A stretch of 64,000 bases of DNA from Rhizobium sp. Q54. Lineage in GTDB: Bacteria > Pseudomonadota > Alphaproteobacteria > UBA2966 > CAIVPW01. The translations under genes and the position numbers were made by a program. The notes beneath the pieces were generated by a model. It worked only from the letters and a program-made list of their open reading frames with translations, did no database searches and was not told the DNA's origin. Positions 1 through 64,000 of this stretch are shown here, one piece after another (position 1 is the first letter of the stretch; the number at the start of each line of letters is the position of its first letter). The stretch covers positions 22,016 to 86,015 of the forward strand of contig CAMDPO010000007.1 in assembly GCA_945904955.1 (NCBI GenBank), in the 5' to 3' direction.

Positions 1-1374
1 GAAGGGTGTCGCGTAGGTCGCCTCGACGACGCTGCCCGCGCGTTTGAGCGCGGCATCCGGCTCGCCACTGCTGCGCCCGATGCGGCCAGCCTTGGCGAGG
101 CCGGCGGAGATCGCGCGCGCAATGGTGGCGCTGTCGAATCCGGCGCGTGCCTTCCAGCGCAGGGCGAGCGCCGCGCGACCGCTGAAGGCAGCCCACGGAC
201 TGTCCGCGACAACGGCAATGCCCGCCTGCACCTCGAGCACTTGCAGCACGCCGGGCGTTGCTTCGGTGCGGCTCGTGTCGGCCTCGGCAAGGCGCGCCTC
301 GGCGCCGGGCGGGCGTTGAATGACGGCGTAGACCATGTCCGGCACGCGCACGTCGAAGCCGTAGACCGTCTCGCCCCGCACATGCCCGGGCAATTCCATG
401 CGTGGCACTTTCGTGCCGATCAGGCGGAACGACGCGCGCTCCTTCAGAGTGACGCGGGCGGGCGGCGTGCGCGGCGCGGCGTCCGCGGCGAGCGCGCCGT
501 AGCCGAGCACCTTGTTGCTGGGGAGGTGACGCACGGCGCCGGCGTCGGCACGGCACTCGGTCGATGGGACATTCCACGCCGCTGCTGCGGCCGCAACGAG
601 CATCTCGCGCGCGGCGGCGCCGGCGCGGCGCAACGGCTCGTAGCTGGAGCGGATACTGGTGCTGCCGCCGGTCGACTGCTCGCCGAACATCGTGTTGGCG
701 TAGGCGCGATCGACGGGGGCGAATTCCGCGCGTACCTGGGCGAGATCGACCTCAAGCTCTTCGGCGACCAGCATGGCGAGGCCGGTCACGACACCCTGCC
801 CCATCTCGGCGCGATCGATGCGCACCGTGACCATGCCGTCGTCGCCGATCGCCACCCACGGGTTGAAGGCATGGGGCGTCGCGGCAGGGCGCGGGGCGGC
901 GGGCAGGCGGGCCGATGCAGCGCGGGGCGCATGGGCGGCGGCCAGGTGGGCGAGGGCCTTCCGGGCGCGCGTGTAGCTGCCGCAGCGGCAAAGAACTTCG
1001 GTCAACGCACGTCCGACCGCGGCGGGGGACGCGCCGGCCTGCGCAGTGGCCGCGGCCGCCGCCATGACCATGGCGGGTTGGCAGTAGCCGCACTGGGGCA
1101 CCTGCTCGGCGATCCAGGCCTCAATGACGGGATGGCCGGCCGCGGCGAGGCCTTCGATGGTGGTAACCGCCCGGCCAGAGACCTCGGCGAGGGTGATCTG
1201 GCAGGCTTTGGCCGCTTTTCCATCGATGTGCAGGGTGCAAACCCCGCAAACGCCGACGCCACACCCATATTTGGTGCCGAGGAGCCCCAATTCGGTGCGC
1301 AAGATCCACAAAAGAGGGGTATCCGGGGCGGAGACGATATTGGTCGAACGACCGTTCAGTTGCAGGGTGACCAC
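1..1374 (-). CDS. Xanthine dehydrogenase / isoquinoline 1-oxidoreductase-type protein, [2Fe-2S] domain fused to molybdopterin-binding domain (C-terminus off the left edge)
   Basis: Reverse-strand translation reads ...DTPLLWILRTELGLLGTKYGCGVGVCGVCTLHIDGKAAKACQITLAEV...EQVPQCGYCQPAMVMAAAA...EVLCRCGSYTRARKAL...AFNPWVAIGDDGMVTVRIDRAEMGQGVVTGLAMLVAEELEVDL... with no in-frame stop from about 1374 to base 1. GTG start at 1374 is inferred. Confidence 0.85.
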   Translation of the reverse strand, partial: MVTLQLNGRSTNIVSAPDTPLLWILRTELGLLGTKYGCGVGVCGVCTLHIDGKAAKACQITLAEVSGRAVTTIEGLAAAGHPVIEAWIAEQVPQCGYCQPAMVMAAAAATAQAGASPAAVGRALTEVLCRCGSYTRARKALAHLAAAHAPRAASARLPAAPRPAATPHAFNPWVAIGDDGMVTVRIDRAEMGQGVVTGLAMLVAEELEVDLAQVRAEFAPVDRAYANTMFGEQSTGGSTSIRSSYEPLRRAGAAAREMLVAAAAAAWNVPSTECRADAGAVRHLPSNKVLGYGALAADAAPRTPPARVTLKERASFRLIGTKVPRMELPGHVRGETVYGFDVRVPDMVYAVIQRPPGAEARLAEADTSRTEATPGVLQVLEVQAGIAVVADSPWAAFSGRAALALRWKARAGFDSATIARAISAGLAKAGRIGRSSGEPDAALKRAGSVVEATYATPF

Positions 1375-1614
1375 AAGCCCTCGACTGCCTTCGCACCAAG
1401 ATTTGTGAGAATTTCTGCCGCTTGCCGGGTTGGGAAGGCCCTACGGAGCCCCGCGCCCTAGGTTTTGGCCCCTGTTTGTGCTATATTGTCACACAAGGGT
1501 AGCGATCAGCGCAAAAGACGGACCGGGGGCCCACGATCGCCACGAACGGCGGCGAATCGGCGGTGAGGTGCGTTCCGGCGCAAGACGCGAACCAAAGCTC
1601 ATGGAGAAAAGATC

Positions 1615-2502
1615 GTGACGCCGAAAAGCAAGTCGAAGCGCCCGGCGGAGCGCGCGCCCGTGAAGGCGGCCGCAGCGAGCGGCCACGGCCGCACTCCGGC
1701 GCGACCGGCGAGTGCGGGGACTCGCCGGAAGGTCGAGAAAGAAGCGCCGCGGCCCCAGGCCGCGCGGCCCGCACCGAAGAGCGTCGCGCCCAGGAGCGTG
1801 GCAAAGCCGGCGACCAAAGTCGCGGCCAAGCCGGTGGCTCCCAAGGTCGCCGCGCCAACCATCAAAAAAGCGGCGGCGCCAGCGAAGGCGATGCCGCGTC
1901 CAGGACAGGTATCAGTGGTACGCAAGGGTGTAGAGAAGCCGGAGGTCATCAAGGCGCCTCCGATCAACGCGAAGCTCGCCGCTAAGCAGAAGGCGAAGGA
2001 GCACGCTGAGGCGCTGCAAGAGTTCGGCGCCAAGGACTACATCGTCTATCCGACTCACGGCGTCGGCTTTATCCAGGCGGTCGAACGCCAGGAGATCGCC
2101 GGCATGCACGTCGACCTGTTCGTCATCACGTTCGAGAAGGACAAGATGACGCTGCGGGTACCCGTCTCGAAGGCGAAGCACGTCGGCATGCGCAAGCTGT
2201 CGACGCCCAAGATCATGGACTCGGCGCTGGCGACCCTGAAGGGCCGCGCTCGCGTCAAGCGCACCATGTGGAGCCGCCGCGCCCAGGAGTACGAGGCAAA
2301 GATCAACTCGGGCAATCCGGTGTCGATCGCCGAGGTCATCCGCGACCTGCACCGCAGCGCCAACCAACCCGACCAGTCGTACAGCGAACGCCAAATCTAC
2401 GAGGCGGCGCTGGAGCGCTTGGCGCGCGAGCTCGCTGCGGTCGAGAAGATCGACGAGCAGGCGGCCACCGAGCGCCTCGAAAAGGTTCTGAAGGCGGCCT
2501 AG
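1615..2502 (+). CDS. CarD/CdnL family transcriptional regulator with long Ala/Lys/Pro-rich N-terminal extension
   Basis: C-terminal half DYIVYPTHGVGFIQAVERQEIAGMHVDLFVITFEKDKMTLRVPVSKAKHVGMRKLS is a CarD-type RNAP-interacting domain; the first ~130 aa are low-complexity basic. GTG start. Confidence 0.9.
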   Translation: MTPKSKSKRPAERAPVKAAAASGHGRTPARPASAGTRRKVEKEAPRPQAARPAPKSVAPRSVAKPATKVAAKPVAPKVAAPTIKKAAAPAKAMPRPGQVSVVRKGVEKPEVIKAPPINAKLAAKQKAKEHAEALQEFGAKDYIVYPTHGVGFIQAVERQEIAGMHVDLFVITFEKDKMTLRVPVSKAKHVGMRKLSTPKIMDSALATLKGRARVKRTMWSRRAQEYEAKINSGNPVSIAEVIRDLHRSANQPDQSYSERQIYEAALERLARELAAVEKIDEQAATERLEKVLKAA

Positions 2503-2521
2503 CCGTCCTCGTCCCCTGCCT

Positions 2522-2620
2522 GATGCCGAGCGGCATACGCCGCTCGGCATCGATCTCAAGTCAGAGCTTGAAGCCATAAGTCTGGGCTTGAAGCCCACAG
2601 GCATCTACGTCAGTAGATGC
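2522..2620. repeat. Cluster of consecutive intergenic hairpins
   Basis: GATGCCGAGCGGC-ATAC-GCCGCTCGGCATC (13-bp perfect arms, 2522-2551), GGGC-TTGAA-GCCC (2584-2596), GCATCTAC-GTCA-GTAGATGC (2601-2620). Confidence 0.7.
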
Positions 2621-2669
2621 AGCGTGCAGATGCGCGTGGGCGCGGGCATCGTGCGCGGTTGCGCGGGGA

Positions 2670-3488
2670 GTGCGCACACGAGTGGCCGCTGAACCGGCAA
2701 GCTTCTTCTCGGTGTTGGCGCCCGGGCGGCGCGTGTGGGCGGTGGGCGCGATCCACGGTGAGGCTGCGCGCCTGGCCGCCCTGCACGACACCCTGCGCGA
2801 GCGCTTCGCCACCGGCGATCGCCTGGTCTACCTCGGCAACTACCTCGGCCACGGGCCCGACGTGCTTGGCGTGCAAAACCAGATGCTGGCGTTCCGGCGC
2901 GAGATCATCGCGCGGCCGGGGGTATTCGCCTGCGACGTCGCCTTCCTGCGCGGCGCCCAGGAGGAGATGTGGCGCAAGCTGATGCAGCTGCAGTTCGCCA
3001 CCAGCCCCGGTGAGGTGTTGGAGTGGATGCTGGGTCAGGGCGTCGAGCCCACGCTGAAGGCCTACCGGCAGGATGCACGCGACGCCAAGATCGCCTGCCG
3101 CGAAGGGGCACTCGCCATCGCCAAGTGGACCGTTCAGGTCCGCAACGCAGTCCACGCGCACGCCGGCCACGACGAGTTGTTCGCGTCGCTGCGCCGCGCC
3201 GCCCACACCGCCGGCCAAGAGCTTCTGTTCGTCGCGGCCGGCATTGATCCGAACCGCCCGCTCAAGCAGCAGGGCGACGTGTTCTGGTGGGGGTCGGGCT
3301 ACTTTTCGCAGCTCGCCACCCCATATGAGGGCTTCCGCCGGGTGGTGCGCGGCTACAGCCGCACGCGCGATGGGGTCGACGTCGAAAGCTACGGCGCGAC
3401 CATCGACGGCGGCAGCGGCCGGGGGGGCACCCTCAACGCCGTCTGCTTCGACTACCACGGCAAGGCCGTCGACTGGATCGAGGCCTAG
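2670..3488 (+). CDS. Metallophosphoesterase-like (PPP/ApaH-type) protein with degenerate metal-binding motifs
   Basis: VGAIHGEAARLAALHDTL...DRLVYLGNYLGHGPDVLGV...FLRGAQEEMW follows the GDIHG / GDYVDRG / GNHE layout, but the ligands are substituted. Confidence 0.75.
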   Translation: MRTRVAAEPASFFSVLAPGRRVWAVGAIHGEAARLAALHDTLRERFATGDRLVYLGNYLGHGPDVLGVQNQMLAFRREIIARPGVFACDVAFLRGAQEEMWRKLMQLQFATSPGEVLEWMLGQGVEPTLKAYRQDARDAKIACREGALAIAKWTVQVRNAVHAHAGHDELFASLRRAAHTAGQELLFVAAGIDPNRPLKQQGDVFWWGSGYFSQLATPYEGFRRVVRGYSRTRDGVDVESYGATIDGGSGRGGTLNAVCFDYHGKAVDWIEA

Positions 3489-3582
3489 GACCACGCGCTA
3501 GGCGGGCTAAGTCCTACGCCCTTAGTAGTCTTTTGGCAGGGACCGGCCGGGGAGGCCTGCGGCTCTGCGCCTGGCCGCCATC

Positions 3583-3610
3583 TTGTAATAGCCGAGTTAG
3601 TGACTATACT
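3583..3610 (+). promoter_or_regulatory. Candidate sigma70-type promoter upstream of rpoH
   Basis: TTGTAA (3583-3588), 16-bp spacer, TATACT (3605-3610), in an AT-richer intergenic region. Confidence 0.4.
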
Positions 3611-3620
3611 ATTATTCGTG

Positions 3621-3650
3621 CTCCTGACGAAAACTCAGGGGCTATTTTTT
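3621..3650 (+). promoter_or_regulatory. Terminator-like (attenuator-like) hairpin in the rpoH leader
   Basis: CTCCTGA-cgaaaac-TCAGGGG stem followed by CTATTTTTT. Confidence 0.4.
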
Positions 3651-3676
3651 CCCCCGCAACGCGCGGGAAACCTCGT

Positions 3677-3737
3677 TACTCCGGCCGGGACACCGGCCCT
3701 CGTGCCCTAGCCGGCGGCCCGTGCCCCGGCCGGAGTA
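3677..3737 (+). promoter_or_regulatory. 17-bp inverted repeat in the rpoH 5' leader
   Basis: TACTCCGGCCGGGACAC (3677-3693) versus GTGCCCCGGCCGGAGTA (3721-3737): 16/17 complementary. Confidence 0.65.
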
Positions 3738-3783
3738 GACGCCTTTGATGAGGCCGCGCGCGCAGCGCGGATGGGACATTGCC

Positions 3784-4662
3784 ATGAGCTACATCGACAC
3801 CCGTGAGGGCCGGCTGGCGATTCGCCAGTACGTCCGTGCCGCCATGAAAATCCCGCTCCTCGAGCGCGACGAGGAGCAGAAGCTTGCCCGCCGTTGGCGG
3901 GACAAGCGGGACGTGCGCGCGCTCCACGCCCTGGTCGAGCCGCACATGCGCCTCGTCATCAGCATTGCCGCGCGCTATCGCGCCTACGGATTGCCGCAGG
4001 CTGACCTCGTCCAGGAGGGCAACGTCGGCCTGATGCAGTCCGCCGAGCGATTCGATCCGGATCGGCTGGTGCGCTTCTCGACCTATGCCGGCTGGTGGAT
4101 TCGTTCGGCGATCCAGGAGTACGTGCTGCGCAACTGGTCGATCGTGCGTACCGGCACGACCGCTGCGCAGAAGTCGCTGTTCTTCAACCTGCGTCGCTTG
4201 CAGGCGCGTATCGAGCGCGCCGGCGGCAACCCGTCCACGCCGGAGTCGGCGAACGAGATCGCGCGGGTGCTGCGGGTTCCTAAGCGCGACGTCGACAACA
4301 TGCGCGAGCGCCTGGCGGCGTCGGACCGTTCCTTGAACGCGCCGCTCGGCGAAGAGGCGGACGCGGAATGGCAGGACGTGCTGCCCGACGATCGCCCGGG
4401 GCCCGAGGACATCGTGCGTACCCAGCACGACTCGGCGATGCGGTCGCGGTGGATCGAGTCGGCACTGTCCGAGCTCAGCCCGCGCGAGCAGACCATCGTG
4501 CGCGCGCGCCGCTTGAGCGAGAGCACGCGCACGCTCGAATCGCTCGGCGACTCGTTGGGCATCAGCAAGGAGCGGGTGCGCCAGATCGAACAGGAGGCGC
4601 TCAACAAGCTCCGCCATGCGATCTTGCGCCAAGCCGGCGACCTCGAAGCGGTCACCGGCTAG
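3784..4662 (+). CDS. rpoH: RNA polymerase sigma-32 factor (heat-shock sigma)
   Basis: LVQEGNVGLMQSAERFDP, RFSTYAGWWIRSAIQEYVLRNWSIVRTGTTAAQKSLFFNLRRLQ (RpoH box) and the region-4 SKERVRQIEQEALNKLR motif. Confidence 0.93.
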   Translation: MSYIDTREGRLAIRQYVRAAMKIPLLERDEEQKLARRWRDKRDVRALHALVEPHMRLVISIAARYRAYGLPQADLVQEGNVGLMQSAERFDPDRLVRFSTYAGWWIRSAIQEYVLRNWSIVRTGTTAAQKSLFFNLRRLQARIERAGGNPSTPESANEIARVLRVPKRDVDNMRERLAASDRSLNAPLGEEADAEWQDVLPDDRPGPEDIVRTQHDSAMRSRWIESALSELSPREQTIVRARRLSESTRTLESLGDSLGISKERVRQIEQEALNKLRHAILRQAGDLEAVTG

Positions 4663-4688
4663 CCGCACCATACGTCGAAGAAAAGCGA

Positions 4689-4720
4689 AAGCGCCCCTCC
4701 CACCGGAGGGGCGCTTTTTT
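4689..4720 (+). terminator. Rho-independent terminator after rpoH
   Basis: GCGCCCCTCC-CACC-GGAGGGGCGC-TTTTTT. Confidence 0.85.
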
Positions 4721-4722
4721 CG

Positions 4723-6201
4723 TTAGTGGACGACGACCTTGACCTTGTCGCCCGGCGCAACGCCGGCGGCCGCGTCGAGATGATTGAGCATGCGCAGCCA
4801 ATCGAGCGGGTGGTCGAGCATGCGCATCTGCGCGGCCAACGCCTCAATGCCGGTGCCCGGTTCCGCGGTCAGTACGCGCAGTCGCATGGGCTGGATGCTC
4901 GCCACCTCGGCGGCCGGCAGGCGCCGCAGCGAGACGGGCGCTTCGAGCATCCGCTCGGCCATCTCCGCCGACAGCGGTCCCGGCAGGAAGAACCGGAAGC
5001 GGAAGTACGTCGTCGGGTTGACGCGGATGGTTGCGAACAGCACCTGGGCCGGCACGCCGTCCTGGCCGATTGCCGTGGCGCGCCCGAACGCCGCCTGCAT
5101 GTCGGCGACGGTTTGCTCTTCGACGTGTTCGAGCTCGAACGTCGAGATGACGCTGCGGCGTAGATAGGCGGCGAGGCTTTCGGTCTGCACGCTGCGCAGC
5201 TGCTGCATGTCGAACAGCATCGACGCGCCGTGCGGCCCTTCGGCCGAAATCGACGTCGGGCGCGTGCGGCTGAAATGGAACCCCGGCGGCAAGGTGAACG
5301 TGTAGCGATTGAACGTGTCGACGTAGGTGTTGCCGATCACCATGCCTTCGGCGGGCCGGCGCCCATAGACGAGGCCGTCGATCATGCCGAGGAACGGCTC
5401 GCGGCCAATGGTCCATTTCGGACCGTCCGACGCGGCGGCCGGCAGGTAGCCGGCGGCGAGGGCGTCGGCGAGGGCGCCACCCCCGGCCCGGGCGCGCTCA
5501 ACGGCCTGCGCCGCCTGGGTGGCGCGGCGCAGGCGCTCGGCAATCGACGGGTGGGTGTTGGGATTGCGCGGGCGTGGCTCGCCTGCGCGTTGGGCGAGCT
5601 GGACGTGCTCGCCGATTGCCGCCAGGAAGCGCGCCTGCGCCATGGGGTCATAGCCGGCGTCGGCCAGCATGCGGATGCTGACCGCGTCGGCGTCCAGCTC
5701 TTGCTCCTGGTTGAACTGGTTCCACGTGTCGGCGAGGGCGCTGACCGGCGCGCCGGGGAGTTGGTCCTGCAACAGGCTGCGCTGATTGGCGTGGCGCTGG
5801 GCGAGATGCGAAATCTCGTGGGCCAGCACGGCGGCGAGCTCCGCCTCCGAATTGGCGACGAGCAGCATCTGGCGCGTGATGTAGATGTAGCCGCCCGGCA
5901 TGGCGAAGGCGTACGGGTCGCCGAAGTCCAGCACCGTGAAGATGTAGTCGTAGGCACGTTCCGGCAGAGTGGCGATGAGGCGCTTGCCGATGTCGGCGAC
6001 GTACTGGCCGACCTTGGCGTCCATGTACTCGCCGCCGAAGCGCTGAACGACGCCGGGATGTTCGCGCTGTCCGATGCGGACTTCCTGCGCGATGGTGAGC
6101 TCGGCGGCAGCTGCCGGCAATGCACTGCCGAACGCTAAACTGGCCACGGCCAGCGCGCCCAGGAGAACGGAGAGTCTCGCACCCCTCATGGACGCCGCCA
6201 T
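4723..6201 (-). CDS. M48 family metalloprotease (BepA-like, secreted)
   Basis: Signal peptide; LAAVLAHEISHLAQRHANQ (HExxH) and ELDADAVSIRMLADAGYDP. Confidence 0.88.
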   Translation of the reverse strand: MAASMRGARLSVLLGALAVASLAFGSALPAAAAELTIAQEVRIGQREHPGVVQRFGGEYMDAKVGQYVADIGKRLIATLPERAYDYIFTVLDFGDPYAFAMPGGYIYITRQMLLVANSEAELAAVLAHEISHLAQRHANQRSLLQDQLPGAPVSALADTWNQFNQEQELDADAVSIRMLADAGYDPMAQARFLAAIGEHVQLAQRAGEPRPRNPNTHPSIAERLRRATQAAQAVERARAGGGALADALAAGYLPAAASDGPKWTIGREPFLGMIDGLVYGRRPAEGMVIGNTYVDTFNRYTFTLPPGFHFSRTRPTSISAEGPHGASMLFDMQQLRSVQTESLAAYLRRSVISTFELEHVEEQTVADMQAAFGRATAIGQDGVPAQVLFATIRVNPTTYFRFRFFLPGPLSAEMAERMLEAPVSLRRLPAAEVASIQPMRLRVLTAEPGTGIEALAAQMRMLDHPLDWLRMLNHLDAAAGVAPGDKVKVVVH

Positions 6202-6256
6202 TCTATGGCTCGGCTGAGGCCGGGTCCATGCACGAAGCAGGGAACCGGCCTTCCCT

Positions 6257-7042
6257 TCAGGGCAGCAGCTGGATTTGTTCGGGGTGCGTGACGTCGATCA
6301 CCGGACCGTTATAGGAGCGGAGCCACCCGCGCACGCGGATGCGCTTGCCGGCCATCTTGAGGAGATCGATGCCTTCGCGCACGAAGGTGCGCACGTCGGT
6401 GGGCGCCACCGAGACGGTGAAGTCGTTGCGCCAGTCAGGCCCGAAATTGAGGTAGATGCGCCCGCCGACCTGCTCGGCGGCCAGCACCTTGCCCTCGACG
6501 ATCTCGAAGCGGTTCAGGAAGCGATCGGTGTCCTCGGCTGCACGTACCCCGTAGCGGCCGTCGGCCCAAATACCGAGGCGGGCGACCCTTGCTGCGTCTT
6601 CGATCTCTTGCATGGCGACAATCATTCCTCTGTTCTCGGCCGCGCTTTCGACGCGGGCGAGGCCCATGCGCACCAACTCTCCCTGGATCCATCGCTCCTG
6701 GTCGAAGACCTGGGCGACGAGGCGCCCGTAGCGATCGATGGCGGGACTAGAAACGCGCAGGTGCACGGTACGCCCAAGCACAAGGCTCGACAGGGCGCCT
6801 TTGGCGATATCCGCAAAGGGGGTAGCGAACCGGAACGCGGTATCCCCTTCCGGGGTTGAGGGAGCGCCGATGGCGGCGAGGCGAACGACGCGCCCGTCGG
6901 CGAGCACGAGGGTGCGTCCATCCAACACCTCGCGCACTTCCCCCGCGCCGCCGTCGATCAGGCGCGGCTCGGCAGCGGACGCCGCGGGCGCCGCTAAGAG
7001 CAGCGCCACAAATGCGAACCACGCGGAGCCGATGCGGGGCAT
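6257..7042 (-). CDS. Secreted thermonuclease (SNase-like) family protein
   Basis: Signal peptide MPRIGSAWFAFVALLLAAPAASA; VREVLDGRTLVLADGRVVRLAAIGAP...GRLVAQVF...ELVRMGLARV. Confidence 0.75.
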   Translation of the reverse strand: MPRIGSAWFAFVALLLAAPAASAAEPRLIDGGAGEVREVLDGRTLVLADGRVVRLAAIGAPSTPEGDTAFRFATPFADIAKGALSSLVLGRTVHLRVSSPAIDRYGRLVAQVFDQERWIQGELVRMGLARVESAAENRGMIVAMQEIEDAARVARLGIWADGRYGVRAAEDTDRFLNRFEIVEGKVLAAEQVGGRIYLNFGPDWRNDFTVSVAPTDVRTFVREGIDLLKMAGKRIRVRGWLRSYNGPVIDVTHPEQIQLLP

Positions 7043-7120
7043 GGCGTAGACTGTAGCCCATGCGGCTTGCGCCGCGCGCGCCTGCGGCGCGACGGCACCC
7101 AGGGGTGGCGGAGGAGCGAC

Positions 7121-7471
7121 ATGAAGGCGAGCAAACGGTTCGGTTGGCTGGTGGCGGCGGGTCTCGGTCTGGCGGGCGTCGGCGGCGCGCCAGCGCACGC
7201 AGAGTACTGGCAAACGCAGGTGTTCCTGCAGCAGCCCCAGGACCATCAGCGCGCCTATGTCAGCGGCCTGCTCGACATGTACCAGCACGCCCGCGCGCAG
7301 CTGGCGCCGGTGCCACGCGACCCGATCTGGGAGTGCGCGCGCCAGATGAACGGCGAGACCATCCGCGCCCGGTTCATCGAGTGGGTCCTGGCCGAACCGG
7401 CCCTATGGCGGTTCAGCCCCGCGGACCTGTTCCTCCAGGCGATGGAGGACTTCTGCCGCACTGGACGGTAG
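7121..7471 (+). CDS. Small secreted hypothetical protein
   Basis: 117 aa ORF with signal peptide MKASKRFGWLVAAGLGLAGVGGAPAHA. Confidence 0.6.
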   Translation: MKASKRFGWLVAAGLGLAGVGGAPAHAEYWQTQVFLQQPQDHQRAYVSGLLDMYQHARAQLAPVPRDPIWECARQMNGETIRARFIEWVLAEPALWRFSPADLFLQAMEDFCRTGR

Positions 7472-7485
7472 TCTTTGGCCCGGCT

Positions 7486-7562
7486 GCGCCCGTAGCTCAG
7501 CAGGATAGAGCAGCAGATTCCTAATCTGCAGGTCGTGGGTTCGAGTCCCGCCGGGCGCACCA
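7486..7562 (+). tRNA. tRNA-Arg (anticodon CCT)
   Basis: Cloverleaf GCGCCCGTAGCTCAGCAGGATAGAGC...AGATTCCTAATCT...GGTTCGAGTCCCGCCGGGCGCACCA. Confidence 0.95.
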
Positions 7563-7575
7563 TCCGCGAGGCATC

Positions 7576-8394
7576 ATGAAATCGTTCGCCTGGTTGCTGT
7601 GCGCGAGCCTCGCCGCTGTCTTGGTGGCGGCGCCGGCGCTTGCCCAGCAGGCGCGGCCGGGGCAGCAGCAGCCGGCACAAACCAACCAGCTCGCCCCCCT
7701 CGACGTGCTGATGCGCAACTTCGAGTCGATGGCGTTCGGGGACGCTGGCGAGCGCAGCAAATGGACGGCCGTGACGCGCTGGCGCGAGCCGGTGCGCGCC
7801 GTCCTGATCGGGGAAAAGTCGGATCAGTTTCGCAACGACGTGCGCGGCCTGTTCGCCGTGTTCGAGATGCTGACCGGCGTGCCGTTCTCCCTCGCCGACG
7901 GTGACGGCGGCGCCAACGTGCGCATCTATTTCTCCGAGCGCGATTGGTATCGCACCCAAGTGGCGCGCTCGTTCCCGCGGCCGGACCAGGTCGTGTGCTT
8001 CACCAACACCAGCGTCGACACCAACGGCGTCATCGGTGCGGCGAACACGGTCATCCCCGAGGACTTGAGCGCACGCGGCGTGCGGACCTGCCTGGCGCAT
8101 GAGCTCCTGCACGCCATCGGCTTCCAGGGCCATCCGATGCGCTCGTTCGACTCCGCCTTGCGCAACGGCATCGGCATCGACCGGCTGACGGTCAACGATC
8201 AGGTGCTGATCCGCACCCTCTACGACGAGCGCTTGCGCTTCGACATGGCGCCGGACGAGGCCCTGACCGCCGCCACCGCCATCGTCACGGCTTTGCAGGC
8301 GAAGGTGCTGGAGGCCAAGGATCCTCTTGATGTCCTCGCCCAGCGCGGCCGCCTTCCGCTGACGATACCGCCCTGGAACGGCGGGCCGGTCTAG
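7576..8394 (+). CDS. DUF2927 domain-containing secreted protein (predicted zincin-like)
   Basis: Signal peptide; RTCLAHELLHAIGFQGHP...SALRNGIGIDRLTVNDQVLIRTLYD. Confidence 0.75.
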   Translation: MKSFAWLLCASLAAVLVAAPALAQQARPGQQQPAQTNQLAPLDVLMRNFESMAFGDAGERSKWTAVTRWREPVRAVLIGEKSDQFRNDVRGLFAVFEMLTGVPFSLADGDGGANVRIYFSERDWYRTQVARSFPRPDQVVCFTNTSVDTNGVIGAANTVIPEDLSARGVRTCLAHELLHAIGFQGHPMRSFDSALRNGIGIDRLTVNDQVLIRTLYDERLRFDMAPDEALTAATAIVTALQAKVLEAKDPLDVLAQRGRLPLTIPPWNGGPV

Positions 8395-8480
8395 TTCTTG
8401 CCAGGCGCGCGGCCGGCGGCCGCCACACCCTGACCCTGCGGCCGGTTCTCCCGGCCCCGGTTTTCTGGTACGCGGCATGG

Positions 8481-9035
8481 GTGGGCGCCCCGATCCTTGT
8501 CCTCTATGCGCATCCGCGCCCGGAACTATCGCGCGTCAACCAGGCGATGGCGGAGGCGGTACGCGACCTCCCCGAGGTCGTCGTGCGCGATCTCTACGGC
8601 CTCTATCCGGACTACGTCATCGACGTCGACGCCGAACAACAGGCGGTGCGGCAAGCGGACATCCTCGTTTGGCACCACCCCCTGCAGTGGTACAGCGGCC
8701 CGCCCATTCTGAAGGAGTGGATCGACGTCGTGCTGGCGCGCGGCTGGGCGTATGGCCACGGCGGCACTGCATTGCGGGGCAAGCTGGTGTTGTCGGCGGT
8801 CTCGACCGGCGGCAAGCCCGAGGCGTACCAGCGCGAGGGATTCCATGGCCACACCGTGCCGGACTTCCTGCGTCCCTATGAGCGCACCGCGACCCTGTGC
8901 GGCATGAAGTACCTCGAGCCGTTCGTCTTCTACGGCTCCTACGCGGCAACGGAGACCCAGGTGCACGAACACGCCGAGGCATACCGCGCCCACCTACAGT
9001 CCCTCGCCAAGCAGCGCGCGGCGGAGCACGGCTGA
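8481..9035 (+). CDS. NAD(P)H-dependent oxidoreductase, KefF-like ancillary protein
   Basis: ILVLYAHPRPELSRVNQAM...ADILVWHHPLQWYSGPPILKEWIDVVLARGWAYG; directly overlaps the downstream kefC-like gene. GTG start. Confidence 0.85.
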   Translation: MGAPILVLYAHPRPELSRVNQAMAEAVRDLPEVVVRDLYGLYPDYVIDVDAEQQAVRQADILVWHHPLQWYSGPPILKEWIDVVLARGWAYGHGGTALRGKLVLSAVSTGGKPEAYQREGFHGHTVPDFLRPYERTATLCGMKYLEPFVFYGSYAATETQVHEHAEAYRAHLQSLAKQRAAEHG

Positions 9036-10867
9036 TGGACGGCCACAACGTCCTTCTCAGCGCCTTCTTCTTCCTCGCTGCGGCGGTTGCGGTGGTGCCG
9101 TTCGCGCGGCGCGGCGGCCTTGGCTCGGTGCTGGGCTATCTGCTCGCGGGCGTGTTCATCGGACCGTACGCGTTGGGACTCGTCACCAACGCCGAGGACA
9201 TCCTGCATTTCTCCGAGTTCGGCGTCGTCATGATGCTGTTCCTCGTCGGCCTCGAGCTCGAGCCCGCCAAGCTGTGGCGGCTGCGCGTACCGATCCTGGG
9301 CATGGGTGGCGCTCAGGTCGTGGGAACCGCGCTCGTCTTGGCGCTCATCGCGATCCTGCTCGGCCAGACGTGGCAGACGGGCATCGCGATCGGCATGGCG
9401 TTGTCGCTGTCATCGACCGCCATTGCCCTCCAAATCCTCAACGAGCGCCACGTCCTCGGCACCACGGCCGGGCAGTCGGCGTTCTCGGTTCTGCTGTTCC
9501 AGGACATCGCCGTCATCCCCATCCTGGCGATCCTGCCGCTGCTGGCGACCGGCCTGCTCGACGGCAGCGCCGTGGCAGCGGCGAGCGACGACGGACCTGC
9601 GTGGCTGCGCGCCCTTACGGTCATCGGCGTGGTAGCGGGCATCGTGCTGGCGGGCAGGTACGCGCTGCGCCCGGTATTCCGCTTCATTGCCGGCAGCGGC
9701 ATCCGCGAGATTTTCACCGCCACGGCACTCCTGCTGGTGGTCGGCACGGCGTTGCTGATGCAGCTGATCGGGTTGTCACCGGCCCTGGGCACGTTCTTGG
9801 CCGGCGTCGTGCTCGCCAACTCCGAGTATCGCCTGGCGCTCGAGTCCGACATCGAGCCGTTCAAGGCGCTGCTGCTCGGGCTGTTCTTCATCTCGGTCGG
9901 CATGTCGATCAATTTCGGGGTGATCGGCGATCATCCCGTGCTGATCGGCGGCCTCGTGGTCGGCATGATCGCCGTGAAGCTGGGCGTGCTGTTGGTGCTG
10001 GCGCGCGCCTTCGGCTTGCCCGGCGAGCAGAACCTTCTGTTCTCGTTCGTGCTGGCCCAAGGCGGTGAGTTCGCCTTCGTGCTGTTCCAGTTCGCCGCAG
10101 CGGAAGGCGCGCTGACCAGCGAGGTCACGGAGATGCTGGTCGTCGTCGTGGCGCTGTCGATGGCAACGACGCCGCTCCTGATGATCCTGCTCGACCGGGT
10201 GTTGCGGCGCATGCGCTCACCGGCCAACCAACGCGAGCCCGACAAGATCGAGCTCGAGGGCCACCCGGTCATCGTCATCGGCTACGGCCGCTTCGGCCAG
10301 ATCGTCGGCCGATTCCTGTCGGCGAACGGCGTCGGCATGGTCATCCTCGACAACGATCCCGACCACGTCGAGGTGCTGCGCCAGTTCGGCGTGCGCGCGT
10401 TCTACGGCGACGCCACCCGCCTCGATCTTTTGGAGCGCGCCGGCGGCGAGACCGCCAAGCTGTTCGTGGTCGCCATCGACGACAAAGAGAAGACCGTGGC
10501 GACCGTGCAGGCCATCCGCGAGCGGTTCCCCCAGGCCAAGGTGTTCGCCCGGGCGCGCAACCGCGACCACGTCTACGACCTGTGGAGCGCCGGCGCCCAC
10601 TTCACGCACCGCGAAACCTTCGATGCCGCCCTGACGATGGGCCGCGAAGCCCTGGTGGCGCTGGGCGAGCATCCCTTTGCGGCGCGGCGGCGGGCGCGCA
10701 TGTTCTCCGAGCACGACGAGAAGATGCTGGCGGACGGCTACGCCGTGCGCGACAGCGACGAGTCGTTGGTCAAGCTGTCGCGGCAGGCGCGCGAGCAACT
10801 CGAGCGCCTCGTCGCCGTCGACAAGGGCGTGACGCCCGCCGAGAAGGATCACGGCTGGGGCGACTGA
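9035..10867 (+). CDS. Monovalent cation:proton antiporter-2 (KefB/KefC-type) with TrkA-N domain
   Basis: Multi-TM Na+/H+ exchanger-like region plus C-terminal VIVIGYGRFGQIVGRFLSANGVGMVILDNDPDHVE Rossmann domain. Confidence 0.9.
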   Translation: MDGHNVLLSAFFFLAAAVAVVPFARRGGLGSVLGYLLAGVFIGPYALGLVTNAEDILHFSEFGVVMMLFLVGLELEPAKLWRLRVPILGMGGAQVVGTALVLALIAILLGQTWQTGIAIGMALSLSSTAIALQILNERHVLGTTAGQSAFSVLLFQDIAVIPILAILPLLATGLLDGSAVAAASDDGPAWLRALTVIGVVAGIVLAGRYALRPVFRFIAGSGIREIFTATALLLVVGTALLMQLIGLSPALGTFLAGVVLANSEYRLALESDIEPFKALLLGLFFISVGMSINFGVIGDHPVLIGGLVVGMIAVKLGVLLVLARAFGLPGEQNLLFSFVLAQGGEFAFVLFQFAAAEGALTSEVTEMLVVVVALSMATTPLLMILLDRVLRRMRSPANQREPDKIELEGHPVIVIGYGRFGQIVGRFLSANGVGMVILDNDPDHVEVLRQFGVRAFYGDATRLDLLERAGGETAKLFVVAIDDKEKTVATVQAIRERFPQAKVFARARNRDHVYDLWSAGAHFTHRETFDAALTMGREALVALGEHPFAARRRARMFSEHDEKMLADGYAVRDSDESLVKLSRQAREQLERLVAVDKGVTPAEKDHGWGD

Positions 10868-10885
10868 CGCCGCCCGAGCCAGGTC

Positions 10886-11413
10886 TTAGTGCAAGCGGTC
10901 GGGAACGATCTCGACCGGCGCGCCCTCGGTGTGCACGGCGAAGTCGAGGTCCCACTCGGCCTTGGTGACGATCTGGCCGAGGATGTGGGTGAACGAGTGC
11001 AGCAGTTCGTCGGTCAAGGCGATGGTGATCTCCTTGCCGGTGAGCGGCGAGATGTGCAGCACCTTCATGCCCTGGGCGTTCGTCGACAGGCGCAGGCGCG
11101 CGGCAACGATGGGCTGCTCGCCGAGCGGCCGGTCGGTGATCTTGGGCGCCTCGTATTCCTTGGAGAAGTCGGTCTTGGAGAGCGCCGACTCACGCCGGAA
11201 CGCGGCGACCGACTTGCGCGCAGCGGGGCTCGAGTGGCGCACCACGTCGGGGTGCGTCTCGATCGACTGCTGCAGCTGACGCCACAGCAGCTTCACGTAC
11301 CGCCGCGTGAACCAGATCAAGTACTCGGCGTGGTCCGTCGTGCTGACGCGAAACAGCACGCGGTCTTCCTCCGCGCTGTACTCGAAGCGGAACTGATAGA
11401 GACTCGCGACCAT
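10886..11413 (-). CDS. Conserved hypothetical protein (175 aa)
   Basis: Intact ORF with coherent hydrophilic sequence; no family recognised. Confidence 0.6.
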   Translation of the reverse strand: MVASLYQFRFEYSAEEDRVLFRVSTTDHAEYLIWFTRRYVKLLWRQLQQSIETHPDVVRHSSPAARKSVAAFRRESALSKTDFSKEYEAPKITDRPLGEQPIVAARLRLSTNAQGMKVLHISPLTGKEITIALTDELLHSFTHILGQIVTKAEWDLDFAVHTEGAPVEIVPDRLH

Positions 11414-11417
11414 GTGC

Positions 11418-11441
11418 CCCCGGCCTCCCCCGAGGCCGGGG
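11418..11441 (-). promoter_or_regulatory. Hairpin immediately before the start codon of the 175-aa gene
   Basis: Minus strand CCCCGGCCTC-GGGG-GAGGCCGGGG then GCAC-ATG; the purine-rich SD-like tract lies inside the hairpin. Confidence 0.45.
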
Positions 11442-11533
11442 CAACGCTACCGCGACCGTGAATTTCGTCAAGACCCTCAGGCCCTTAACCATCATGGGCG
11501 GGCGGAATCCTTGGATTCCGCGCACCTCCGCGG

Positions 11534-12322
11534 CTAGGGGCGGATCAGGCCGTATTCGATAAACTTTTCGCGATAGACCGCCTCGTCGGGGTCCAGCTCG
11601 AACGCCAGGGCGAAGTCGTCGCGCGCCTCGGCCTCGATACCGAGCGCTTCCCATGCGAGGCCGCGATTGAATACCGCGACGACCCCGTCTGCCGGGGTGA
11701 GCGCCATGTCCATGGCGGTGGTGAAGTCCTCGATCGCTTCTTCGTAGAACTTGAGGCGCAGATACGCCTGGGCGCGGTTCGCGAAGTACGGTCCGTTGTT
11801 GGGGCTGAGGCGGATCGCCGTGGTGTGGTCGGCGAGGGCCTGATCGTGCAAGCCGTTCAGGCTGCGCAGCGCGCCGCGATTGTTGAACGCCTCGGCAAAG
11901 GTCGGATCGAGGGTGACGGCGCGCGTGTAGTCCTCCAGCGCGAGATCGGGACGCTCCATGCGCAGGTGGGCGAGGGCGCGGTTGTTGTGCACGCGCGCGG
12001 CGAATTGCGGCGGCAGTCCGATGGCGAGCGCCTGGGCATAGTCCTCGATGGCGCCTGTGTAGTCCGCCTGCCGCCGGCGCGCGTCGCCGCGGTACGACAG
12101 CACTCCCGCCTGGTCCCCGCGGGCGAGCGTGCCGGCATCGAGAGCGCGCGTCGCGTAGAACTGCGCCAGCTGCCAGTTGCCGGCGCGCAGGGAGTCGAAC
12201 GCGCGCAAGGCGTCTTGCATCGCCGTCTCGGGCGCGAGCTGTGCCGAGGCGGGCGCGGCGGGCGCGGCGACGCCCAAGGCAAGACACGCGACAAGGAGAA
12301 GAAGGAGCCTGCGCATGCGCAC
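11534..12322 (-). CDS. Tetratricopeptide repeat protein (secreted)
   Basis: Signal peptide plus successive TPR units (ALEDYTRAVTLDPTFAEAFNNRGALRSLNGLHDQALADHTTAIRLSPN...). Confidence 0.85.
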   Translation of the reverse strand: MRMRRLLLLLVACLALGVAAPAAPASAQLAPETAMQDALRAFDSLRAGNWQLAQFYATRALDAGTLARGDQAGVLSYRGDARRRQADYTGAIEDYAQALAIGLPPQFAARVHNNRALAHLRMERPDLALEDYTRAVTLDPTFAEAFNNRGALRSLNGLHDQALADHTTAIRLSPNNGPYFANRAQAYLRLKFYEEAIEDFTTAMDMALTPADGVVAVFNRGLAWEALGIEAEARDDFALAFELDPDEAVYREKFIEYGLIRP

Positions 12323-12328
12323 AGCTTA

Positions 12329-13312
12329 TCACGCCGGCGCGGGCCCCTTCGGCTTGCGGCGTGCGCGCAACCAGAGCAGCGGCGTCGCCAACAGGCCATG
12401 GGGCGCTAGCGCGACGGAGAGCATGAACAAGAGCCCGAGCGCGAGAATCCACCACTCGCCGAGTGCCTCGGACAGGTAGGACTCGGCGACACGCAACAGG
12501 ATTGCGGCGAGGAACGCCGCGAGCAAGACCGAGCGGCCGCCGAGGGCGACCCAGATCAGCACCTCGGCCGACAGCGCAAAGCCGATCAGGCTGGGCGAGG
12601 CGAACGCGTCGGTGGCGACGAACAACGCACCGGCAAGTCCAGCCACCGCACCGCCGATGACGAATGCGGCGATGCGCAGCACGACTACCGAGTAGCCGAG
12701 GTAGGTCAGGCGTTGCGGATTGGTGCGCAGCGCCGTCAGCAAGACGCCGAAGCGCGAAGCGAGCAGCATCGCCAAGCCGGCGTACAACACCGCCGCGATG
12801 GCGAGCAGGACATAGTAGGTGGGGCGCGGGTCCCACGGATTGTCGCCGACGGGAAGCGGCGGCACGCCGGACAGCCCGTTGTCGGCGCCGAGGGTGTACC
12901 AGCCGCGCACGAGCTGCTCGAGGATGACGGCGAGCGCCAGGGTGACGATCGCAAGGTAGGCGCCGCTGATGCCTCCACCCCAGAACAGGAACACGCCGAC
13001 GAGCAACGCGAACAGCGTTGCCGCGAGCACGGCGAGGCCGAGTGCCGCCCACGCATCGGCGAGCACCGGAATGTCGACGACGCCCAGGGTGAGCAACGCC
13101 ATCGCATAGCCGCCGACGCCGAAGAACATCGCCTGGCCAAAGCAAAGGATGCCGGCGCGGCCCCACACCAGGGCGAGGGAGGCGGCGAACAGGCCGAACA
13201 GCAGGTAGCGGGCCATCTGGCCGGTCCAGTAGTCGCCGAGCACGCTGGGCACCGCGGCCAGAGCGGCGAACACAAGGAGAGCCAGCCACGGCGGCGCGTC
13301 CCAGCGGCTCAT
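12329..13312 (-). CDS. Branched-chain amino acid/urea-type ABC transporter permease (LivM/UrtC-like)
   Basis: Multi-TM; SLALVWGRAGILCFGQAMFFGVGGYAMAL; operon context. Confidence 0.88.
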   Translation of the reverse strand: MSRWDAPPWLALLVFAALAAVPSVLGDYWTGQMARYLLFGLFAASLALVWGRAGILCFGQAMFFGVGGYAMALLTLGVVDIPVLADAWAALGLAVLAATLFALLVGVFLFWGGGISGAYLAIVTLALAVILEQLVRGWYTLGADNGLSGVPPLPVGDNPWDPRPTYYVLLAIAAVLYAGLAMLLASRFGVLLTALRTNPQRLTYLGYSVVVLRIAAFVIGGAVAGLAGALFVATDAFASPSLIGFALSAEVLIWVALGGRSVLLAAFLAAILLRVAESYLSEALGEWWILALGLLFMLSVALAPHGLLATPLLWLRARRKPKGPAPA

Positions 13313-14169
13313 GGAGCCCGCACTAGGCCGGTCGGGCGCACGCGGATGGCGAGCACGGCGACGACGAAGACGACGATCTGCGCCGCGAGCGGCGACAGCC
13401 AATGCCCGAGCAGGCTGTCGGCACCGCCGACGATGCCGGTGCCGACGAGCACGCCCGCGAACGACGCGCTGCCGCCGACCAGGATCGACAGGAACGCCGG
13501 CACCAGGAAACCGAGGCCCATGTAGGGATCGACGCTGATGAGCGGCGCGATGAGGGCGCCGGCGAGTCCCGCAAGGGCTGCGCCGAGAACGAACGTGCGC
13601 CGCCACACCCGGCGTACGTCGATGCCGAGCGCGGCCGCCATGTCGGGACGCGCCATCGCCGCACGCGCCGTCAGGCCGAAGCGCGTGCGCGCAAAGAGCA
13701 GCAGCGTCGCGATCAGAACGGTCGCGGCGAGCGCCATGAGGTACAGGCGATAGGCGGGATAGCTGATGGCGCCGAGCACGACGTCGGCGTCGGTCGGCGC
13801 ATCGAGGTTGCGCGACTGGGGTCCGAAGGCGAGGACCACGCCTTGGCGCAGGGCGATCGCAAGGCCCCACGTGGCGAGGATGGTATCGAGCGGTCGCGCC
13901 GCGAGACGCTCGATCAGGACGGCCGAGATCAACCAGCCGACCGCACCGACGGCCAGCGCGGCAAGTGCTGCGGCGAGCCAGAACGGCACGCCCCACCCGA
14001 CGGCAAGCGCGACGGCGTAGGCGCCGAGCATGAACAACTCGCCGTGCGCCAAGTTGATGACGCCGAGCAAGCCGAAGATGACGACGAGTCCGAGCGAGAC
14101 GAGCGCGAGCACCAACACGAACGACAGCGCGTCGAGCAGCAGGGGCGCCCAGGCGATCATTGCGTCCAT
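13309..14169 (-). CDS. Branched-chain amino acid/urea-type ABC transporter permease (LivH/UrtB-like)
   Basis: LVVIFGLLGVINLAHGELFMLGAYAVAL. Confidence 0.9.
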   Translation of the reverse strand: MDAMIAWAPLLLDALSFVLVLALVSLGLVVIFGLLGVINLAHGELFMLGAYAVALAVGWGVPFWLAAALAALAVGAVGWLISAVLIERLAARPLDTILATWGLAIALRQGVVLAFGPQSRNLDAPTDADVVLGAISYPAYRLYLMALAATVLIATLLLFARTRFGLTARAAMARPDMAAALGIDVRRVWRRTFVLGAALAGLAGALIAPLISVDPYMGLGFLVPAFLSILVGGSASFAGVLVGTGIVGGADSLLGHWLSPLAAQIVVFVVAVLAIRVRPTGLVRAP

Positions 14170-14175
14170 GGGCGC

Positions 14176-14868
14176 CTACAGACCGAGATGGCGGTGGATC
14201 ACCGGCGACTCCGGCGAGAGGTCCCGCGCCGCGGCACCGCCGGCAATACGGCCATCGACGAGGAATGCGGCGATGGTGGCGATGCGGCGGACCAGCGCAA
14301 GATTCTGCTCGACCAGGAACACCGTGAGGTGCCGGTCGGCGACGATGCGCAGGAGCAGCGAGCCCATCTCCTCGACCAGCGACGGCTGCAGGCCTTCCGA
14401 TGGCTCATCGAGAATGAGCAGGCGGGGTTCCGAGACGAGCGCACGGGCAATGGCGAGCGCCTGCTGCTCGCCGCCGGACAAGGTACCGGCCGTGCGGCGG
14501 CGCAACTCCGCGAGCGTCGGGAACCAGCGATAGACGTGGGCCGGCACGCGGCCGCCGCGCGCCGCAACGCCGAGCTCGAGGTTCTCCTCGACCGTGAATC
14601 GCTCGAAGATGCCGCGCCCCTGCGGCACGTACGCGACGCCGGCGGCGGCGATGCGATGCGGCGGGCGCCCGCCGATCTCGAGCTCATCGAGGCGGATCGA
14701 TCCGGCGCTGGGGGCGAGCAACCCCATGAGGGCGCGGCACAGCGTCGTCTTGCCCATGCCGTTGCGCCCCATGAGTGCGGTGACCGTGCCGCGCGGCACG
14801 ATCATGGAGACGCCCTGCAGCACCGTGCCGTGGCCATAGCCGACGTGGAGATCGCTGATCGTCAGCAT
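14176..14868 (-). CDS. ABC transporter ATP-binding protein (LivF/UrtE-like)
   Basis: Walker A GRNGMGKTT, VPQGRGIFERFTVEENL, LSGGEQQALAIARAL, LLILDEPSEGL. Confidence 0.9.
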   Translation of the reverse strand: MLTISDLHVGYGHGTVLQGVSMIVPRGTVTALMGRNGMGKTTLCRALMGLLAPSAGSIRLDELEIGGRPPHRIAAAGVAYVPQGRGIFERFTVEENLELGVAARGGRVPAHVYRWFPTLAELRRRTAGTLSGGEQQALAIARALVSEPRLLILDEPSEGLQPSLVEEMGSLLLRIVADRHLTVFLVEQNLALVRRIATIAAFLVDGRIAGGAAARDLSPESPVIHRHLGL

Positions 14869-14872
14869 CGCG

Positions 14873-15574
14873 CTAGGCCGCGTTGCCGAAGTACAGCGCC
14901 CGCACTTCCGCGTCGGCGCGCACGTCGACGAACGAGCCGGTGCGCAGGATCTTGCCCTTGGCCATGACGGTAACGGCGCAATCCAGGCGCTCGAGGAAGC
15001 CGATGTCGTGCTCGATGACCAGGACGGTAACGTCCCCCGTTGCGGCGATGTCGCGGATGAGATCGACGGTCGCGGCCGTTTCCGGCGACGTCATGCCGGC
15101 GGTCGGCTCGTCGAGCAGCAAGAGCTTCGGATCGGCGGCCAGCACCATACCGATCTCGACCCATTGGCGCTCGCCGTGGGAGAGCACGCCGGCCGGCACG
15201 TCGCGCCGCTCAGACAAGTGCAGGCGCGTCAACAACGCGTCGATCGGCAACGCGGCGCGCGGGCCCTGCGCGACGCGCAGGTTGTCGGCGACGCTGAGCT
15301 CGTCGAACACCGAGGTAACCTGAAACTTGCGGCCGACACCGAGGCGCGCGATGCGGTGCGCGGGCAGTCCGGCAATGTCGCGCTCATTGATGCGGATGCG
15401 TCCGCTGGTCGGACGCAACGCGCCAGTGATGAGATTGAACAACGTCGATTTGCCGCACCCGTTCGGCCCGATCAGCGCACGCAGCTCGCCGCGCTCGAGG
15501 CAAAGGTCGATGCCGTCGACAGCGTGCACGCCGCCGAAATGACGATGCAGACTATCCAGCTCTAGGAGGGCCAT
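14873..15574 (-). CDS. ABC transporter ATP-binding protein (LivG/UrtD-like)
   Basis: GPNGCGKSTLFNLITG, GRKFQVTSVFDELSVADNL, LSHGERQWVEIGMVLAADPKLLLLDEPTAGMT. Confidence 0.9.
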   Translation of the reverse strand: MALLELDSLHRHFGGVHAVDGIDLCLERGELRALIGPNGCGKSTLFNLITGALRPTSGRIRINERDIAGLPAHRIARLGVGRKFQVTSVFDELSVADNLRVAQGPRAALPIDALLTRLHLSERRDVPAGVLSHGERQWVEIGMVLAADPKLLLLDEPTAGMTSPETAATVDLIRDIAATGDVTVLVIEHDIGFLERLDCAVTVMAKGKILRTGSFVDVRADAEVRALYFGNAA

Positions 15575-15627
15575 GGCCTGGACCCGAGGGTTCGGTAGGC
15601 TATATTCCGCGCCGTCGCGGGCGCGCC

Positions 15628-15674
15628 GCGCGCTTTCCGCTGAAGTGTGTAGCGGTTCAGCGCAGAAAGCGCGC
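15628..15674 (+). promoter_or_regulatory. Long inverted repeat in the divergent intergenic region upstream of the substrate-binding protein
   Basis: GCGCGCTTTC.CGCTGAA ... TTCAGCG.CA.GAAAGCGCGC (17 paired positions, 2-nt bulge). Confidence 0.55.
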
Positions 15675-15740
15675 CCTGTACCAACGAAGCATGGGGCGAG
15701 AGCTTAGCTCCGGTCCTTCTCGAAAAGACGAGGAAAAACA

Positions 15741-16943
15741 GTGATATCAACCTCCGCTCGGAAGTTGGCTGGCCGTAGAACCTTTTTGGCCGGTGCTGGC
15801 GCCGCGACGTTCGCGGGCGCCTTCGGTTTTCCCGCCATCGCCCAGGCGCGGCCCATTCCGGTCGGGGCTGTGCTGCCCTTCTCCGGCGGCCTCGAGCTGT
15901 TCGGCGAGCAGGCGCGCATCGGCCTCGATCTGGCGCGCGCTGAGATCAACGCGCGCGGCGGCATCCTGGGCCGGCCGGTCGAGATGCTCTATCGCGACAG
16001 CCGCACCGATCCGAAGACGGCGGCCGAGCGCGCGCGCGAGCTGATCCAGCGCGACGACGCGATCGCCATCGCCGGCGAAATCCTGTCGTCGTCGCGTGAG
16101 GCGATGGCGCCGATCATGGACGGCCTCAAGACGCCGCTGCTGTACGCCACCAACTATGAGGGCGCCAACGACCAGGGCGGCGGCTGTGGCCGCTACCTGT
16201 TCTTCTTCAACACGGTGCCGAACCAGGATACCGCGCCGCTCATCCCGTGGCTCAACGCTCAGGGCAAGGGCAACCGCTACTACATGTTCGGCCAGAACTA
16301 CGTGTGGCCGCGCAATATGTTCAAGGCGGCCAAGCCGATGATTACCCAGGTCGGCGGCTCGGTCGTCGCCGAGGAGTATACCGCCGGCGACGAGAAGGAT
16401 TTCGTTCCGGTGATCCGCAAGATCGCCGATTCGGGCGCGCAGATCCTGTTGTTCGCGCTGCCGGGCGCGCCGGGCATCACCTTCATCAAGCAGGCAGAAG
16501 AGTTCGGCTTGCTACGCCGCGTCACCATCGCGTTCTTGGGATTCAGCGAGACGTACCTGGGCGCGTTCGGCGAAGGCAAAGGCGAGAACATGGTGGCGGG
16601 TGTGCCGTTCGTCGCCAGCGATCCGGACGCCGGCGTGCGCGACTTCGTTGCGCGCGTGCGCGCCATGCACGGCGCCAGCACCGGCGTCTCGCACTATGTG
16701 TTCGCCCACTACAACGCGCTGATGGCGCTCAAGGGCGGCATCGAGCGTTCCGGCGAGGTCAGCCGCGAAGGCGCGGTCAACGGCATGACGGGCCTGACTC
16801 TCGCCACCGCGACCGGCAACATGACGATCACGCCCGACCATCACCTGGCGATGCAGATGTACATCGCCCGCACCGAGGCCGGTCAGCTGCGCGTGGTCGA
16901 CAAGCTCGGCGTCATCGCGCCCCAATCGGGCTGCCGCGTCTAG
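15741..16943 (+). CDS. Urea/short-chain-amide-type ABC transporter substrate-binding protein
   Basis: Tat/Sec-like N-terminus RRTFLAGAGAATFAGAF; periplasmic binding fold type I IPVGAVLPFSGGLELFGEQARIGLDLARAEINARGGILGRPVEM; ATNYEGANDQGGGC...TVPNQDTAPLIPWL. Confidence 0.85.
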   Translation: MISTSARKLAGRRTFLAGAGAATFAGAFGFPAIAQARPIPVGAVLPFSGGLELFGEQARIGLDLARAEINARGGILGRPVEMLYRDSRTDPKTAAERARELIQRDDAIAIAGEILSSSREAMAPIMDGLKTPLLYATNYEGANDQGGGCGRYLFFFNTVPNQDTAPLIPWLNAQGKGNRYYMFGQNYVWPRNMFKAAKPMITQVGGSVVAEEYTAGDEKDFVPVIRKIADSGAQILLFALPGAPGITFIKQAEEFGLLRRVTIAFLGFSETYLGAFGEGKGENMVAGVPFVASDPDAGVRDFVARVRAMHGASTGVSHYVFAHYNALMALKGGIERSGEVSREGAVNGMTGLTLATATGNMTITPDHHLAMQMYIARTEAGQLRVVDKLGVIAPQSGCRV

Positions 16944-17052
16944 CTCGGATTCCCCTGGATTTCCGCGGCGTTAGGGGCGGCATCGGCCGCCCCTTGCGTC
17001 CGTGCGCCGATGCCTGTTTGATCGCCCGGCTGGGGTAGGAGCAACAGGTATC

Positions 17053-17658
17053 ATGAAGTCGTCCGACGGGTTCTTTTACGAAGGCGAAGTGTTCTATCCG
17101 TTCCAGGACATGCTGTTCAACGCGTTGCTCAGCTTCACGTTCATGTTCCTGGTCGCCTTCATGCTGATCAACCCGGTCGATCAGGACGCCAAGGTCGATC
17201 CGAAGGCCGAGTTCCTGATCACCATCAATTGGCCCGACAACCACCCCGACGACATGGACCTGTACGTACAGGATCCGCAGGGCGGCATGGTTTGGTACAA
17301 GGGCCGCGAAGCCGGCCTGATGCACCTCGATCGCGATGACCGCGGCAACTTCCGCGACGTCATCACCGTCGACGGCGTGCGCATCCAGAATCCGCTGAAC
17401 CAAGAAACCGTGTCGATGCGCGGCTACATGCAGGGCGAGTACACGGTGAACATTCACCAGTACCTGGCGCAGAACGCAGTCGACAAAGTGCCGGTGTCGG
17501 TGAAGGTCGAGAAGCTCAATCCGGTGGTGACGCTGGTCTACTACGCGACCATCGAGATGCACGACCAGATGGAGCAGACGGTCACGCGCTTCACCCTCGA
17601 CAACAACGGCGCCGTAACCGACATGAAGTTCGACCCGAAGCCCCTGGCGCGCCGCTAG
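17053..17658 (+). CDS. ExbD/MotB-like single-TM protein with DUF2135-like periplasmic beta domain (paralog of 38350..38967)
   Basis: N-terminus MKSSDGFFYEGEVFYPFQDMLFNALLSFTFMFLVAFMLINP is near-identical to the 38.9-kb protein; PDDMDLYVQDPQGGMVWYKGREAGLMHLDRDDRGNFRD. Confidence 0.7.
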   Translation: MKSSDGFFYEGEVFYPFQDMLFNALLSFTFMFLVAFMLINPVDQDAKVDPKAEFLITINWPDNHPDDMDLYVQDPQGGMVWYKGREAGLMHLDRDDRGNFRDVITVDGVRIQNPLNQETVSMRGYMQGEYTVNIHQYLAQNAVDKVPVSVKVEKLNPVVTLVYYATIEMHDQMEQTVTRFTLDNNGAVTDMKFDPKPLARR

Positions 17659-17701
17659 CGCGCCAGCAGCGCAAGTCGGGCGCGCCACCGACCGTGCGTC
17701 G

Positions 17702-18238
17702 ATGCGCGGGGGCTTTCTAGCACTCGCGCTTCTCGCCTTTTCCGCCGGGGCCGCACCCATCGCGGCCTCCGCCGATCTGGACGGCCCACCGGCGTTTCTG
17801 ATCACCGCTGTCTGGCCCGATCGCGACCCGGCCGACGTCGATCTGATCGTGCAAGACCCGCGCGACGGCATCGTCTGGTACAGGGCCCGCGAGACCGAGG
17901 TGTTGCGCCTAGATCGCGACGATCGCGGCAACTTCCGCGACCCCGAGCCCCTCAACCAAGAGATCGTCTCCGTCCGCGGTGGCCTGCCGGGCGAGTACGT
18001 GGTCAATGTCAGCCAGTACGCCCTGACGGACGTCGAGGAACCCTTGCCGGTGTTCGTGCGGGTCCAGGCGATCAGCCCGGTTGCCCTGACGGTCTACGAG
18101 AAGACCGTAGAGATGCGCCGAGTCTACGAGGTGACCGTCGTGCGCTTCGTGCTCGACGATGCCGGACGCATCACATCCTTCACCTTCGAGGACAAGCCTC
18201 TCGCCGCGGCCGCGCGGACGAAGGTGGGACTGCGGTAA
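17702..18238 (+). CDS. Secreted paralog of the DUF2135-like domain (no membrane anchor)
   Basis: Signal peptide followed by ADVDLIVQDPRDGIVWYRARETEVLRLDRDDRGNFRDPEPLNQEIVSVRGGLPGEYVVNV, which aligns with the two anchored paralogs. Confidence 0.7.
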   Translation: MRGGFLALALLAFSAGAAPIAASADLDGPPAFLITAVWPDRDPADVDLIVQDPRDGIVWYRARETEVLRLDRDDRGNFRDPEPLNQEIVSVRGGLPGEYVVNVSQYALTDVEEPLPVFVRVQAISPVALTVYEKTVEMRRVYEVTVVRFVLDDAGRITSFTFEDKPLAAAARTKVGLR

Positions 18239-18262
18239 CCAAGCGGCCCCTCCTCGCGTGCG

Positions 18263-19261
18263 CTACGCGGAGAAGGTGCGCGTGTTGCCGTCCGGATAGG
18301 TGACGTAGGCGGTGGCGTTGCCGTGACGGCGCAGGATGCGCTCCGTCTCGGACGCAGGCGATACGTACACCGACGTGGATAGCGCGTCGGCATGGGTCGC
18401 GCGCGGAGCGACGATCGACACACCGATGTGATGCGCCGCGCTGGCGCCGGTGCGTGGATCGAACAGGTGATGGAAGCGGCCACGGGCATCGAACACGGTG
18501 CCGTAGCCGCCCGAGGTTGCCAGCGACATGTTGGCGAGGTCGATCGACTGTGCGACGCGCGTCGGCTGGCGCGGATCCTTGAGGCCGATGACCCAGGGCC
18601 GCCCCTCGGGATGGTTGCCGAGAGCGCGTGCCTCACCGAGGTCGACCAGGACGTGGGCGATGCCTTGCTCGCGCAACAGGTCGGCGACCTTGTCGGTGAT
18701 GTAGCCCTGGGCGATGCCGTCGAGGGTCACGCCCATGCCCTTGCGATCCAGCGCAACGAACAGCGGATTGACGTCGATGCGGCGATAGTCGACCAGGCCG
18801 ACCGCGGCGCGAACGTCGGCGGCAGTTGGCCCCTCGGTCGCATCGGGCGTGCGCTTGAAGTGGACGGAATACAAATTCCAGAGCGGCTGCACGGTGACGT
18901 CGAACGCACCGTTGCTCAGCTCGCCGAAGCGCTTGGCCTCGGTCAGCAGGATGAGCATGTCCTGGGACGGCCGCGTGATGCGTCCGTCGCGATTGAGACG
19001 GGCAAGCTCGCTGTCCGGCTGGTGCAGGCTGAAGATGGCTTCGAGCCGGCGCACCTCCGTGACGGCCATGTCGATGATGCGCTTGGCCGCCTCCGCAGAG
19101 GTGTGGGCCAGGGTGAGCGAAGCGTCGGCGCCGAGCGCCGTGCCCTGCCACGTGAAGAGCTGAGCGTCCGCGCGGGCCGGGCGCATCGCGCCGGCGAGAG
19201 ACATTCCTGCGGCGGCGCCGAAGATCGCTAGAACACGACGACGGCTTGGAGCGGCGGCCAT
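18263..19261 (-). CDS. apbE: FAD:protein FMN transferase (ApbE family)
   Basis: DGRITRPSQDMLILLTEAKRFGELSNGAFDVTVQPLWNLY, GVTLDGIAQGYITDKVADLL, VDLGEARALG, HLFDPRTGAS. Confidence 0.88.
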   Translation of the reverse strand: MAAAPSRRRVLAIFGAAAGMSLAGAMRPARADAQLFTWQGTALGADASLTLAHTSAEAAKRIIDMAVTEVRRLEAIFSLHQPDSELARLNRDGRITRPSQDMLILLTEAKRFGELSNGAFDVTVQPLWNLYSVHFKRTPDATEGPTAADVRAAVGLVDYRRIDVNPLFVALDRKGMGVTLDGIAQGYITDKVADLLREQGIAHVLVDLGEARALGNHPEGRPWVIGLKDPRQPTRVAQSIDLANMSLATSGGYGTVFDARGRFHHLFDPRTGASAAHHIGVSIVAPRATHADALSTSVYVSPASETERILRRHGNATAYVTYPDGNTRTFSA

Positions 19262-19381
19262 GACGGTGTGAACTCCTCCCATGCCGCGCCGAAGCACCGG
19301 TCCGCGCGGCGAACCCTTTTACCACACCTTACGGTGGACATGGCTGCGCCCGGGCGACCGCAGAAAAACTAGGTATTTCCG

Positions 19382-20287
19382 TTAGTTAGCGCGTCCGATG
19401 CGCTGGATCATGCCGCGCTGCGGGTCATAGCCGATGGCAGCGAGAATGAAGCACGCCAGCGTGACGCCCACCACCACCGCCAATGCGACGGCGTTGAACT
19501 GGCCGTAGATCGCATAGCGGATCAACTCGATGACGTGGGTGAACGGATTGATCTGGGCGCCCCAGTACACGACGTCCGCACCGACCTCGCGCAGCTTCCA
19601 CAGCGGGTAGAGCGCGGGCGAGATGAAGAACATCGGGAAGATGACGAAGTTCATCGCGCCGGCAAAGTTCTCAAGCTGGCGGATGTACACCGACAGCAGC
19701 AAGCCCACCGACGACAACATCATGCCGCTGAGGAATAGCGGTCCGAGCGCGTACAGCCAACCCGACCACGGGAGCGCCGCGGTAAGGCGCGGGAAGATGA
19801 AGCTGAAGCCGTAGGTGATCAGCAGAAAGATGTACGCCTGGATCACGGCCAGGAACGTCGCGCCCAGGAGCTTGAACAACAGGATCGCCCAGCGCGGCAG
19901 CGGCGCCGTCAGCAACAGGCGCATCATGCCCATCTCGCGGTCGTAGACCATCGAGAGCGACGACTGCATGCCGTAGAAGAGCAGCACGATGCCGAGCAAG
20001 CCCGGCATGATGTACTCCTGGTACGTCACGTAGGTCTGGTACGGCGGCACGATCGAGATGCCGAGCAGGCTGCCGATGCCGGCGGCGAACACGATCAGCC
20101 ACAGCACCGGGCGGATCAACGCCGACGCCCAGCGGCCACGCTGGCGAATGAACTTGCCGATCTCGCGATTGGCGATGGCGTAGAGCGCCAGGCCCCAATG
20201 CACCATCGGCGATGCGCGCCGGGCGCGCCCGTCTTCGCCCTTGGCCGCGCCCGCCTGTGTCATCTCCGTGCTGAGTTGTGCGGTCAC
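19382..20287 (-). CDS. ABC-2 type transporter permease (PQQ-dependent alcohol dehydrogenase-associated type)
   Basis: Multi-TM ABC-2 protein (VPPYQTYVTYQEYIMPGLLGIVLLFYGMQSSLSMVYDREMGMMRLLLTAPLPRW); adjacent to binding protein and beta-propeller genes. Confidence 0.8.
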   Translation of the reverse strand: MTAQLSTEMTQAGAAKGEDGRARRASPMVHWGLALYAIANREIGKFIRQRGRWASALIRPVLWLIVFAAGIGSLLGISIVPPYQTYVTYQEYIMPGLLGIVLLFYGMQSSLSMVYDREMGMMRLLLTAPLPRWAILLFKLLGATFLAVIQAYIFLLITYGFSFIFPRLTAALPWSGWLYALGPLFLSGMMLSSVGLLLSVYIRQLENFAGAMNFVIFPMFFISPALYPLWKLREVGADVVYWGAQINPFTHVIELIRYAIYGQFNAVALAVVVGVTLACFILAAIGYDPQRGMIQRIGRAN

Positions 20288-20292
20288 GGCGC

Positions 20293-21540
20293 CTAGAACC
20301 TGCAGGTTGTCTCGGGCCGATCGGCACCGAGAGTATCAAGATCGTTGGTGGCGTGCTCGAACTTCTCCATCGGCGCGCGCGCGATGACCGCATTCGGCAG
20401 CGTCAGGAAGACGTTCATGCGCAACTGGTGGTCCCATGTGCGGAAGTCGAGCTGGCTGCCCATGTACCCGTCGAAGCGCAGCTGATCACTGAGGACGTAT
20501 TCGCGGATCTGGCGATAGTCGAGCGACTTGACGCGGCTCTGGGCGAGCGTGAGCGCACGCACCGCAGCCCATGCCGACCAATCCGGTCCGTACATGAAGC
20601 GATTGGTGGCGGTGTGGAAGCGGCTGGACAGCTGCGGCGCGCCCTGGCGCTCCCAGGTCCAGTGCCACGCTTCCGGCGTCAGGCCGGCCGCACCGACCAC
20701 GGGGCGCGCGCGCACAGTCTGATACGGGAACGTGCGCGCGAACTCGCCGTCCGTGTCGGCGATGAAGACGACGTCGTAGTCGCGATTGCCGCCGGTGAGT
20801 AGGCGCGTATTGTTGAGCTCGCGTTGGCGCGGGTCGTTGGACGGAAGGAACTTGCGCTCCTCGACCAAGCGCGCGCCGTTGCGCCGGATCGAACGCTTGA
20901 GCGCTTCGGCGACCTTGATGTCTTCGTCGAGCGGGCCCGTGAGCAGCAGAATGTTCACCCAGCCCTGGAACACCAGGTACTGCGTCACCGCGTCGGTGAG
21001 CATGTTGTAGCTCGGCGCCGTGTGGGCGAGGTTCTGCGAACAGAACGCGCCGCGCAGGCGATCGTCGGGGTTGGCGACGTTGAACAACATCACCTCCTGG
21101 CCGCGCACCGCCTGGCTGACCGCGCGCATGGTGTCGGTATCGGCGTCGATCAGGAAGAAGTTGACGCCCTGGTCCGCGCGGGCCTTTTCGATCCAGGCGA
21201 CCAAGGCGGCGGCATTGGCGCCGCTGTGGCGGATCATCTCGAAGGACTGCCCGGAGAAGCGGCCGGTCTGGTTCGACTCGTCGATGCCAAGCTGGGCGCC
21301 CGGGAAGGGCTGATAGCGCGCGACGGACGGTATGCGTACGCGCTCGCGGCCTGGCTGCGTGAGCGCATAGACGAACTCGCGGTCGTAGCGCGGGTCATTT
21401 TCGATGTCGACATAGCCGATCTTGAACAACGACGGCGCGGCCGGCGTCGCCGCGGGCGCGACGCCTTGTTGTGCCCACGCAGCGCTGGCGCCGAACGCCA
21501 GCAGGAACGCTGCGCCGATAGTAGCGATCAGGCGGTTCAT
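20293..21540 (-). CDS. Periplasmic substrate-binding protein of a PQQ-dependent-catabolism-type ABC system
   Basis: Signal peptide; KIGYVDIENDPRYDREFVYALTQPGRERVRIPSVARYQPFPGAQLGIDESNQTGRF...GAFCSQNLAHTAPSYNMLTDAVTQYLVFQGW. Confidence 0.75.
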   Translation of the reverse strand: MNRLIATIGAAFLLAFGASAAWAQQGVAPAATPAAPSLFKIGYVDIENDPRYDREFVYALTQPGRERVRIPSVARYQPFPGAQLGIDESNQTGRFSGQSFEMIRHSGANAAALVAWIEKARADQGVNFFLIDADTDTMRAVSQAVRGQEVMLFNVANPDDRLRGAFCSQNLAHTAPSYNMLTDAVTQYLVFQGWVNILLLTGPLDEDIKVAEALKRSIRRNGARLVEERKFLPSNDPRQRELNNTRLLTGGNRDYDVVFIADTDGEFARTFPYQTVRARPVVGAAGLTPEAWHWTWERQGAPQLSSRFHTATNRFMYGPDWSAWAAVRALTLAQSRVKSLDYRQIREYVLSDQLRFDGYMGSQLDFRTWDHQLRMNVFLTLPNAVIARAPMEKFEHATNDLDTLGADRPETTCRF

Positions 21541-21561
21541 GCTCCGTCCCTCCCAGGCGGA

Positions 21562-22602
21562 TCAGTTGCCGACGGGTGCCCAGCCAATGCGGTCGTTGAC
21601 CAGCGGCGTGTACGGCACGCGACCCGTGGGGACCGACTTCTGCACGCGCTTCGACGCAATATCGACGATCGACAAGTCGTCCGAGAGGCAGTTGGCAACC
21701 AATGCGGTCTTCTCATCGGACGTGAACGTGATGCCCCACGGGCGCGAGCCGACCAGGATGTACTGGTCGATCTTGCGCGTCGCCACGTCGACGACGGCGA
21801 CATGATTGGCGCGGCCCAGGGTGACCCACACCTTTTTGCCGTCGCTGGTCATCTCGAGGCCGACCGGCGTGACGTCGACCTGGCGGAAGCCCGGTGGCAG
21901 GAAGTTGATGACGTCGGTCACCTTGTAGCTGGCGACATCGACGATGTAGACCTCACCGGACAGCTCGCAGGTGATCCACAACTCCTTCTGGTCGGGCGTG
22001 ATGCGCATGCGGCGCGGACGCGTGCCGACGACGACGTTGTCGAGGATGATGCCGCGCGCCACGTCGACCTTGTGGATCATGTCGGCGACTTCCGACGTCA
22101 GGTAGACGGTCTTGCCGTCGGGCACGACGAGCACACCCTCCGGCTCGGCGCCCGAGGGCACCTCGTGCAGCAGCACCTTGTCCTCGATGCTGATGATCCA
22201 CATCGAGGAGTCTTCCTCGTTGGCGATGAACATCGTCTTTTCGTCGGGACTGATGGTCAGCACCTCGGGACTCGGACCCGTCGGGATGGCATCGACGACC
22301 GTCTCTTTGGCGACGTCGATGATGTCGACCACGTCCTCATCGCCGCACGCGACGTAGAGCAGCGTGTGCGCCGGGTTGAACACCATGCCGCGCGGACGGC
22401 GCGAGGTCTTGATGCGCTTGACCACCTGGAAGCTGGTGCCATCGAGCACGGTCAGCTCGTGCGACTTTTCGTGGCTGATGTAGATACGGCCGGTGCCGAC
22501 TGCCTGCGCGCCATTGGCGACCGGCATGCCGGCGAGGGCTGCGCCTGCGGCGCCCGCCTTGAGCAAGCCGCGGCGATTGGGGGTCCAGAAAGAGTTGGTC
22601 AT
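21562..22602 (-). CDS. YVTN-type beta-propeller protein (PQQ-dependent catabolism-associated type)
   Basis: Repeated blades such as GRIYISHEKSHELTVLDGTSFQVVKRIKTSRRPRGMVFNPAHTLLYVACGDEDVVDIIDVAKETVVDAIPTGPSPEVLTISPDEKTMFIAN. Confidence 0.85.
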   Translation of the reverse strand: MTNSFWTPNRRGLLKAGAAGAALAGMPVANGAQAVGTGRIYISHEKSHELTVLDGTSFQVVKRIKTSRRPRGMVFNPAHTLLYVACGDEDVVDIIDVAKETVVDAIPTGPSPEVLTISPDEKTMFIANEEDSSMWIISIEDKVLLHEVPSGAEPEGVLVVPDGKTVYLTSEVADMIHKVDVARGIILDNVVVGTRPRRMRITPDQKELWITCELSGEVYIVDVASYKVTDVINFLPPGFRQVDVTPVGLEMTSDGKKVWVTLGRANHVAVVDVATRKIDQYILVGSRPWGITFTSDEKTALVANCLSDDLSIVDIASKRVQKSVPTGRVPYTPLVNDRIGWAPVGN

Positions 22603-22670
22603 GGCCGAGCTCCCTGTCGATGGTCCGGGCGCCGATGGCGGCGGCGCGGACCCTGAATCCGTGACGCGTC

Positions 22671-23096
22671 TTAGCGGACGATGAACTTGCCCTTCATGCC
22701 GCGGCCCTCATGGCCGGGCACATAGAAGTCGTAGTCGCCCGGACGGATGGGCACGAACCAGACCTGCAGCAGCCCCGGGCCGTCGAACTCGACTTGATAG
22801 GGGGCGCCGGCCATATGGACCTCGATGTCGCCGACCTTGAACTCGTTGATCCACGAGTTGCGCCATAGCTCGGGCGCTGCAACGGCGAACTCTTCGCCGT
22901 CGGCGGCCATAGTGATGTCCCAGCGGTAATACTTCCCTGTCTCGAGCGTGTACTCGTAGTTGGACATCGTCAGGTCCGACTTGAGCGTCAGTTCAAGAGC
23001 GACGGGGCGGGATGCGAGATTGCCGGCCGAAAGCGCCGGTGGCGCGGTCGCCAAGAAGAGCGCAAGCGCAGCTCCGGATAGAAGTGCCTTTTTCAC
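22671..23096 (-). CDS. Cupredoxin-fold secreted protein (Cys ligand missing)
   Basis: Signal peptide; LLQVWFVPIRPGDYDFYVPGHEGRGMKGKFIVR resembles the C-x-PGH-xxx-GM cupredoxin C-terminus with Val in the Cys position. GTG start. Confidence 0.65.
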   Translation of the reverse strand: MKKALLSGAALALFLATAPPALSAGNLASRPVALELTLKSDLTMSNYEYTLETGKYYRWDITMAADGEEFAVAAPELWRNSWINEFKVGDIEVHMAGAPYQVEFDGPGLLQVWFVPIRPGDYDFYVPGHEGRGMKGKFIVR

Positions 23097-23177
23097 GGTG
23101 TACCTCCCAGTCCCCGTGGTGGCCGCAGGACCAAGGGCGTCCATCCGGCCGGTCGCGTTTTCCGATCCCCTCACTAG

Positions 23178-23192
23178 GCAAGGCTCGTGCCA
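23178..23192 (-). promoter_or_regulatory. Sigma54 (-24/-12) promoter
   Basis: Minus strand TGGCACGAGCCTTGC: consensus TGGCAC-N5-TTGC, ~80 bp upstream of the 22671..23096 gene. Confidence 0.8.
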
Positions 23193-23200
23193 CGAAAAGA

Positions 23201-23224
23201 ACCACCAATTCGTACAACCACCAA
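23201..23224. promoter_or_regulatory. Tandem ACCACCAA elements (candidate activator half-sites)
   Basis: ACCACCAA at 23201-23208 and 23217-23224, just upstream of the sigma54 promoter. Confidence 0.4.
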
Positions 23225-23282
23225 GGCGGATTCTGTGGCTCGGGCACCCAATGTTGGTCGATGACCATCGAAATCGCAAAAG

Positions 23283-23327
23283 AAAGGCCGGCTTGGTGGC
23301 TACTCACAACCACCAGCCGGCCTTTTC
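23283..23327 (-). terminator. Rho-independent terminator of the 23349..23765 gene; also contains TTGGTGG/ACAACCACCA
   Basis: AAAGGCCGGCTTGGTGG-ctactcacaa-CCACCAGCCGGCCTTTT; U-rich tract on the minus-strand transcript. Confidence 0.7.
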
Positions 23328-23348
23328 GAACGTGTGTGCGCGGTGGCG

Positions 23349-23765
23349 CTACTTGACGGTGATGGTCCCCGTCATCGTGCCTTCCTGGCCGAGCACGTAG
23401 TACTTGAACGAGCCGATGCGGACCGGGACCAGCTGAATGCGGATCGTGCCGGCCGCGTCGAACTCGAGGAAACGCAGGCCGGACGGCTTGATCTCTTTGC
23501 CGTCGACGACGACCTGGAAGATGTACGAGTTGCCGAACAGGTCCGGAGCATGGAACTGCATCTCGGTGGTGCCGATCTGGGTGATGTCGAGGTTGTAGCC
23601 CTTGCCGGTCTCCATCTCGATGGCGGTGGTGGAGAACTTCTTGTCGGCGGTCATGTCGATCTTGATGGTCGTCGCGCCGGTGGTCAGGTTGCCGGCAGCG
23701 CCGGCCGAACCGGCCACGCCGAGCGCCACCAAGCTGGCGGCGGCGAGAGTACGAACAAGCTTCAT
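23349..23765 (-). CDS. Second cupredoxin-fold secreted protein (Cu ligands further eroded)
   Basis: Signal peptide; IRIQLVPVRIGSFKYYVLGQEGTMTGTITVK parallels the 22671 protein with Cys->Val and His->Gln. Confidence 0.6.
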   Translation of the reverse strand: MKLVRTLAAASLVALGVAGSAGAAGNLTTGATTIKIDMTADKKFSTTAIEMETGKGYNLDITQIGTTEMQFHAPDLFGNSYIFQVVVDGKEIKPSGLRFLEFDAAGTIRIQLVPVRIGSFKYYVLGQEGTMTGTITVK

Positions 23766-23858
23766 TGGAGCCTCCCTAGTCGTGAATTGGCGCACCGCGC
23801 CCTGGAACAAAACCGCGGGACCCCGCGTCCCGATCAGTGATTCCTAAGGCGGCCATTG

Positions 23859-23873
23859 GCAAGGCCTATGCCA
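23859..23873 (-). promoter_or_regulatory. Sigma54 (-24/-12) promoter
   Basis: Minus strand TGGCATAGGCCTTGC, ~95 bp upstream of the 23349..23765 gene. Confidence 0.75.
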
Positions 23874-23952
23874 GACCCCAGAACGGCGAAAATTCGCAGT
23901 TTTGTGCCTAAGCCCGCTGACCCCTGGGCGGTCGCAGCGATGGCGAATCGCC

Positions 23953-23978
23953 AATGGTGGTTGTCTACAACCACCATT
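23953..23978. promoter_or_regulatory. Perfect palindrome, candidate enhancer-binding-protein UAS
   Basis: AATGGTGGTTGT-CT-ACAACCACCATT, 12-bp perfect arms, ~80-120 bp upstream of the 23859 sigma54 promoter. Confidence 0.6.
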
Positions 23979-23997
23979 AAAGGACCCGTCCCGGTTC

Positions 23998-24261
23998 CTA
24001 GCGCGCCTGTCCGAGGGCCCGGAAACCGCGTTGCAGTGAGGACCGGCAGCGATCCCAAAGGCCGAAATCGGCCGCGCCGTCGGCGAAGTCGAGCTGGTTT
24101 TCCGCTACGGTCTGGGCGTTGATGCCGCCCGGCCAGTTGGCGATGGCGGCCTCGAGTTGGTCGATGCCGCTGCGGCAGGCGCGCTCGTCGGCGCGTTCGC
24201 TTGCGCCGGCACAGGCCGCAAGAGTTAGACAGGTGGCCACGCAAACGGACCAGCCGCGCAC
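23998..24261 (-). CDS. Small putative lipoprotein
   Basis: MRGWSVCVATCLTLAACAGAS with lipobox LAAC; 87 aa. Confidence 0.55.
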   Translation of the reverse strand: MRGWSVCVATCLTLAACAGASERADERACRSGIDQLEAAIANWPGGINAQTVAENQLDFADGAADFGLWDRCRSSLQRGFRALGQAR

Positions 24262-24270
24262 GGCCGCCGG

Positions 24271-25740
24271 TTACTCGCCGAAGTCCGCAGCGCGAATGCC
24301 GTACTTCTCCATGCGGTAGCGCAGCGCCATGCGCGTCACGCCGAGACGGCGCGCCGCTTCGGAGGTGTTGCCGCTGGTTTCCTTGAGAGCGGCGACGATC
24401 ATGGTGCGCTCGGCGCCGGCAAGCGTGCTGACGCCGTCGTCCGCGCCCAGCATGGGCGCCGCAGTCCGGGCAGCGACGGTGTTGCGATTCGGCGTGACGT
24501 TGGCGAGGTTGAGCGAGTCGGCCGTAAGGCCATCCTCGCCAGACAGCAGCGCGCTCCGCTCGATGACATTCTTCAGCTCGCGCACGTTGCCCGGCCACGA
24601 GTAGGCCTTCAGCGCCTCCACCGCATCGTCCTGCAAGGTCGGTGTCGCACGGCCGTAGGAGCGCGCCGTCGCCTCGAGAAAATGGCGCGCCAGCATCGGA
24701 ATGTCCTCGCGGCAGGACCGCAGCGGCGGCAGCGCGATGGTCAGCACGTTCAGGCGGTAGAAGAGGTCGTCGCGGAACTCGCCGCGCGCCACCATCTGGG
24801 CGAGATCGCGATTGGTGGCAGCGATGAACCGCGCCGCCACGGGTACTTCGCGGGTACTGCCGACCCGGCGGACCAAGCGGCGCTCCAGCACGTTGAGGAG
24901 CTTGGCCTGCAGCTCCGGCGGCAACTCGCCGATCTCGTCGAGGAACACGGTGCCGTCCTCGGCAGCCTCGATCAGTCCGGCGCGCGAGATATGCGCGCTG
25001 GTGAAGGCGCCGCGCACGTGGCCGAAGAGCTCGGCCTCCATGATGTCCTTGGGAAGAGACGCGCAGTCGACATGCACGAAGGGCCGGTCGGCGCGCGGCG
25101 ACAGGCGGTGCAGGAGGCGCGCGGTGACGTCCTTGCCGGTACCCGTCTCGCCGAGCAGCAGCACCGTCGGCGACGCATCGCCGGAGATCGTGGCGATCGT
25201 CTGAATCTGCTTGCGCGTCTCGCGCATCGCGGCGCTGTTGCCGAGCAGCGACGCCACGTCAGCCGAGCGGCTCTCGCGGGCGCGCGAGTAGTTGAGGCGC
25301 GAGCGCAGGCGGGCCGAGCGCATCACCTTGTCCAAGGTGACGAGGAGCTCGTCGAGATCGACCGGTTTCTTGAGATAGTCGGCGGCGCCGAGCTTCATGG
25401 CGCGGACCGCCTGGCTGACGTCGCCGTAGGCGGTGACGACGATGACCGTCGGCGCCGCGTCGCCCATTTCGGCGAGCGTGGCGAGGAAGTCGAAGCCTTC
25501 GCCATCGGGCAGGCGCATGTCGAGGATGATCAGGTCGGGCGGCTTGGCCGCGGTCGACGCCACGTGCTTGGTGGCCTCAGCGAGCGTGCCGGCTACCGAG
25601 CACGTGTGCCCGGCGCGCTGCAGGCAGGTCGCGACGGCGCGCGCGAACATGGTCTCGTCCTCGACGACGAGGATGCGCCAGGACTGCGCCGAGCGGGGGC
25701 TCGGGCCGGCGTCGTCGAGCTTGCGCGCGGGTTCGCTCAT
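24271..25740 (-). CDS. Sigma54-dependent response regulator (REC-AAA+-Fis)
   Basis: REC (ILVVEDETMFARAV...DLIILDMRLPDGEG), AAA+ (LLLGETGTGKDVTARLLHRLS, FLDEIGELPPELQAKLL), C-terminal Fis HTH (SEAARRLGVTRMALRYRMEKYG). Central loop reads RGAFTSA. Confidence 0.93.
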   Translation of the reverse strand: MSEPARKLDDAGPSPRSAQSWRILVVEDETMFARAVATCLQRAGHTCSVAGTLAEATKHVASTAAKPPDLIILDMRLPDGEGFDFLATLAEMGDAAPTVIVVTAYGDVSQAVRAMKLGAADYLKKPVDLDELLVTLDKVMRSARLRSRLNYSRARESRSADVASLLGNSAAMRETRKQIQTIATISGDASPTVLLLGETGTGKDVTARLLHRLSPRADRPFVHVDCASLPKDIMEAELFGHVRGAFTSAHISRAGLIEAAEDGTVFLDEIGELPPELQAKLLNVLERRLVRRVGSTREVPVAARFIAATNRDLAQMVARGEFRDDLFYRLNVLTIALPPLRSCREDIPMLARHFLEATARSYGRATPTLQDDAVEALKAYSWPGNVRELKNVIERSALLSGEDGLTADSLNLANVTPNRNTVAARTAAPMLGADDGVSTLAGAERTMIVAALKETSGNTSEAARRLGVTRMALRYRMEKYGIRAADFGE

Positions 25741-27221
25741 GCGCTCCTAGCGACGGTGGCATGCGCGGACTGCGCCGCCGGTAACGTTACGATGACTTCG
25801 GTGCCCCCGCCTTCGCGGGCGGCGAACTCAAGCATGCCTTGGTGCAGGCCGCAAATCTTGAATGCGAACGGAATGCCGAGGCCACTGCCGTAGCTCTTGG
25901 TCGTCGGTCCCGGATGCAGGTCGCCCTGCATCGGCCGGAACGGCATGCCAGGGCCGCGATCGGAGATGACCATCTGCACGTTCGCTCCGGCCGCGCGCAC
26001 GGTCAGGGTGATCGGCGCGCTGTCGGGCGATGCCTCGACGGCGTTGCCGAGCAGCCCGTAGACCGCCTGCTCCATCAGATGCACGTCGATGGAAGCGACC
26101 GCGGGCACGTCCCACCCGACGCGACGCAGGCGGATCTGCTTGGCCTCCAGGCGCGGCGCCAGGAACATGACCGCCTGGTCGACGATCTCCGAGAGGCGCA
26201 CCTCGGCGCGCGCGAGGCGCAAGGGGTTCAGATACGACAGCAGCGCACTCAACCAGCGCTCGAGGCGATCGACGGTAGCGCGGATGTCCTTCAGCCCCTG
26301 CACGACTTCGCGCGGCGTGCCGGGTCCCTCGTGGACCTGGGCGGTAGCGCGGATGGCCGCGAGCGGGTTGCGGATGTTGTGCGCGACCACCGGCACCAAG
26401 GCGCCCAACGCAGCCTGGCGCTCGGCGCTCACCAGCGCCTCGCGACTCTGGGCGAGCTCCTGTGCCATGCGGTTGACCGCACGCTCCAACGTGACGAGCT
26501 CGGTCACACCGTGCTCGGGCACCTTGTGGTCGAGCTGACCCTTGGCATAGGCATCGAACGCGTCGAGGAGCGAGCCGATCGGTCGCACGAAGGCGCGTTG
26601 CACGAACGAACGCGAGAACAACAGCAGGATCGCCGCGAGGGCGATGGGAATGAGCAGCACCAAGCCGGAGATGCGGCTGAGAGCGTCAACGCGCACCTTC
26701 TCTGCTGCCTGCGCCACCGTGAGCAGCTCGTCGTTGAGGGCGAAGACCAGCTCGTAGTCGTCGAGCCAGACCATGCGCAGGTCGGCGGTGAAGAATACCG
26801 CCAGTTGGTCGGCCTGGCGCACGGCGGTCGACGGCGTCGACATGATCTGGTCGGTGCGGCGGCGCACGGTCTGGTACGCCTCCTTGAGGCCGTCGATGGC
26901 GGTGCGCTCGGCGGGCAGGCGGGCGACGTCCTCCATGTGGGCGAACGTCGACAGGATGCGGGCGCTGGTGCGGCGATAGTCGGTGACGGCGCCGACCTCG
27001 CCGAGGAAGTGATGGTCGAACACCTCGGTCATCTGGCGGTAGACGTCGCCGCGCGTCTCCTGCACGAGGCTCATCAACGTATTGAGGCGCAAGGATTCTT
27101 CAGAGGCGCGCTGACGCAACTCGACGCCCACCCAGCCCATCGCGCCTGTGACGATGATGAGCAGCAGGAACGCCAGGTTGTGACCCAGCAGCAGGCCACG
27201 CAGGGAATAAATACGGATCAC
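25737..27221 (-). CDS. Membrane sensor histidine kinase with HAMP domain
   Basis: Two TM segments, HAMP region, H-box ALVPVVAHNIRNPLAAIRATAQ, ATPase region NAVEASPDSAPITL...SDRGPGMP...YGSGLGIPFAFKIC; 4-bp overlap with the RR. Confidence 0.9.
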   Translation of the reverse strand: MIRIYSLRGLLLGHNLAFLLLIIVTGAMGWVGVELRQRASEESLRLNTLMSLVQETRGDVYRQMTEVFDHHFLGEVGAVTDYRRTSARILSTFAHMEDVARLPAERTAIDGLKEAYQTVRRRTDQIMSTPSTAVRQADQLAVFFTADLRMVWLDDYELVFALNDELLTVAQAAEKVRVDALSRISGLVLLIPIALAAILLLFSRSFVQRAFVRPIGSLLDAFDAYAKGQLDHKVPEHGVTELVTLERAVNRMAQELAQSREALVSAERQAALGALVPVVAHNIRNPLAAIRATAQVHEGPGTPREVVQGLKDIRATVDRLERWLSALLSYLNPLRLARAEVRLSEIVDQAVMFLAPRLEAKQIRLRRVGWDVPAVASIDVHLMEQAVYGLLGNAVEASPDSAPITLTVRAAGANVQMVISDRGPGMPFRPMQGDLHPGPTTKSYGSGLGIPFAFKICGLHQGMLEFAAREGGGTEVIVTLPAAQSAHATVARSA

Positions 27222-27324
27222 GACAACCCTTCGGGCACAACGCTGCGGCCCGTTCGAGATTGGTCTACCAGCGCGATCATAGCGCCGATCATCTTGGCGC
27301 CGTGATCTGCTGCTCGGCTTGCCC

Positions 27325-28133
<809 letters not shown>

Positions 28134-28134
<1 letters not shown>

Positions 28135-28949
28135 CAGGCTCCTCCTACGGCCACGCGTTTCACCGATTCGCCTTCGGCCAGGCGCGAGGCCTCGAGCCCG
28201 GCAAGCAGCGCCGGATGCTCGCGCAGCAACTGCTCGCGGAACTTCTCCACCTCGGGCCCCTCGGCGAGGCGCGGGCGATCGAGCGGCACCGGGACGTCGA
28301 GCACGACCCGGCCAGGCGTAGCCGACATGAATACGACGCGGTCGCCGAGCTGGATGGCTTCGCGCAGGTCGTGGGTGACGAACACGATGGTCGCGCTGCG
28401 TGCGCGCCACTGGTCGAGCAAGAGATCGCGCAGGCGATTGGCGACCGGCGTATCGAGAGAGACGAACGGCTCGTCGAGCAGGAGCAGCGGCGGCTCGTTG
28501 ACGAAGGCGCGGGCGAGCGCCACGCGGCGCTGCATGCCGCCCGAGAGGCGGTTCGGGTAGGCATCGACGGACGCAGCTAGGCCGACCTGCTCCAAAAGCT
28601 TGCGCGGCATGCCCTGGGCGACGGCGCGGTGGGTGGCGACCAGGGCAACATTCTGCTCGACGGTGAGCCACGGCATCAGGCGCGGCGACTGGAACATGTA
28701 GCCGAGCCGCGGACCGGCACCCGGCGGCTGCCCGGCAATGCGCACGTCGCCTTCGAAGCCCGTGTCGAGGCCGCTGACGATGTTCAGGAAGGTCGTCTTG
28801 CCGGAACCGGACGGCCCGATGATGCAGCAGAATTGCCCGCGCGGTACCGAAAAGCGCAGCTGCGACAGCGCCAGGAACTCGCCGCCGTCCGGCGACGCGA
28901 AGACCTTGCGTTGGATATCGACCTCAAGCGCGTTCATGGACGGGGTCAT
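28134..28949 (-). CDS. ABC transporter ATP-binding protein (nitrate/sulfonate/taurine type, SsuB/TauB-like)
   Basis: IGPSGSGKTTFLNIVSGLDTG, LSGGMQRRVALARAFVNEPPLLLLDEPFVSLD. Confidence 0.9.
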
Positions 28950-28956
28950 GGATGCG

Positions 28957-29853
28957 TTACATCCGCCACTTGGTCGCGCGCCGCTCCAAGGGACGCACGA
29001 TGAAGCCCTCGATGAGCATCACCACGCAGATGAACGAGAACGCGTAGGCAAGCAGCAAGTCCACGTCGAGCATCGAGAAACTGTTGGCCAGCATGAAGCC
29101 GACGCCGTTCGAACGCCCCAACAACTCGTAGACGAGAACGATCTTCCAGATGAGCGCGATGCCGTTGCGCGCCGCCACCATGAAATAGGGATAGAGCTGG
29201 GGCAGGAACACCCGCCGCAGAGTCTGCCAGCGCGACAGCCGGAAGGCGCGCGCCACGTGCAGCAGGTCCGGCTGTACGGCCGAGGCGCCTTCGCGCGTCG
29301 TCACGGCGACGAGCGGCACCTTGTTGATGATGACTGCCACGATGAGCGCGAGGTCGTTGAGGCCGAGCCAGATGTAGCAAAGGATGCCCACCACCAGCGC
29401 CGGCATGTTCAGGCCGAGAAGCACCCACCCGTCGAAGAAGCGATTGAGGGCCTTGATGCGGCCAAGTGCGATGCCGATCGTGCCGCCCAAAATCATGGAG
29501 AAGACAAAGGCGACCACGGCGCGGCGAAGCGTCTGGTAGATGTTGAAGATCAAGTCGCTCGTCGTGAACGAGAAGCCGAGCAAATTGATGTCGTTGCGCG
29601 TCAGCCCCGAACTATGGGTGGCGGCGTGCCAAATCGCCTGCGCCACCGCCACCGGCGACGGGAAATAGATGGCATTGCGGACGCGCTGATACTGATCATC
29701 GACGAACAGTTCCGATGTCATCGCCCACGCCGCCACATGCCACACCGCGATCAACGCGATGAAGGATGCGAGGCGCACCCAGGGTGGCGAGGAAAACGGA
29801 GAAGCAGTCAGGAGCCGCGAACTGCGGCTCCTGACTCCAACATTAGCTGTCAT
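28957..29853 (-). CDS. ABC transporter permease (SsuC/TauC-like)
   Basis: BPD-type permease with EAA-like segment RAFRLSRWQTLRRVFLPQLYPYFMVAARNGIALIWKIVLVYELLG. Confidence 0.88.
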   Translation of the reverse strand: MTANVGVRSRSSRLLTASPFSSPPWVRLASFIALIAVWHVAAWAMTSELFVDDQYQRVRNAIYFPSPVAVAQAIWHAATHSSGLTRNDINLLGFSFTTSDLIFNIYQTLRRAVVAFVFSMILGGTIGIALGRIKALNRFFDGWVLLGLNMPALVVGILCYIWLGLNDLALIVAVIINKVPLVAVTTREGASAVQPDLLHVARAFRLSRWQTLRRVFLPQLYPYFMVAARNGIALIWKIVLVYELLGRSNGVGFMLANSFSMLDVDLLLAYAFSFICVVMLIEGFIVRPLERRATKWRM

Positions 29854-29889
29854 CTGCGGTTACTACAAGACCGAAGCGCTGCGCGCGTT

Positions 29890-30909
29890 CTAGAACGTGA
29901 AGCCGCCATAGAAGGTGCCCGGAGCGACAGTCTTCGCTCCAGTCACTTCCGGCGCAATCTCGGCCAGGATCGTGAAGGCCTTTTCGGCGGCGGCGCGATC
30001 CTCGGCCGTGTACGAGGTGACGATGCCGCGGCGGTACTGATCGCGCAGCGCCGTGAACAGCGCCGGATCCGTGGCGGCGCCCATCCGGTCCTTGAGCGCA
30101 TCCCACGCGGCGTTGTCGGTGCGCAGTACCTGCTTGGTGGCGAGCGAAGCCTTGAGGAAGTTCTGGACCAGCGCCGTATTCTGGCGCGCCCAGCCATCCT
30201 TGAAGACCCAGCCGATCAGCGGCATCGGACGGGCGACGCCGAGTTCGACCAGGATCTTGTCGGTGCCGATCAGCTCGACGAAGTTCGGCTTCGCCAACAG
30301 GCGAGCGTTCCAGTTCCACATGTTCATCGTCGCTTCGGCCTCGCCCTTCTCGAGGGCGTCGTTGACCAGCTGCGGCGCGGCGAACTTCACTTCCTTGGCG
30401 GCCTGGGCGACGTCCAGGCCGATGTTGGCCTTGGTCCAGGTGCGGAGCAGAAGATAGCTCTTGTCGTTGGCGCCGCCCGAGACGGCGATCGTCTTGCCGG
30501 CAAGGTCACGCACGGACTTTACCGGGCCGTCCTTCTTGACGATGACGCCGCCCACGGTGAGCGAATGCGGCACCCAGGTGTAGTCGAGGCCGCGCGAGCG
30601 CGCGATCGACACGACCATATAATCGCTGACGATCAGGTTGACCGCGTCGCCGGCGAGCGCGATGTCGGTCGCCGGGTTATCGGCGTAGCCCTGGATCTCG
30701 AGCTGGAAGCCGTTGGCCTTGTCGAGGCCGCGCGCCTGCATCGTCACGAGCTCCCAATTGACGGTGCCGGTGGCGAGCACGCCGGCCTTCACCGTCGGCA
30801 GTGCGCCTTGCGCCCAAGCGCGACCCGTTCCCAGGGTACTAACGGCTGCCAGACCGCCCGCACCAATCGCCGCCTTCTTCAGGAAGGCTCTCCGTTGAAC
30901 CAGTGCCAT
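29890..30909 (-). CDS. ABC transporter substrate-binding protein (NMT1/SsuA-like)
   Basis: Tat-like N-terminus QRRAFLKKAAIGAGGLAAVSTL; VKAGVLATGTVNWELVTMQARGLDKANGFQLEIQGYADNPATDIALAGDAVNLIVSDYMVVSIARSRG. Confidence 0.88.
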   Translation of the reverse strand: MALVQRRAFLKKAAIGAGGLAAVSTLGTGRAWAQGALPTVKAGVLATGTVNWELVTMQARGLDKANGFQLEIQGYADNPATDIALAGDAVNLIVSDYMVVSIARSRGLDYTWVPHSLTVGGVIVKKDGPVKSVRDLAGKTIAVSGGANDKSYLLLRTWTKANIGLDVAQAAKEVKFAAPQLVNDALEKGEAEATMNMWNWNARLLAKPNFVELIGTDKILVELGVARPMPLIGWVFKDGWARQNTALVQNFLKASLATKQVLRTDNAAWDALKDRMGAATDPALFTALRDQYRRGIVTSYTAEDRAAAEKAFTILAEIAPEVTGAKTVAPGTFYGGFTF

Positions 30910-31256
30910 TTGTCCTCTCCTCACGTTCGAATCGGGCCGAACCCCGGTTTCCGGCCCTGGCCTGGTGGCCAGTCCCGTGCGCACGCGACCCCTGCGCGAA
31001 AACCCGGTCGCTACCATAGCATCCCCCCTACTCCCGGACCACGCGGGCGCCCTGGTCGCGGCGCCCCTGCCGAGCCGACGAGGCGGTCTGCAGCTGGTCC
31101 GGAATCAAGAGGTTGGCCCTCTTCCGGTACCTGCTCACTCGCCCGAGAGTGGCGCCCGAATCAACCTATGTGCGGTATTGGGTTTTCCGCTGTTCGCGGC
31201 GCGCGGCGCTGGCCGTAAGGTGCGCGCGCGGAGGTGCCGACGATGACGATCAACCC

Positions 31257-31649
31257 ATGACGATCAAAGTCTTGCGACAGGCCGCCAGCCTGCTCGGCGT
31301 GGCCTGCCTGCTGGCGCTCGCGAGCCCGGCCCAGGCCCAAGACCCGGGCCTGCTCAAGTTCTGGACGACCTGCGGCGCCTGCCACACCCTCGATACGACA
31401 GGGGGCCATTCCGAGGGCCCGAACCTGTGGGGCATCGTCGGCAAGACCATGGGTGTCCTGCCGCGCTTTGCGACCTATTCGGCGGCCATGAAAGAAGCGG
31501 CCGGCCGCAACGTCGTGTGGACCGAGGAGCTCCTCGACCGCTGGCTGCAGAACCCCCAAGCGATGGTGCCGGGCAACGAGATGGAGTTCAGCCTCGACGC
31601 CGCCGCCGACCGCGCAGCAGTCATCGGCTACTTGCGCACCCAGCGCTAG
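31257..31649 (+). CDS. Class I c-type cytochrome
   Basis: Signal peptide; FWTTCGACHTLDTTGGHSEGPNLWGIVGKTMG...VPGNEMEF. Confidence 0.92.
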   Translation: MTIKVLRQAASLLGVACLLALASPAQAQDPGLLKFWTTCGACHTLDTTGGHSEGPNLWGIVGKTMGVLPRFATYSAAMKEAAGRNVVWTEELLDRWLQNPQAMVPGNEMEFSLDAAADRAAVIGYLRTQR

Positions 31650-31697
31650 ACTAGCAGCCGCGCGCGCAGCACTCGCTGCTCCCGTCTCTCAAAAACA

Positions 31698-31727
31698 AAA
31701 GAGCCGCCGGCTTCCCGGCGGCTCTTT
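31698..31727. terminator. Bidirectional Rho-independent terminator
   Basis: AAAAGAGCCGCCGG-CTTC-CCGGCGGCTCTTTG between convergent genes. Confidence 0.85.
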
Positions 31728-31760
31728 GTTTGCTGCGAAGCGAAGTGCGGGGCTAGCTGC

Positions 31761-33011
31761 TTAGGCCCACATCTTCAGGGTGTTGAACTTCGTGCCGCTG
31801 AGGACCTTCTCGGATTCCTTGTAGCCAAGGAACTCCTCGATGAGGGTCGCGTACACGCGGCGGAAGTCGGTGGTGTACTGCAGGTTGTCGTCCAGCACGA
31901 GGTTGGTGAGCGACATCTTCTCGCCGTAGATGCCACCCTTGACGCCGCCGCCGACGATGAACGCAACGTTGCCTGCGCCGTGGTCGGTGCCGAGGCTCGT
32001 GTTCTCCGGAACGCGCCGGCCGAACTCCGAGTGGATCAGCATGGCAACGTCGTTCTCCTTACCCATGCGCTTCATCTCTTGATAGAAGCCCCACACGGCG
32101 TCGGAGTTGTACTGCACCTGGCGGTCGTGCGGGCTCTGCTGGTTGACGTGGGTGTCGAACAAGCTGCCACGCAGCGGCACGTAGTAGATGCGCGCCGGGA
32201 AGTCGCCTTCGATCAGCGCAGCGACGCGGTCGAGGTCGCGCAGGTTGAGGTCCGGGTTGCGCGTGCGGCCGTACTTGGCCCACGCCTCACCGACCAACGC
32301 GGAGGCATCACGAGCGCTCTTGGTGACGTCCAAGAGGTACTTGTGGGTGTCGCCGACGGCGACCTGGTCCTTGTCGATGTTCTGCAGGACCGCGCGCTGC
32401 TGGTAGTAGAAGTCGCGCGCGAAGGTGTTCGGATCCATGAACACCACCGGCACGTGCTTGTTGGCGCGCACCGCCAGCGTCTGGCTGGTCGATACGTTGA
32501 CGAGGAAGTTCGCCTTGCCGGTCGGCTCGATGGCGTCGGCGGTGCGGGCGACCCAACCGAACGGCTCGCCCGAATTCGGCGCGCCGGTGTGCCAGTAGCT
32601 GATCGACGAGAAGTGCGAGAACGACGGCTGCTCATAGCCGACGCCCTGGACGATGCCGAGCTTGCCCTCGTCCCACAGGCGCTTGAAGCCAACCATCGAC
32701 TTCTGCAGGCCGTGCATGCCATCGCCGAGCGGCAGCGTGTCCTTCTCCTTGTAGGCGAGGGTCGGGCGCTGACGGTACAGAGCGTCGTCACCGTACGGCA
32801 CGACCGTCGAGAGACCGTCGTAGCCGCCGAACCACTCGAACACGACCAGGATCTTGCCCGGCGTGGCAGCGACGGCTTCCGCCATGCCACCGAACACGGG
32901 CGGCAGCGGAGCGAGACCGGCGCCGAGGCTAAAGCCGACGCCACCAGCCCCGATCGCCAGTGCCTGCCGGCGAGAGACGCCAGCATCACAGCAAAGATTG
33001 TTCATACGCAT
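31761..33011 (-). CDS. DUF1501 domain-containing protein (Tat-type signal)
   Basis: SRRQALAIGAGGVGFSLGAGL; VVFEWFGGYDGLSTVVPYGDDALYRQRPTLA; SEFGRRVPENTSLGTDHGAGNVAFIVGGGVKGG. Confidence 0.88.
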   Translation of the reverse strand: MRMNNLCCDAGVSRRQALAIGAGGVGFSLGAGLAPLPPVFGGMAEAVAATPGKILVVFEWFGGYDGLSTVVPYGDDALYRQRPTLAYKEKDTLPLGDGMHGLQKSMVGFKRLWDEGKLGIVQGVGYEQPSFSHFSSISYWHTGAPNSGEPFGWVARTADAIEPTGKANFLVNVSTSQTLAVRANKHVPVVFMDPNTFARDFYYQQRAVLQNIDKDQVAVGDTHKYLLDVTKSARDASALVGEAWAKYGRTRNPDLNLRDLDRVAALIEGDFPARIYYVPLRGSLFDTHVNQQSPHDRQVQYNSDAVWGFYQEMKRMGKENDVAMLIHSEFGRRVPENTSLGTDHGAGNVAFIVGGGVKGGIYGEKMSLTNLVLDDNLQYTTDFRRVYATLIEEFLGYKESEKVLSGTKFNTLKMWA

Positions 33012-33038
33012 TGTTGAATCCTCTTCTGGGCTGGGTCG

Positions 33039-34892
33039 CTAGTTGATCTGGTATTCCGGCGTGCTCATGATCATGTGCGTGAGCATGCGCAGCGGGCTTT
33101 CCATGTAGGTCGTCGCCCGACTGATGTCCTTGGTGCCGAGCTCGGTGTTCAGGAACGCGACCATCGATCCACGCGTTGTGCTCGACACGGGGATGCGCAG
33201 GAAGCGGCCCATCAGGTAATCGACCGCCTCATCGGTGGTCTTCACGCCGGCGTCCACGACCATCTTGCTGAGGTCGACGCGCGCAGCGCCACGCGGCGTC
33301 GGGATCAGCTTGCGATAGGCGAGCTCCCACGCGTAGTAGCCGGAGACGCGGGTGTTGAAGAGCTCATCGCGCTCCTTCGCCACCATGTCGAAGGCGCCCA
33401 TCATGCCGGGGTCGGCAAGCGCAGTGGCCTGGGTAAAGTCCTGGCCCTGGCGCAGGCGCGCACCGATCTGGCCGTCACCACCGGTAGCGGTCAGCAGGTT
33501 CGGGGCACGGAAGCCGGAGATGTCCGGGAACAGGAAGTCGCGCGCGACGTTGCCGCGTTCCAGGATCAGCGCCGGGGTCACCCACGACTTGCCCTGGGCC
33601 CAGCCAGCCACGGACGGCGGGTTGAGCAGGTGCTGGCCGAGAGCGACGGTGATGCTGTTGAAGTCCGGGATGCCGGGAACGTCTTCGGCGCCCAGCTGCT
33701 TCAGCATGGTAACGACGTGCTCGACGGGGCCCTTGATGTGCGAGCCGTACGAGGCCGCGCTGTAGAAGTCCTTCGACAGGAACATTGCCTGCAGCAGCGG
33801 CTTCATCTCGTAGTTGCTGTCGCGCAGGATCTTGCCGAGCTGGGCCTGATACTCCGGCGACAGATCGTCGCGCACGAAGAAGCGATAGGTCTTGCCCGCG
33901 ATGTAATTCGCGGTGACCGGCTGCTCCATGATGATCTTGAGCACGTCGACGCCGTTGAAGTTGCCGGTACGGCCAAGGAACGTCTTCACGCCGTCGTCGT
34001 GCTTGTCCTTGTCGACGACGAAGTCGAGGTTGTCGAAGTTCCAGCCGGTGAAGGCGCGGGCGGCTTCGCGGACGTCCTTCTCGATGTAGTTGCCGACGCC
34101 CATGGTGAAGAGCTCCATCACCTCACGAGCGAAGTTCTCGTTGGCGGCGCCCTTAACGTTCACGCCAGCGTCGAGGTAGTAGAGCATCGCCGGGTTCTGG
34201 GCGACGGCGACGGCCAGCTGCGAGAAGTTGCCGGTGGCGTACTTCTCGAACATGTCGATCTGCTGAACCATCTTGCGATAGTCGCGGACCTTGCCCTCGG
34301 CAGTGGCGAAGTGGCCGTGCCAGAACAGCGCCATCTTCTCTTCGAGCGGGTGCGAGGTGTCGAGCATGCGCTCGGCCCACCAGTAGCCGACGCGACGGGT
34401 CTCGAGGTCGGTGGCGCGCAGCCAGAAGAAGAAGCGATCGGACGTCGGCTGGACGGCGCGGTTGCCTTCCGGCTTGTTCATCACGCCGATGTTGCCGCCG
34501 TCCTTGAGCGCCTTGTCGGTCGCCGCCGGGCGGCTGTCCGGGAAGTAGGTCAGGGACGGGTCCCAGAAGCCCGACTCTTCGAACGGCTTGAGCTTCGGGT
34601 TCGGGGTGGTCTCGTAAAAGACCAGCGAGCGGACGGCGCGGTCCGGAGTCATCGCGGCGAGGCGCGCGATCTCTTCCGGGGTGCCGCTGAAGCCGGCGCG
34701 CGACAACAGGTGCGCTGCGCGGTCGTAATTCCAGTCGGCCGCGGTGATGGGCGACATGTCGCCCTTCCAGTTGGCCGGACCCGGGCTGAACGCGCCCAGT
34801 CCCGCTGGACCGGCGGACATCGCCGCTCCGGTCACGGCGATGGCCATGGCCGCCCCCGCGAGGGCGGCAATGCCGCGCTTGCGAATCGTCAT
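33039..34892 (-). CDS. DUF1800 domain-containing protein
   Basis: AAHLLSRAGFSGTPEEIARLAAMTPDRAV...RMLDTSHPLEEKMALFWHGHFATA...NENFAREVMELFTMGVGNYIEKDVREAARAFTGWNF. Confidence 0.88.
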   Translation of the reverse strand: MTIRKRGIAALAGAAMAIAVTGAAMSAGPAGLGAFSPGPANWKGDMSPITAADWNYDRAAHLLSRAGFSGTPEEIARLAAMTPDRAVRSLVFYETTPNPKLKPFEESGFWDPSLTYFPDSRPAATDKALKDGGNIGVMNKPEGNRAVQPTSDRFFFWLRATDLETRRVGYWWAERMLDTSHPLEEKMALFWHGHFATAEGKVRDYRKMVQQIDMFEKYATGNFSQLAVAVAQNPAMLYYLDAGVNVKGAANENFAREVMELFTMGVGNYIEKDVREAARAFTGWNFDNLDFVVDKDKHDDGVKTFLGRTGNFNGVDVLKIIMEQPVTANYIAGKTYRFFVRDDLSPEYQAQLGKILRDSNYEMKPLLQAMFLSKDFYSAASYGSHIKGPVEHVVTMLKQLGAEDVPGIPDFNSITVALGQHLLNPPSVAGWAQGKSWVTPALILERGNVARDFLFPDISGFRAPNLLTATGGDGQIGARLRQGQDFTQATALADPGMMGAFDMVAKERDELFNTRVSGYYAWELAYRKLIPTPRGAARVDLSKMVVDAGVKTTDEAVDYLMGRFLRIPVSSTTRGSMVAFLNTELGTKDISRATTYMESPLRMLTHMIMSTPEYQIN

Positions 34893-35055
34893 AGTGAGGT
34901 ACCTCCCAGAAAATTCTGTGGCCGGAATGTGCTTGGGCTCGGGGAGGGGTTTCACCTATACGAAGCATAGGCCTGGAAAGCCGCCGCTGGGGCCGGACTC
35001 CGGGCGGTTGCGGCCGGGCCGGCGGTCGGCCGATTCCGCTGAAAAGCTGCCTATT

Positions 35056-37116
35056 TCACGCCGCAGGAGCGTTGATTAGCTCGACGCGGGCCTGGCGCCG
35101 CTTGGCTCTTTGGACCAGGGGCGGGCAGACGGCTTCGTCGTGGTAGGCGACCTGGCAGTCGAGGCACTGCAGGCACTCGTTCATGTCGATGGCGCCCGTT
35201 GGCGCGATCGCGCCAACCGGGCAGTGCGTCTCGCAGATGCGGCACTCCGACCCGCATTGGGACCGCCGTCGCAGCCACCGCACCATGCGCAGGCGCCCCA
35301 TCACGGCGAGGGACGCGCCCAGGGGACACAGGAAGCGACAATAGAAGCGCTCGACGAACAGGCCGATCAGCAATAGCCCCGCCGCATAGAGCACGTAGGG
35401 TGCCTCGCGCGCGAACTTGACGCTGATGGCAATCTTGAATGGTTCGACCTCGGCCGCGCTGTGCGACAGCGCCGGCGCGACGAACACCAGCACGATGATG
35501 ACGATGGCAACGAGGTACTTCACGGCCCACAGCCGCTCGTGCACCGCGCGCGGGACGCGCACCTGCGGCACGCGCAGTGCGGTGGCGACGCGGTTGGACA
35601 GCTCCTGCAGCGCGCCGAACGGGCACAGCCAGCCGCAATAGACGCCCCGCCCGACCAGCAGCAGCGTGAGACCGGTGTAGGCGCACAGCACCAATACAAT
35701 CGGATCGAGCAGCAAGGTCGAGAGCGGCGTGCCGGTGAACGGCGCCTGCAAGAACGCGAGGACGTTGACGACGGACAACTGCCCGCCGGCCCACCAGCCA
35801 AGCCAGACGAGCGTCACGGTCAGGACGGCAACGCGCGTCCAGGCGTAGACGGCCGGCCGCCGCACGAGCGCATCCTGGAACACGAACACGGCGGTGACCG
35901 CCGCCAGGAGCGCCAGCAGAATGACGATGTCGGTGCGCTTGTGCTGCCACGCCTCGACCCACGCCGGGGGCGGTTCGGGCGGCGGCAGGAGAATGTGTTC
36001 GGCGGGCAGCGTGTAGGGGACGCTGAACGGCACCGACAGAGCGGCGCCGTTCGCTGTGCGGCCGGCGACATCCACGACCAGCCGCCACGGCGACAAGGAA
36101 TCGATCCCGGCGGACGGCGGCAGGAAGACGAGCGCCGCGTCGAGTTCGTCGAGCTCGGCACCGCCGCCGACGGCGCGCAGGGCGCGCAACATGGACGGCA
36201 CAATGCGCACGGTGGTGCCGCCCTGGACGATCGACACGACTTCCTCAAAGAACCCGGTCGGCAGCCGAGCGCGCTCGGTGCTGGCGTACGGATACTGGCC
36301 GACGCTGGCGATCCAGACGGTGAGTCCGCCCTCGCCCTGGCGATCCATCGCCTCGTTGAAACGCTGAAGGCCGACGATGTTGGCGCCGATCGCCGGCGGC
36401 GTCAGCAGCGCCACGGAGATGTCGAGAAACGGCGCCGCCGAGTCGCGGGGTTCGTGCACCGGCGCGCCACCAACCCCTGCAAACGCGCGCACGACGTCGG
36501 CGTAGGACGCGCGCAGCGTGATGAGCGCGCCGCTGCGGCGCAGCTCGTCGGTGCTGGCCGTGGCGACGCGGGCGCGATCGAGGGTGGGCACGAGCACGTC
36601 GGCCTTCGGCAGGCGTTCGGAAGAGACGACCCGCGCCGCCGACTGCATGCCGCTCTTCATGAGACGCGCGCTGGTCGTCGCGCCCTTGACCTGGTCGGGG
36701 CGCACGGCGCGCCAATCGTTGAGGGTTGCCGCCGCGAACCCAGCAATGAAGGTCTCCATCACCCCGCGGCTGACGCCGCGGTTCAAGATCGACTCGTGCT
36801 CCTCGAGCAGCGCCGCGCCGGTGATGCGCCCATCCAGCGCGATGCCACCGATGAGATCGAAGGCCGTGCCGGAATATCCGGTGGCATTGACGGTGTCGCG
36901 CGTCGAGAAGATGTAGCCCGCCAGTGCACCGCCGATGCGCACCGGCAAAGCAGGCGGTGTTCCTTCCGCGTCACCGACGTCTTCGGCGCCGGGAAATACT
37001 TGCTCGATCAGCGCCGGTGTCAGGCGCGCGCGCAGACCACCGATGTCAGCGGCACGCGCCGGCGACACCGCGGCGAGCAGCAGCAACGCAACGAGCAGTG
37101 CGCGGCGACGAAACAT
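35056..37116 (-). CDS. NosR/NirI-like membrane protein: FMN-binding domain, TM core, 4Fe-4S ferredoxin domain
   Basis: Candidate flavinylation motif VKGATTSARLM; CGWLCPFGALQELSNRVA; CRFLCPLGA; CRICETHCPVGAI...CLQCLDCQVAYHDEAVCPP. Confidence 0.85.
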   Translation of the reverse strand: MFRRRALLVALLLLAAVSPARAADIGGLRARLTPALIEQVFPGAEDVGDAEGTPPALPVRIGGALAGYIFSTRDTVNATGYSGTAFDLIGGIALDGRITGAALLEEHESILNRGVSRGVMETFIAGFAAATLNDWRAVRPDQVKGATTSARLMKSGMQSAARVVSSERLPKADVLVPTLDRARVATASTDELRRSGALITLRASYADVVRAFAGVGGAPVHEPRDSAAPFLDISVALLTPPAIGANIVGLQRFNEAMDRQGEGGLTVWIASVGQYPYASTERARLPTGFFEEVVSIVQGGTTVRIVPSMLRALRAVGGGAELDELDAALVFLPPSAGIDSLSPWRLVVDVAGRTANGAALSVPFSVPYTLPAEHILLPPPEPPPAWVEAWQHKRTDIVILLALLAAVTAVFVFQDALVRRPAVYAWTRVAVLTVTLVWLGWWAGGQLSVVNVLAFLQAPFTGTPLSTLLLDPIVLVLCAYTGLTLLLVGRGVYCGWLCPFGALQELSNRVATALRVPQVRVPRAVHERLWAVKYLVAIVIIVLVFVAPALSHSAAEVEPFKIAISVKFAREAPYVLYAAGLLLIGLFVERFYCRFLCPLGASLAVMGRLRMVRWLRRRSQCGSECRICETHCPVGAIAPTGAIDMNECLQCLDCQVAYHDEAVCPPLVQRAKRRQARVELINAPAA

Positions 37117-37151
37117 GGCGTCCCCTTTCCGCGCAGAGTAGCGTAGCCGCC

Positions 37152-37571
37152 ATGCGAAGGCTGACTTTGCCGCTGGCGGCGGCCGCAGCGGCGTGGCTCT
37201 CCGGCGCGACGGTACCGTCCGCGCAGTTCTTTGGCATGGATCCGGGCGAAGTCCTGTTCGGCGAATGCCGCGACTGCCACAACTTTGCGGAAGGTGCGGG
37301 GCCGGGGCGCAAGGCGCCAAATCTGTGGGGCGTCTTTGGCCGCACCGCCGGAACCGTGCCGGGCTGGGACTACACGCCGGAGCTCAAGGGCTCCGGCATC
37401 GTGTGGACCGAGACGACCATGGACAAGTGGTTGCGCAATCCGGGCGCCGTGGTGCCAGGCACCAAGATGGACTTCCAGGTGCCGAACGACGAGCAGCGCG
37501 AACTCGTGCTCGAGTACATCCGGAACGCCGACCTGGCGGGCTACGTGCGCGCCATTCAGGGCTTGAAGTAA
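37152..37571 (+). CDS. Class I c-type cytochrome
   Basis: Signal peptide; GECRDCHNFAEGAGPGRKAPNLWGVFGRTAG...VPGTKMDFQV; divergent from the NosR-like gene. Confidence 0.92.
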   Translation: MRRLTLPLAAAAAAWLSGATVPSAQFFGMDPGEVLFGECRDCHNFAEGAGPGRKAPNLWGVFGRTAGTVPGWDYTPELKGSGIVWTETTMDKWLRNPGAVVPGTKMDFQVPNDEQRELVLEYIRNADLAGYVRAIQGLK

Positions 37572-37582
37572 CGCCCTCGGGC

Positions 37583-37682
37583 GTCATTGCGAGCGCAGCG
37601 AAGCAATCCAGGCTTTGTTCTTGTTCCTCGGCTGCGACGGAACCCTTGGATTGCCGCGCTCGCTACGCTCGCTCGCAATGAC
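37583..37682. repeat. REP-like dispersed palindromic repeat pair (inverted copies)
   Basis: GTCATTGCGAGCGCAGCGAAGCAATCCAG ... TGGATTGCCGCGCTCGCTACGCTCGCTCGCAATGAC. Confidence 0.8.
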
Positions 37683-37693
37683 ACTCGAACGAA

Positions 37694-37718
37694 AAAGGCC
37701 GCCCGAGGGGCGGCCTTT
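37694..37718. terminator. Bidirectional terminator
   Basis: AAAGGCCGCC-CGAG-GGGCGGCCTTT flanked by A/T runs. Confidence 0.75.
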
Positions 37719-37741
37719 CCGTTTCAGAAATGCAGCGTACT

Positions 37742-38344
37742 TCAGTTCGCGCCGGCGGTGAAATCCTTGTCGGGCAGCGTGACGTTCTGCAGAGCGCCGA
37801 GCCTCAAGACCTGATCCTCGACGCGCAACTCGGTCGGATCGGTATAGCCGGTGTCGGTGCGATCCATCTGCTGCAACTGCGCCAGCTGCTGGTCGTCCGT
37901 GCCGCGATCCTGCTCTTCCTCGTCATACATCTCGGCAGTGCCACCGACCTCTTGGCCGTTGGTGATCATGTCGAGGGCGTTCTGGATGCCGGTCTCGAGC
38001 GGCTGCGTGTACGGCAGGCGGTAGGCGCGCGGCACGCCGTTCGGCACGTTGTTCTTGTCGAGCGCTTCCACCCACATGTAGACGGCACCCGCCTGGTTCA
38101 TCAGCTTGTCGGGCTCGTTGACCTTGGCCCACAGCAGCTGGAACTTTTCAGGCAGGCGATCTTTCACCGGCCAGCCCATCAAGTCGATCATCGAGTAGTA
38201 CGAGATGACGAAGAAGGCCGAGGTGACGACGATCGCCGTAGCCTTGACCCACCACGCCCAGCGCGGCGCGATGTTCAGGCTGAGCAGCAGGACGGCCATG
38301 ATCACGTAGGCCGCGAGAACTCCGATGAAACCGAGGGACAACAT
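37742..38344 (-). CDS. Membrane protein of the MotA/ExbD-like operon, unknown function
   Basis: TM segments FIGVLAAYVIMAVLLLSLNI and VKATAIVVTSAFFVISYYSMIDLMGW, followed by a soluble region; same strand and spacing as the upstream genes. Confidence 0.7.
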   Translation of the reverse strand: MLSLGFIGVLAAYVIMAVLLLSLNIAPRWAWWVKATAIVVTSAFFVISYYSMIDLMGWPVKDRLPEKFQLLWAKVNEPDKLMNQAGAVYMWVEALDKNNVPNGVPRAYRLPYTQPLETGIQNALDMITNGQEVGGTAEMYDEEEQDRGTDDQQLAQLQQMDRTDTGYTDPTELRVEDQVLRLGALQNVTLPDKDFTAGAN

Positions 38345-38349
38345 GGCGC

Positions 38350-38967
38350 TCAGGCTCCCTTCCTGGAGCGCACAAGGGTCTTGGGCCGGCGGTTGACGTC
38401 GGCGATGGCTCCCTTTTCGTCCATCGTGAAGCGGACGGCGGTGAGCTCCTGACCCTTATGGTCGAGGTGCAGCGTCGTGTAGAACACGAGCGAGACCTCT
38501 GGATTCAGCTTTTCCACCTTCAGCTCGACCGGCACGTCTTCGGTGCCGTTGGCGAGATAGTGGTGGACGTTGATGACGTACTCGCCCGGCACGATGCCGC
38601 GGATCGTCACCGTTTCCTGGTTGAGCGGGTTCGAAATCTTGTTGTTCCCGAGGGCGATGGTGTCGCGGTAGTTGCCGCGATCGTCGCGATCGAGGTGCAT
38701 CAGCCCGGCTTCCTTGACGTGGTACCAGACAACGCCGCCGTTCGGATCTTCGACGTAGAGATCGACATCGTCCGCGTGGTTGTCCGGCCACTTCATGGTG
38801 ATGAGCACTTCGGCCTTCGGGTCGATCTTGCCCGACTGCGCCGTCGGATTGATCAACATGAAGGCGATCAAGAACATGAAGGTGAAGCTCAACAGGGCAT
38901 TAAAGAGCATGTCCTGGAACGGATAGAAGACTTCACCCTCGTAGAAGAAGCCGTCGGATGACTTCAT
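38350..38967 (-). CDS. ExbD/MotB-like stator protein with DUF2135-like periplasmic domain
   Basis: FYPFQDMLFNALLSFTFMFLIAFMLINP matches the ExbD/TolR P-x-x-D-TM-P pattern; DDVDLYVEDPNGGVVWYHVKEAGLMHLDRDDRGNYRD...NQETVTIRGIVPGEYVINVHHYL. Confidence 0.7.
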   Translation of the reverse strand: MKSSDGFFYEGEVFYPFQDMLFNALLSFTFMFLIAFMLINPTAQSGKIDPKAEVLITMKWPDNHADDVDLYVEDPNGGVVWYHVKEAGLMHLDRDDRGNYRDTIALGNNKISNPLNQETVTIRGIVPGEYVINVHHYLANGTEDVPVELKVEKLNPEVSLVFYTTLHLDHKGQELTAVRFTMDEKGAIADVNRRPKTLVRSRKGA

Positions 38968-39000
38968 GACGCGCCCCGCGTGCCTAGACGGATGTGACTG

Positions 39001-39795
39001 CTACGCGGCTTCGCTCTGGAGCGCCGGCACCACGTACATGTCGGTCGTCTCGGCGATCAGGGAGTGCAGTTCGATCGTGCCGATCTCGAGGAAGTAGTAC
39101 TGCAGCTTCAGCACGATCGAGCCGATCAGCGCGGTGAGGGTCACCGACAACGCGGTGGCCATACCGACCGACATGTCGGACATCGCGGCGCGCAGGGTCA
39201 GCGGATCGAAGCTGTCGATGCCGCGGATGGGCCCCAGCATCAGCATGAAGCCGATGACGGTGCCGACCAGGCCGATCTTGGGCAGGGCGTCGACGATGAA
39301 CACGCCGACCTGCAAGCGGGCGCGCAGAGAGTCGGCCATCGCGTGCATGAGGAGCGAGTGATCGAGCGGCTCGCCGCTCGGATTGCGCGCCTTGACGATG
39401 ACGTTGCGGACGTGATCGGTCAGCGCACCGGCAGGCAACACCGCTCCGTCGCCAGAGGTGACGTCGCCGTTCTCGTTGATGCGGAAGTTGGTGGGGTTCT
39501 TGCGGATCGTGCGCGCGACGCGGCGGGCAACGTTGAGTTCACGCGACACTGCAACCGTCGAGAAGCCGCAGTGGATGGTGGCGCCGATGAACACCAGCGT
39601 CACCAAGCTGGACAGATACGTGCGGTCGGATGCGACCATGTCGTGGAAGAGGCCGACCTGGAAGATCGCGAACAGCGCCACGACGATGAGCGACGCGACG
39701 ATCAGCCAACGCAGCAACAGCATGTAGTCACGCAGCTCGAAGGGCGTGACGATGACTCGCGGCCCCGGACCGCCGGTAAGTTCAGAAGTGCTCAT
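39001..39795 (-). CDS. MotA/TolQ/ExbB family proton channel protein
   Basis: N-terminal TM pair, then FIVDALPKIGLVGTVIGFMLMLGPI...AAMSDMSVGMATALSVTLTALIGSIVLKLQYYFLE (TolQ/ExbB-type P-IGLLGTV-IG and GM--AL-TT signature). Confidence 0.85.
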   Translation of the reverse strand: MSTSELTGGPGPRVIVTPFELRDYMLLLRWLIVASLIVVALFAIFQVGLFHDMVASDRTYLSSLVTLVFIGATIHCGFSTVAVSRELNVARRVARTIRKNPTNFRINENGDVTSGDGAVLPAGALTDHVRNVIVKARNPSGEPLDHSLLMHAMADSLRARLQVGVFIVDALPKIGLVGTVIGFMLMLGPIRGIDSFDPLTLRAAMSDMSVGMATALSVTLTALIGSIVLKLQYYFLEIGTIELHSLIAETTDMYVVPALQSEAA

Positions 39796-39872
39796 GGAAT
39801 TTTGCCCACCCAAGTGCTGCGCGGATTCGAAGGCCCGCGCCCGTACCCCGCCCAAAACTAATGGACACCATA

Positions 39873-39890
39873 GTGTGGAAGCTCACACTG
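39873..39890. promoter_or_regulatory. Dyad upstream of the MotA-like operon
   Basis: AGTGTG-GAAGCT-CACACT; the minus strand shows TTGATT-N18-TATGGT overlapping it. Confidence 0.35.
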
Positions 39891-39945
39891 AATCAAGCGG
39901 CCCTTACCGCGCGGGAACCCTTGTGATCCGCGGATTTCCGTGTTC

Positions 39946-40467
39946 TCAGCGCAAGCGTTGCCGGTACTCCCACGGCAAGATGAACGGGCCCTGCCAGGCC
40001 CCCACGCCGGCCACGTCGGCGACCTTTTCGGCGGCGACGTAATCCATCGTCTGCTCGCGCACGGCCAGTGCCATGCCACGCCGCACCAGCAAATCGGCGA
40101 TGTCCTTGCCGTTGATGATGCAGGTGCCCCACGGCGTGCCACGCCGGCGCGGATCGGGGTCTTCGCGTGGGGTGCACGCGACCGGCCCGCCCTCATCGAA
40201 CAGGATCTTTTCCATCTCGCGGTAGGCGACGGCGCCGCACGACCACGGCTTGCCGTTCAAGAAGCAGCTTTGGTCCTGCTCCAGCGCGTCGATCCCGAAA
40301 AGGTGAAAGCGCCGTCCGTTCACGTACAGGACGTCGGTGTCGATTATCTGGGCGTTGCCGACGACGTTCTTTTCGTCGGCGTCAGGCACGGGCGCCACGG
40401 CCTGCGCCGGCGCACTACCCGCGCTCAGACAGACGATCAGTGCCGCAGCAGTGTTCGTTCGCCACAT
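39946..40467 (-). CDS. Secreted SNase-like (thermonuclease family) protein
   Basis: NAQIIDTDVLYVNGRRFHLFGIDALEQDQSCFLNGKPWSCGAVAYREMEKIL...ADLLVRRGMALAV. Confidence 0.75.
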   Translation of the reverse strand: MWRTNTAAALIVCLSAGSAPAQAVAPVPDADEKNVVGNAQIIDTDVLYVNGRRFHLFGIDALEQDQSCFLNGKPWSCGAVAYREMEKILFDEGGPVACTPREDPDPRRRGTPWGTCIINGKDIADLLVRRGMALAVREQTMDYVAAEKVADVAGVGAWQGPFILPWEYRQRLR

Positions 40468-40539
40468 GGAAACCCACCGTTCGACGATACGCGTATTCTA
40501 GGCAGCGCCGCGCGACGACGCAAAACCTCGACTAGCGCT

Positions 40540-41244
40540 TCATAGGCCGGCGAAGGTCGCCACGGTCGCACCGGTCCACAGATCGTTGGCCGGCGGCACC
40601 TCGCCCGGCCGCAGCACGCGCACCCCGTGCATGCCGGCCTCCGTCGCGGCGCGCACTTCGCCGACGTGATCGGACAGGAAGGTCACCAAGCTTGGCGCCA
40701 CGCCGATGCGCCCGGCGATGGTCGTGTACGACTTTGCCTCGAGCTTGCCGCCCACGGTAGTGTCGAAGTGTCCCTCGATCAGCGGCAACAGATCGCCGCG
40801 ATCCGAGTAGCGGAAGATCAGCTGCTGCGCTTCGACCGAGCCGGACGAATAGATAAAGACGCGCACGCCGCGCTTCTTCCACGCGCGCAACGCTGCCTCC
40901 GCATCGTCGAACACGGGGCCCTTCAGGGCGCCCGACTCGTATCCCTGGCGCCAGATCATGCCCTGCAGCGCTTTGAGCGGCGTGACCTTGCGGTCCGCGT
41001 CGATCCATTGGATCAGCGCGTGTACCGCCGCCGCGGGATCGGGCCGCGCCGCGCCGAGCTCCTTGGCAACTGCCGCGATCTGCTCCGCGACCTTCGGCTC
41101 GCTCGCGTGCTTCATGACGAAGTCGGCGACGCGCTGGCGCGCGTACGGAAACAGCGTCTGTTTGACGAACGCGATCGGCGTCGTCGTGCCCTCGACGTCG
41201 AGCAGCGCAATGCTGCCTGCGGTCAGTAGGGTGAGCTTAGACAC
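40540..41244 (-). CDS. mtnC: Acireductone synthase (enolase-phosphatase E1)
   Basis: ALLDVEGTTTPIAFVKQTLFPYARQRV...ALQGMIWRQGYESGALKGPVFDDA...VFIYSSGSVEAQQLIF...FLSDHVGEVRAATEAGM. Confidence 0.93.
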   Translation of the reverse strand: MSKLTLLTAGSIALLDVEGTTTPIAFVKQTLFPYARQRVADFVMKHASEPKVAEQIAAVAKELGAARPDPAAAVHALIQWIDADRKVTPLKALQGMIWRQGYESGALKGPVFDDAEAALRAWKKRGVRVFIYSSGSVEAQQLIFRYSDRGDLLPLIEGHFDTTVGGKLEAKSYTTIAGRIGVAPSLVTFLSDHVGEVRAATEAGMHGVRVLRPGEVPPANDLWTGATVATFAGL

Positions 41245-41797
41245 TGCGTACTTGTTCGCCGAACGGCGGGAACTTGTCCGCGATGGTCTCGCCGGTGAAC
41301 TTCGCAACCCAACCCTCGGGGTTGGTGAACAGGCGGATGGCGGTGAAGCGCGGCGCCGGCCCCATGTCGAACCAGTGCTTCGTGTTGTGGGGCACCGAGA
41401 TCAGGTCGTCACGCTCGCAGATCACCTGGTACACGCGCGGGCCGAGGTGCAGATAGAACGAGCCGATGCCCTCGACGAAGAAGCGCACCTCGTCCTCCGC
41501 ATGCTGGTGCTCGTTGAGGAACTTCTTGCGCGCCTCGACGCGATTGGCCGATTCCGGAACCATGCGCACCACGTCGGCAGTCACGTAGCCCTTGGCGCGC
41601 TTCAGCTTGTTGATGCCGTTCGCGTAGGCCGCGAGGACCTTCTCCTGTCCGTCGCTCGGGGCGAGCTCGACGTCGGCCTTCCAACGCTCGAAGAGAATGC
41701 CTTCTTTCTCCAGCGCCTTGGCGATGCCCGAGCCGTCGGTGATCACGCGCTCCGCTGCACCCGGCTTGTCGTCGCGAAAGATTCTGAGTTCGCTCAT
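41237..41797 (-). CDS. mtnD: Acireductone dioxygenase
   Basis: HQHAEDEVRFFVEGIGSFYLHLGPRVYQVICERDDLISVPHNTKHWFDMGPAPRFTAIRLF. Confidence 0.93.
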   Translation of the reverse strand: MSELRIFRDDKPGAAERVITDGSGIAKALEKEGILFERWKADVELAPSDGQEKVLAAYANGINKLKRAKGYVTADVVRMVPESANRVEARKKFLNEHQHAEDEVRFFVEGIGSFYLHLGPRVYQVICERDDLISVPHNTKHWFDMGPAPRFTAIRLFTNPEGWVAKFTGETIADKFPPFGEQVRSV

Positions 41798-42423
41798 CGG
41801 CTGACCTTTCGTCTCTCCAGCTCGCACCCGAACAGGAATTCCAGCGCCTCGGTGTGGCGCAACGCGTCGGCCATGGTGCGTCCCCACGCATATAGGCCAT
41901 GACCCGCCAAAAGATAGCCGAAGCGCGGCACGTTGTCGGACAGGCGCGCACGCACGTTGACGGCGAGCGCATCCATGTCCTGGGTGTTGCCAAACACCGG
42001 CACGGCGATGCCCGTCTCGTGGGTGCGGATGCCGTCGAGTGCCTTGAGCAGCTCGTATCCGTCGAGGCGAATCTCGCGCGTGGGCCCGCTCACCATCGAC
42101 AGCACCGTCGAGTTGCGTGCGTGGACGTGCACCACGGCGCCGACGCTGGGGTCGGCGGTGTAGCGCTCGACGTGGAGCGCGGTCTCCGCTGACGCAGCGC
42201 GGCCGCCCTGCACCTTGCTTGCCGTGAGGTCGTAGACCAGCACGTCGGGAGAGCGCAGCGAGCCTTTGTCGACGCCTGAGGCCGTGATGGCCATGGCGGT
42301 CTGGTCGATGCGGGCCGACAAATTGCCGGCGGTCGCGGGGGTCCAGCCCTTGGCCGAAACGAAGGCGCCGGCGGCAATGATGTCCTCGGCGATGCGGCTC
42401 GGGACGCTGTCGGGTGCGGTCAT
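41794..42423 (-). CDS. mtnB: Methylthioribulose-1-phosphate dehydratase
   Basis: GWTPATAGNLSARIDQTAMAITASGVDKGSL...VGAVVHVHARNSTVLS...YLLAGHGLYAWGRTMADALRHTEALEFLF. Confidence 0.93.
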   Translation of the reverse strand: MTAPDSVPSRIAEDIIAAGAFVSAKGWTPATAGNLSARIDQTAMAITASGVDKGSLRSPDVLVYDLTASKVQGGRAASAETALHVERYTADPSVGAVVHVHARNSTVLSMVSGPTREIRLDGYELLKALDGIRTHETGIAVPVFGNTQDMDALAVNVRARLSDNVPRFGYLLAGHGLYAWGRTMADALRHTEALEFLFGCELERRKVSR

Positions 42424-42499
42424 GACCGCCACATACGGGCGGCCCGCACCGGGGTCAAGGATTCGCCGCGCCGCGGCCAGGATGCTAGGGTTGCGCCCG

Positions 42500-42925
42500 A
42501 TGAAGTCGTTGATGGAAAGACGCGCCCTGCTCGGGCGCTTGGCGGCCGCGCTCCTGCTGTTGCTGGCGGCGCCGCCCGTCGTGGCCGCCGAGAAGGGCAA
42601 GGTCGACCCCAACGCGCCGATGTTCATCAAGCTGCAAGCGCTCAACGTCTCGGTGTTCGACCGTGGTATCACGCGCGGCAAGCTGACCATCGAGTTGCAG
42701 CTCGACGTGGTGCAGAAGACGCGCGTCGCCAACATCAATTCGCGCCTGCCGCGCCTCTACGACGGCTACCTGGCCGCCGTCACCGAGTACTCGAACTCGC
42801 GCACGGCCGTCGATCGCGCCCCCGACCTCGACTATTTGTTGGAGCGCTTCCAGGCCATCACCGACGAAGCAGTCGGCGCCGGCGTCGTCAAGGTGCTGTT
42901 CCACACCGCGGTCCGCACGCTCTAG
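42500..42925 (+). CDS. Secreted hypothetical protein
   Basis: Signal peptide LLGRLAAALLLLLAAPPVVAA; 141 aa. Confidence 0.6.
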   Translation: MKSLMERRALLGRLAAALLLLLAAPPVVAAEKGKVDPNAPMFIKLQALNVSVFDRGITRGKLTIELQLDVVQKTRVANINSRLPRLYDGYLAAVTEYSNSRTAVDRAPDLDYLLERFQAITDEAVGAGVVKVLFHTAVRTL

Positions 42926-42931
42926 CGCGGA

Positions 42932-43633
42932 CTACGCCGCCGCCTTCTGCGGCTCGGCTTTCAGCCAGCGATCGAAGAACGCATCGAGCCACTGTCCGAC
43001 CACCGGATCGTGGGTCGGCGATACGGCGAACTGTTGCGCGCGCGGCTGCGCCTCCGGGCGCAAGAGATCCGGGTCGCTCTCGGTCCAGCGCGTGACGATC
43101 GCCGGCGTAACCTCGGGGTGGAACTGGACGCCGACAGCGCCGCTGTAGCGGAACGCCTGATGCGCGAACACGTCGCCGGCCGCCAGCAGCTCGGCGCCGG
43201 GTGCGACGTCGAAGCCCTCGTTGTGCCACTGATAGACGTGCATCGGCGCGGGAAAGACCTCGTGTCCCGCGACCACCGGGCGAACCGGCGCGTAGCCGAT
43301 CTCGTGCAGGCCGCGCGGATGGCGCGCCACGCGCGCGCCCAACGCACGCGCCAGCAGTTGGCCGCCCAAGCAGATGCCGAAGTACGGCGTGCCCTGCGCC
43401 AGCACCGTCGGAATCCAGTCGAGCTCGGCGCGAATGAAATCCAGGTGCGCGTCGTTGGCGCTCATGCGGCCACCGAACACGACGACGCCCGCAAGCTCGC
43501 GCGCGGCGGGCAGCGGGTCGCCCAGGAACGGGCGGCACAGCACGGTGGTGTACCCGCGGGCGCGCAGCACTTCGCCGACCCGGCCGGCGCAGGCCGTCTT
43601 CTCGTGGGTGACGAACAGGATGCGCCCGCTCAT
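42932..43633 (-). CDS. Class I glutamine amidotransferase-like protein (GMP synthase-like GATase)
   Basis: GTPYFGICLGGQLLARALGARV...GAVGVQFHPEVTPAIV. Confidence 0.9.
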   Translation of the reverse strand: MSGRILFVTHEKTACAGRVGEVLRARGYTTVLCRPFLGDPLPAARELAGVVVFGGRMSANDAHLDFIRAELDWIPTVLAQGTPYFGICLGGQLLARALGARVARHPRGLHEIGYAPVRPVVAGHEVFPAPMHVYQWHNEGFDVAPGAELLAAGDVFAHQAFRYSGAVGVQFHPEVTPAIVTRWTESDPDLLRPEAQPRAQQFAVSPTHDPVVGQWLDAFFDRWLKAEPQKAAA

Positions 43634-43744
43634 GTGCAACCCTATACGGTGTGGGGACTTGGTGCGCAACCCTCAGGCCTGCCTCGAAATTCAGCAGCCG
43701 CAGGACTGCTTGCGGCAGGTGCCGATTCCGGAGTTTGATCGCGC

Positions 43745-45718
43745 ATGGGTCAGCGCAGCCGCGGCCGCGACGAGGGGCCGGCGGAGGCCGGCACCCCCCT
43801 CTACGAACGCGCGCTGGCGGCGGCCCAGCAATCCCTTCTCGAGTGGCGCCCCGGCGCCGACCGCATGACGGTGGGGCCAGCGTTCTGGGCGCAGATCGGC
43901 CGGCCGGAGCTCGGGCCGTCGCTGCCGCTGGCCGACTTCCTTGGGCTGGTCGCCGTCGACGATGGGTTCGACCTCGGCGAGATGCTGCGCGGCTGCGCCG
44001 CCTACGAGGGCGATCCCGTCGCCGACGTCTCCACGTCCGTGCGCGTCGTGACGCCGCAAAGCGACGTGCGGGAGTTCACGGTCGCCTTGTCGCGGCCGGG
44101 CGTCGGCACCGGCCGCGAGCGCGTCGTTGTCGGCATCGTCAGCGACGCGACGGAAGCACGCCGCCTGCGCCGCGAACTCGTCGAGGCGCGCAACCTCGCC
44201 GAGGGCGCCAACCGCGCCAAGTCGGAATTCATCGCCACCATCAGCCATGAGATCCGCACGCCCATCAACGGCATCCTCGGCATGACAGGACTGCTGCTCG
44301 ACACCAAGCTCGGCGAGGAGCAGCGCGACTTCGCGCGCACGGTGCAGGAGTCGGGACAAGCGCTGCTCGATATCGTCACGGACATCCTCGACTTCGCCAA
44401 GGTCGAGTCCGGCAAGCTCGAGCTGGAACAGATCGCCTTCGAGCTGCCCGAGGTGGTGGCCGGCGCCGTGCGCATGACCGAGGCGCGGGCGCGCGCCAAA
44501 GGGCTCGATCTTCGGTGGGCGCCGGACGCCAATCTGCCGCGCGACGTCCAGGGCGACCCGGGCCGCCTGCGCCAGGTGCTGCTCAACCTGATCAGCAACG
44601 CCATCAAGTTCACCGAAAAGGGGCGCGTCGTCGTGCGCGCCCGCGCCCTCCAGCGCAAGAACCGCGTGGCGCGCCTGCGCTTCGAGATCGAGGACACCGG
44701 CATCGGCATCAGCGAGGCGGCGCTCCCCAAACTGTTCCAGAAGTTCAGCCAGGTCGACTCGTCGATCGCGCGCCGCTACGGCGGCACCGGGCTCGGCCTG
44801 GCCGTCTGCAAGAGCCTGATCGACCTCATGGCGGGCGACATCGGCGTCGAGTCGACGGTGGGCTCGGGCAGCACGTTCTGGTTCGAGATCGCGCTGCCCG
44901 AGGGCAGCGCCAAGCTCGACCGCCGGCAACCGACGGGAGCGCGGCGCGCCAGCGTGCCGGTGCTGGTCGTCGATGACAACCATGTCAACAGCCGCCTCCT
45001 GGCCGCGCTGCTGACGCGCATGGGGCATTCGTCGGATGTCGTCGACACAGGCTGGAAGGCAGTCGAAGCGGCGCGCAAGGGCAACTTCGGCCTGGTGCTC
45101 ATGGACGTGCAGCTGCCGGGCCTCAACGGCTACGAGGCTGCCGCCGCGATCCGCGCCTTGCCGGGCAAGCGCGGCGAGGTTCCCATCATCGCGGTGACGG
45201 CTGACCCGACCGAAGGCGACCGCGAGCGCTATCGCCACTCCGCCATCAACGACTTCGTGCCGAAGCCGGTTGACGCAAGCGAGCTCACCAACGTCGTGAA
45301 GCGCTGGGCCGGAACCTGGGTCGGCCGCGGCGCGCCGCGCACCGACGCGCCCACCCTGCGGTCCGACGAGATCATCGACCGCTCGGTGCTGAGCGCGCTT
45401 GCCGCGCGCATCGGCACACAGAAGACCGGCGAACTGGTCGACCTCTATATGGACGACCTGAAGGAGCGCATGGAGCGCATGCGCGTCGCGCTGGAGGCGC
45501 GCGATATGAACGCCTTGCATCGCGAGGCCCACGACCTGAAGGGCACCTCCGGCAGCCTCGGCCTCACCCGCCTGTTCGCCCTCGGCGAAGGCATCCAGGG
45601 CGCCACCCAGGACGGCAACGAGAAGCTGGCCTTCGCCACGGCTGCCGAGGTCGGGCCGGTGGCCGAGCTGACCATCGCAGCCCTCGCCGACGCCGACCCC
45701 CGCAAGCGGCCGACCTAG
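43745..45718 (+). CDS. Hybrid sensor histidine kinase (HisKA-HATPase-REC-HPt)
   Basis: [94 protein letters not shown]...[15 protein letters not shown]; HPt [16 protein letters not shown]. Confidence 0.93.
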
Positions 45719-45861
45719 AAGCGTGGGCGCGACGACCGGATAGCGCGCGGTTCTCGGCTGGGATACCAACTACGGACATCCTCGCGCCCGAATTGCGCAA
45801 CAGATTGCCCCTGAGAGGCCAGAGGATTCTTCGGCCACCGCCCTTTCCTGGGAGGAACGCT

Positions 45862-47106
45862 ATGCACACGCTGCACCGCGCCGCCGTCACGGCCGCGCTC
45901 ACCTCGCTGATCCTGACCATGGGCACGATTTCCGCCCCGGCCCATGCCGCCGACGAGCCGGGTCAACGCTTCAGGCTCACGTTCGCCGACCTGCCGCGCC
46001 CCGGCGCCACCCAATCCGCTTCGAATCCCTCGCGCACCATCCCGCGTCCCGCCAATGCGACCTTGAAGGTGCCGCCGGGTTTCCAGGTCAACCTGTTCGC
46101 GGAGCGCCTCGAGAATGCGCGCTGGATGACCGTCGCACCGAATGGCGATGTATTCCTGGCGGAGCCGGCCCGCGACAAGATCACCGTGCTGCGCGACGCC
46201 AACAACGATGGCGTCGCCGAGATGCGCAACACGTTCGCGACCGGCATCGACAACGTGCATGGCATCGCGGTCAATGGCGACTTCCTCTATGCGACCACGC
46301 CGACCAACATCGTCCGCATTCCCTACAAGGCCGGCGATACGACGGCGACGGGCCAGCCGGCGATGGTGGGCGGGCGGAATTCGCTGGGCGACGGCGCCGG
46401 GCATTTCACGCGCAACATCGCGTTCTCGCCGGACGGCCAGGTGTTCGTCGCTGTCGGCAGCCGTGGCAACATTGACGTCGAGCCGGAGGTGCGCGCCTCG
46501 GTGCAGCGCTTCGATGCCAACGGCGGCAACCAGACGACGTTCGGCGGCGGCCTGCGCAATCCGGTCGGCATCGCCTTCCGGCCGGGCAGCAGCGACCTCT
46601 ACGTCGTGGTCAACGAGCGCGACGGCTACGGCGACGGTCTGGTGCCCGACTACCTGACGCGGGTCCAGCAAGGCGACTTCTTTGGTTGGCCCTATGCGTA
46701 CCTGGGCCCCAATCCCTCCATGGGCAATTTCGGCACCCAGCGCCCCGACATGGTCACCAAGACCAAGACGCCCGACGTGCTGTTCGAGGCGCACTCCGCG
46801 CCCCTGGGCCTCGCCTTCTACGAAGGCACCCAGTTCCCGGCCGAATACCGCACCGGCGCGTTCGTCGCCCTGCACGGCTCGTGGAACTCTGGCAAACCCA
46901 CCGGCTACAAGGTCGTCTATGCGCCGTTCGCGAACGGCCGCCCGACCGGCGAGTACGTCAACTTTGCCACCGGCTTCTGGGCATCCGGCACGACCCGCGC
47001 CGAAGTGTGGGGCCGCCCGGTCGGAATTGTGGTGGCGCGCGACGGCAGCCTGCTCGTTGCCGACGACGTCGGCCAAGCAATCTGGCGGATTTCCTACCGC
47101 GGCTAG
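45862..47106 (+). CDS. PQQ-dependent sugar (L-sorbosone) dehydrogenase-like protein
   Basis: Signal peptide; PPGFQVNLFAERLENARWMTVAPNGDVFLAEPARDKITVLRD...NGGNQTTFGGGLRNPVGIAFRPGSSDLYVVVNERDGYGDGLVPDYLTRVQQGDFFGWPYAY. Confidence 0.88.
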   Translation: MHTLHRAAVTAALTSLILTMGTISAPAHAADEPGQRFRLTFADLPRPGATQSASNPSRTIPRPANATLKVPPGFQVNLFAERLENARWMTVAPNGDVFLAEPARDKITVLRDANNDGVAEMRNTFATGIDNVHGIAVNGDFLYATTPTNIVRIPYKAGDTTATGQPAMVGGRNSLGDGAGHFTRNIAFSPDGQVFVAVGSRGNIDVEPEVRASVQRFDANGGNQTTFGGGLRNPVGIAFRPGSSDLYVVVNERDGYGDGLVPDYLTRVQQGDFFGWPYAYLGPNPSMGNFGTQRPDMVTKTKTPDVLFEAHSAPLGLAFYEGTQFPAEYRTGAFVALHGSWNSGKPTGYKVVYAPFANGRPTGEYVNFATGFWASGTTRAEVWGRPVGIVVARDGSLLVADDVGQAIWRISYRG

Positions 47107-47358
47107 TGCGCGCAACGCGTGTGTCCGGCGTTGCGCGCAACGCGACCGTGTGTGACGCCGGCGATGCACGTGTGACAACAGGCGCAAAGCGCCTGTTTGT
47201 GATCGTGATCAGCGCGCGCCAACCATAACCGCGGCGAATTGTGTGACGGCGGTGGGTCTTGCCACAGCGTCCGCCGGATATCCATGTACAGTTGCGTGCG
47301 AGACAGTTGTCTCGCGTGATTCCTCCAAGAGCACGGCCTCGGTGCTGGAGAGAAGCCC

Positions 47359-47766
47359 ATGAGTAGTAGTTTGCAGAGCCGTCAGGTCCAGCTTCCGGAT
47401 GACGGACCCGACCTTGAAGTGGTGCGGTACGCTCCCGGCAGCGTCATCTTCTGCGAAGGCAGCCCCGGCTATCGCGCCTTCATCGTCCAATCCGGACTCG
47501 TGGAGATATCCAAGGTCGGTCCGCGCGGTGAACGCGTCATCGGCTACGTCGGTGGCGGCGAAGTGTTCGGCGAGCTTGCACCGCTCGACGGCGAGCCGCG
47601 CATGGCCTCGGCGACCGCCATCAAGGAGACGGTGTGCATCGTGATGCCGGAGCAGAACTTGCGCCAGCATCTGTCGGCCGCCGATCCGTTCGTACGCGAC
47701 CTGCTGTTCGTGCTCGTGCGCGGACTGCGTCAGGTCACGTCTGAGTTGGTAGCGAAGCCGCGTTGA
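47359..47766 (+). CDS. Stand-alone cyclic nucleotide-binding-domain protein (Crp/Fnr-like sensor without HTH)
   Basis: VVRYAPGSVIFCEGSPGYRAFIVQSGLVEISKVGPRGERVIGYVGGGEVFGELAPLDGEPRMASATAIKETVCIVMP; ORF ends before any HTH. Confidence 0.85.
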   Translation: MSSSLQSRQVQLPDDGPDLEVVRYAPGSVIFCEGSPGYRAFIVQSGLVEISKVGPRGERVIGYVGGGEVFGELAPLDGEPRMASATAIKETVCIVMPEQNLRQHLSAADPFVRDLLFVLVRGLRQVTSELVAKPR

Positions 47767-47797
47767 CGCAGGCATCGCTCATGGCGTCATACCGCCC

Positions 47798-48223
47798 ATG
47801 AAGGTGCTGCAGGAGTTCAAGGAGTTCGCCCTCCGCGGCAATGTCATCGACATGGCCGTCGGCATCATCATCGGCGGCGCCTTCGGCACCATCGTCCAGT
47901 CGCTGGTCAAGGACATCCTGTTGCCGCCCATCGGCTTTTTGGTGGGTGGCATCGACTTCTCCAGCATCCGCATCGTCCTGCGCGAGGGCGTCGCCGACGC
48001 CGAACCAGTCGCCATCAACATCGGCGTGTTCCTCAACAACGTCATCAGCTTTGCGATCGTCGCCGTGGCGGTGTTCGCTCTGGTGAAGGGGATCAACACC
48101 CTGCGCCGCCGCATGGAGCGTGGCATCGAGCCGGACGTCGCGCCCGCGCCGCCGCCCTGGGAGGGATATCTCAAGGACATCCGCGACGCCGTCGTGAAGG
48201 GCGACGTCGAGCCGAGGCGCTAA
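47798..48223 (+). CDS. mscL: Large-conductance mechanosensitive channel
   Basis: LQEFKEFALRGNVIDMAVGIIIGGAFGTIVQSLVKDILLPPIGFLVGGIDFS. Confidence 0.96.
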   Translation: MKVLQEFKEFALRGNVIDMAVGIIIGGAFGTIVQSLVKDILLPPIGFLVGGIDFSSIRIVLREGVADAEPVAINIGVFLNNVISFAIVAVAVFALVKGINTLRRRMERGIEPDVAPAPPPWEGYLKDIRDAVVKGDVEPRR

Positions 48224-48243
48224 CGGGCGAAGATTTCCGAGAC

Positions 48244-48319
48244 TGGTGGAGCCGAGGGGGATCGAACCCCTGACCTCGACATTGCGAACGTCGCGCTCTC
48301 CCAGCTGAGCTACGGCCCC
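48244..48319 (-). tRNA. tRNA-Ala (anticodon CGC)
   Basis: Minus strand GGGGCCGTAGCTCAGCTGGGAGAGCGCGACGTTCGCAATGTCGAGGTCAGGGGTTCGATCCCCCTCGGCTCCACCA. Confidence 0.95.
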
Positions 48320-48366
48320 AGTCCTGTCGCGGAACGGGCGGATAATGGGTAGGGGCCCCTGCCCTG

Positions 48367-48855
48367 TCAACCCGAGCCACCGCGTCCTTTCGCGCCCCCT
48401 GGCGCGCCGTCACCAAGGTCGTCTGCGAGGCGCGCGATGCCGCCGCGGATCAGCCGGCCATAGCCGTCGTCGGCAAGCACGAGGCTCGCGGCTTGCGCTT
48501 GCGCCACCGTCGCGCGCGCCATGGCGACGTCGCCCACCCGGCGATAGCTCGCCGCCACGTTGAGCAGCAGCGACGGACGGAAGCCGGCCACCGAGAGCGT
48601 GGGCTGCCACATGTGCAGCCGCGCGTCGCTGAGGTCCGCCGCCGCCTCCAGAGCGCGCCGGTCCCAGGACAACTCCTGCGCCGGATCGGGCTGCGCATCG
48701 GCCAGGAAGTGCGCGAGCAGGCACCGGTGCAAGCCATCGCCGCGCGCGGCGTCGGGCCACAAGGCCGCCATGCGGTCGCGCCCGTCGGCAGCACCGGCCT
48801 GCCAGGCGGCGATGGCCGCCAGGATGCGATCAAGGAGCGGATCGGCCAGCTGCAT
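48367..48855 (-). CDS. Conserved hypothetical protein
   Basis: 162 aa ORF (LADPLLDRILAAIAAWQAGAADGRDRMAALWPDAARGDGLHRCLLAHFLADAQPDPAQELSWDRRALEAAADL). Confidence 0.6.
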   Translation of the reverse strand: MQLADPLLDRILAAIAAWQAGAADGRDRMAALWPDAARGDGLHRCLLAHFLADAQPDPAQELSWDRRALEAAADLSDARLHMWQPTLSVAGFRPSLLLNVAASYRRVGDVAMARATVAQAQAASLVLADDGYGRLIRGGIARLADDLGDGAPGGAKGRGGSG

Positions 48856-48944
48856 TTAGCCAGCCTCCCATCCTTGTGCGCTCCGGCCCAGGCCTTTACA
48901 TAAGTGCGGAGCGTCCGCGCCTGGGCGCGCTGGGGGAGGCGTCC

Positions 48945-49229
48945 ATGGGTGCGGTCTTCTGGCTGGTCGACACGGTCCTGACGCTCTTCATCTGGGCGTT
49001 GATCATCAGCGCCATCATGAGCTGGCTGGTGGCCTTCGGTGTGCTCAACATGCACAACCGCATCGTCTACATGGTCGGCGACTTCTTCCACCGCATTACC
49101 GAGCCGGCGCTGGCGCCGATCCGGCGCATCCTGCCCAACCTGGGCGGCGTCGACATCTCGCCCGTGGTGCTGATTCTGCTGCTCGTCTTCGCGCGCCGCC
49201 TGCTGGGTGAGTTCTTCGTCGCCATGTAG
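48945..49229 (+). CDS. YggT family membrane protein
   Basis: LVDTVLTLFIWALIISAIMSWLVAFGVLNMHN...ITEPALAPIRRILPNLGGVDISPVVLILLL. Confidence 0.92.
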   Translation: MGAVFWLVDTVLTLFIWALIISAIMSWLVAFGVLNMHNRIVYMVGDFFHRITEPALAPIRRILPNLGGVDISPVVLILLLVFARRLLGEFFVAM

Positions 49230-49247
49230 CGGCGCGGGGCCGGCGGC

Positions 49248-49559
49248 GTGACGGGCCCCTTCTCTGCCACCAAGGACGGCGTGCTGGTCGCGGTGCACGT
49301 GCAGCCGCGCGCCAGCAGGCCCGGACTCGGACCGGTTGTTGCCGACGCGAGCGGCGGCGCAGTCCTCAAGGCACGCGTCGGCGCGGCGCCGACCGACGGC
49401 CAGGCCAACGCGGCGCTGTGCGAGCTGATCGCCAAGGAGCTTGGCGTGCCCAAGTCGCGGGTGCGCATCGAGCGCGGCGAGACCTCGCGCCACAAGCAGG
49501 TTCATGTTGCGGGTGCGCCCGAAGCGCTGCTCGCCAAACTCGCGGCGCTTGCCGGCTGA
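49248..49559 (+). CDS. DUF167 (YggU) family protein
   Basis: [76 protein letters not shown]. Confidence 0.92.
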
Positions 49560-49580
49560 GGGAGGGAGCGAATATACAAA

Positions 49581-49660
49581 CCCTACCTGCGCGACTGGCG
49601 AGACTGGATGGAATGACCATCGGGGAGCGCAGGTAAACCACCCGCCGATCGCCTGGGCGC
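49581..49660 (+). ncRNA. ZTP (pfl-motif) riboswitch upstream of folD
   Basis: P1 ACCTGCGC (49585-49592) / GCGCAGGT (49627-49634); conserved CGACTGGCG...TGGATGGAATGACCATCGGGGAGCG and downstream CGCCTGGGC. Confidence 0.85.
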
Positions 49661-49704
49661 CGAGACCAAGTCTCGGACGGACACCTTCCCTAAGGGAGTC
49701 GCCC

Positions 49705-50571
49705 ATGGCGGACGCACGCATCCTCGACGGCAAGGCACTGGCGGCGAGCCTCCGCGCGACGCTCGCGGCCCAAGTCGCCGACCTCAAAGCCAAGCACGGC
49801 ATCACGCCCGGCATCGCGGTGTTGCTGGTCGGAGAGGACCCGGCGAGCCAGGTCTACGTGCGCAGCAAGGGCAAGGCCGCGGCCGAGGTCGGCTTCTATC
49901 CGCGCGAGGTGAAGCTGCCCGCCAGCGCCAGCCAGGCCGAGGTGCTTGCCGCAGTCGACGAGTTCAACAACGAGTCCGCCATCCATGGGTTTCTCGTGCA
50001 GCTGCCGCTCCCCACCCAGGTGGATCCGCAGCGCGTCATCGACGCGGTCGACCCAGCCAAGGACGCCGACGGCTTCCACGTCGTCAACACCGGCCTGGTC
50101 GCCATGGGCCGCGGCGGCGTGGTGCCGGCGACGCCGCTCGGCTGCATGGCGCTGATCAAGCACGCGCGCGCCGACATCGCCGGACTCGAAGCGGTCGTCA
50201 TCGGCCGCTCCAACACCGTCGGCAAGCCGACCGCGCAGCTCCTGCTGCGCGAGAACTGCACCGTGACGGTCGCCCACTCGCGCTCGAAGGACTTGGCCGC
50301 CATCGTGCGCCGCGCCGATATCGTCGTCGCCGCGGTCGGCAAGGCCGAGATGGTGCGCGGCAGCTGGATCAAGCCCGGCGCCATCGTCATCGACGTCGGC
50401 ATCAACCGCGTCGCCGACGGCAAGCTGGTGGGCGACGTCGCGTTTGACGAAGCAGTCAAGGTTGCCGGCGCGATCACGCCGGTGCCGGGCGGCGTCGGTC
50501 CGATGACCATCGCCTGCCTGCTGCAGAACACGTTCGTGCTCTGCTGCAAGGCGCACGGCGTTTCCCTTTAG
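49705..50571 (+). CDS. folD: Bifunctional methylenetetrahydrofolate dehydrogenase/cyclohydrolase
   Basis: [25 protein letters not shown]...[27 protein letters not shown]...[32 protein letters not shown]...[15 protein letters not shown]. Confidence 0.97.
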
Positions 50572-50589
50572 TCGCGCCGGGAGTGGTGA

Positions 50590-51816
<1,227 letters not shown>

Positions 51817-51839
51817 AGGGACTCCGGAGACTGCGAGGG

Positions 51840-52979
51840 TTAGGCGGTGGCTTCGGTGCTGCGCGCCTTCTTGGCGCGCAAGCTATCGGATTTCAGCTGG
51901 CCGCAGGCGGCGAGGATGTCGCGGCCGCGCGGGGTGCGGATGGGCGAGGAGTAGCCGGCGCGGTTCACCACTTCGACGAACTTGGCGATCGAGTCGGCGT
52001 CCGAGCACTCGTAGGGGCTGCCGGGCCACGGATTGAAGGGGATCAGGTTCACCTTGGCGGGGATGCCGGCGATGAGCTGGACCAGCTCCTTGGCGTCTTG
52101 CACCGAGTCGTTGATGCCCTTGAGCATGACGTATTCGAACGTGATGCGGCGCGAGTTGGCGCTGCCCGGATAGTTGCGGCACGCGTCCATCAGCGCGGCG
52201 ATCGGATACTTCTTGTTGAGGGGCACGATCTCGTCGCGCACTTCGTCGCGCGTCGCGTGCAGGGAGATGGCGAGCGCCGCGCCGGTCTCGTCACCGAGCT
52301 TGCCGATCATCGGCACGACGCCGGCCGTGGACACCGTGATGCGGCGGCGCGAGATGGCGATGCCCTCGTTGTCCATCATCAGGTGCAGGGCGGCGACGAC
52401 GTTGTCGTAGTTGTAGAGGGGCTCGCCCATGCCCATCAGGACGATGTTGGTGATCATGCGGCCCTCGGGCTCGGAGGGCCATTCGTTGAGCTCATCGCGC
52501 GCCAGCATGACCTGGCCGATGATCTCGGCGGGCGTCAGGTTGCGCACCCACGGCTGCGTGCCGGTGTGGCAGAAGCGGCAGGTGAGCGTGCAGCCGACCT
52601 GGGACGAGACGCACAGCGTGGCGCGGTCGTCGTCGGGGATGTAGACGGTTTCGATCAGCGCGCCGTCGGCGAGACGCACCAGCCATTTGCGCGTGCCGTC
52701 CTCGGAGACTTGGGCGCGCGCGATGTCCTCGCGGCCGATGCCGTAGATGTCTGCGAGACGACCGCGCGTCTCCTTGCTGATCGTCGTCATGTCGTCGTAG
52801 GAGCGCGCGCCGCGGAAATAGAGCCAGTGAAACAACTGGCTGGCGCGCATCTTGCCCTTGGACGGCAGTTCGCCGGCGGCGATCGCGGCCGCGGCCAGGG
52901 CAGGCCGGTCCATGCCGACGAGGCGCGGCTTCTGCGGAATGCGCAGGGCCTCGGGAACGATGGTGCTGGCGACGTTCAT
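51840..52979 (-). CDS. rlmN: 23S rRNA (adenine(2503)-C(2))-methyltransferase
   Basis: [42 protein letters not shown]...[31 protein letters not shown]. Confidence 0.96.
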
Positions 52980-52986
52980 CGGCCGT

Positions 52987-53490
52987 TCAGCGCGGGCAGG
53001 CGCGATCCATCGCGCCGTGGGCGGCGGTGAAGCCGGCGAGCGAATAGGTGTCGGTCGTCTCGGTGCCGCGGTTGGACTTGCCCTTCACCGTCATGCGCGT
53101 GCCGGCCGCCATGGCGCGCGCCATCTTGGCGTCGTCGTCCTTGGTGTAGGTCCACGCGGTGTCTTCTTTGGTAAACAGCTTGAACTCGGTGGCGTCGACG
53201 GTGACGACGACGACGTTGTTCGCCTCGAACGCGTAGCCGCCGGTGATGCTGACCTCGTCGCGACTGCCCGGCTTGTGCGCAACGTTGACGTAGACGTCGC
53301 CGCGATTGACGTTGCGCGGTTGGCGGTCGAGGGGCGTCGACGCGATGTAGCAGACGCGGTTGCGGCCATCCATGTACTGCCACGCCGTCCAGTCGTTGAA
53401 GGTGCCGACGAGAGTCGGCTCCTGCCCCGCAGCGGGACCGGCGAGCGCCAGGAAGATCGGCGCACCGAGCAAAATGTTCTTTGAAAACAT
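52987..53490 (-). CDS. Invasion-associated locus B (IalB) family protein
   Basis: Signal peptide; [47 protein letters not shown]...[29 protein letters not shown]. Confidence 0.85.
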
Positions 53491-53506
53491 CGGCACGAAA
53501 GACCCG

Positions 53507-54034
53507 TTATCTGCAGGAGATGCCAAGAGCATTGTGGGCCGCTGTGAAGCCGGTGAGCGAATAGGTGTCGGTGCTTTGGGTGCCGCGGCCGGATGCGGCG
53601 CGCACCACCATCCGCGTACCGGAGATCATCGCGCGCACCATGGTCTGGTCCTGGGCGGGCGCCGGGCTGACAGCGCCCGCGCCGGCGCCACCGCCGGCCG
53701 GCCGCATGCGAAACTCCGTGTTGTCGATGATCACCACCGCGTTTCCTTCTGCCTCGACCGTGTAGCCCGGGAGCACGCTCACGGCCTCCCGTACCTCGCT
53801 CTCACGGGTGACGCGCACCGAAGCGCCGCCGCGCCGCAATGTCTTCGGCTCCATGTCGAGGGGTGTCGAGGACATGTAACACACCTGCTTGCCGTCCACC
53901 GTGGCGCGGAACGCGTTCCAGTCGCCGAAGGTGCCGATCCATTCCTGGGCTCCGGCCGGCGCAGCCCACGGCCCCCAGAGCCCTAGGACCAGCGCGCCGA
54001 GGGCTGCGCCCGGAATTCGTCCCCACAGGTTCAT
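53507..54034 (-). CDS. IalB family protein, tandem paralog
   Basis: IGTFGDWNAFRATVDGKQVCYMSSTPLDMEPKTLRRGGASVRVTRE...GTRMVVRAASGRGTQSTDTYSLTGFTAAHNAL. Confidence 0.85.
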   Translation of the reverse strand: MNLWGRIPGAALGALVLGLWGPWAAPAGAQEWIGTFGDWNAFRATVDGKQVCYMSSTPLDMEPKTLRRGGASVRVTRESEVREAVSVLPGYTVEAEGNAVVIIDNTEFRMRPAGGGAGAGAVSPAPAQDQTMVRAMISGTRMVVRAASGRGTQSTDTYSLTGFTAAHNALGISCR

Positions 54035-54198
54035 CGCCGTCGCCGCGCCCCTTGTGGCCCGTAAATACGTCAGATTTACGTGCGACGGCAGCGCTCAATC
54101 CCTGGTGGGTCCACCGTTAGAAACGATGATCTACGGGGGTGTCTCCTACATCTTGTGTTGTAGAAGCAGGAACCTGCGGACTTCCGGACGCATTACTT

Positions 54199-54234
54199 GA
54201 TACATAACGTATCGGATACGGACGCGATTGTCAA
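54199..54234 (-). promoter_or_regulatory. Candidate promoter with overlapping dyad for the ialB pair
   Basis: Minus strand TTGACA-N17-TACGTT with GATAC-ATAAC-GTATC inverted repeat across the -10 region. Confidence 0.45.
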
Positions 54235-54425
54235 GGGTTGGGTGCGGGGGAGGCCAGCAGCGCGGATGCGCCTTTGGCGGCCAGGCGAGCGCAGTCCTCG
54301 CACAGCTTCTTACCGCCAGTGCCGTCGCGCCGGACTTCGTCCGGGACGGCGGCACCCACCCGGCACTGCAGGTCGTTGTGGTAGACGCGCTCTGCGGTCG
54401 AATGCCACGCCACGGTCTTCTGCAT
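54231..54425 (-). CDS. Small Cys-containing hypothetical protein
   Basis: 64 aa; VYHNDLQCRVGAAVPDEVRRDGTGGKKLCEDCARLA, possible zinc-ribbon-like cysteines. Confidence 0.4.
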   Translation of the reverse strand: MQKTVAWHSTAERVYHNDLQCRVGAAVPDEVRRDGTGGKKLCEDCARLAAKGASALLASPAPNP

Positions 54426-54703
54426 GTTCCCCCGCCAACGTTCCAGGGGGCGGACGGGTATGCGGTATTCGCCCGGCGCGGCATCCGGTCGATACCGTAA
54501 GCGTCACACTTGTCACAGAAGCGGCTTGCGCTCAGGCGACCGTCTTGGAGGGTGGCGATCGACTAGCGGCCCTCGTGCTCCCAGTCCGTCGGTGCGGCGC
54601 AGAAGAGTCGGCGCTCGCGGGGGCAATTCTCAGGTGTTCCCCGGATCAGCGGCGGGGGGCGTCGCTGGCATAACGGAGCGTGGCCTCAGAGGAGTAGGCG
54701 CAG

Positions 54704-54886
54704 GTGTCGAGCCTTGCGTTCGTTGCGACCAGCGCACTGTTCGTAGGGGTCGTCGGCGTGGCGATTTTCCTGGCGGTCGTGGTCGGCGGCCTCGGCCCCC
54801 CTCTCGCCAAGCACCAGGCCCGCGCCCGCATCACGAGCGAAGCCCGCGCGCAAGCGCGCCGCACGCGAAACGACGGGCGTGCCTGA
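54704..54886 (+). CDS. Small predicted membrane protein
   Basis: SSLAFVATSALFVGVVGVAIFLAVVVGGLGPPLAK single TM. Confidence 0.4.
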   Translation: MSSLAFVATSALFVGVVGVAIFLAVVVGGLGPPLAKHQARARITSEARAQARRTRNDGRA

Positions 54887-54887
54887 G

Positions 54888-55082
54888 ATGAATTTCTCTG
54901 CGGCCAGCGACCGTCACTCTCCGCACGCCTGGCGGGTGCGCGCCGAACACCTGCGCGACCTTGCCGTGCAGACCCAGGACGATTTCGTCCGCCATCAACT
55001 CGTGGAGCTGGCGGAGACCTGGGAACAGATGGCAGAGCACGCGACGCGTCACACCGCCCAGATCATTCCGCTACGGAGATAG
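54888..55082 (+). CDS. Small hypothetical protein
   Basis: MNFSAASDRHSPHAWRVRAEHLRDLAVQTQDDFVRHQLVELAETWEQMAEHATRHTAQIIPLRR. Confidence 0.5.
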   Translation: MNFSAASDRHSPHAWRVRAEHLRDLAVQTQDDFVRHQLVELAETWEQMAEHATRHTAQIIPLRR

Positions 55083-55099
55083 GGCGCGGCGGCGCCGGG

Positions 55100-55468
55100 T
55101 CAGCGCCGCGCGCCAGATTCGCCCGCGCGAGGCCCGCGTTGGGCGGCGCACAGCCACTCCTTGGCGTGCGTGTAGTGCTCGATGGTCATGTACTTGCGCA
55201 TGGTCGCGACGACGCCGGCGATGACCGCCGCATCGTCGGTGAAGCCGATCACCATCATGAAGTCGGGGACCAGGTCGAACGGCATCACGAAGTAGGCGAG
55301 CGCGCCGACCAGGGCGGCCTTGACCGCGACCGGTGTTGCGGGATCGATGGCGCAGTAGTAGGCCGCGACGGCGTCCTCGATGAACGGGACGCGTTGCAGG
55401 TTGGCGCGCACCTTGTCCCAGAAGCCGGGCGGCGGCACCGGATCGATCTCGGCGGTGGTGCGGTCCAT
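55100..55468 (-). CDS. DUF1232 (YkvA-like) family protein
   Basis: AALVGALAYFVMPFDLVPDFMMVIGFTDDAAVIAGVV. Confidence 0.88.
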   Translation of the reverse strand: MDRTTAEIDPVPPPGFWDKVRANLQRVPFIEDAVAAYYCAIDPATPVAVKAALVGALAYFVMPFDLVPDFMMVIGFTDDAAVIAGVVATMRKYMTIEHYTHAKEWLCAAQRGPRAGESGARR

Positions 55469-55553
55469 CCCGAGAACGTAGGCGCGGCGGGGGCCGCCCT
55501 CAAGGGGTGCGAACGCACAGGTCGGCCTTGCGGCCCATACCCCCGGGCGCTGT

Positions 55554-55988
55554 ATGGTCCGGCCGATGACCAAGACCGAATGGAGACGTGTCGATTGGAG
55601 CGGGGCCCTGGCGCCGACGCTGGCCGACGTCGAGGTGCTGGCCGACGAGGCCTATCGCTCGATCCCCGCCGAGTTGCGCGCCCGCATCGATCCGGTGGTG
55701 GTGCGCGTGCTCGACTTCGCCGACGACGCGACCCTGGAGGAGATGGGCTGCGAGACGCCGTTCGATCTGCTCGGCCTTTACAAGGGCGTGGATCTCACGC
55801 GCAAGAGCGTGAGCGACGTGCCCCAGGACGTCGACATGATCTTTCTCTACCGCCGCCCGCTGCTCGACTACTGGGTCGAGTCGGGCGAGGAGCTGGGCGC
55901 CGTCATCCGCCACGTCATGATCCACGAGATCGGACACCACTTCGGCTATTCGGACGACGACATGGATGAGATCGGCGGCCCGATGTGA
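55554..55988 (+). CDS. Metallopeptidase family protein (zincin-like)
   Basis: LFLYRRPLLDYWVESGEELGAVIRHVMIHEIGHHFGYSDDDMDEI (HExxH). Confidence 0.88.
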   Translation: MVRPMTKTEWRRVDWSGALAPTLADVEVLADEAYRSIPAELRARIDPVVVRVLDFADDATLEEMGCETPFDLLGLYKGVDLTRKSVSDVPQDVDMIFLYRRPLLDYWVESGEELGAVIRHVMIHEIGHHFGYSDDDMDEIGGPM

Positions 55989-56491
55989 GCACGCGCAGCG
56001 ACAAGAGCAAGAAGCCGCGCGTGCTGTTCGTGTGCATGGGGAACATCTGCCGTTCGCCGACGGCGGAAGGCGTGTTCCGCAAGCTGCTCGACGAGGAAGG
56101 ACTGAGCGACGCGATCGACGTCGATTCGGCCGGCACGCACGCCTACCACATCGGCGAGCAGCCGGATAAGCGCACCATCGCTGCGGCGATGAAGCGCGGT
56201 GTCGACATCAGCTGGCGGCGCGGACGCCAGGCGAACCGCCGCGACTTTGACGCGTTCGACCTGGTGCTGGCGATGGACCGCGAGAACCATCGCGACCTGG
56301 TGGCTATCGCCGGACCGAAGGCGGACGGCAAGCTGCACCTGTTCCTGGATTTCGCACCGGAGGCGACGCACCGCGAGGTGCCCGATCCGTACTTCGGCGG
56401 CGCCGATGGGTTCGAGACGGTGCTCGACTTGGTCGAGGCCGCGGGTCGCGGGCTGTTGCGCGAGTTGCGCAAGCGCGGGCTGGTGGAGTGA
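55985..56491 (+). CDS. Low molecular weight protein-tyrosine phosphatase
   Basis: VLFVCMGNICRSPTAEGVFRKLL (CX5R) and VPDPYFGGADGFETVLDLVEAA. Confidence 0.94.
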   Translation: MSTRSDKSKKPRVLFVCMGNICRSPTAEGVFRKLLDEEGLSDAIDVDSAGTHAYHIGEQPDKRTIAAAMKRGVDISWRRGRQANRRDFDAFDLVLAMDRENHRDLVAIAGPKADGKLHLFLDFAPEATHREVPDPYFGGADGFETVLDLVEAAGRGLLRELRKRGLVE

Positions 56492-56552
56492 CACCAATCG
56501 CGTCAGAGCCTGACGCGATTGTTGCCGTGCCCGCGCCGTTCGGCGCTCGGGC

Positions 56553-57408
56553 ATGAGCCGAGCGTCGGTGATCGAGCGCCTGGAGTCGGCGCTCGGCCAG
56601 CGGCCCACGGACATCCGGCCGCTCTCAGGCGGGTCGGTCGCCGAAGTCCGGAGTGACGCTGCGCGACAAGACGCAGGTGGTGGCCAAGGTCGGAGCCCCC
56701 AGCGCGAAGTTGTCCCTGGAAGGCTGGATGCTGCGCACGCTCAAGGAGCGCAGTGCGCTGCCGGTGCCGGCCGTCGTGCACAGCGCGGATGATCTCTTGG
56801 TCATCGAGATGCTGCCGAGCGGCGCGAGCATCGATCGCAACGTCGAGCAGCATGCGGCCGAGCTGATCGCTGCGTTGCACGAAGTCACAGCACCGACGTT
56901 CGGTTTGGAGCGCGACACGCTGATCGGCGGATTGCACCAGCCGAATCCGCAGAGCAAGTCGTGGCTAGCGTTCTTTCGCGATCAGCGCCTGCTGTTCATG
57001 GCGGGCGACGCGGAACGGGCCGGACGGTTGCCAGCCGGCGTGCGCAACCGCATCGAAGGCTTATGCGCACGGCTGGGCGAATGGATCGAGGAACCGGCGC
57101 AGCCGTCGCTGATCCACGGCGACCTGTGGAGCGGCAACGTACTGGCCTCTTCGGGGCGCATCTCCGGGTTCATCGATCCGGCGATCTACTACGCCGATCC
57201 GGAGATCGAGCTCGCCTTCACGACGCTGTTCGGGACGTTCGGCGATGCGTTCTTCCGCCGCTACGGCGAGCTGCGGCCGCTGCGCGCCGGCTTCTTCGAG
57301 GAGCGGCGTGACTTGTACAACCTCTATCCGCTGCTCGTGCACGTGCGCCTGTTCGGCGGTGGCTATGTCGGCCAGGTCGAGGCGATCCTGCACAAGTTCG
57401 GGTGCTAA
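56553..57408 (+). pseudogene. Fructosamine kinase family protein, apparent frameshift near 56645-56655
   Basis: MSRASVIERLESALGQRPTDIRPLSGGSVAEV (frame of 56553) continues as VTLRDKTQVVAKVGAPSAKLSLEGWMLRTLKE... (frame of 56653); kinase motif LIHGDLWSGNVL is in the second frame. Confidence 0.7.
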
Positions 57409-57420
57409 GAAGCGACAACG

Positions 57421-57499
57421 CCTGGATTGCTTCGCTTCGCTCGCCATGACGAAAGATCAAGGGTGTCATTGCGAGGAGCGTAGCGACGCGGCAATCCAG
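57421..57499. repeat. REP-like dispersed palindromic repeat
   Basis: CCTGGATTGCTTCGCTTCGCTCGCCATGAC...GTCATTGCGAGGAGCGTAGCGACGCGGCAATCCAG. Confidence 0.75.
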
Positions 57500-57513
57500 A
57501 CTGCCGGTGACAG

Positions 57514-58071
57514 TCACTCCGCCGCCGCCTCGCGCGCGTACGCGAGGGGATACGTCGCTTCGGCGACGTGGGTCGCGCCTTCGGAGCCGAGCAGGCTCGA
57601 GAACAGGACGAATTCGTCGGCGGCGAACGGGCCGGCGGTGAACGGCTCGTGCTCGGCGATGTAGCGGCCGAGCTGCGGAGTGCTGCCGCGCTCGAAGCGG
57701 GCGAGCGTGACGTGGGGATGGAACTTGCGCGTCTCGGGCGGGACGCCGGCGCGGCGCAAGGCAGACTCGATCCTGGACTGCAGAGCGGTGAGCGCGGGGT
57801 TCGGGCGGATGCCGGCCCACAGGACGTTGGGGCGGCCGCGCGAGGAGAATTCGCCGAGTGAGACGAGTTCGACTGCGAAGCGCGGCGCGTAGACCTGACC
57901 GAGAGCGTCGGCAATGTCGTCGGCCTGGGGGCGATCGACTTCGCCGATGAAGCGCAGCGTCAGGTGCATTTGGGCCGGATCGGCCCACTTGGCGCCGTGC
58001 AATCCGGACGAAATCGAGACGAGGCGATCCTTGATCTCGCCGGGCAGCTCAATGGCAACGAACAGACGCAT
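57514..58071 (-). CDS. thpR: RNA 2',3'-cyclic phosphodiesterase
   Basis: RLFVAIELPGEIKDRL...MHLTLRFIGEVDRPQ...FHPHVTLARFER (two HxT motifs). Confidence 0.93.
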   Translation of the reverse strand: MRLFVAIELPGEIKDRLVSISSGLHGAKWADPAQMHLTLRFIGEVDRPQADDIADALGQVYAPRFAVELVSLGEFSSRGRPNVLWAGIRPNPALTALQSRIESALRRAGVPPETRKFHPHVTLARFERGSTPQLGRYIAEHEPFTAGPFAADEFVLFSSLLGSEGATHVAEATYPLAYAREAAAE

Positions 58072-58131
58072 GCGAGTCTATTTGGCGCGCGAGTCTTGAA
58101 TTTGTAGCGCGCGCCCAGGGACGCGCCCGAA

Positions 58132-58614
58132 CTACACGACGCGGACGCAGGCGAGCGTGCGCAGGTTGTCGTTGGCGGCCGGGTAGCCTTGATTGGCGGC
58201 GAGGGTGAAGTAGTGCGCGGCCTTGGTGCAATCGGCGCGCACGCCCTCGCCGGCCGAATACATCACGCCGAGGCTGTTGAGGGCGCCGGGGTAGCCGTTG
58301 TCGGCGGCGGCGGTGTACCAGCGCAGGGCGTCGTCGACCTTGTTGGCCTGGCGGAAGGCGCGGCCGAGCTGGAACTGGAAGCGCAGCTCGTTGGGGTAGA
58401 GGCGCACGGCATCCTGGCAGGCGATGATCGCCGCCTCGGCGCGCACGGACGCAGTGGCGACACCCGGACCGACGCGGCCCGGATCGATGGGATTGCCGGC
58501 GAGGGTGTCGCAGGCGTGCAGGGGCGCCTTGACGGCCGCGGGTACGGCGGCTTGTTGCGCGGCCACGGGCAGCGCGAGCAGGACGGCGACCAGGGCGGCG
58601 GCGGAACGCAGCAT
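58132..58614 (-). CDS. Secreted SEL1/TPR-like repeat protein
   Basis: VDDALRWYTAAADNGYPGALNSLGVMYSAGEGVRADCTKAAHYFTLAANQGYPAA. Confidence 0.8.
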   Translation of the reverse strand: MLRSAAALVAVLLALPVAAQQAAVPAAVKAPLHACDTLAGNPIDPGRVGPGVATASVRAEAAIIACQDAVRLYPNELRFQFQLGRAFRQANKVDDALRWYTAAADNGYPGALNSLGVMYSAGEGVRADCTKAAHYFTLAANQGYPAANDNLRTLACVRVV

Positions 58615-58670
58615 GGCCGAATGATGCGGCGTCGCGGGGCCGCGATCAAGGGCGGCAAGGGCGCGGGACC

Positions 58671-59357
58671 TTAGGGGTTTGCGAGCGCCTGGAGGACGTA
58701 GGGCAGGATAGCGGCGACGATGACCTCGACGCCGCGCGGGTTCGGATGCATGCCGTCGTTCTGGAGAAGCGGCGCCTGGGCAGCGACGCCGTCGAGGAAG
58801 AACGGATAGAGCGGCACGGAATGCTTCTGCGCGAGGCGCGGGAAGATGCCGTTGAAGGCGGCGCCGTACTCGGTGCCGAGGTTGGGCGGCGCCAGCATCC
58901 CGGTGAGGAGGACGCGCAGCTTGCGGGCAGTGAGTTGCGTCAGAATGCGATCGAGGTTCGTTTCGGTAACCGCCGGCGCGATGCCGCGCAGCGCGTCGTT
59001 GGCGCCGAGCTCGATAATGACGAGGTCGAGGGTGTCGACGAGCGACCAGTCGAGGCGGGCGAGGCCCGCCGATGTGGTGTCGCCGGAGACACCGGCGTTG
59101 ACGACGCGGGCATCGACACCACGGGCGCGCAGCGCTGCTTCGAGGCGCACCGGGAAGGCTTGGCCGGGCGCGACGCCGAGGCCGGCGGTGAGGCTGTCGC
59201 CGAACGCGAGAATGGTGACGGCGGCGTGCGCGGGCCGCCCCGCGAATGTGAGCGCGAGCGCCAGCAGCAGGCCGAACGCGAGGACTCGCCAAGGGACGTG
59301 ATTGATCGTTCCGATTTGCTTCTTATATGCCAGGATACCCAAGGAGTTTCCCTGCAT
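58671..59357 (-). CDS. Arylesterase/acyl-CoA thioesterase I-like GDSL hydrolase (TesA-like)
   Basis: VTILAFGDSLTAGLGVAPGQAFPVRLEAAL...VNAGVSGDTTSAGLARLDW...IIELGANDALRG...QNDGMHPNPRG; start codon uncertain. Confidence 0.88.
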   Translation of the reverse strand: MQGNSLGILAYKKQIGTINHVPWRVLAFGLLLALALTFAGRPAHAAVTILAFGDSLTAGLGVAPGQAFPVRLEAALRARGVDARVVNAGVSGDTTSAGLARLDWSLVDTLDLVIIELGANDALRGIAPAVTETNLDRILTQLTARKLRVLLTGMLAPPNLGTEYGAAFNGIFPRLAQKHSVPLYPFFLDGVAAQAPLLQNDGMHPNPRGVEVIVAAILPYVLQALANP

Positions 59358-60117
59358 GGCTGATCCTGCCGCTGCCGCCGCCCCGCTCGTGCGCTTGACG
59401 GGCGTCGAGCTCACTCTGGAGAGCGGTGCGGGGGCGGTCAACATCCTGCGCGGCATCGACCTCGACATCACGGCCGGCGACACCGTCGCGGTGACGGGCG
59501 CCTCGGGCTCGGGCAAGTCGACGCTGATGGCGGTGATTGCCGGGCTGGAGCGACCGAGCCGCGGGCGCATCGTGGTCGCCGGACACGATCTCGGCACCAT
59601 GAACGAAGACGCCCTGGCGCTGTTCCGGCGCCGCAATGTCGGCATCGTGTTCCAGTCGTTCCATTTGATTCCGACGATGACGGCGCTGGAGAACGTCGCG
59701 GTGCCGCTGGAGCTGGCCGGGCGTACCGACGCGTTCGCGCGCGCTGCCGACGCACTCAAGGCGGCGGGACTCGGGCATCGCGTCACGCACTATCCGGCGC
59801 AGCTGTCGGGCGGCGAGCAGCAGCGTGTCGCGGTGGCGCGCGCGTTCGCCAATGAGCCGGCGCTAGTGCTGGCAGACGAGCCGACCGGGAATTTGGATTC
59901 CACTACCGGCGCGTCGATCGTCGACTTGATGTTCGCCACCCAGGCGCGCATCGGCTGCACGCTGGTGCTCATAACCCACGACACCACCGTCGCCCGCAAA
60001 TGCCGCCGGCACCTGCGCATGGAAGACGGACGGCTCGTGAGTGCGCCGGCGTCACGCGAGGCGCGTGCTCCGCACGCGGATCGTGCCTCCGGCACGACGG
60101 CGCGCCCATCCTCATGA
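59356..60117 (+). CDS. ABC transporter ATP-binding protein (YbbA/LolD-like)
   Basis: VTGASGSGKSTLMAVIAGLERPSRGRIVVAGHDLG...LSGGEQQRVAVARAFANEPALVLADEPTGNLDSTTG. Confidence 0.93.
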   Translation: MADPAAAAAPLVRLTGVELTLESGAGAVNILRGIDLDITAGDTVAVTGASGSGKSTLMAVIAGLERPSRGRIVVAGHDLGTMNEDALALFRRRNVGIVFQSFHLIPTMTALENVAVPLELAGRTDAFARAADALKAAGLGHRVTHYPAQLSGGEQQRVAVARAFANEPALVLADEPTGNLDSTTGASIVDLMFATQARIGCTLVLITHDTTVARKCRRHLRMEDGRLVSAPASREARAPHADRASGTTARPSS

Positions 60118-62624
60118 TCGCACCGCTATCGCTACGCCTCGCCGCGCGCGAGTTGCGCGGCGGCGTGCGCGGCTTCCGCGTGTTCGTGGCGGTGCTGGTG
60201 CTGGGCGTCAGCATCATCGCTGCGGTCGGATCGCTGTCGGCGTCCCTGGTCGGCGGGCTGCGCGAGAATGCGCGGGCGCTGCTGGGCGGTGACGTCGAGG
60301 TGGATCTTTCCACCGGCGCGGCGACGGCGGAGCAGCTCGCCTACTTCCGTGCACAAGCCATCGAGGTGAGCGCCATCCGCGACCTACGCGCCATGGTGCG
60401 GCCTCCGGCGGGAGCGACGCTGCCGGCGCTGGTCGAGATGAAGGCGGTGGACGCAGCCTACCCGCTGTACGGCGAGGTGAAGCTCGATCCGCCGCAGGCG
60501 CTGCAGGAGGCGCTGGCCGACGGTGGCGCCGTGGCGGAGCGCGAGCTGTTCGACCGCATGGGACTCTCCGTCGGAGATCGCATTCTGGTCGGCGAGGCGA
60601 CGTTCGTCCTGCGGGCGCGCATCACCGAGGAGCCGGACCGCACGGCGGGCCCCTTCTCGCTCGGGCCGCGCCTGATGATCGCCGACCGCGAGCTGCAAGC
60701 CACCGGGCTCGTCCAGGTCGGCAGCCTGATCGACCACGAGTATCGCCTGCGTCTCGCGCCCGAGACGGACGTCGTGGCGTGGAGCGCGGCGCTGAATGCG
60801 GCGTTTCCCGACGGCGGCTGGCGGTTGCGCAACTACACCGCGGCGCAGCCGCAGGTGCAGCGCTTCGTCGATCGCTTTGGCGCGTTCCTGATCCTGGTCG
60901 GGCTGACGGTGCTGGTGCTGGGTGGCGTCGGCGTCGCCAACGCGGTGCAGAACTACATCCAGAGCCGCACCGAGACGATCGCGACGCTCAAGTGCCTGGG
61001 CGCCGAGGGCGGGCTGATCTTTCGCGTGTATTTCTGGCAGGTCGGTGCGCTCGCCGCGTTGGGCATCGTGTTCGGCCTGGCGATCGGCGCGCTTGCCCCC
61101 CTGTTGGCGCCACCGCTGATCGGCGACGCGGTGCCGGTGCCGTTGACGTTTGCGATTCATCCCGGCGCATTGGCGATGGCGGCGGCGTACGGCGCGCTGA
61201 CCACGGCGGTGTTCGCTCTGTGGCCGCTGAGCCGGGCGCGCGAGATTCCGGCGGCGGGACTGTTCCGCGCCATCGTCGCGCCAGCGCGGCGGCTGCCGCG
61301 CGCACCGGACTTGGCGCTGATGGTCGTCGCGGCGGTGATCCTGGTGCTGATGGCGATCTTCGGCGCCGGCAATCCGTGGTTTGCGGCGTGGTTCATCGGC
61401 GGAGCGGTCGCCGTATTGATCGGATTCCGGCTGGCGGCGGTGGCGGTCGTGCGGGTGCTGCGCGCGCTGCCGCGGCCGCGCCAGCCGATGACGCGGCTCG
61501 CGGTCGCAGCGCTGACGCGGCCCGGCGCACCCACCGCCAACGTCATGTTGTCCCTCGGCGCGGGCCTGAGCGTGCTGGTGTCGGTGGCGCTGCTCGACGC
61601 CAACATCACGCGCGAGGTGGCGAGCGAGGTGCCGGACCGCGTGCCGGCGTTCTTCTTCATCGACATCCAGGCCGACCAGGCCGAGCAGTTCGACGCGTTG
61701 CTGCGCGCGACGCCCGGCGTCGAGTCGAGCGAGCGCGTGCCGACCTTGCGCGGGCGCGTCGCCAGCGTCGGCGGGGTCAACGCCGAGACGATGCGCGAGC
61801 GTACCGGCGGACATTGGTGGCTGCGCATGGAGCTCACGTTCACCTACGCCGGCATCGCGCCAACCGATCCGGTGGTGGCGGGACAGTGGTGGCCGGCCGA
61901 CTACAGCGGGCCGGCGCTCATCTCTCTCGACTCGGAGGTCGCGCGCGAGCTCGGCATCGTCGTCGGCGATGCGGTGTCGTTCTCCATTTTGGGGCGCCAG
62001 ATTCCGGCGACGGTCGCCAACCTGCGCCGCGTCGACTGGGAGGGCATGGGCCTGAACTTCAGCGTCATCTTCGCGCCAGGCACGTTGGAGCGCGCGCCGC
62101 AGACCCACGTCGGCAGCGCCGTGGTGGCGCCCGCGGCGGAGACGGCGGTGTTCGCTGCGGTGAGCAGCGCCATGCCGAGCGTCACCATCATCCGCGTGCG
62201 CGACCTGATCGAGCGAGTCACCGGACTGATCGAGCAGATCGGCACGGCGGTGCGCGGCGTCTCGGTGCTGACCATCGCGGCGGGCGTGCTGGTGCTGGCC
62301 GGCGCCGTCGCGGCGGGACGGCGGCAACGCCTGTACGACTCGGTGATCCTCAAAGTATTGGGGGCGACGCGCGCCGATGTGCTGCGCGCCACGCTGCTCG
62401 AGTACGCCATCCTCGGTGCGCTGACCGCGGTCCTGGCCGCTGCAGCGGGAACGCTGGCGGCGTGGGGCACGGTCACCTTCCTGATGGAGATGGATTTCGG
62501 CTTCGCCTTCTTGCCGGTCGCGCAGGCGGCCGCGGGCGGGCTGGTGCTGGTGGTGCTGCTCGGCCTGGCCGGCACCTGGACGGTGCTGAGCCAGCGGCCG
62601 GCGCCGGTGCTTCGATCGGCGTAA
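60114..62624 (+). CDS. ABC transporter permease (YbbP-like, FtsX domains)
   Basis: 837 aa, LAARELRGGVRGFRVFVAVLVLGVSIIAAVGSLSASL; two FtsX-type TM blocks (RTETIATLKCLGAEGGLIFRVYFWQ; RQRLYDSVILKVLGATRADVLRATLLEYAILG). Confidence 0.9.
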   Translation: MIAPLSLRLAARELRGGVRGFRVFVAVLVLGVSIIAAVGSLSASLVGGLRENARALLGGDVEVDLSTGAATAEQLAYFRAQAIEVSAIRDLRAMVRPPAGATLPALVEMKAVDAAYPLYGEVKLDPPQALQEALADGGAVAERELFDRMGLSVGDRILVGEATFVLRARITEEPDRTAGPFSLGPRLMIADRELQATGLVQVGSLIDHEYRLRLAPETDVVAWSAALNAAFPDGGWRLRNYTAAQPQVQRFVDRFGAFLILVGLTVLVLGGVGVANAVQNYIQSRTETIATLKCLGAEGGLIFRVYFWQVGALAALGIVFGLAIGALAPLLAPPLIGDAVPVPLTFAIHPGALAMAAAYGALTTAVFALWPLSRAREIPAAGLFRAIVAPARRLPRAPDLALMVVAAVILVLMAIFGAGNPWFAAWFIGGAVAVLIGFRLAAVAVVRVLRALPRPRQPMTRLAVAALTRPGAPTANVMLSLGAGLSVLVSVALLDANITREVASEVPDRVPAFFFIDIQADQAEQFDALLRATPGVESSERVPTLRGRVASVGGVNAETMRERTGGHWWLRMELTFTYAGIAPTDPVVAGQWWPADYSGPALISLDSEVARELGIVVGDAVSFSILGRQIPATVANLRRVDWEGMGLNFSVIFAPGTLERAPQTHVGSAVVAPAAETAVFAAVSSAMPSVTIIRVRDLIERVTGLIEQIGTAVRGVSVLTIAAGVLVLAGAVAAGRRQRLYDSVILKVLGATRADVLRATLLEYAILGALTAVLAAAAGTLAAWGTVTFLMEMDFGFAFLPVAQAAAGGLVLVVLLGLAGTWTVLSQRPAPVLRSA

Positions 62625-63071
62625 TACACAGTGGCGCCTGTGCACTGGACCGCGGCAATTTAGCAACACGCACGCAGCCTTGCTGGTGCTCAACCCGCCC
62701 AACCTGTGACGTACTAGCAACATGCGGCATCGCTGACGCTTGCGCTGCGGTCTCATCGGCGTAGAGTGATGGATGCGATGACCCGCGTCGGGCGGTCAGG
62801 CCGCCTTCGACGTGACGTCATCGCGCTCCGGGCGCCGGCGGAACTCCCTTTGCGCCGCCCCGGTAGTACCTACCTCCCATAGGTGCGTGGCGCGGCCGGT
62901 ACGTGGACTTTCCACGCAACCGGCTCCGCCACGTTTTGATGCGTCACGCCGAAGGCGTGCCTCCGGCACGACGTGCGGCTTCAGCCTGTCTTGAAACTAC
63001 AAGGGTTTCGGGCCATATCGGGTGCACGCGTCCCGGCGCTTTCCCGGGGCTTCGCAAGGAGTTTCCGATCC

Positions 63072-63785
63072 ATGGCCGACACCCGGCTTGAGTACGGCAG
63101 ACTAGGCGCCGCCTCCCCCGTCGCAATCGACGAGGGTCTGCGCGCCTACATGCTGCGCGTCTACAACTACATGGGCGCCGGCTTGGCGATTTCCGGCGTC
63201 GTCGGTTACCTGGTCTCGACCAACGAGGCGTTGCTCGCCACGCTGTTCGGCAGCGGCCTTGGCCTGGTCGTCGCGCTGGTACCGTTCGCGTTTGTGATGG
63301 TGCTGACCTTCGGCATCAACCGCATCAGCCCGGCGACCGCGCAGATGCTGTTCTGGGCATTCGCGGTGACGATGGGCGTCTCACTCGCCCCGATCGCCCT
63401 GCAGTACACGGGCACCTCGATCGCGCGCGTGTTCTTCATCTCGGCGGCGACCTTCGGCGCGATGAGCCTGTACGGCTACACCACCAAGCGCAACCTCGCG
63501 CAGTTCAGCTCGTTCCTGTTCATGGGCCTGATCGGCGTCGTCATCGCCGGCCTGGTGAACTTGTTCCTGCAGTCGTCCGGCCTGAGCTTCGTCATCTCGG
63601 TGGTCGGCGTGCTGGTGTTCGTCGGCCTCACCGCGCACGACACGCAGATGATCCGCGGCTGGTACGTGGAAGGCGAAGACAACGGCCAGGCGACCAAGAA
63701 GGCCGTGTACGGCGCGCTCAGCCTGTACCTCGACTTCCTGAACCTATTCCTGATGCTGCTGCGTCTGTTCGGCGAGCGCCGCTAG
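63072..63785 (+). CDS. Bax inhibitor-1/YccA family membrane protein
   Basis: GLRAYMLRVYNYMGAGLAISGVVGYLV...AATFGAMSLYGYTTKRNLAQFSSFLFMGLIGVVIAGLVNLFL...YGALSLYLDFLNLFLMLLRLFGERR. Confidence 0.95.
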   Translation: MADTRLEYGRLGAASPVAIDEGLRAYMLRVYNYMGAGLAISGVVGYLVSTNEALLATLFGSGLGLVVALVPFAFVMVLTFGINRISPATAQMLFWAFAVTMGVSLAPIALQYTGTSIARVFFISAATFGAMSLYGYTTKRNLAQFSSFLFMGLIGVVIAGLVNLFLQSSGLSFVISVVGVLVFVGLTAHDTQMIRGWYVEGEDNGQATKKAVYGALSLYLDFLNLFLMLLRLFGERR

Positions 63786-63798
63786 GAACGCGAGAAAA

Positions 63799-63833
63799 CA
63801 AGGCCCGGCTGGAGCGATCCAGCCGGGCTTTTT
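63799..63833 (+). terminator. Rho-independent terminator
   Basis: AAGGCCCGGCTGG-AGCGAT-CCAGCCGGGCTTTTT. Confidence 0.88.
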
Positions 63834-63891
63834 CTTTGGTGTCGTCGCGAGGCGCGCGCGATCCAGCTAGACAAACACCAAACTGGATTGC

Positions 63892-63911
63892 TTCGCTGCG
63901 CTCGCAATGAC
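63892..63911. repeat. REP-like dispersed repeat copy
   Basis: CTGGATTGCTTCGCTGCGCTCGCAATGAC, same family as the 37.6-kb and 57.4-kb copies (span approximate). Confidence 0.75.
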
Positions 63912-64000
63912 GGGCGGGCTAGTGGTTCCTAGATCAGCTTCGGTTTCGGCTCGAACACTCGCAGTACCGAGCGCAGGTCGGTGCCGCGGCGCAGGACGCG

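Follow-up and report, generated by a model that had tools for sequence, protein, structure and literature searches.

PedA1A2BC of P. putida is a lanthanide importer, the import function being deduced from mutants (PMC6839425). It consists of a substrate-binding protein, a beta-propeller, an ATPase and a permease of the families TIGR03863, TIGR03866, TIGR03864 and TIGR03861. In Pseudomonas a ped-type cluster is linked to the lanthanide switch PedS2/PedR2 (ExaDE), a two-component system whose regulator PedR2 is LuxR-type (PMC12997753). Oxidation of C1 compounds can also come under sigma54, as MmoR and sigma54 control the soluble methane monooxygenase; MmoR is described as close to GAF-domain activators, with phosphorylation uncertain (PMC5874634). 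A literature search found no paper that assigns a sigma54 activator to lanthanide transport or sigma54 control to XoxF or lanthanide genes. The locus described here carries the same four PedA1A2BC families, and adds cupredoxin-like genes devoid of copper ligands, a second divergent set near PQQ dehydrogenases, and predicted sigma54 control. Here too a ped-type cluster goes with a two-component system, but in contrast to the LuxR-type PedR2 the regulator is an NtrC-type sigma54 activator. With MmoR it would have in common the sigma54 control of a C1-oxidation pathway, although the enzyme system differs.

The region is, in all likelihood, an enhancer-dependent sigma54 regulon made up of a kinase and response regulator, a palindrome, and targets at promoters P1, P2 and C37, as judged from its sequence. 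It lies in a window of 64,000 nucleotides (contig C7:22016-86015) taken from G000, an alphaproteobacterial MAG of 2.38 Mb in 64 contigs, and is compared with seven relatives (G001-G007) comprising four congeners and three other genera of the same family. Domains and families were called with Pfam and NCBIfam/TIGR profiles at curated cut-offs, and AlphaFold2 and Foldseek were used for structure. Motifs were counted genome-wide, each against a reversed-pattern control. Distances between palindrome and promoter run from the palindrome centre to the T of TGG in the -24 box.

Table 1. Genes and DNA elements of the predicted regulon, in window coordinates
Feature	Position	Strand	Evidence or remark
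ABC permease TIGR03861, PedC-like	19382..20287	-	323.5 bits, cut-off 241.35
ABC substrate-binding protein TIGR03863, PedA1-like	20293..21540	-	403.1 bits, just below cut-off 413.6
Beta-propeller TIGR03866, PedA2-like	21562..22602	-	305.9 bits, cut-off 287.3
cup1, second of the cupredoxin-like proteins, predicted secreted; Val at Cys position of ligand loop FYVPGHEGRGMKG	22671..23096	-	alignment, synteny
P1 putative start-site/leader element (CTAGTGAGGGGATCGGAAAACGCGACCGG)	23149..23177	-	
P1 predicted -24/-12 promoter TGGCACGAGCCTTGC	23178..23192	-	one of 19 genome-wide sites
Two direct half-sites (AGAACCACCA, ACAACCACCA) beside P1 -24 box	23198..23223	.	at least one copy in G004 and G002
Predicted dual element, terminator-like hairpin stem after cup2; inner stem 23293-23315 is the P1 palindrome	23286..23322	-	folding; centre 112.5 bp from P1 -24 T
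cup2, predicted secreted protein of cupredoxin fold without Cys/His copper ligands, 138 aa	23349..23765	-	AlphaFold2, Foldseek, alignment
P2 putative start-site/leader element (CAATGGCCGCCTTAGGAATCACTGATCGGG), divergent copy of CTAT-N6-TATTGG-AAAA-GSCAAT	23829..23858	-	
P2 predicted -24/-12 promoter TGGCATAGGCCTTGC	23859..23873	-	conserved in relatives
P2 putative upstream activator site, perfect palindrome AATGGTGGTTGT-CT-ACAACCACCATT	23953..23978	.	centre 92.5 bp from -24 T
Small ORF, 87 aa, between regulator and cup2	23998..24261	-	orthologue in some relatives only
NtrC-type response regulator, proposed activator: receiver, AAA+ sigma54-interaction, Fis-type HTH	24271..25740	-	Pfam
Sensor histidine kinase: two TM segments, HAMP, HisKA, HATPase_c	25737..27221	-	Pfam, hydropathy
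ABC ATPase TIGR03864, PedB-like, upstream of kinase gene, start approximate	27325..28059	-	324.8 bits, cut-off 302.25

An initial annotation had read 24271..27221 as a sigma54-type response regulator with its kinase, and the Pfam domains bear this out. The regulator has matches above cut-off to PF00072, PF00158 and PF02954, the domain set of the NtrC family. It resembles the group I regulators NtrC, AtoC and ZraR in this receiver-AAA+-Fis HTH order, in the adjacent kinase and in a palindrome ~60-115 bp upstream of -24/-12 promoters, and differs from them in its own motif, its own targets and a sigma54-contact loop that reads GAFTSA instead of GAFTGA. The loop is kept in relatives, and NorR with the equivalent Ser substitution is still active (PMC2941729). 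The best NCBIfam match is AtoC (391 bits against a cut-off of 714); scores so far under the cut-offs indicate that the protein is none of the named regulators. Its orthologues are 76-88% identical in the four congeners and 67-75% in the three other genera, and all six family orthologues examined have the same recognition helix, TRMALRYR. The kinase gene overlaps the regulator gene by 4 bp, the pair is conserved, and phosphotransfer between the two proteins is predicted. Kinase orthologues with 65-93% identity lie directly upstream of the regulator gene in six relatives. Hydropathy windows above 1.6 start at kinase residues 6-18 and 178-190, with a probable periplasmic stretch at ~30-178.

The palindrome TGGTGGTTGT-N2-ACAACCACCA with up to three mismatches occurs at three places in the 2.38 Mb genome (23955-23976, 23294-23315 and C37:9258-9279) and at none in the reversed control. 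The identical three places are recovered genome-wide by the core GGTGGYT-N6-ARCCACC with at most one mismatch, against two control matches. The promoter pattern TGGCAY-N5-TTGC has 19 sites compared with 7 in the reversed control, and each of the three palindromes stands upstream of one of the 19, at distances of 92.5, 112.5 and 91.5 bp. The genome holds -24/-12 promoters together with rpoN, and the targets have a conserved upstream activator site in common. All elements listed in the initial annotation are found where it placed them, namely TGGCACGAGCCTTGC, TGGCATAGGCCTTGC, two copies of ACCACCAA, the TTGGTGG/ACAACCACCA pair at 23293-23315 and the palindrome at 23953-23978. The ACCACCAA copies form tandem half-sites at 23201 and 23217 beside the P1 -24 box and are conserved only in part. 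The earlier picture of a regulon with two promoters holds for both of these, but not in its number: a third predicted promoter lies on contig C37 and, in relatives, another precedes a cold-shock-domain gene.

The C37 site is the one addition made by the genome-wide palindrome scan that had been proposed, and it lies, unlinked, at a functionally related gene. The palindrome is followed by the -24/-12 sequence TGGCACGCTGCTTGC at 9360, ahead of a paralogue of the TIGR03866 beta-propeller. Its neighbours are a MoxJ-type protein, PedA1A2BC-related ABC genes, whose transporter proteins score under the curated Ped-family cut-offs, and methanol/ethanol-family PQQ dehydrogenases in tandem. The WDxD motif, which marks lanthanide-type dehydrogenases, is present in these PQQ enzymes. 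Upstream of the C37 PQQ dehydrogenase genes no strict sigma54 site was detected. Being unlinked and having the same spacing, the C37 site is the strongest independent support for the predicted regulon. NosR-like membrane proteins (~500 bits, under the NosR cut-off) are encoded both in the window (35059-37320) and in the C37 cluster (L004:5525-7738).

Conservation of the motifs in orthologous loci, on which the initial annotation had staked its proposal, is seen in congeners and other genera alike. Regulator, kinase, target genes and the pair of palindrome and -24/-12 promoter recur in the seven relatives with lineage-specific losses. The order kinase-regulator-cup2-cup1-propeller-substrate-binding protein-permease is kept, except that G005 yielded only a single cupredoxin-like gene and that the pieces lie on different contigs in G006. 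The P2 palindrome is present in 7/7 relatives (weaker in G005, with one mismatch in G006 and a 5-bp spacer in G002) and recurs with its -24/-12 promoter. At P1 the combination recurs in G002, G004, G006 and G007, and at the propeller promoter in G001, G002, G004 and G007. P1 is not universal: in G001 the search upstream of cup1 turned up no -24/-12 site. In G001 and G002 a cold-shock-domain gene is preceded by the palindrome with a sigma54 site, and a similar pair is seen in G006; the corresponding sigma54 promoter of the source genome keeps only a degenerate palindrome copy.

A composite pattern, in which the palindrome is followed after 55-85 bp by the -24/-12 sequence, has six matches in three of 387 alphaproteobacterial genomes, all at predicted promoters. 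Mere coincidence of GGTGG/CCACC-rich words with sigma54-like strings in a G+C-rich genome could draw on the one-mismatch core, which also matches the reversed control, and on a TGGCAY-N5-TTGC background of ~7 per genome. Its probability is nevertheless negligible: the three palindromes are perfect or nearly so and share one geometry, orthologous promoters in other genera carry them, and the composite pattern is absent from the reversed control across all 387 genomes. Chance is contradicted by this conservation. The 20 palindrome-promoter distances of the regulon span 60.5-114.5 bp in steps of ~10.5 bp (Rayleigh R 0.78, the genomes being related), and after merging of related distances n is 10 and R 0.71 (p 0.005 by simulation); these phasing statistics are indicative only because kinship of the genomes inflates them. 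Spacing in helical steps fits a protein on a fixed DNA face relative to the promoter.

More distant homologues of the regulator (54-56% identical; Methylohalomonas, Ferrovaceae-like and other loci, L038-L044) have no similar palindrome with a sigma54 site in those loci, and extension of the motif to them was dropped on this ground. Three of these kinase-regulator contigs contain a conserved sigma54-like site, TGGCACGATAAATGCT (L038:7396-7510, L042:3365-3480 and L043:8535-8650). On its 3′ side lie ~100 nt of conserved intergenic sequence with a CCTCCTATTGTGGAT core and then GCCGGATTC...GAATCCGGCTTTTTTT, a candidate for a sigma54-driven small RNA that has no Rfam match.

The P1 palindrome has a second aspect. 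The TTGGTGG/ACAACCACCA pair, listed among the promoter elements in the initial annotation, at the same time makes up the inner stem of a hairpin that resembles a terminator. On the minus strand this hairpin (23286-23322) reads GGCCGGC-TGGTGGTTGT...AGCCACCA-AGCCGGCC, followed by a T-rich stretch, and it lies ~27 bp past the cup2 stop codon. Its folding energy is -33 to -34 kcal/mol with a z of -4.9. A G+C-rich hairpin, a U tract and a position after a stop codon are the marks of an intrinsic terminator, and the structure is predicted to be one. Transcription termination by RNA hairpins at gene ends might accordingly be the sole role of the palindromes, as the C37 copy in G000 also lies just past a gene, that of a substrate-binding protein. 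Against this, no U tract follows the palindrome at 23953-23978 or that on C37, and the letters GGTGGYT/ARCCACC are the same in all places and genera. Their distance to the -24 box moves in helical steps, and terminators need neither a fixed sequence nor a promoter spacing. Termination in place of activation is therefore very unlikely. For 23293-23315 a role as terminator only was rejected, as other genera keep the activator consensus and the in-phase P1 distance while the outer arms change. Hairpin and T tract are found together in G000, G002 and G004. G006 and G007 have an extended hairpin without the T tract and retain the inner GGTGGYT...ARCCACC with different outer arms, so that the inner letters must be constrained beyond pairing. 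In G000, G002 and G004 one stretch of DNA appears to hold both the activator site and the terminator for the gene before it. The regulon promoters match no Rfam family.

Binding of the palindrome by a protein other than the adjacent regulator has also to be weighed. One candidate is RR2, a paralogous NtrC-type regulator (C9:33695-35116) that is 67% identical to the first and has the same TRMALRYR helix; another would be a non-sigma54 activator or a repressor, and the half-sites beside the P1 -24 box would suit the position of a repressor. RR2 has its own sigma54 promoter with wider-spaced inverted arms, TGGTGG-N16-CCACCA. This arrangement was not counted as a member of the regulon, the spacing being 6 bp over that of the standard site. 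RR2 was found in the source genome only among the eight family genomes, whereas palindrome and adjacent regulator co-occur in relatives. Moreover, sigma54 promoters require an activator, and the adjacent regulator is the conserved one. A different binding protein is thus improbable, if somewhat less so than the terminator reading; RR2 could nonetheless share the palindrome sites. Neighbourhood and co-conservation make the adjacent regulator the most likely partner of the palindrome. Two more sigma54 sites follow RR2 (C9:33604-36000, equal to L171:4492-6900), the second of which precedes a gene judged from its sequence to be TonB-dependent-receptor-like.

Many regulon promoters share a further element directly 3′ of the -12 box, CTAT-N6-TATTGG-AAAA-GSCAAT (the TATTGGAAAA element), which the other sigma54 promoters of the genome lack. 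With two mismatches allowed, TATTGGAAAAGSCAATNGG matches the eight genomes five times, each time at a promoter of the regulon, whereas the control yields no match. Copies within the window itself depart from the consensus. By its position the element would cover the predicted start site and the leader. Promoters of the cold-shock genes have the palindrome without the start-site element, which shows that the two are separable. A simple alternative explanation for the element is that the promoters descend from a common ancestor. An RNA hairpin is not claimed, as ATTGG/CCAAT pairs by eye in some promoters and not in others.

Two groups of genes lie around the kinase and regulator genes. The first comprises the two cupredoxin-like genes named in the initial annotation, a description that is borne out for the fold, by model in cup2 (pLDDT 78; best Foldseek match to cupredoxins E 2.7e-6) and by alignment in cup1, and that fails for the type-1 copper ligands. 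The proteins share with cupredoxins (Cupredoxin_1, plastocyanin) the predicted fold and a weak profile match, that of cup1 to TIGR02656 lying below cut-off, but they are without Cys and other type-1 copper ligands. In the Cys-His-Met ligand loop Cys is absent from 4/4 aligned proteins and His from 3/4. A loop without Cys means that cup1 and cup2 are not ordinary blue-copper carriers. The second group is of the PedA1A2BC type, with TIGR03861, TIGR03863, TIGR03864 and TIGR03866 together in the window, three above cut-off and TIGR03863 just below. Since kinase, regulator, the two cupredoxin-like genes and the PedA2-, PedA1- and PedC-like genes are syntenic, the regulon most likely controls two PedA1A2BC-type sets. 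The gene neighbourhood of the regulator suggests PQQ/lanthanide-dependent oxidation of alcohols. Also near the cluster, a DUF1501 protein adjoins one that is DUF1800-like by sequence judgement (window 31761-34955). Two tandem paralogous proteins of 218 and 178 aa, the first without a Pfam match, are encoded at window 17002-18238, and a ZMP/ZTP riboswitch (RF01750, 67.6 bits; window 49581-49665) lies upstream of a folD-like gene.

In the proposed mechanism the membrane sensor kinase would phosphorylate the NtrC-type regulator, a dimer of which would bind TGGTGGYTg-N4-cARCCACCA ~60-115 bp upstream of the -24/-12 promoters. The bound regulator would drive open-complex formation by RNA polymerase-sigma54, from the same DNA face at most targets. 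P2 would serve cup2, and P1 would serve cup1 and probably the collinear PedA2-PedA1-PedC-like genes, its activator site being built into the stem of the hairpin 3′ of cup2. The C37 promoter would serve the beta-propeller and probably the downstream ABC ATPase and permease, and in relatives the cold-shock-domain gene would be a further target. The regulon would probably tune PedA1A2BC-type transport, along with periplasmic helper proteins, to the supply of alcohol or lanthanide. Motifs, their geometry and conservation, the gene families and the hairpin-forming sequence are observed; binding by this regulator, start sites, operon extent, phosphorylation, signal and transported substrate we infer from sequence.

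The mechanism itself, enhancer-dependent sigma54 transcription, is ordinary; the regulator, its motif and its targets are new. The proposal of the initial annotation that all three could be read off the DNA stands with an enlarged target set. It is extended by these wider targets, by a probable connection with lanthanide-type transport, and by the start-site and dual P1 elements. A more far-reaching picture would make the NtrC-type system the master regulator of PedA1A2BC-like transport in the family, acting at a three-part promoter composed of phased palindrome, -24/-12 sequence and a start-site element that is read by a second factor or acts in the leader RNA, with the P1 activator site formed by the DNA of the preceding terminator. 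In this full form it is speculative and rather doubtful. Two compact features, the P1 enhancer merged with a terminator-like hairpin and the start-site element, lend themselves to direct tests by mutation. A single step here yields proposals for the regulator, motif, promoters and targets of an uncultured family, along with a few DNA sites at which they can be tested. PedR2 is the only lanthanide-responsive two-component regulator found in the literature search, and the regulator described here is of another type. The genes that it would control resemble a rare-earth-metal importer serving the oxidation of methanol and alcohols.
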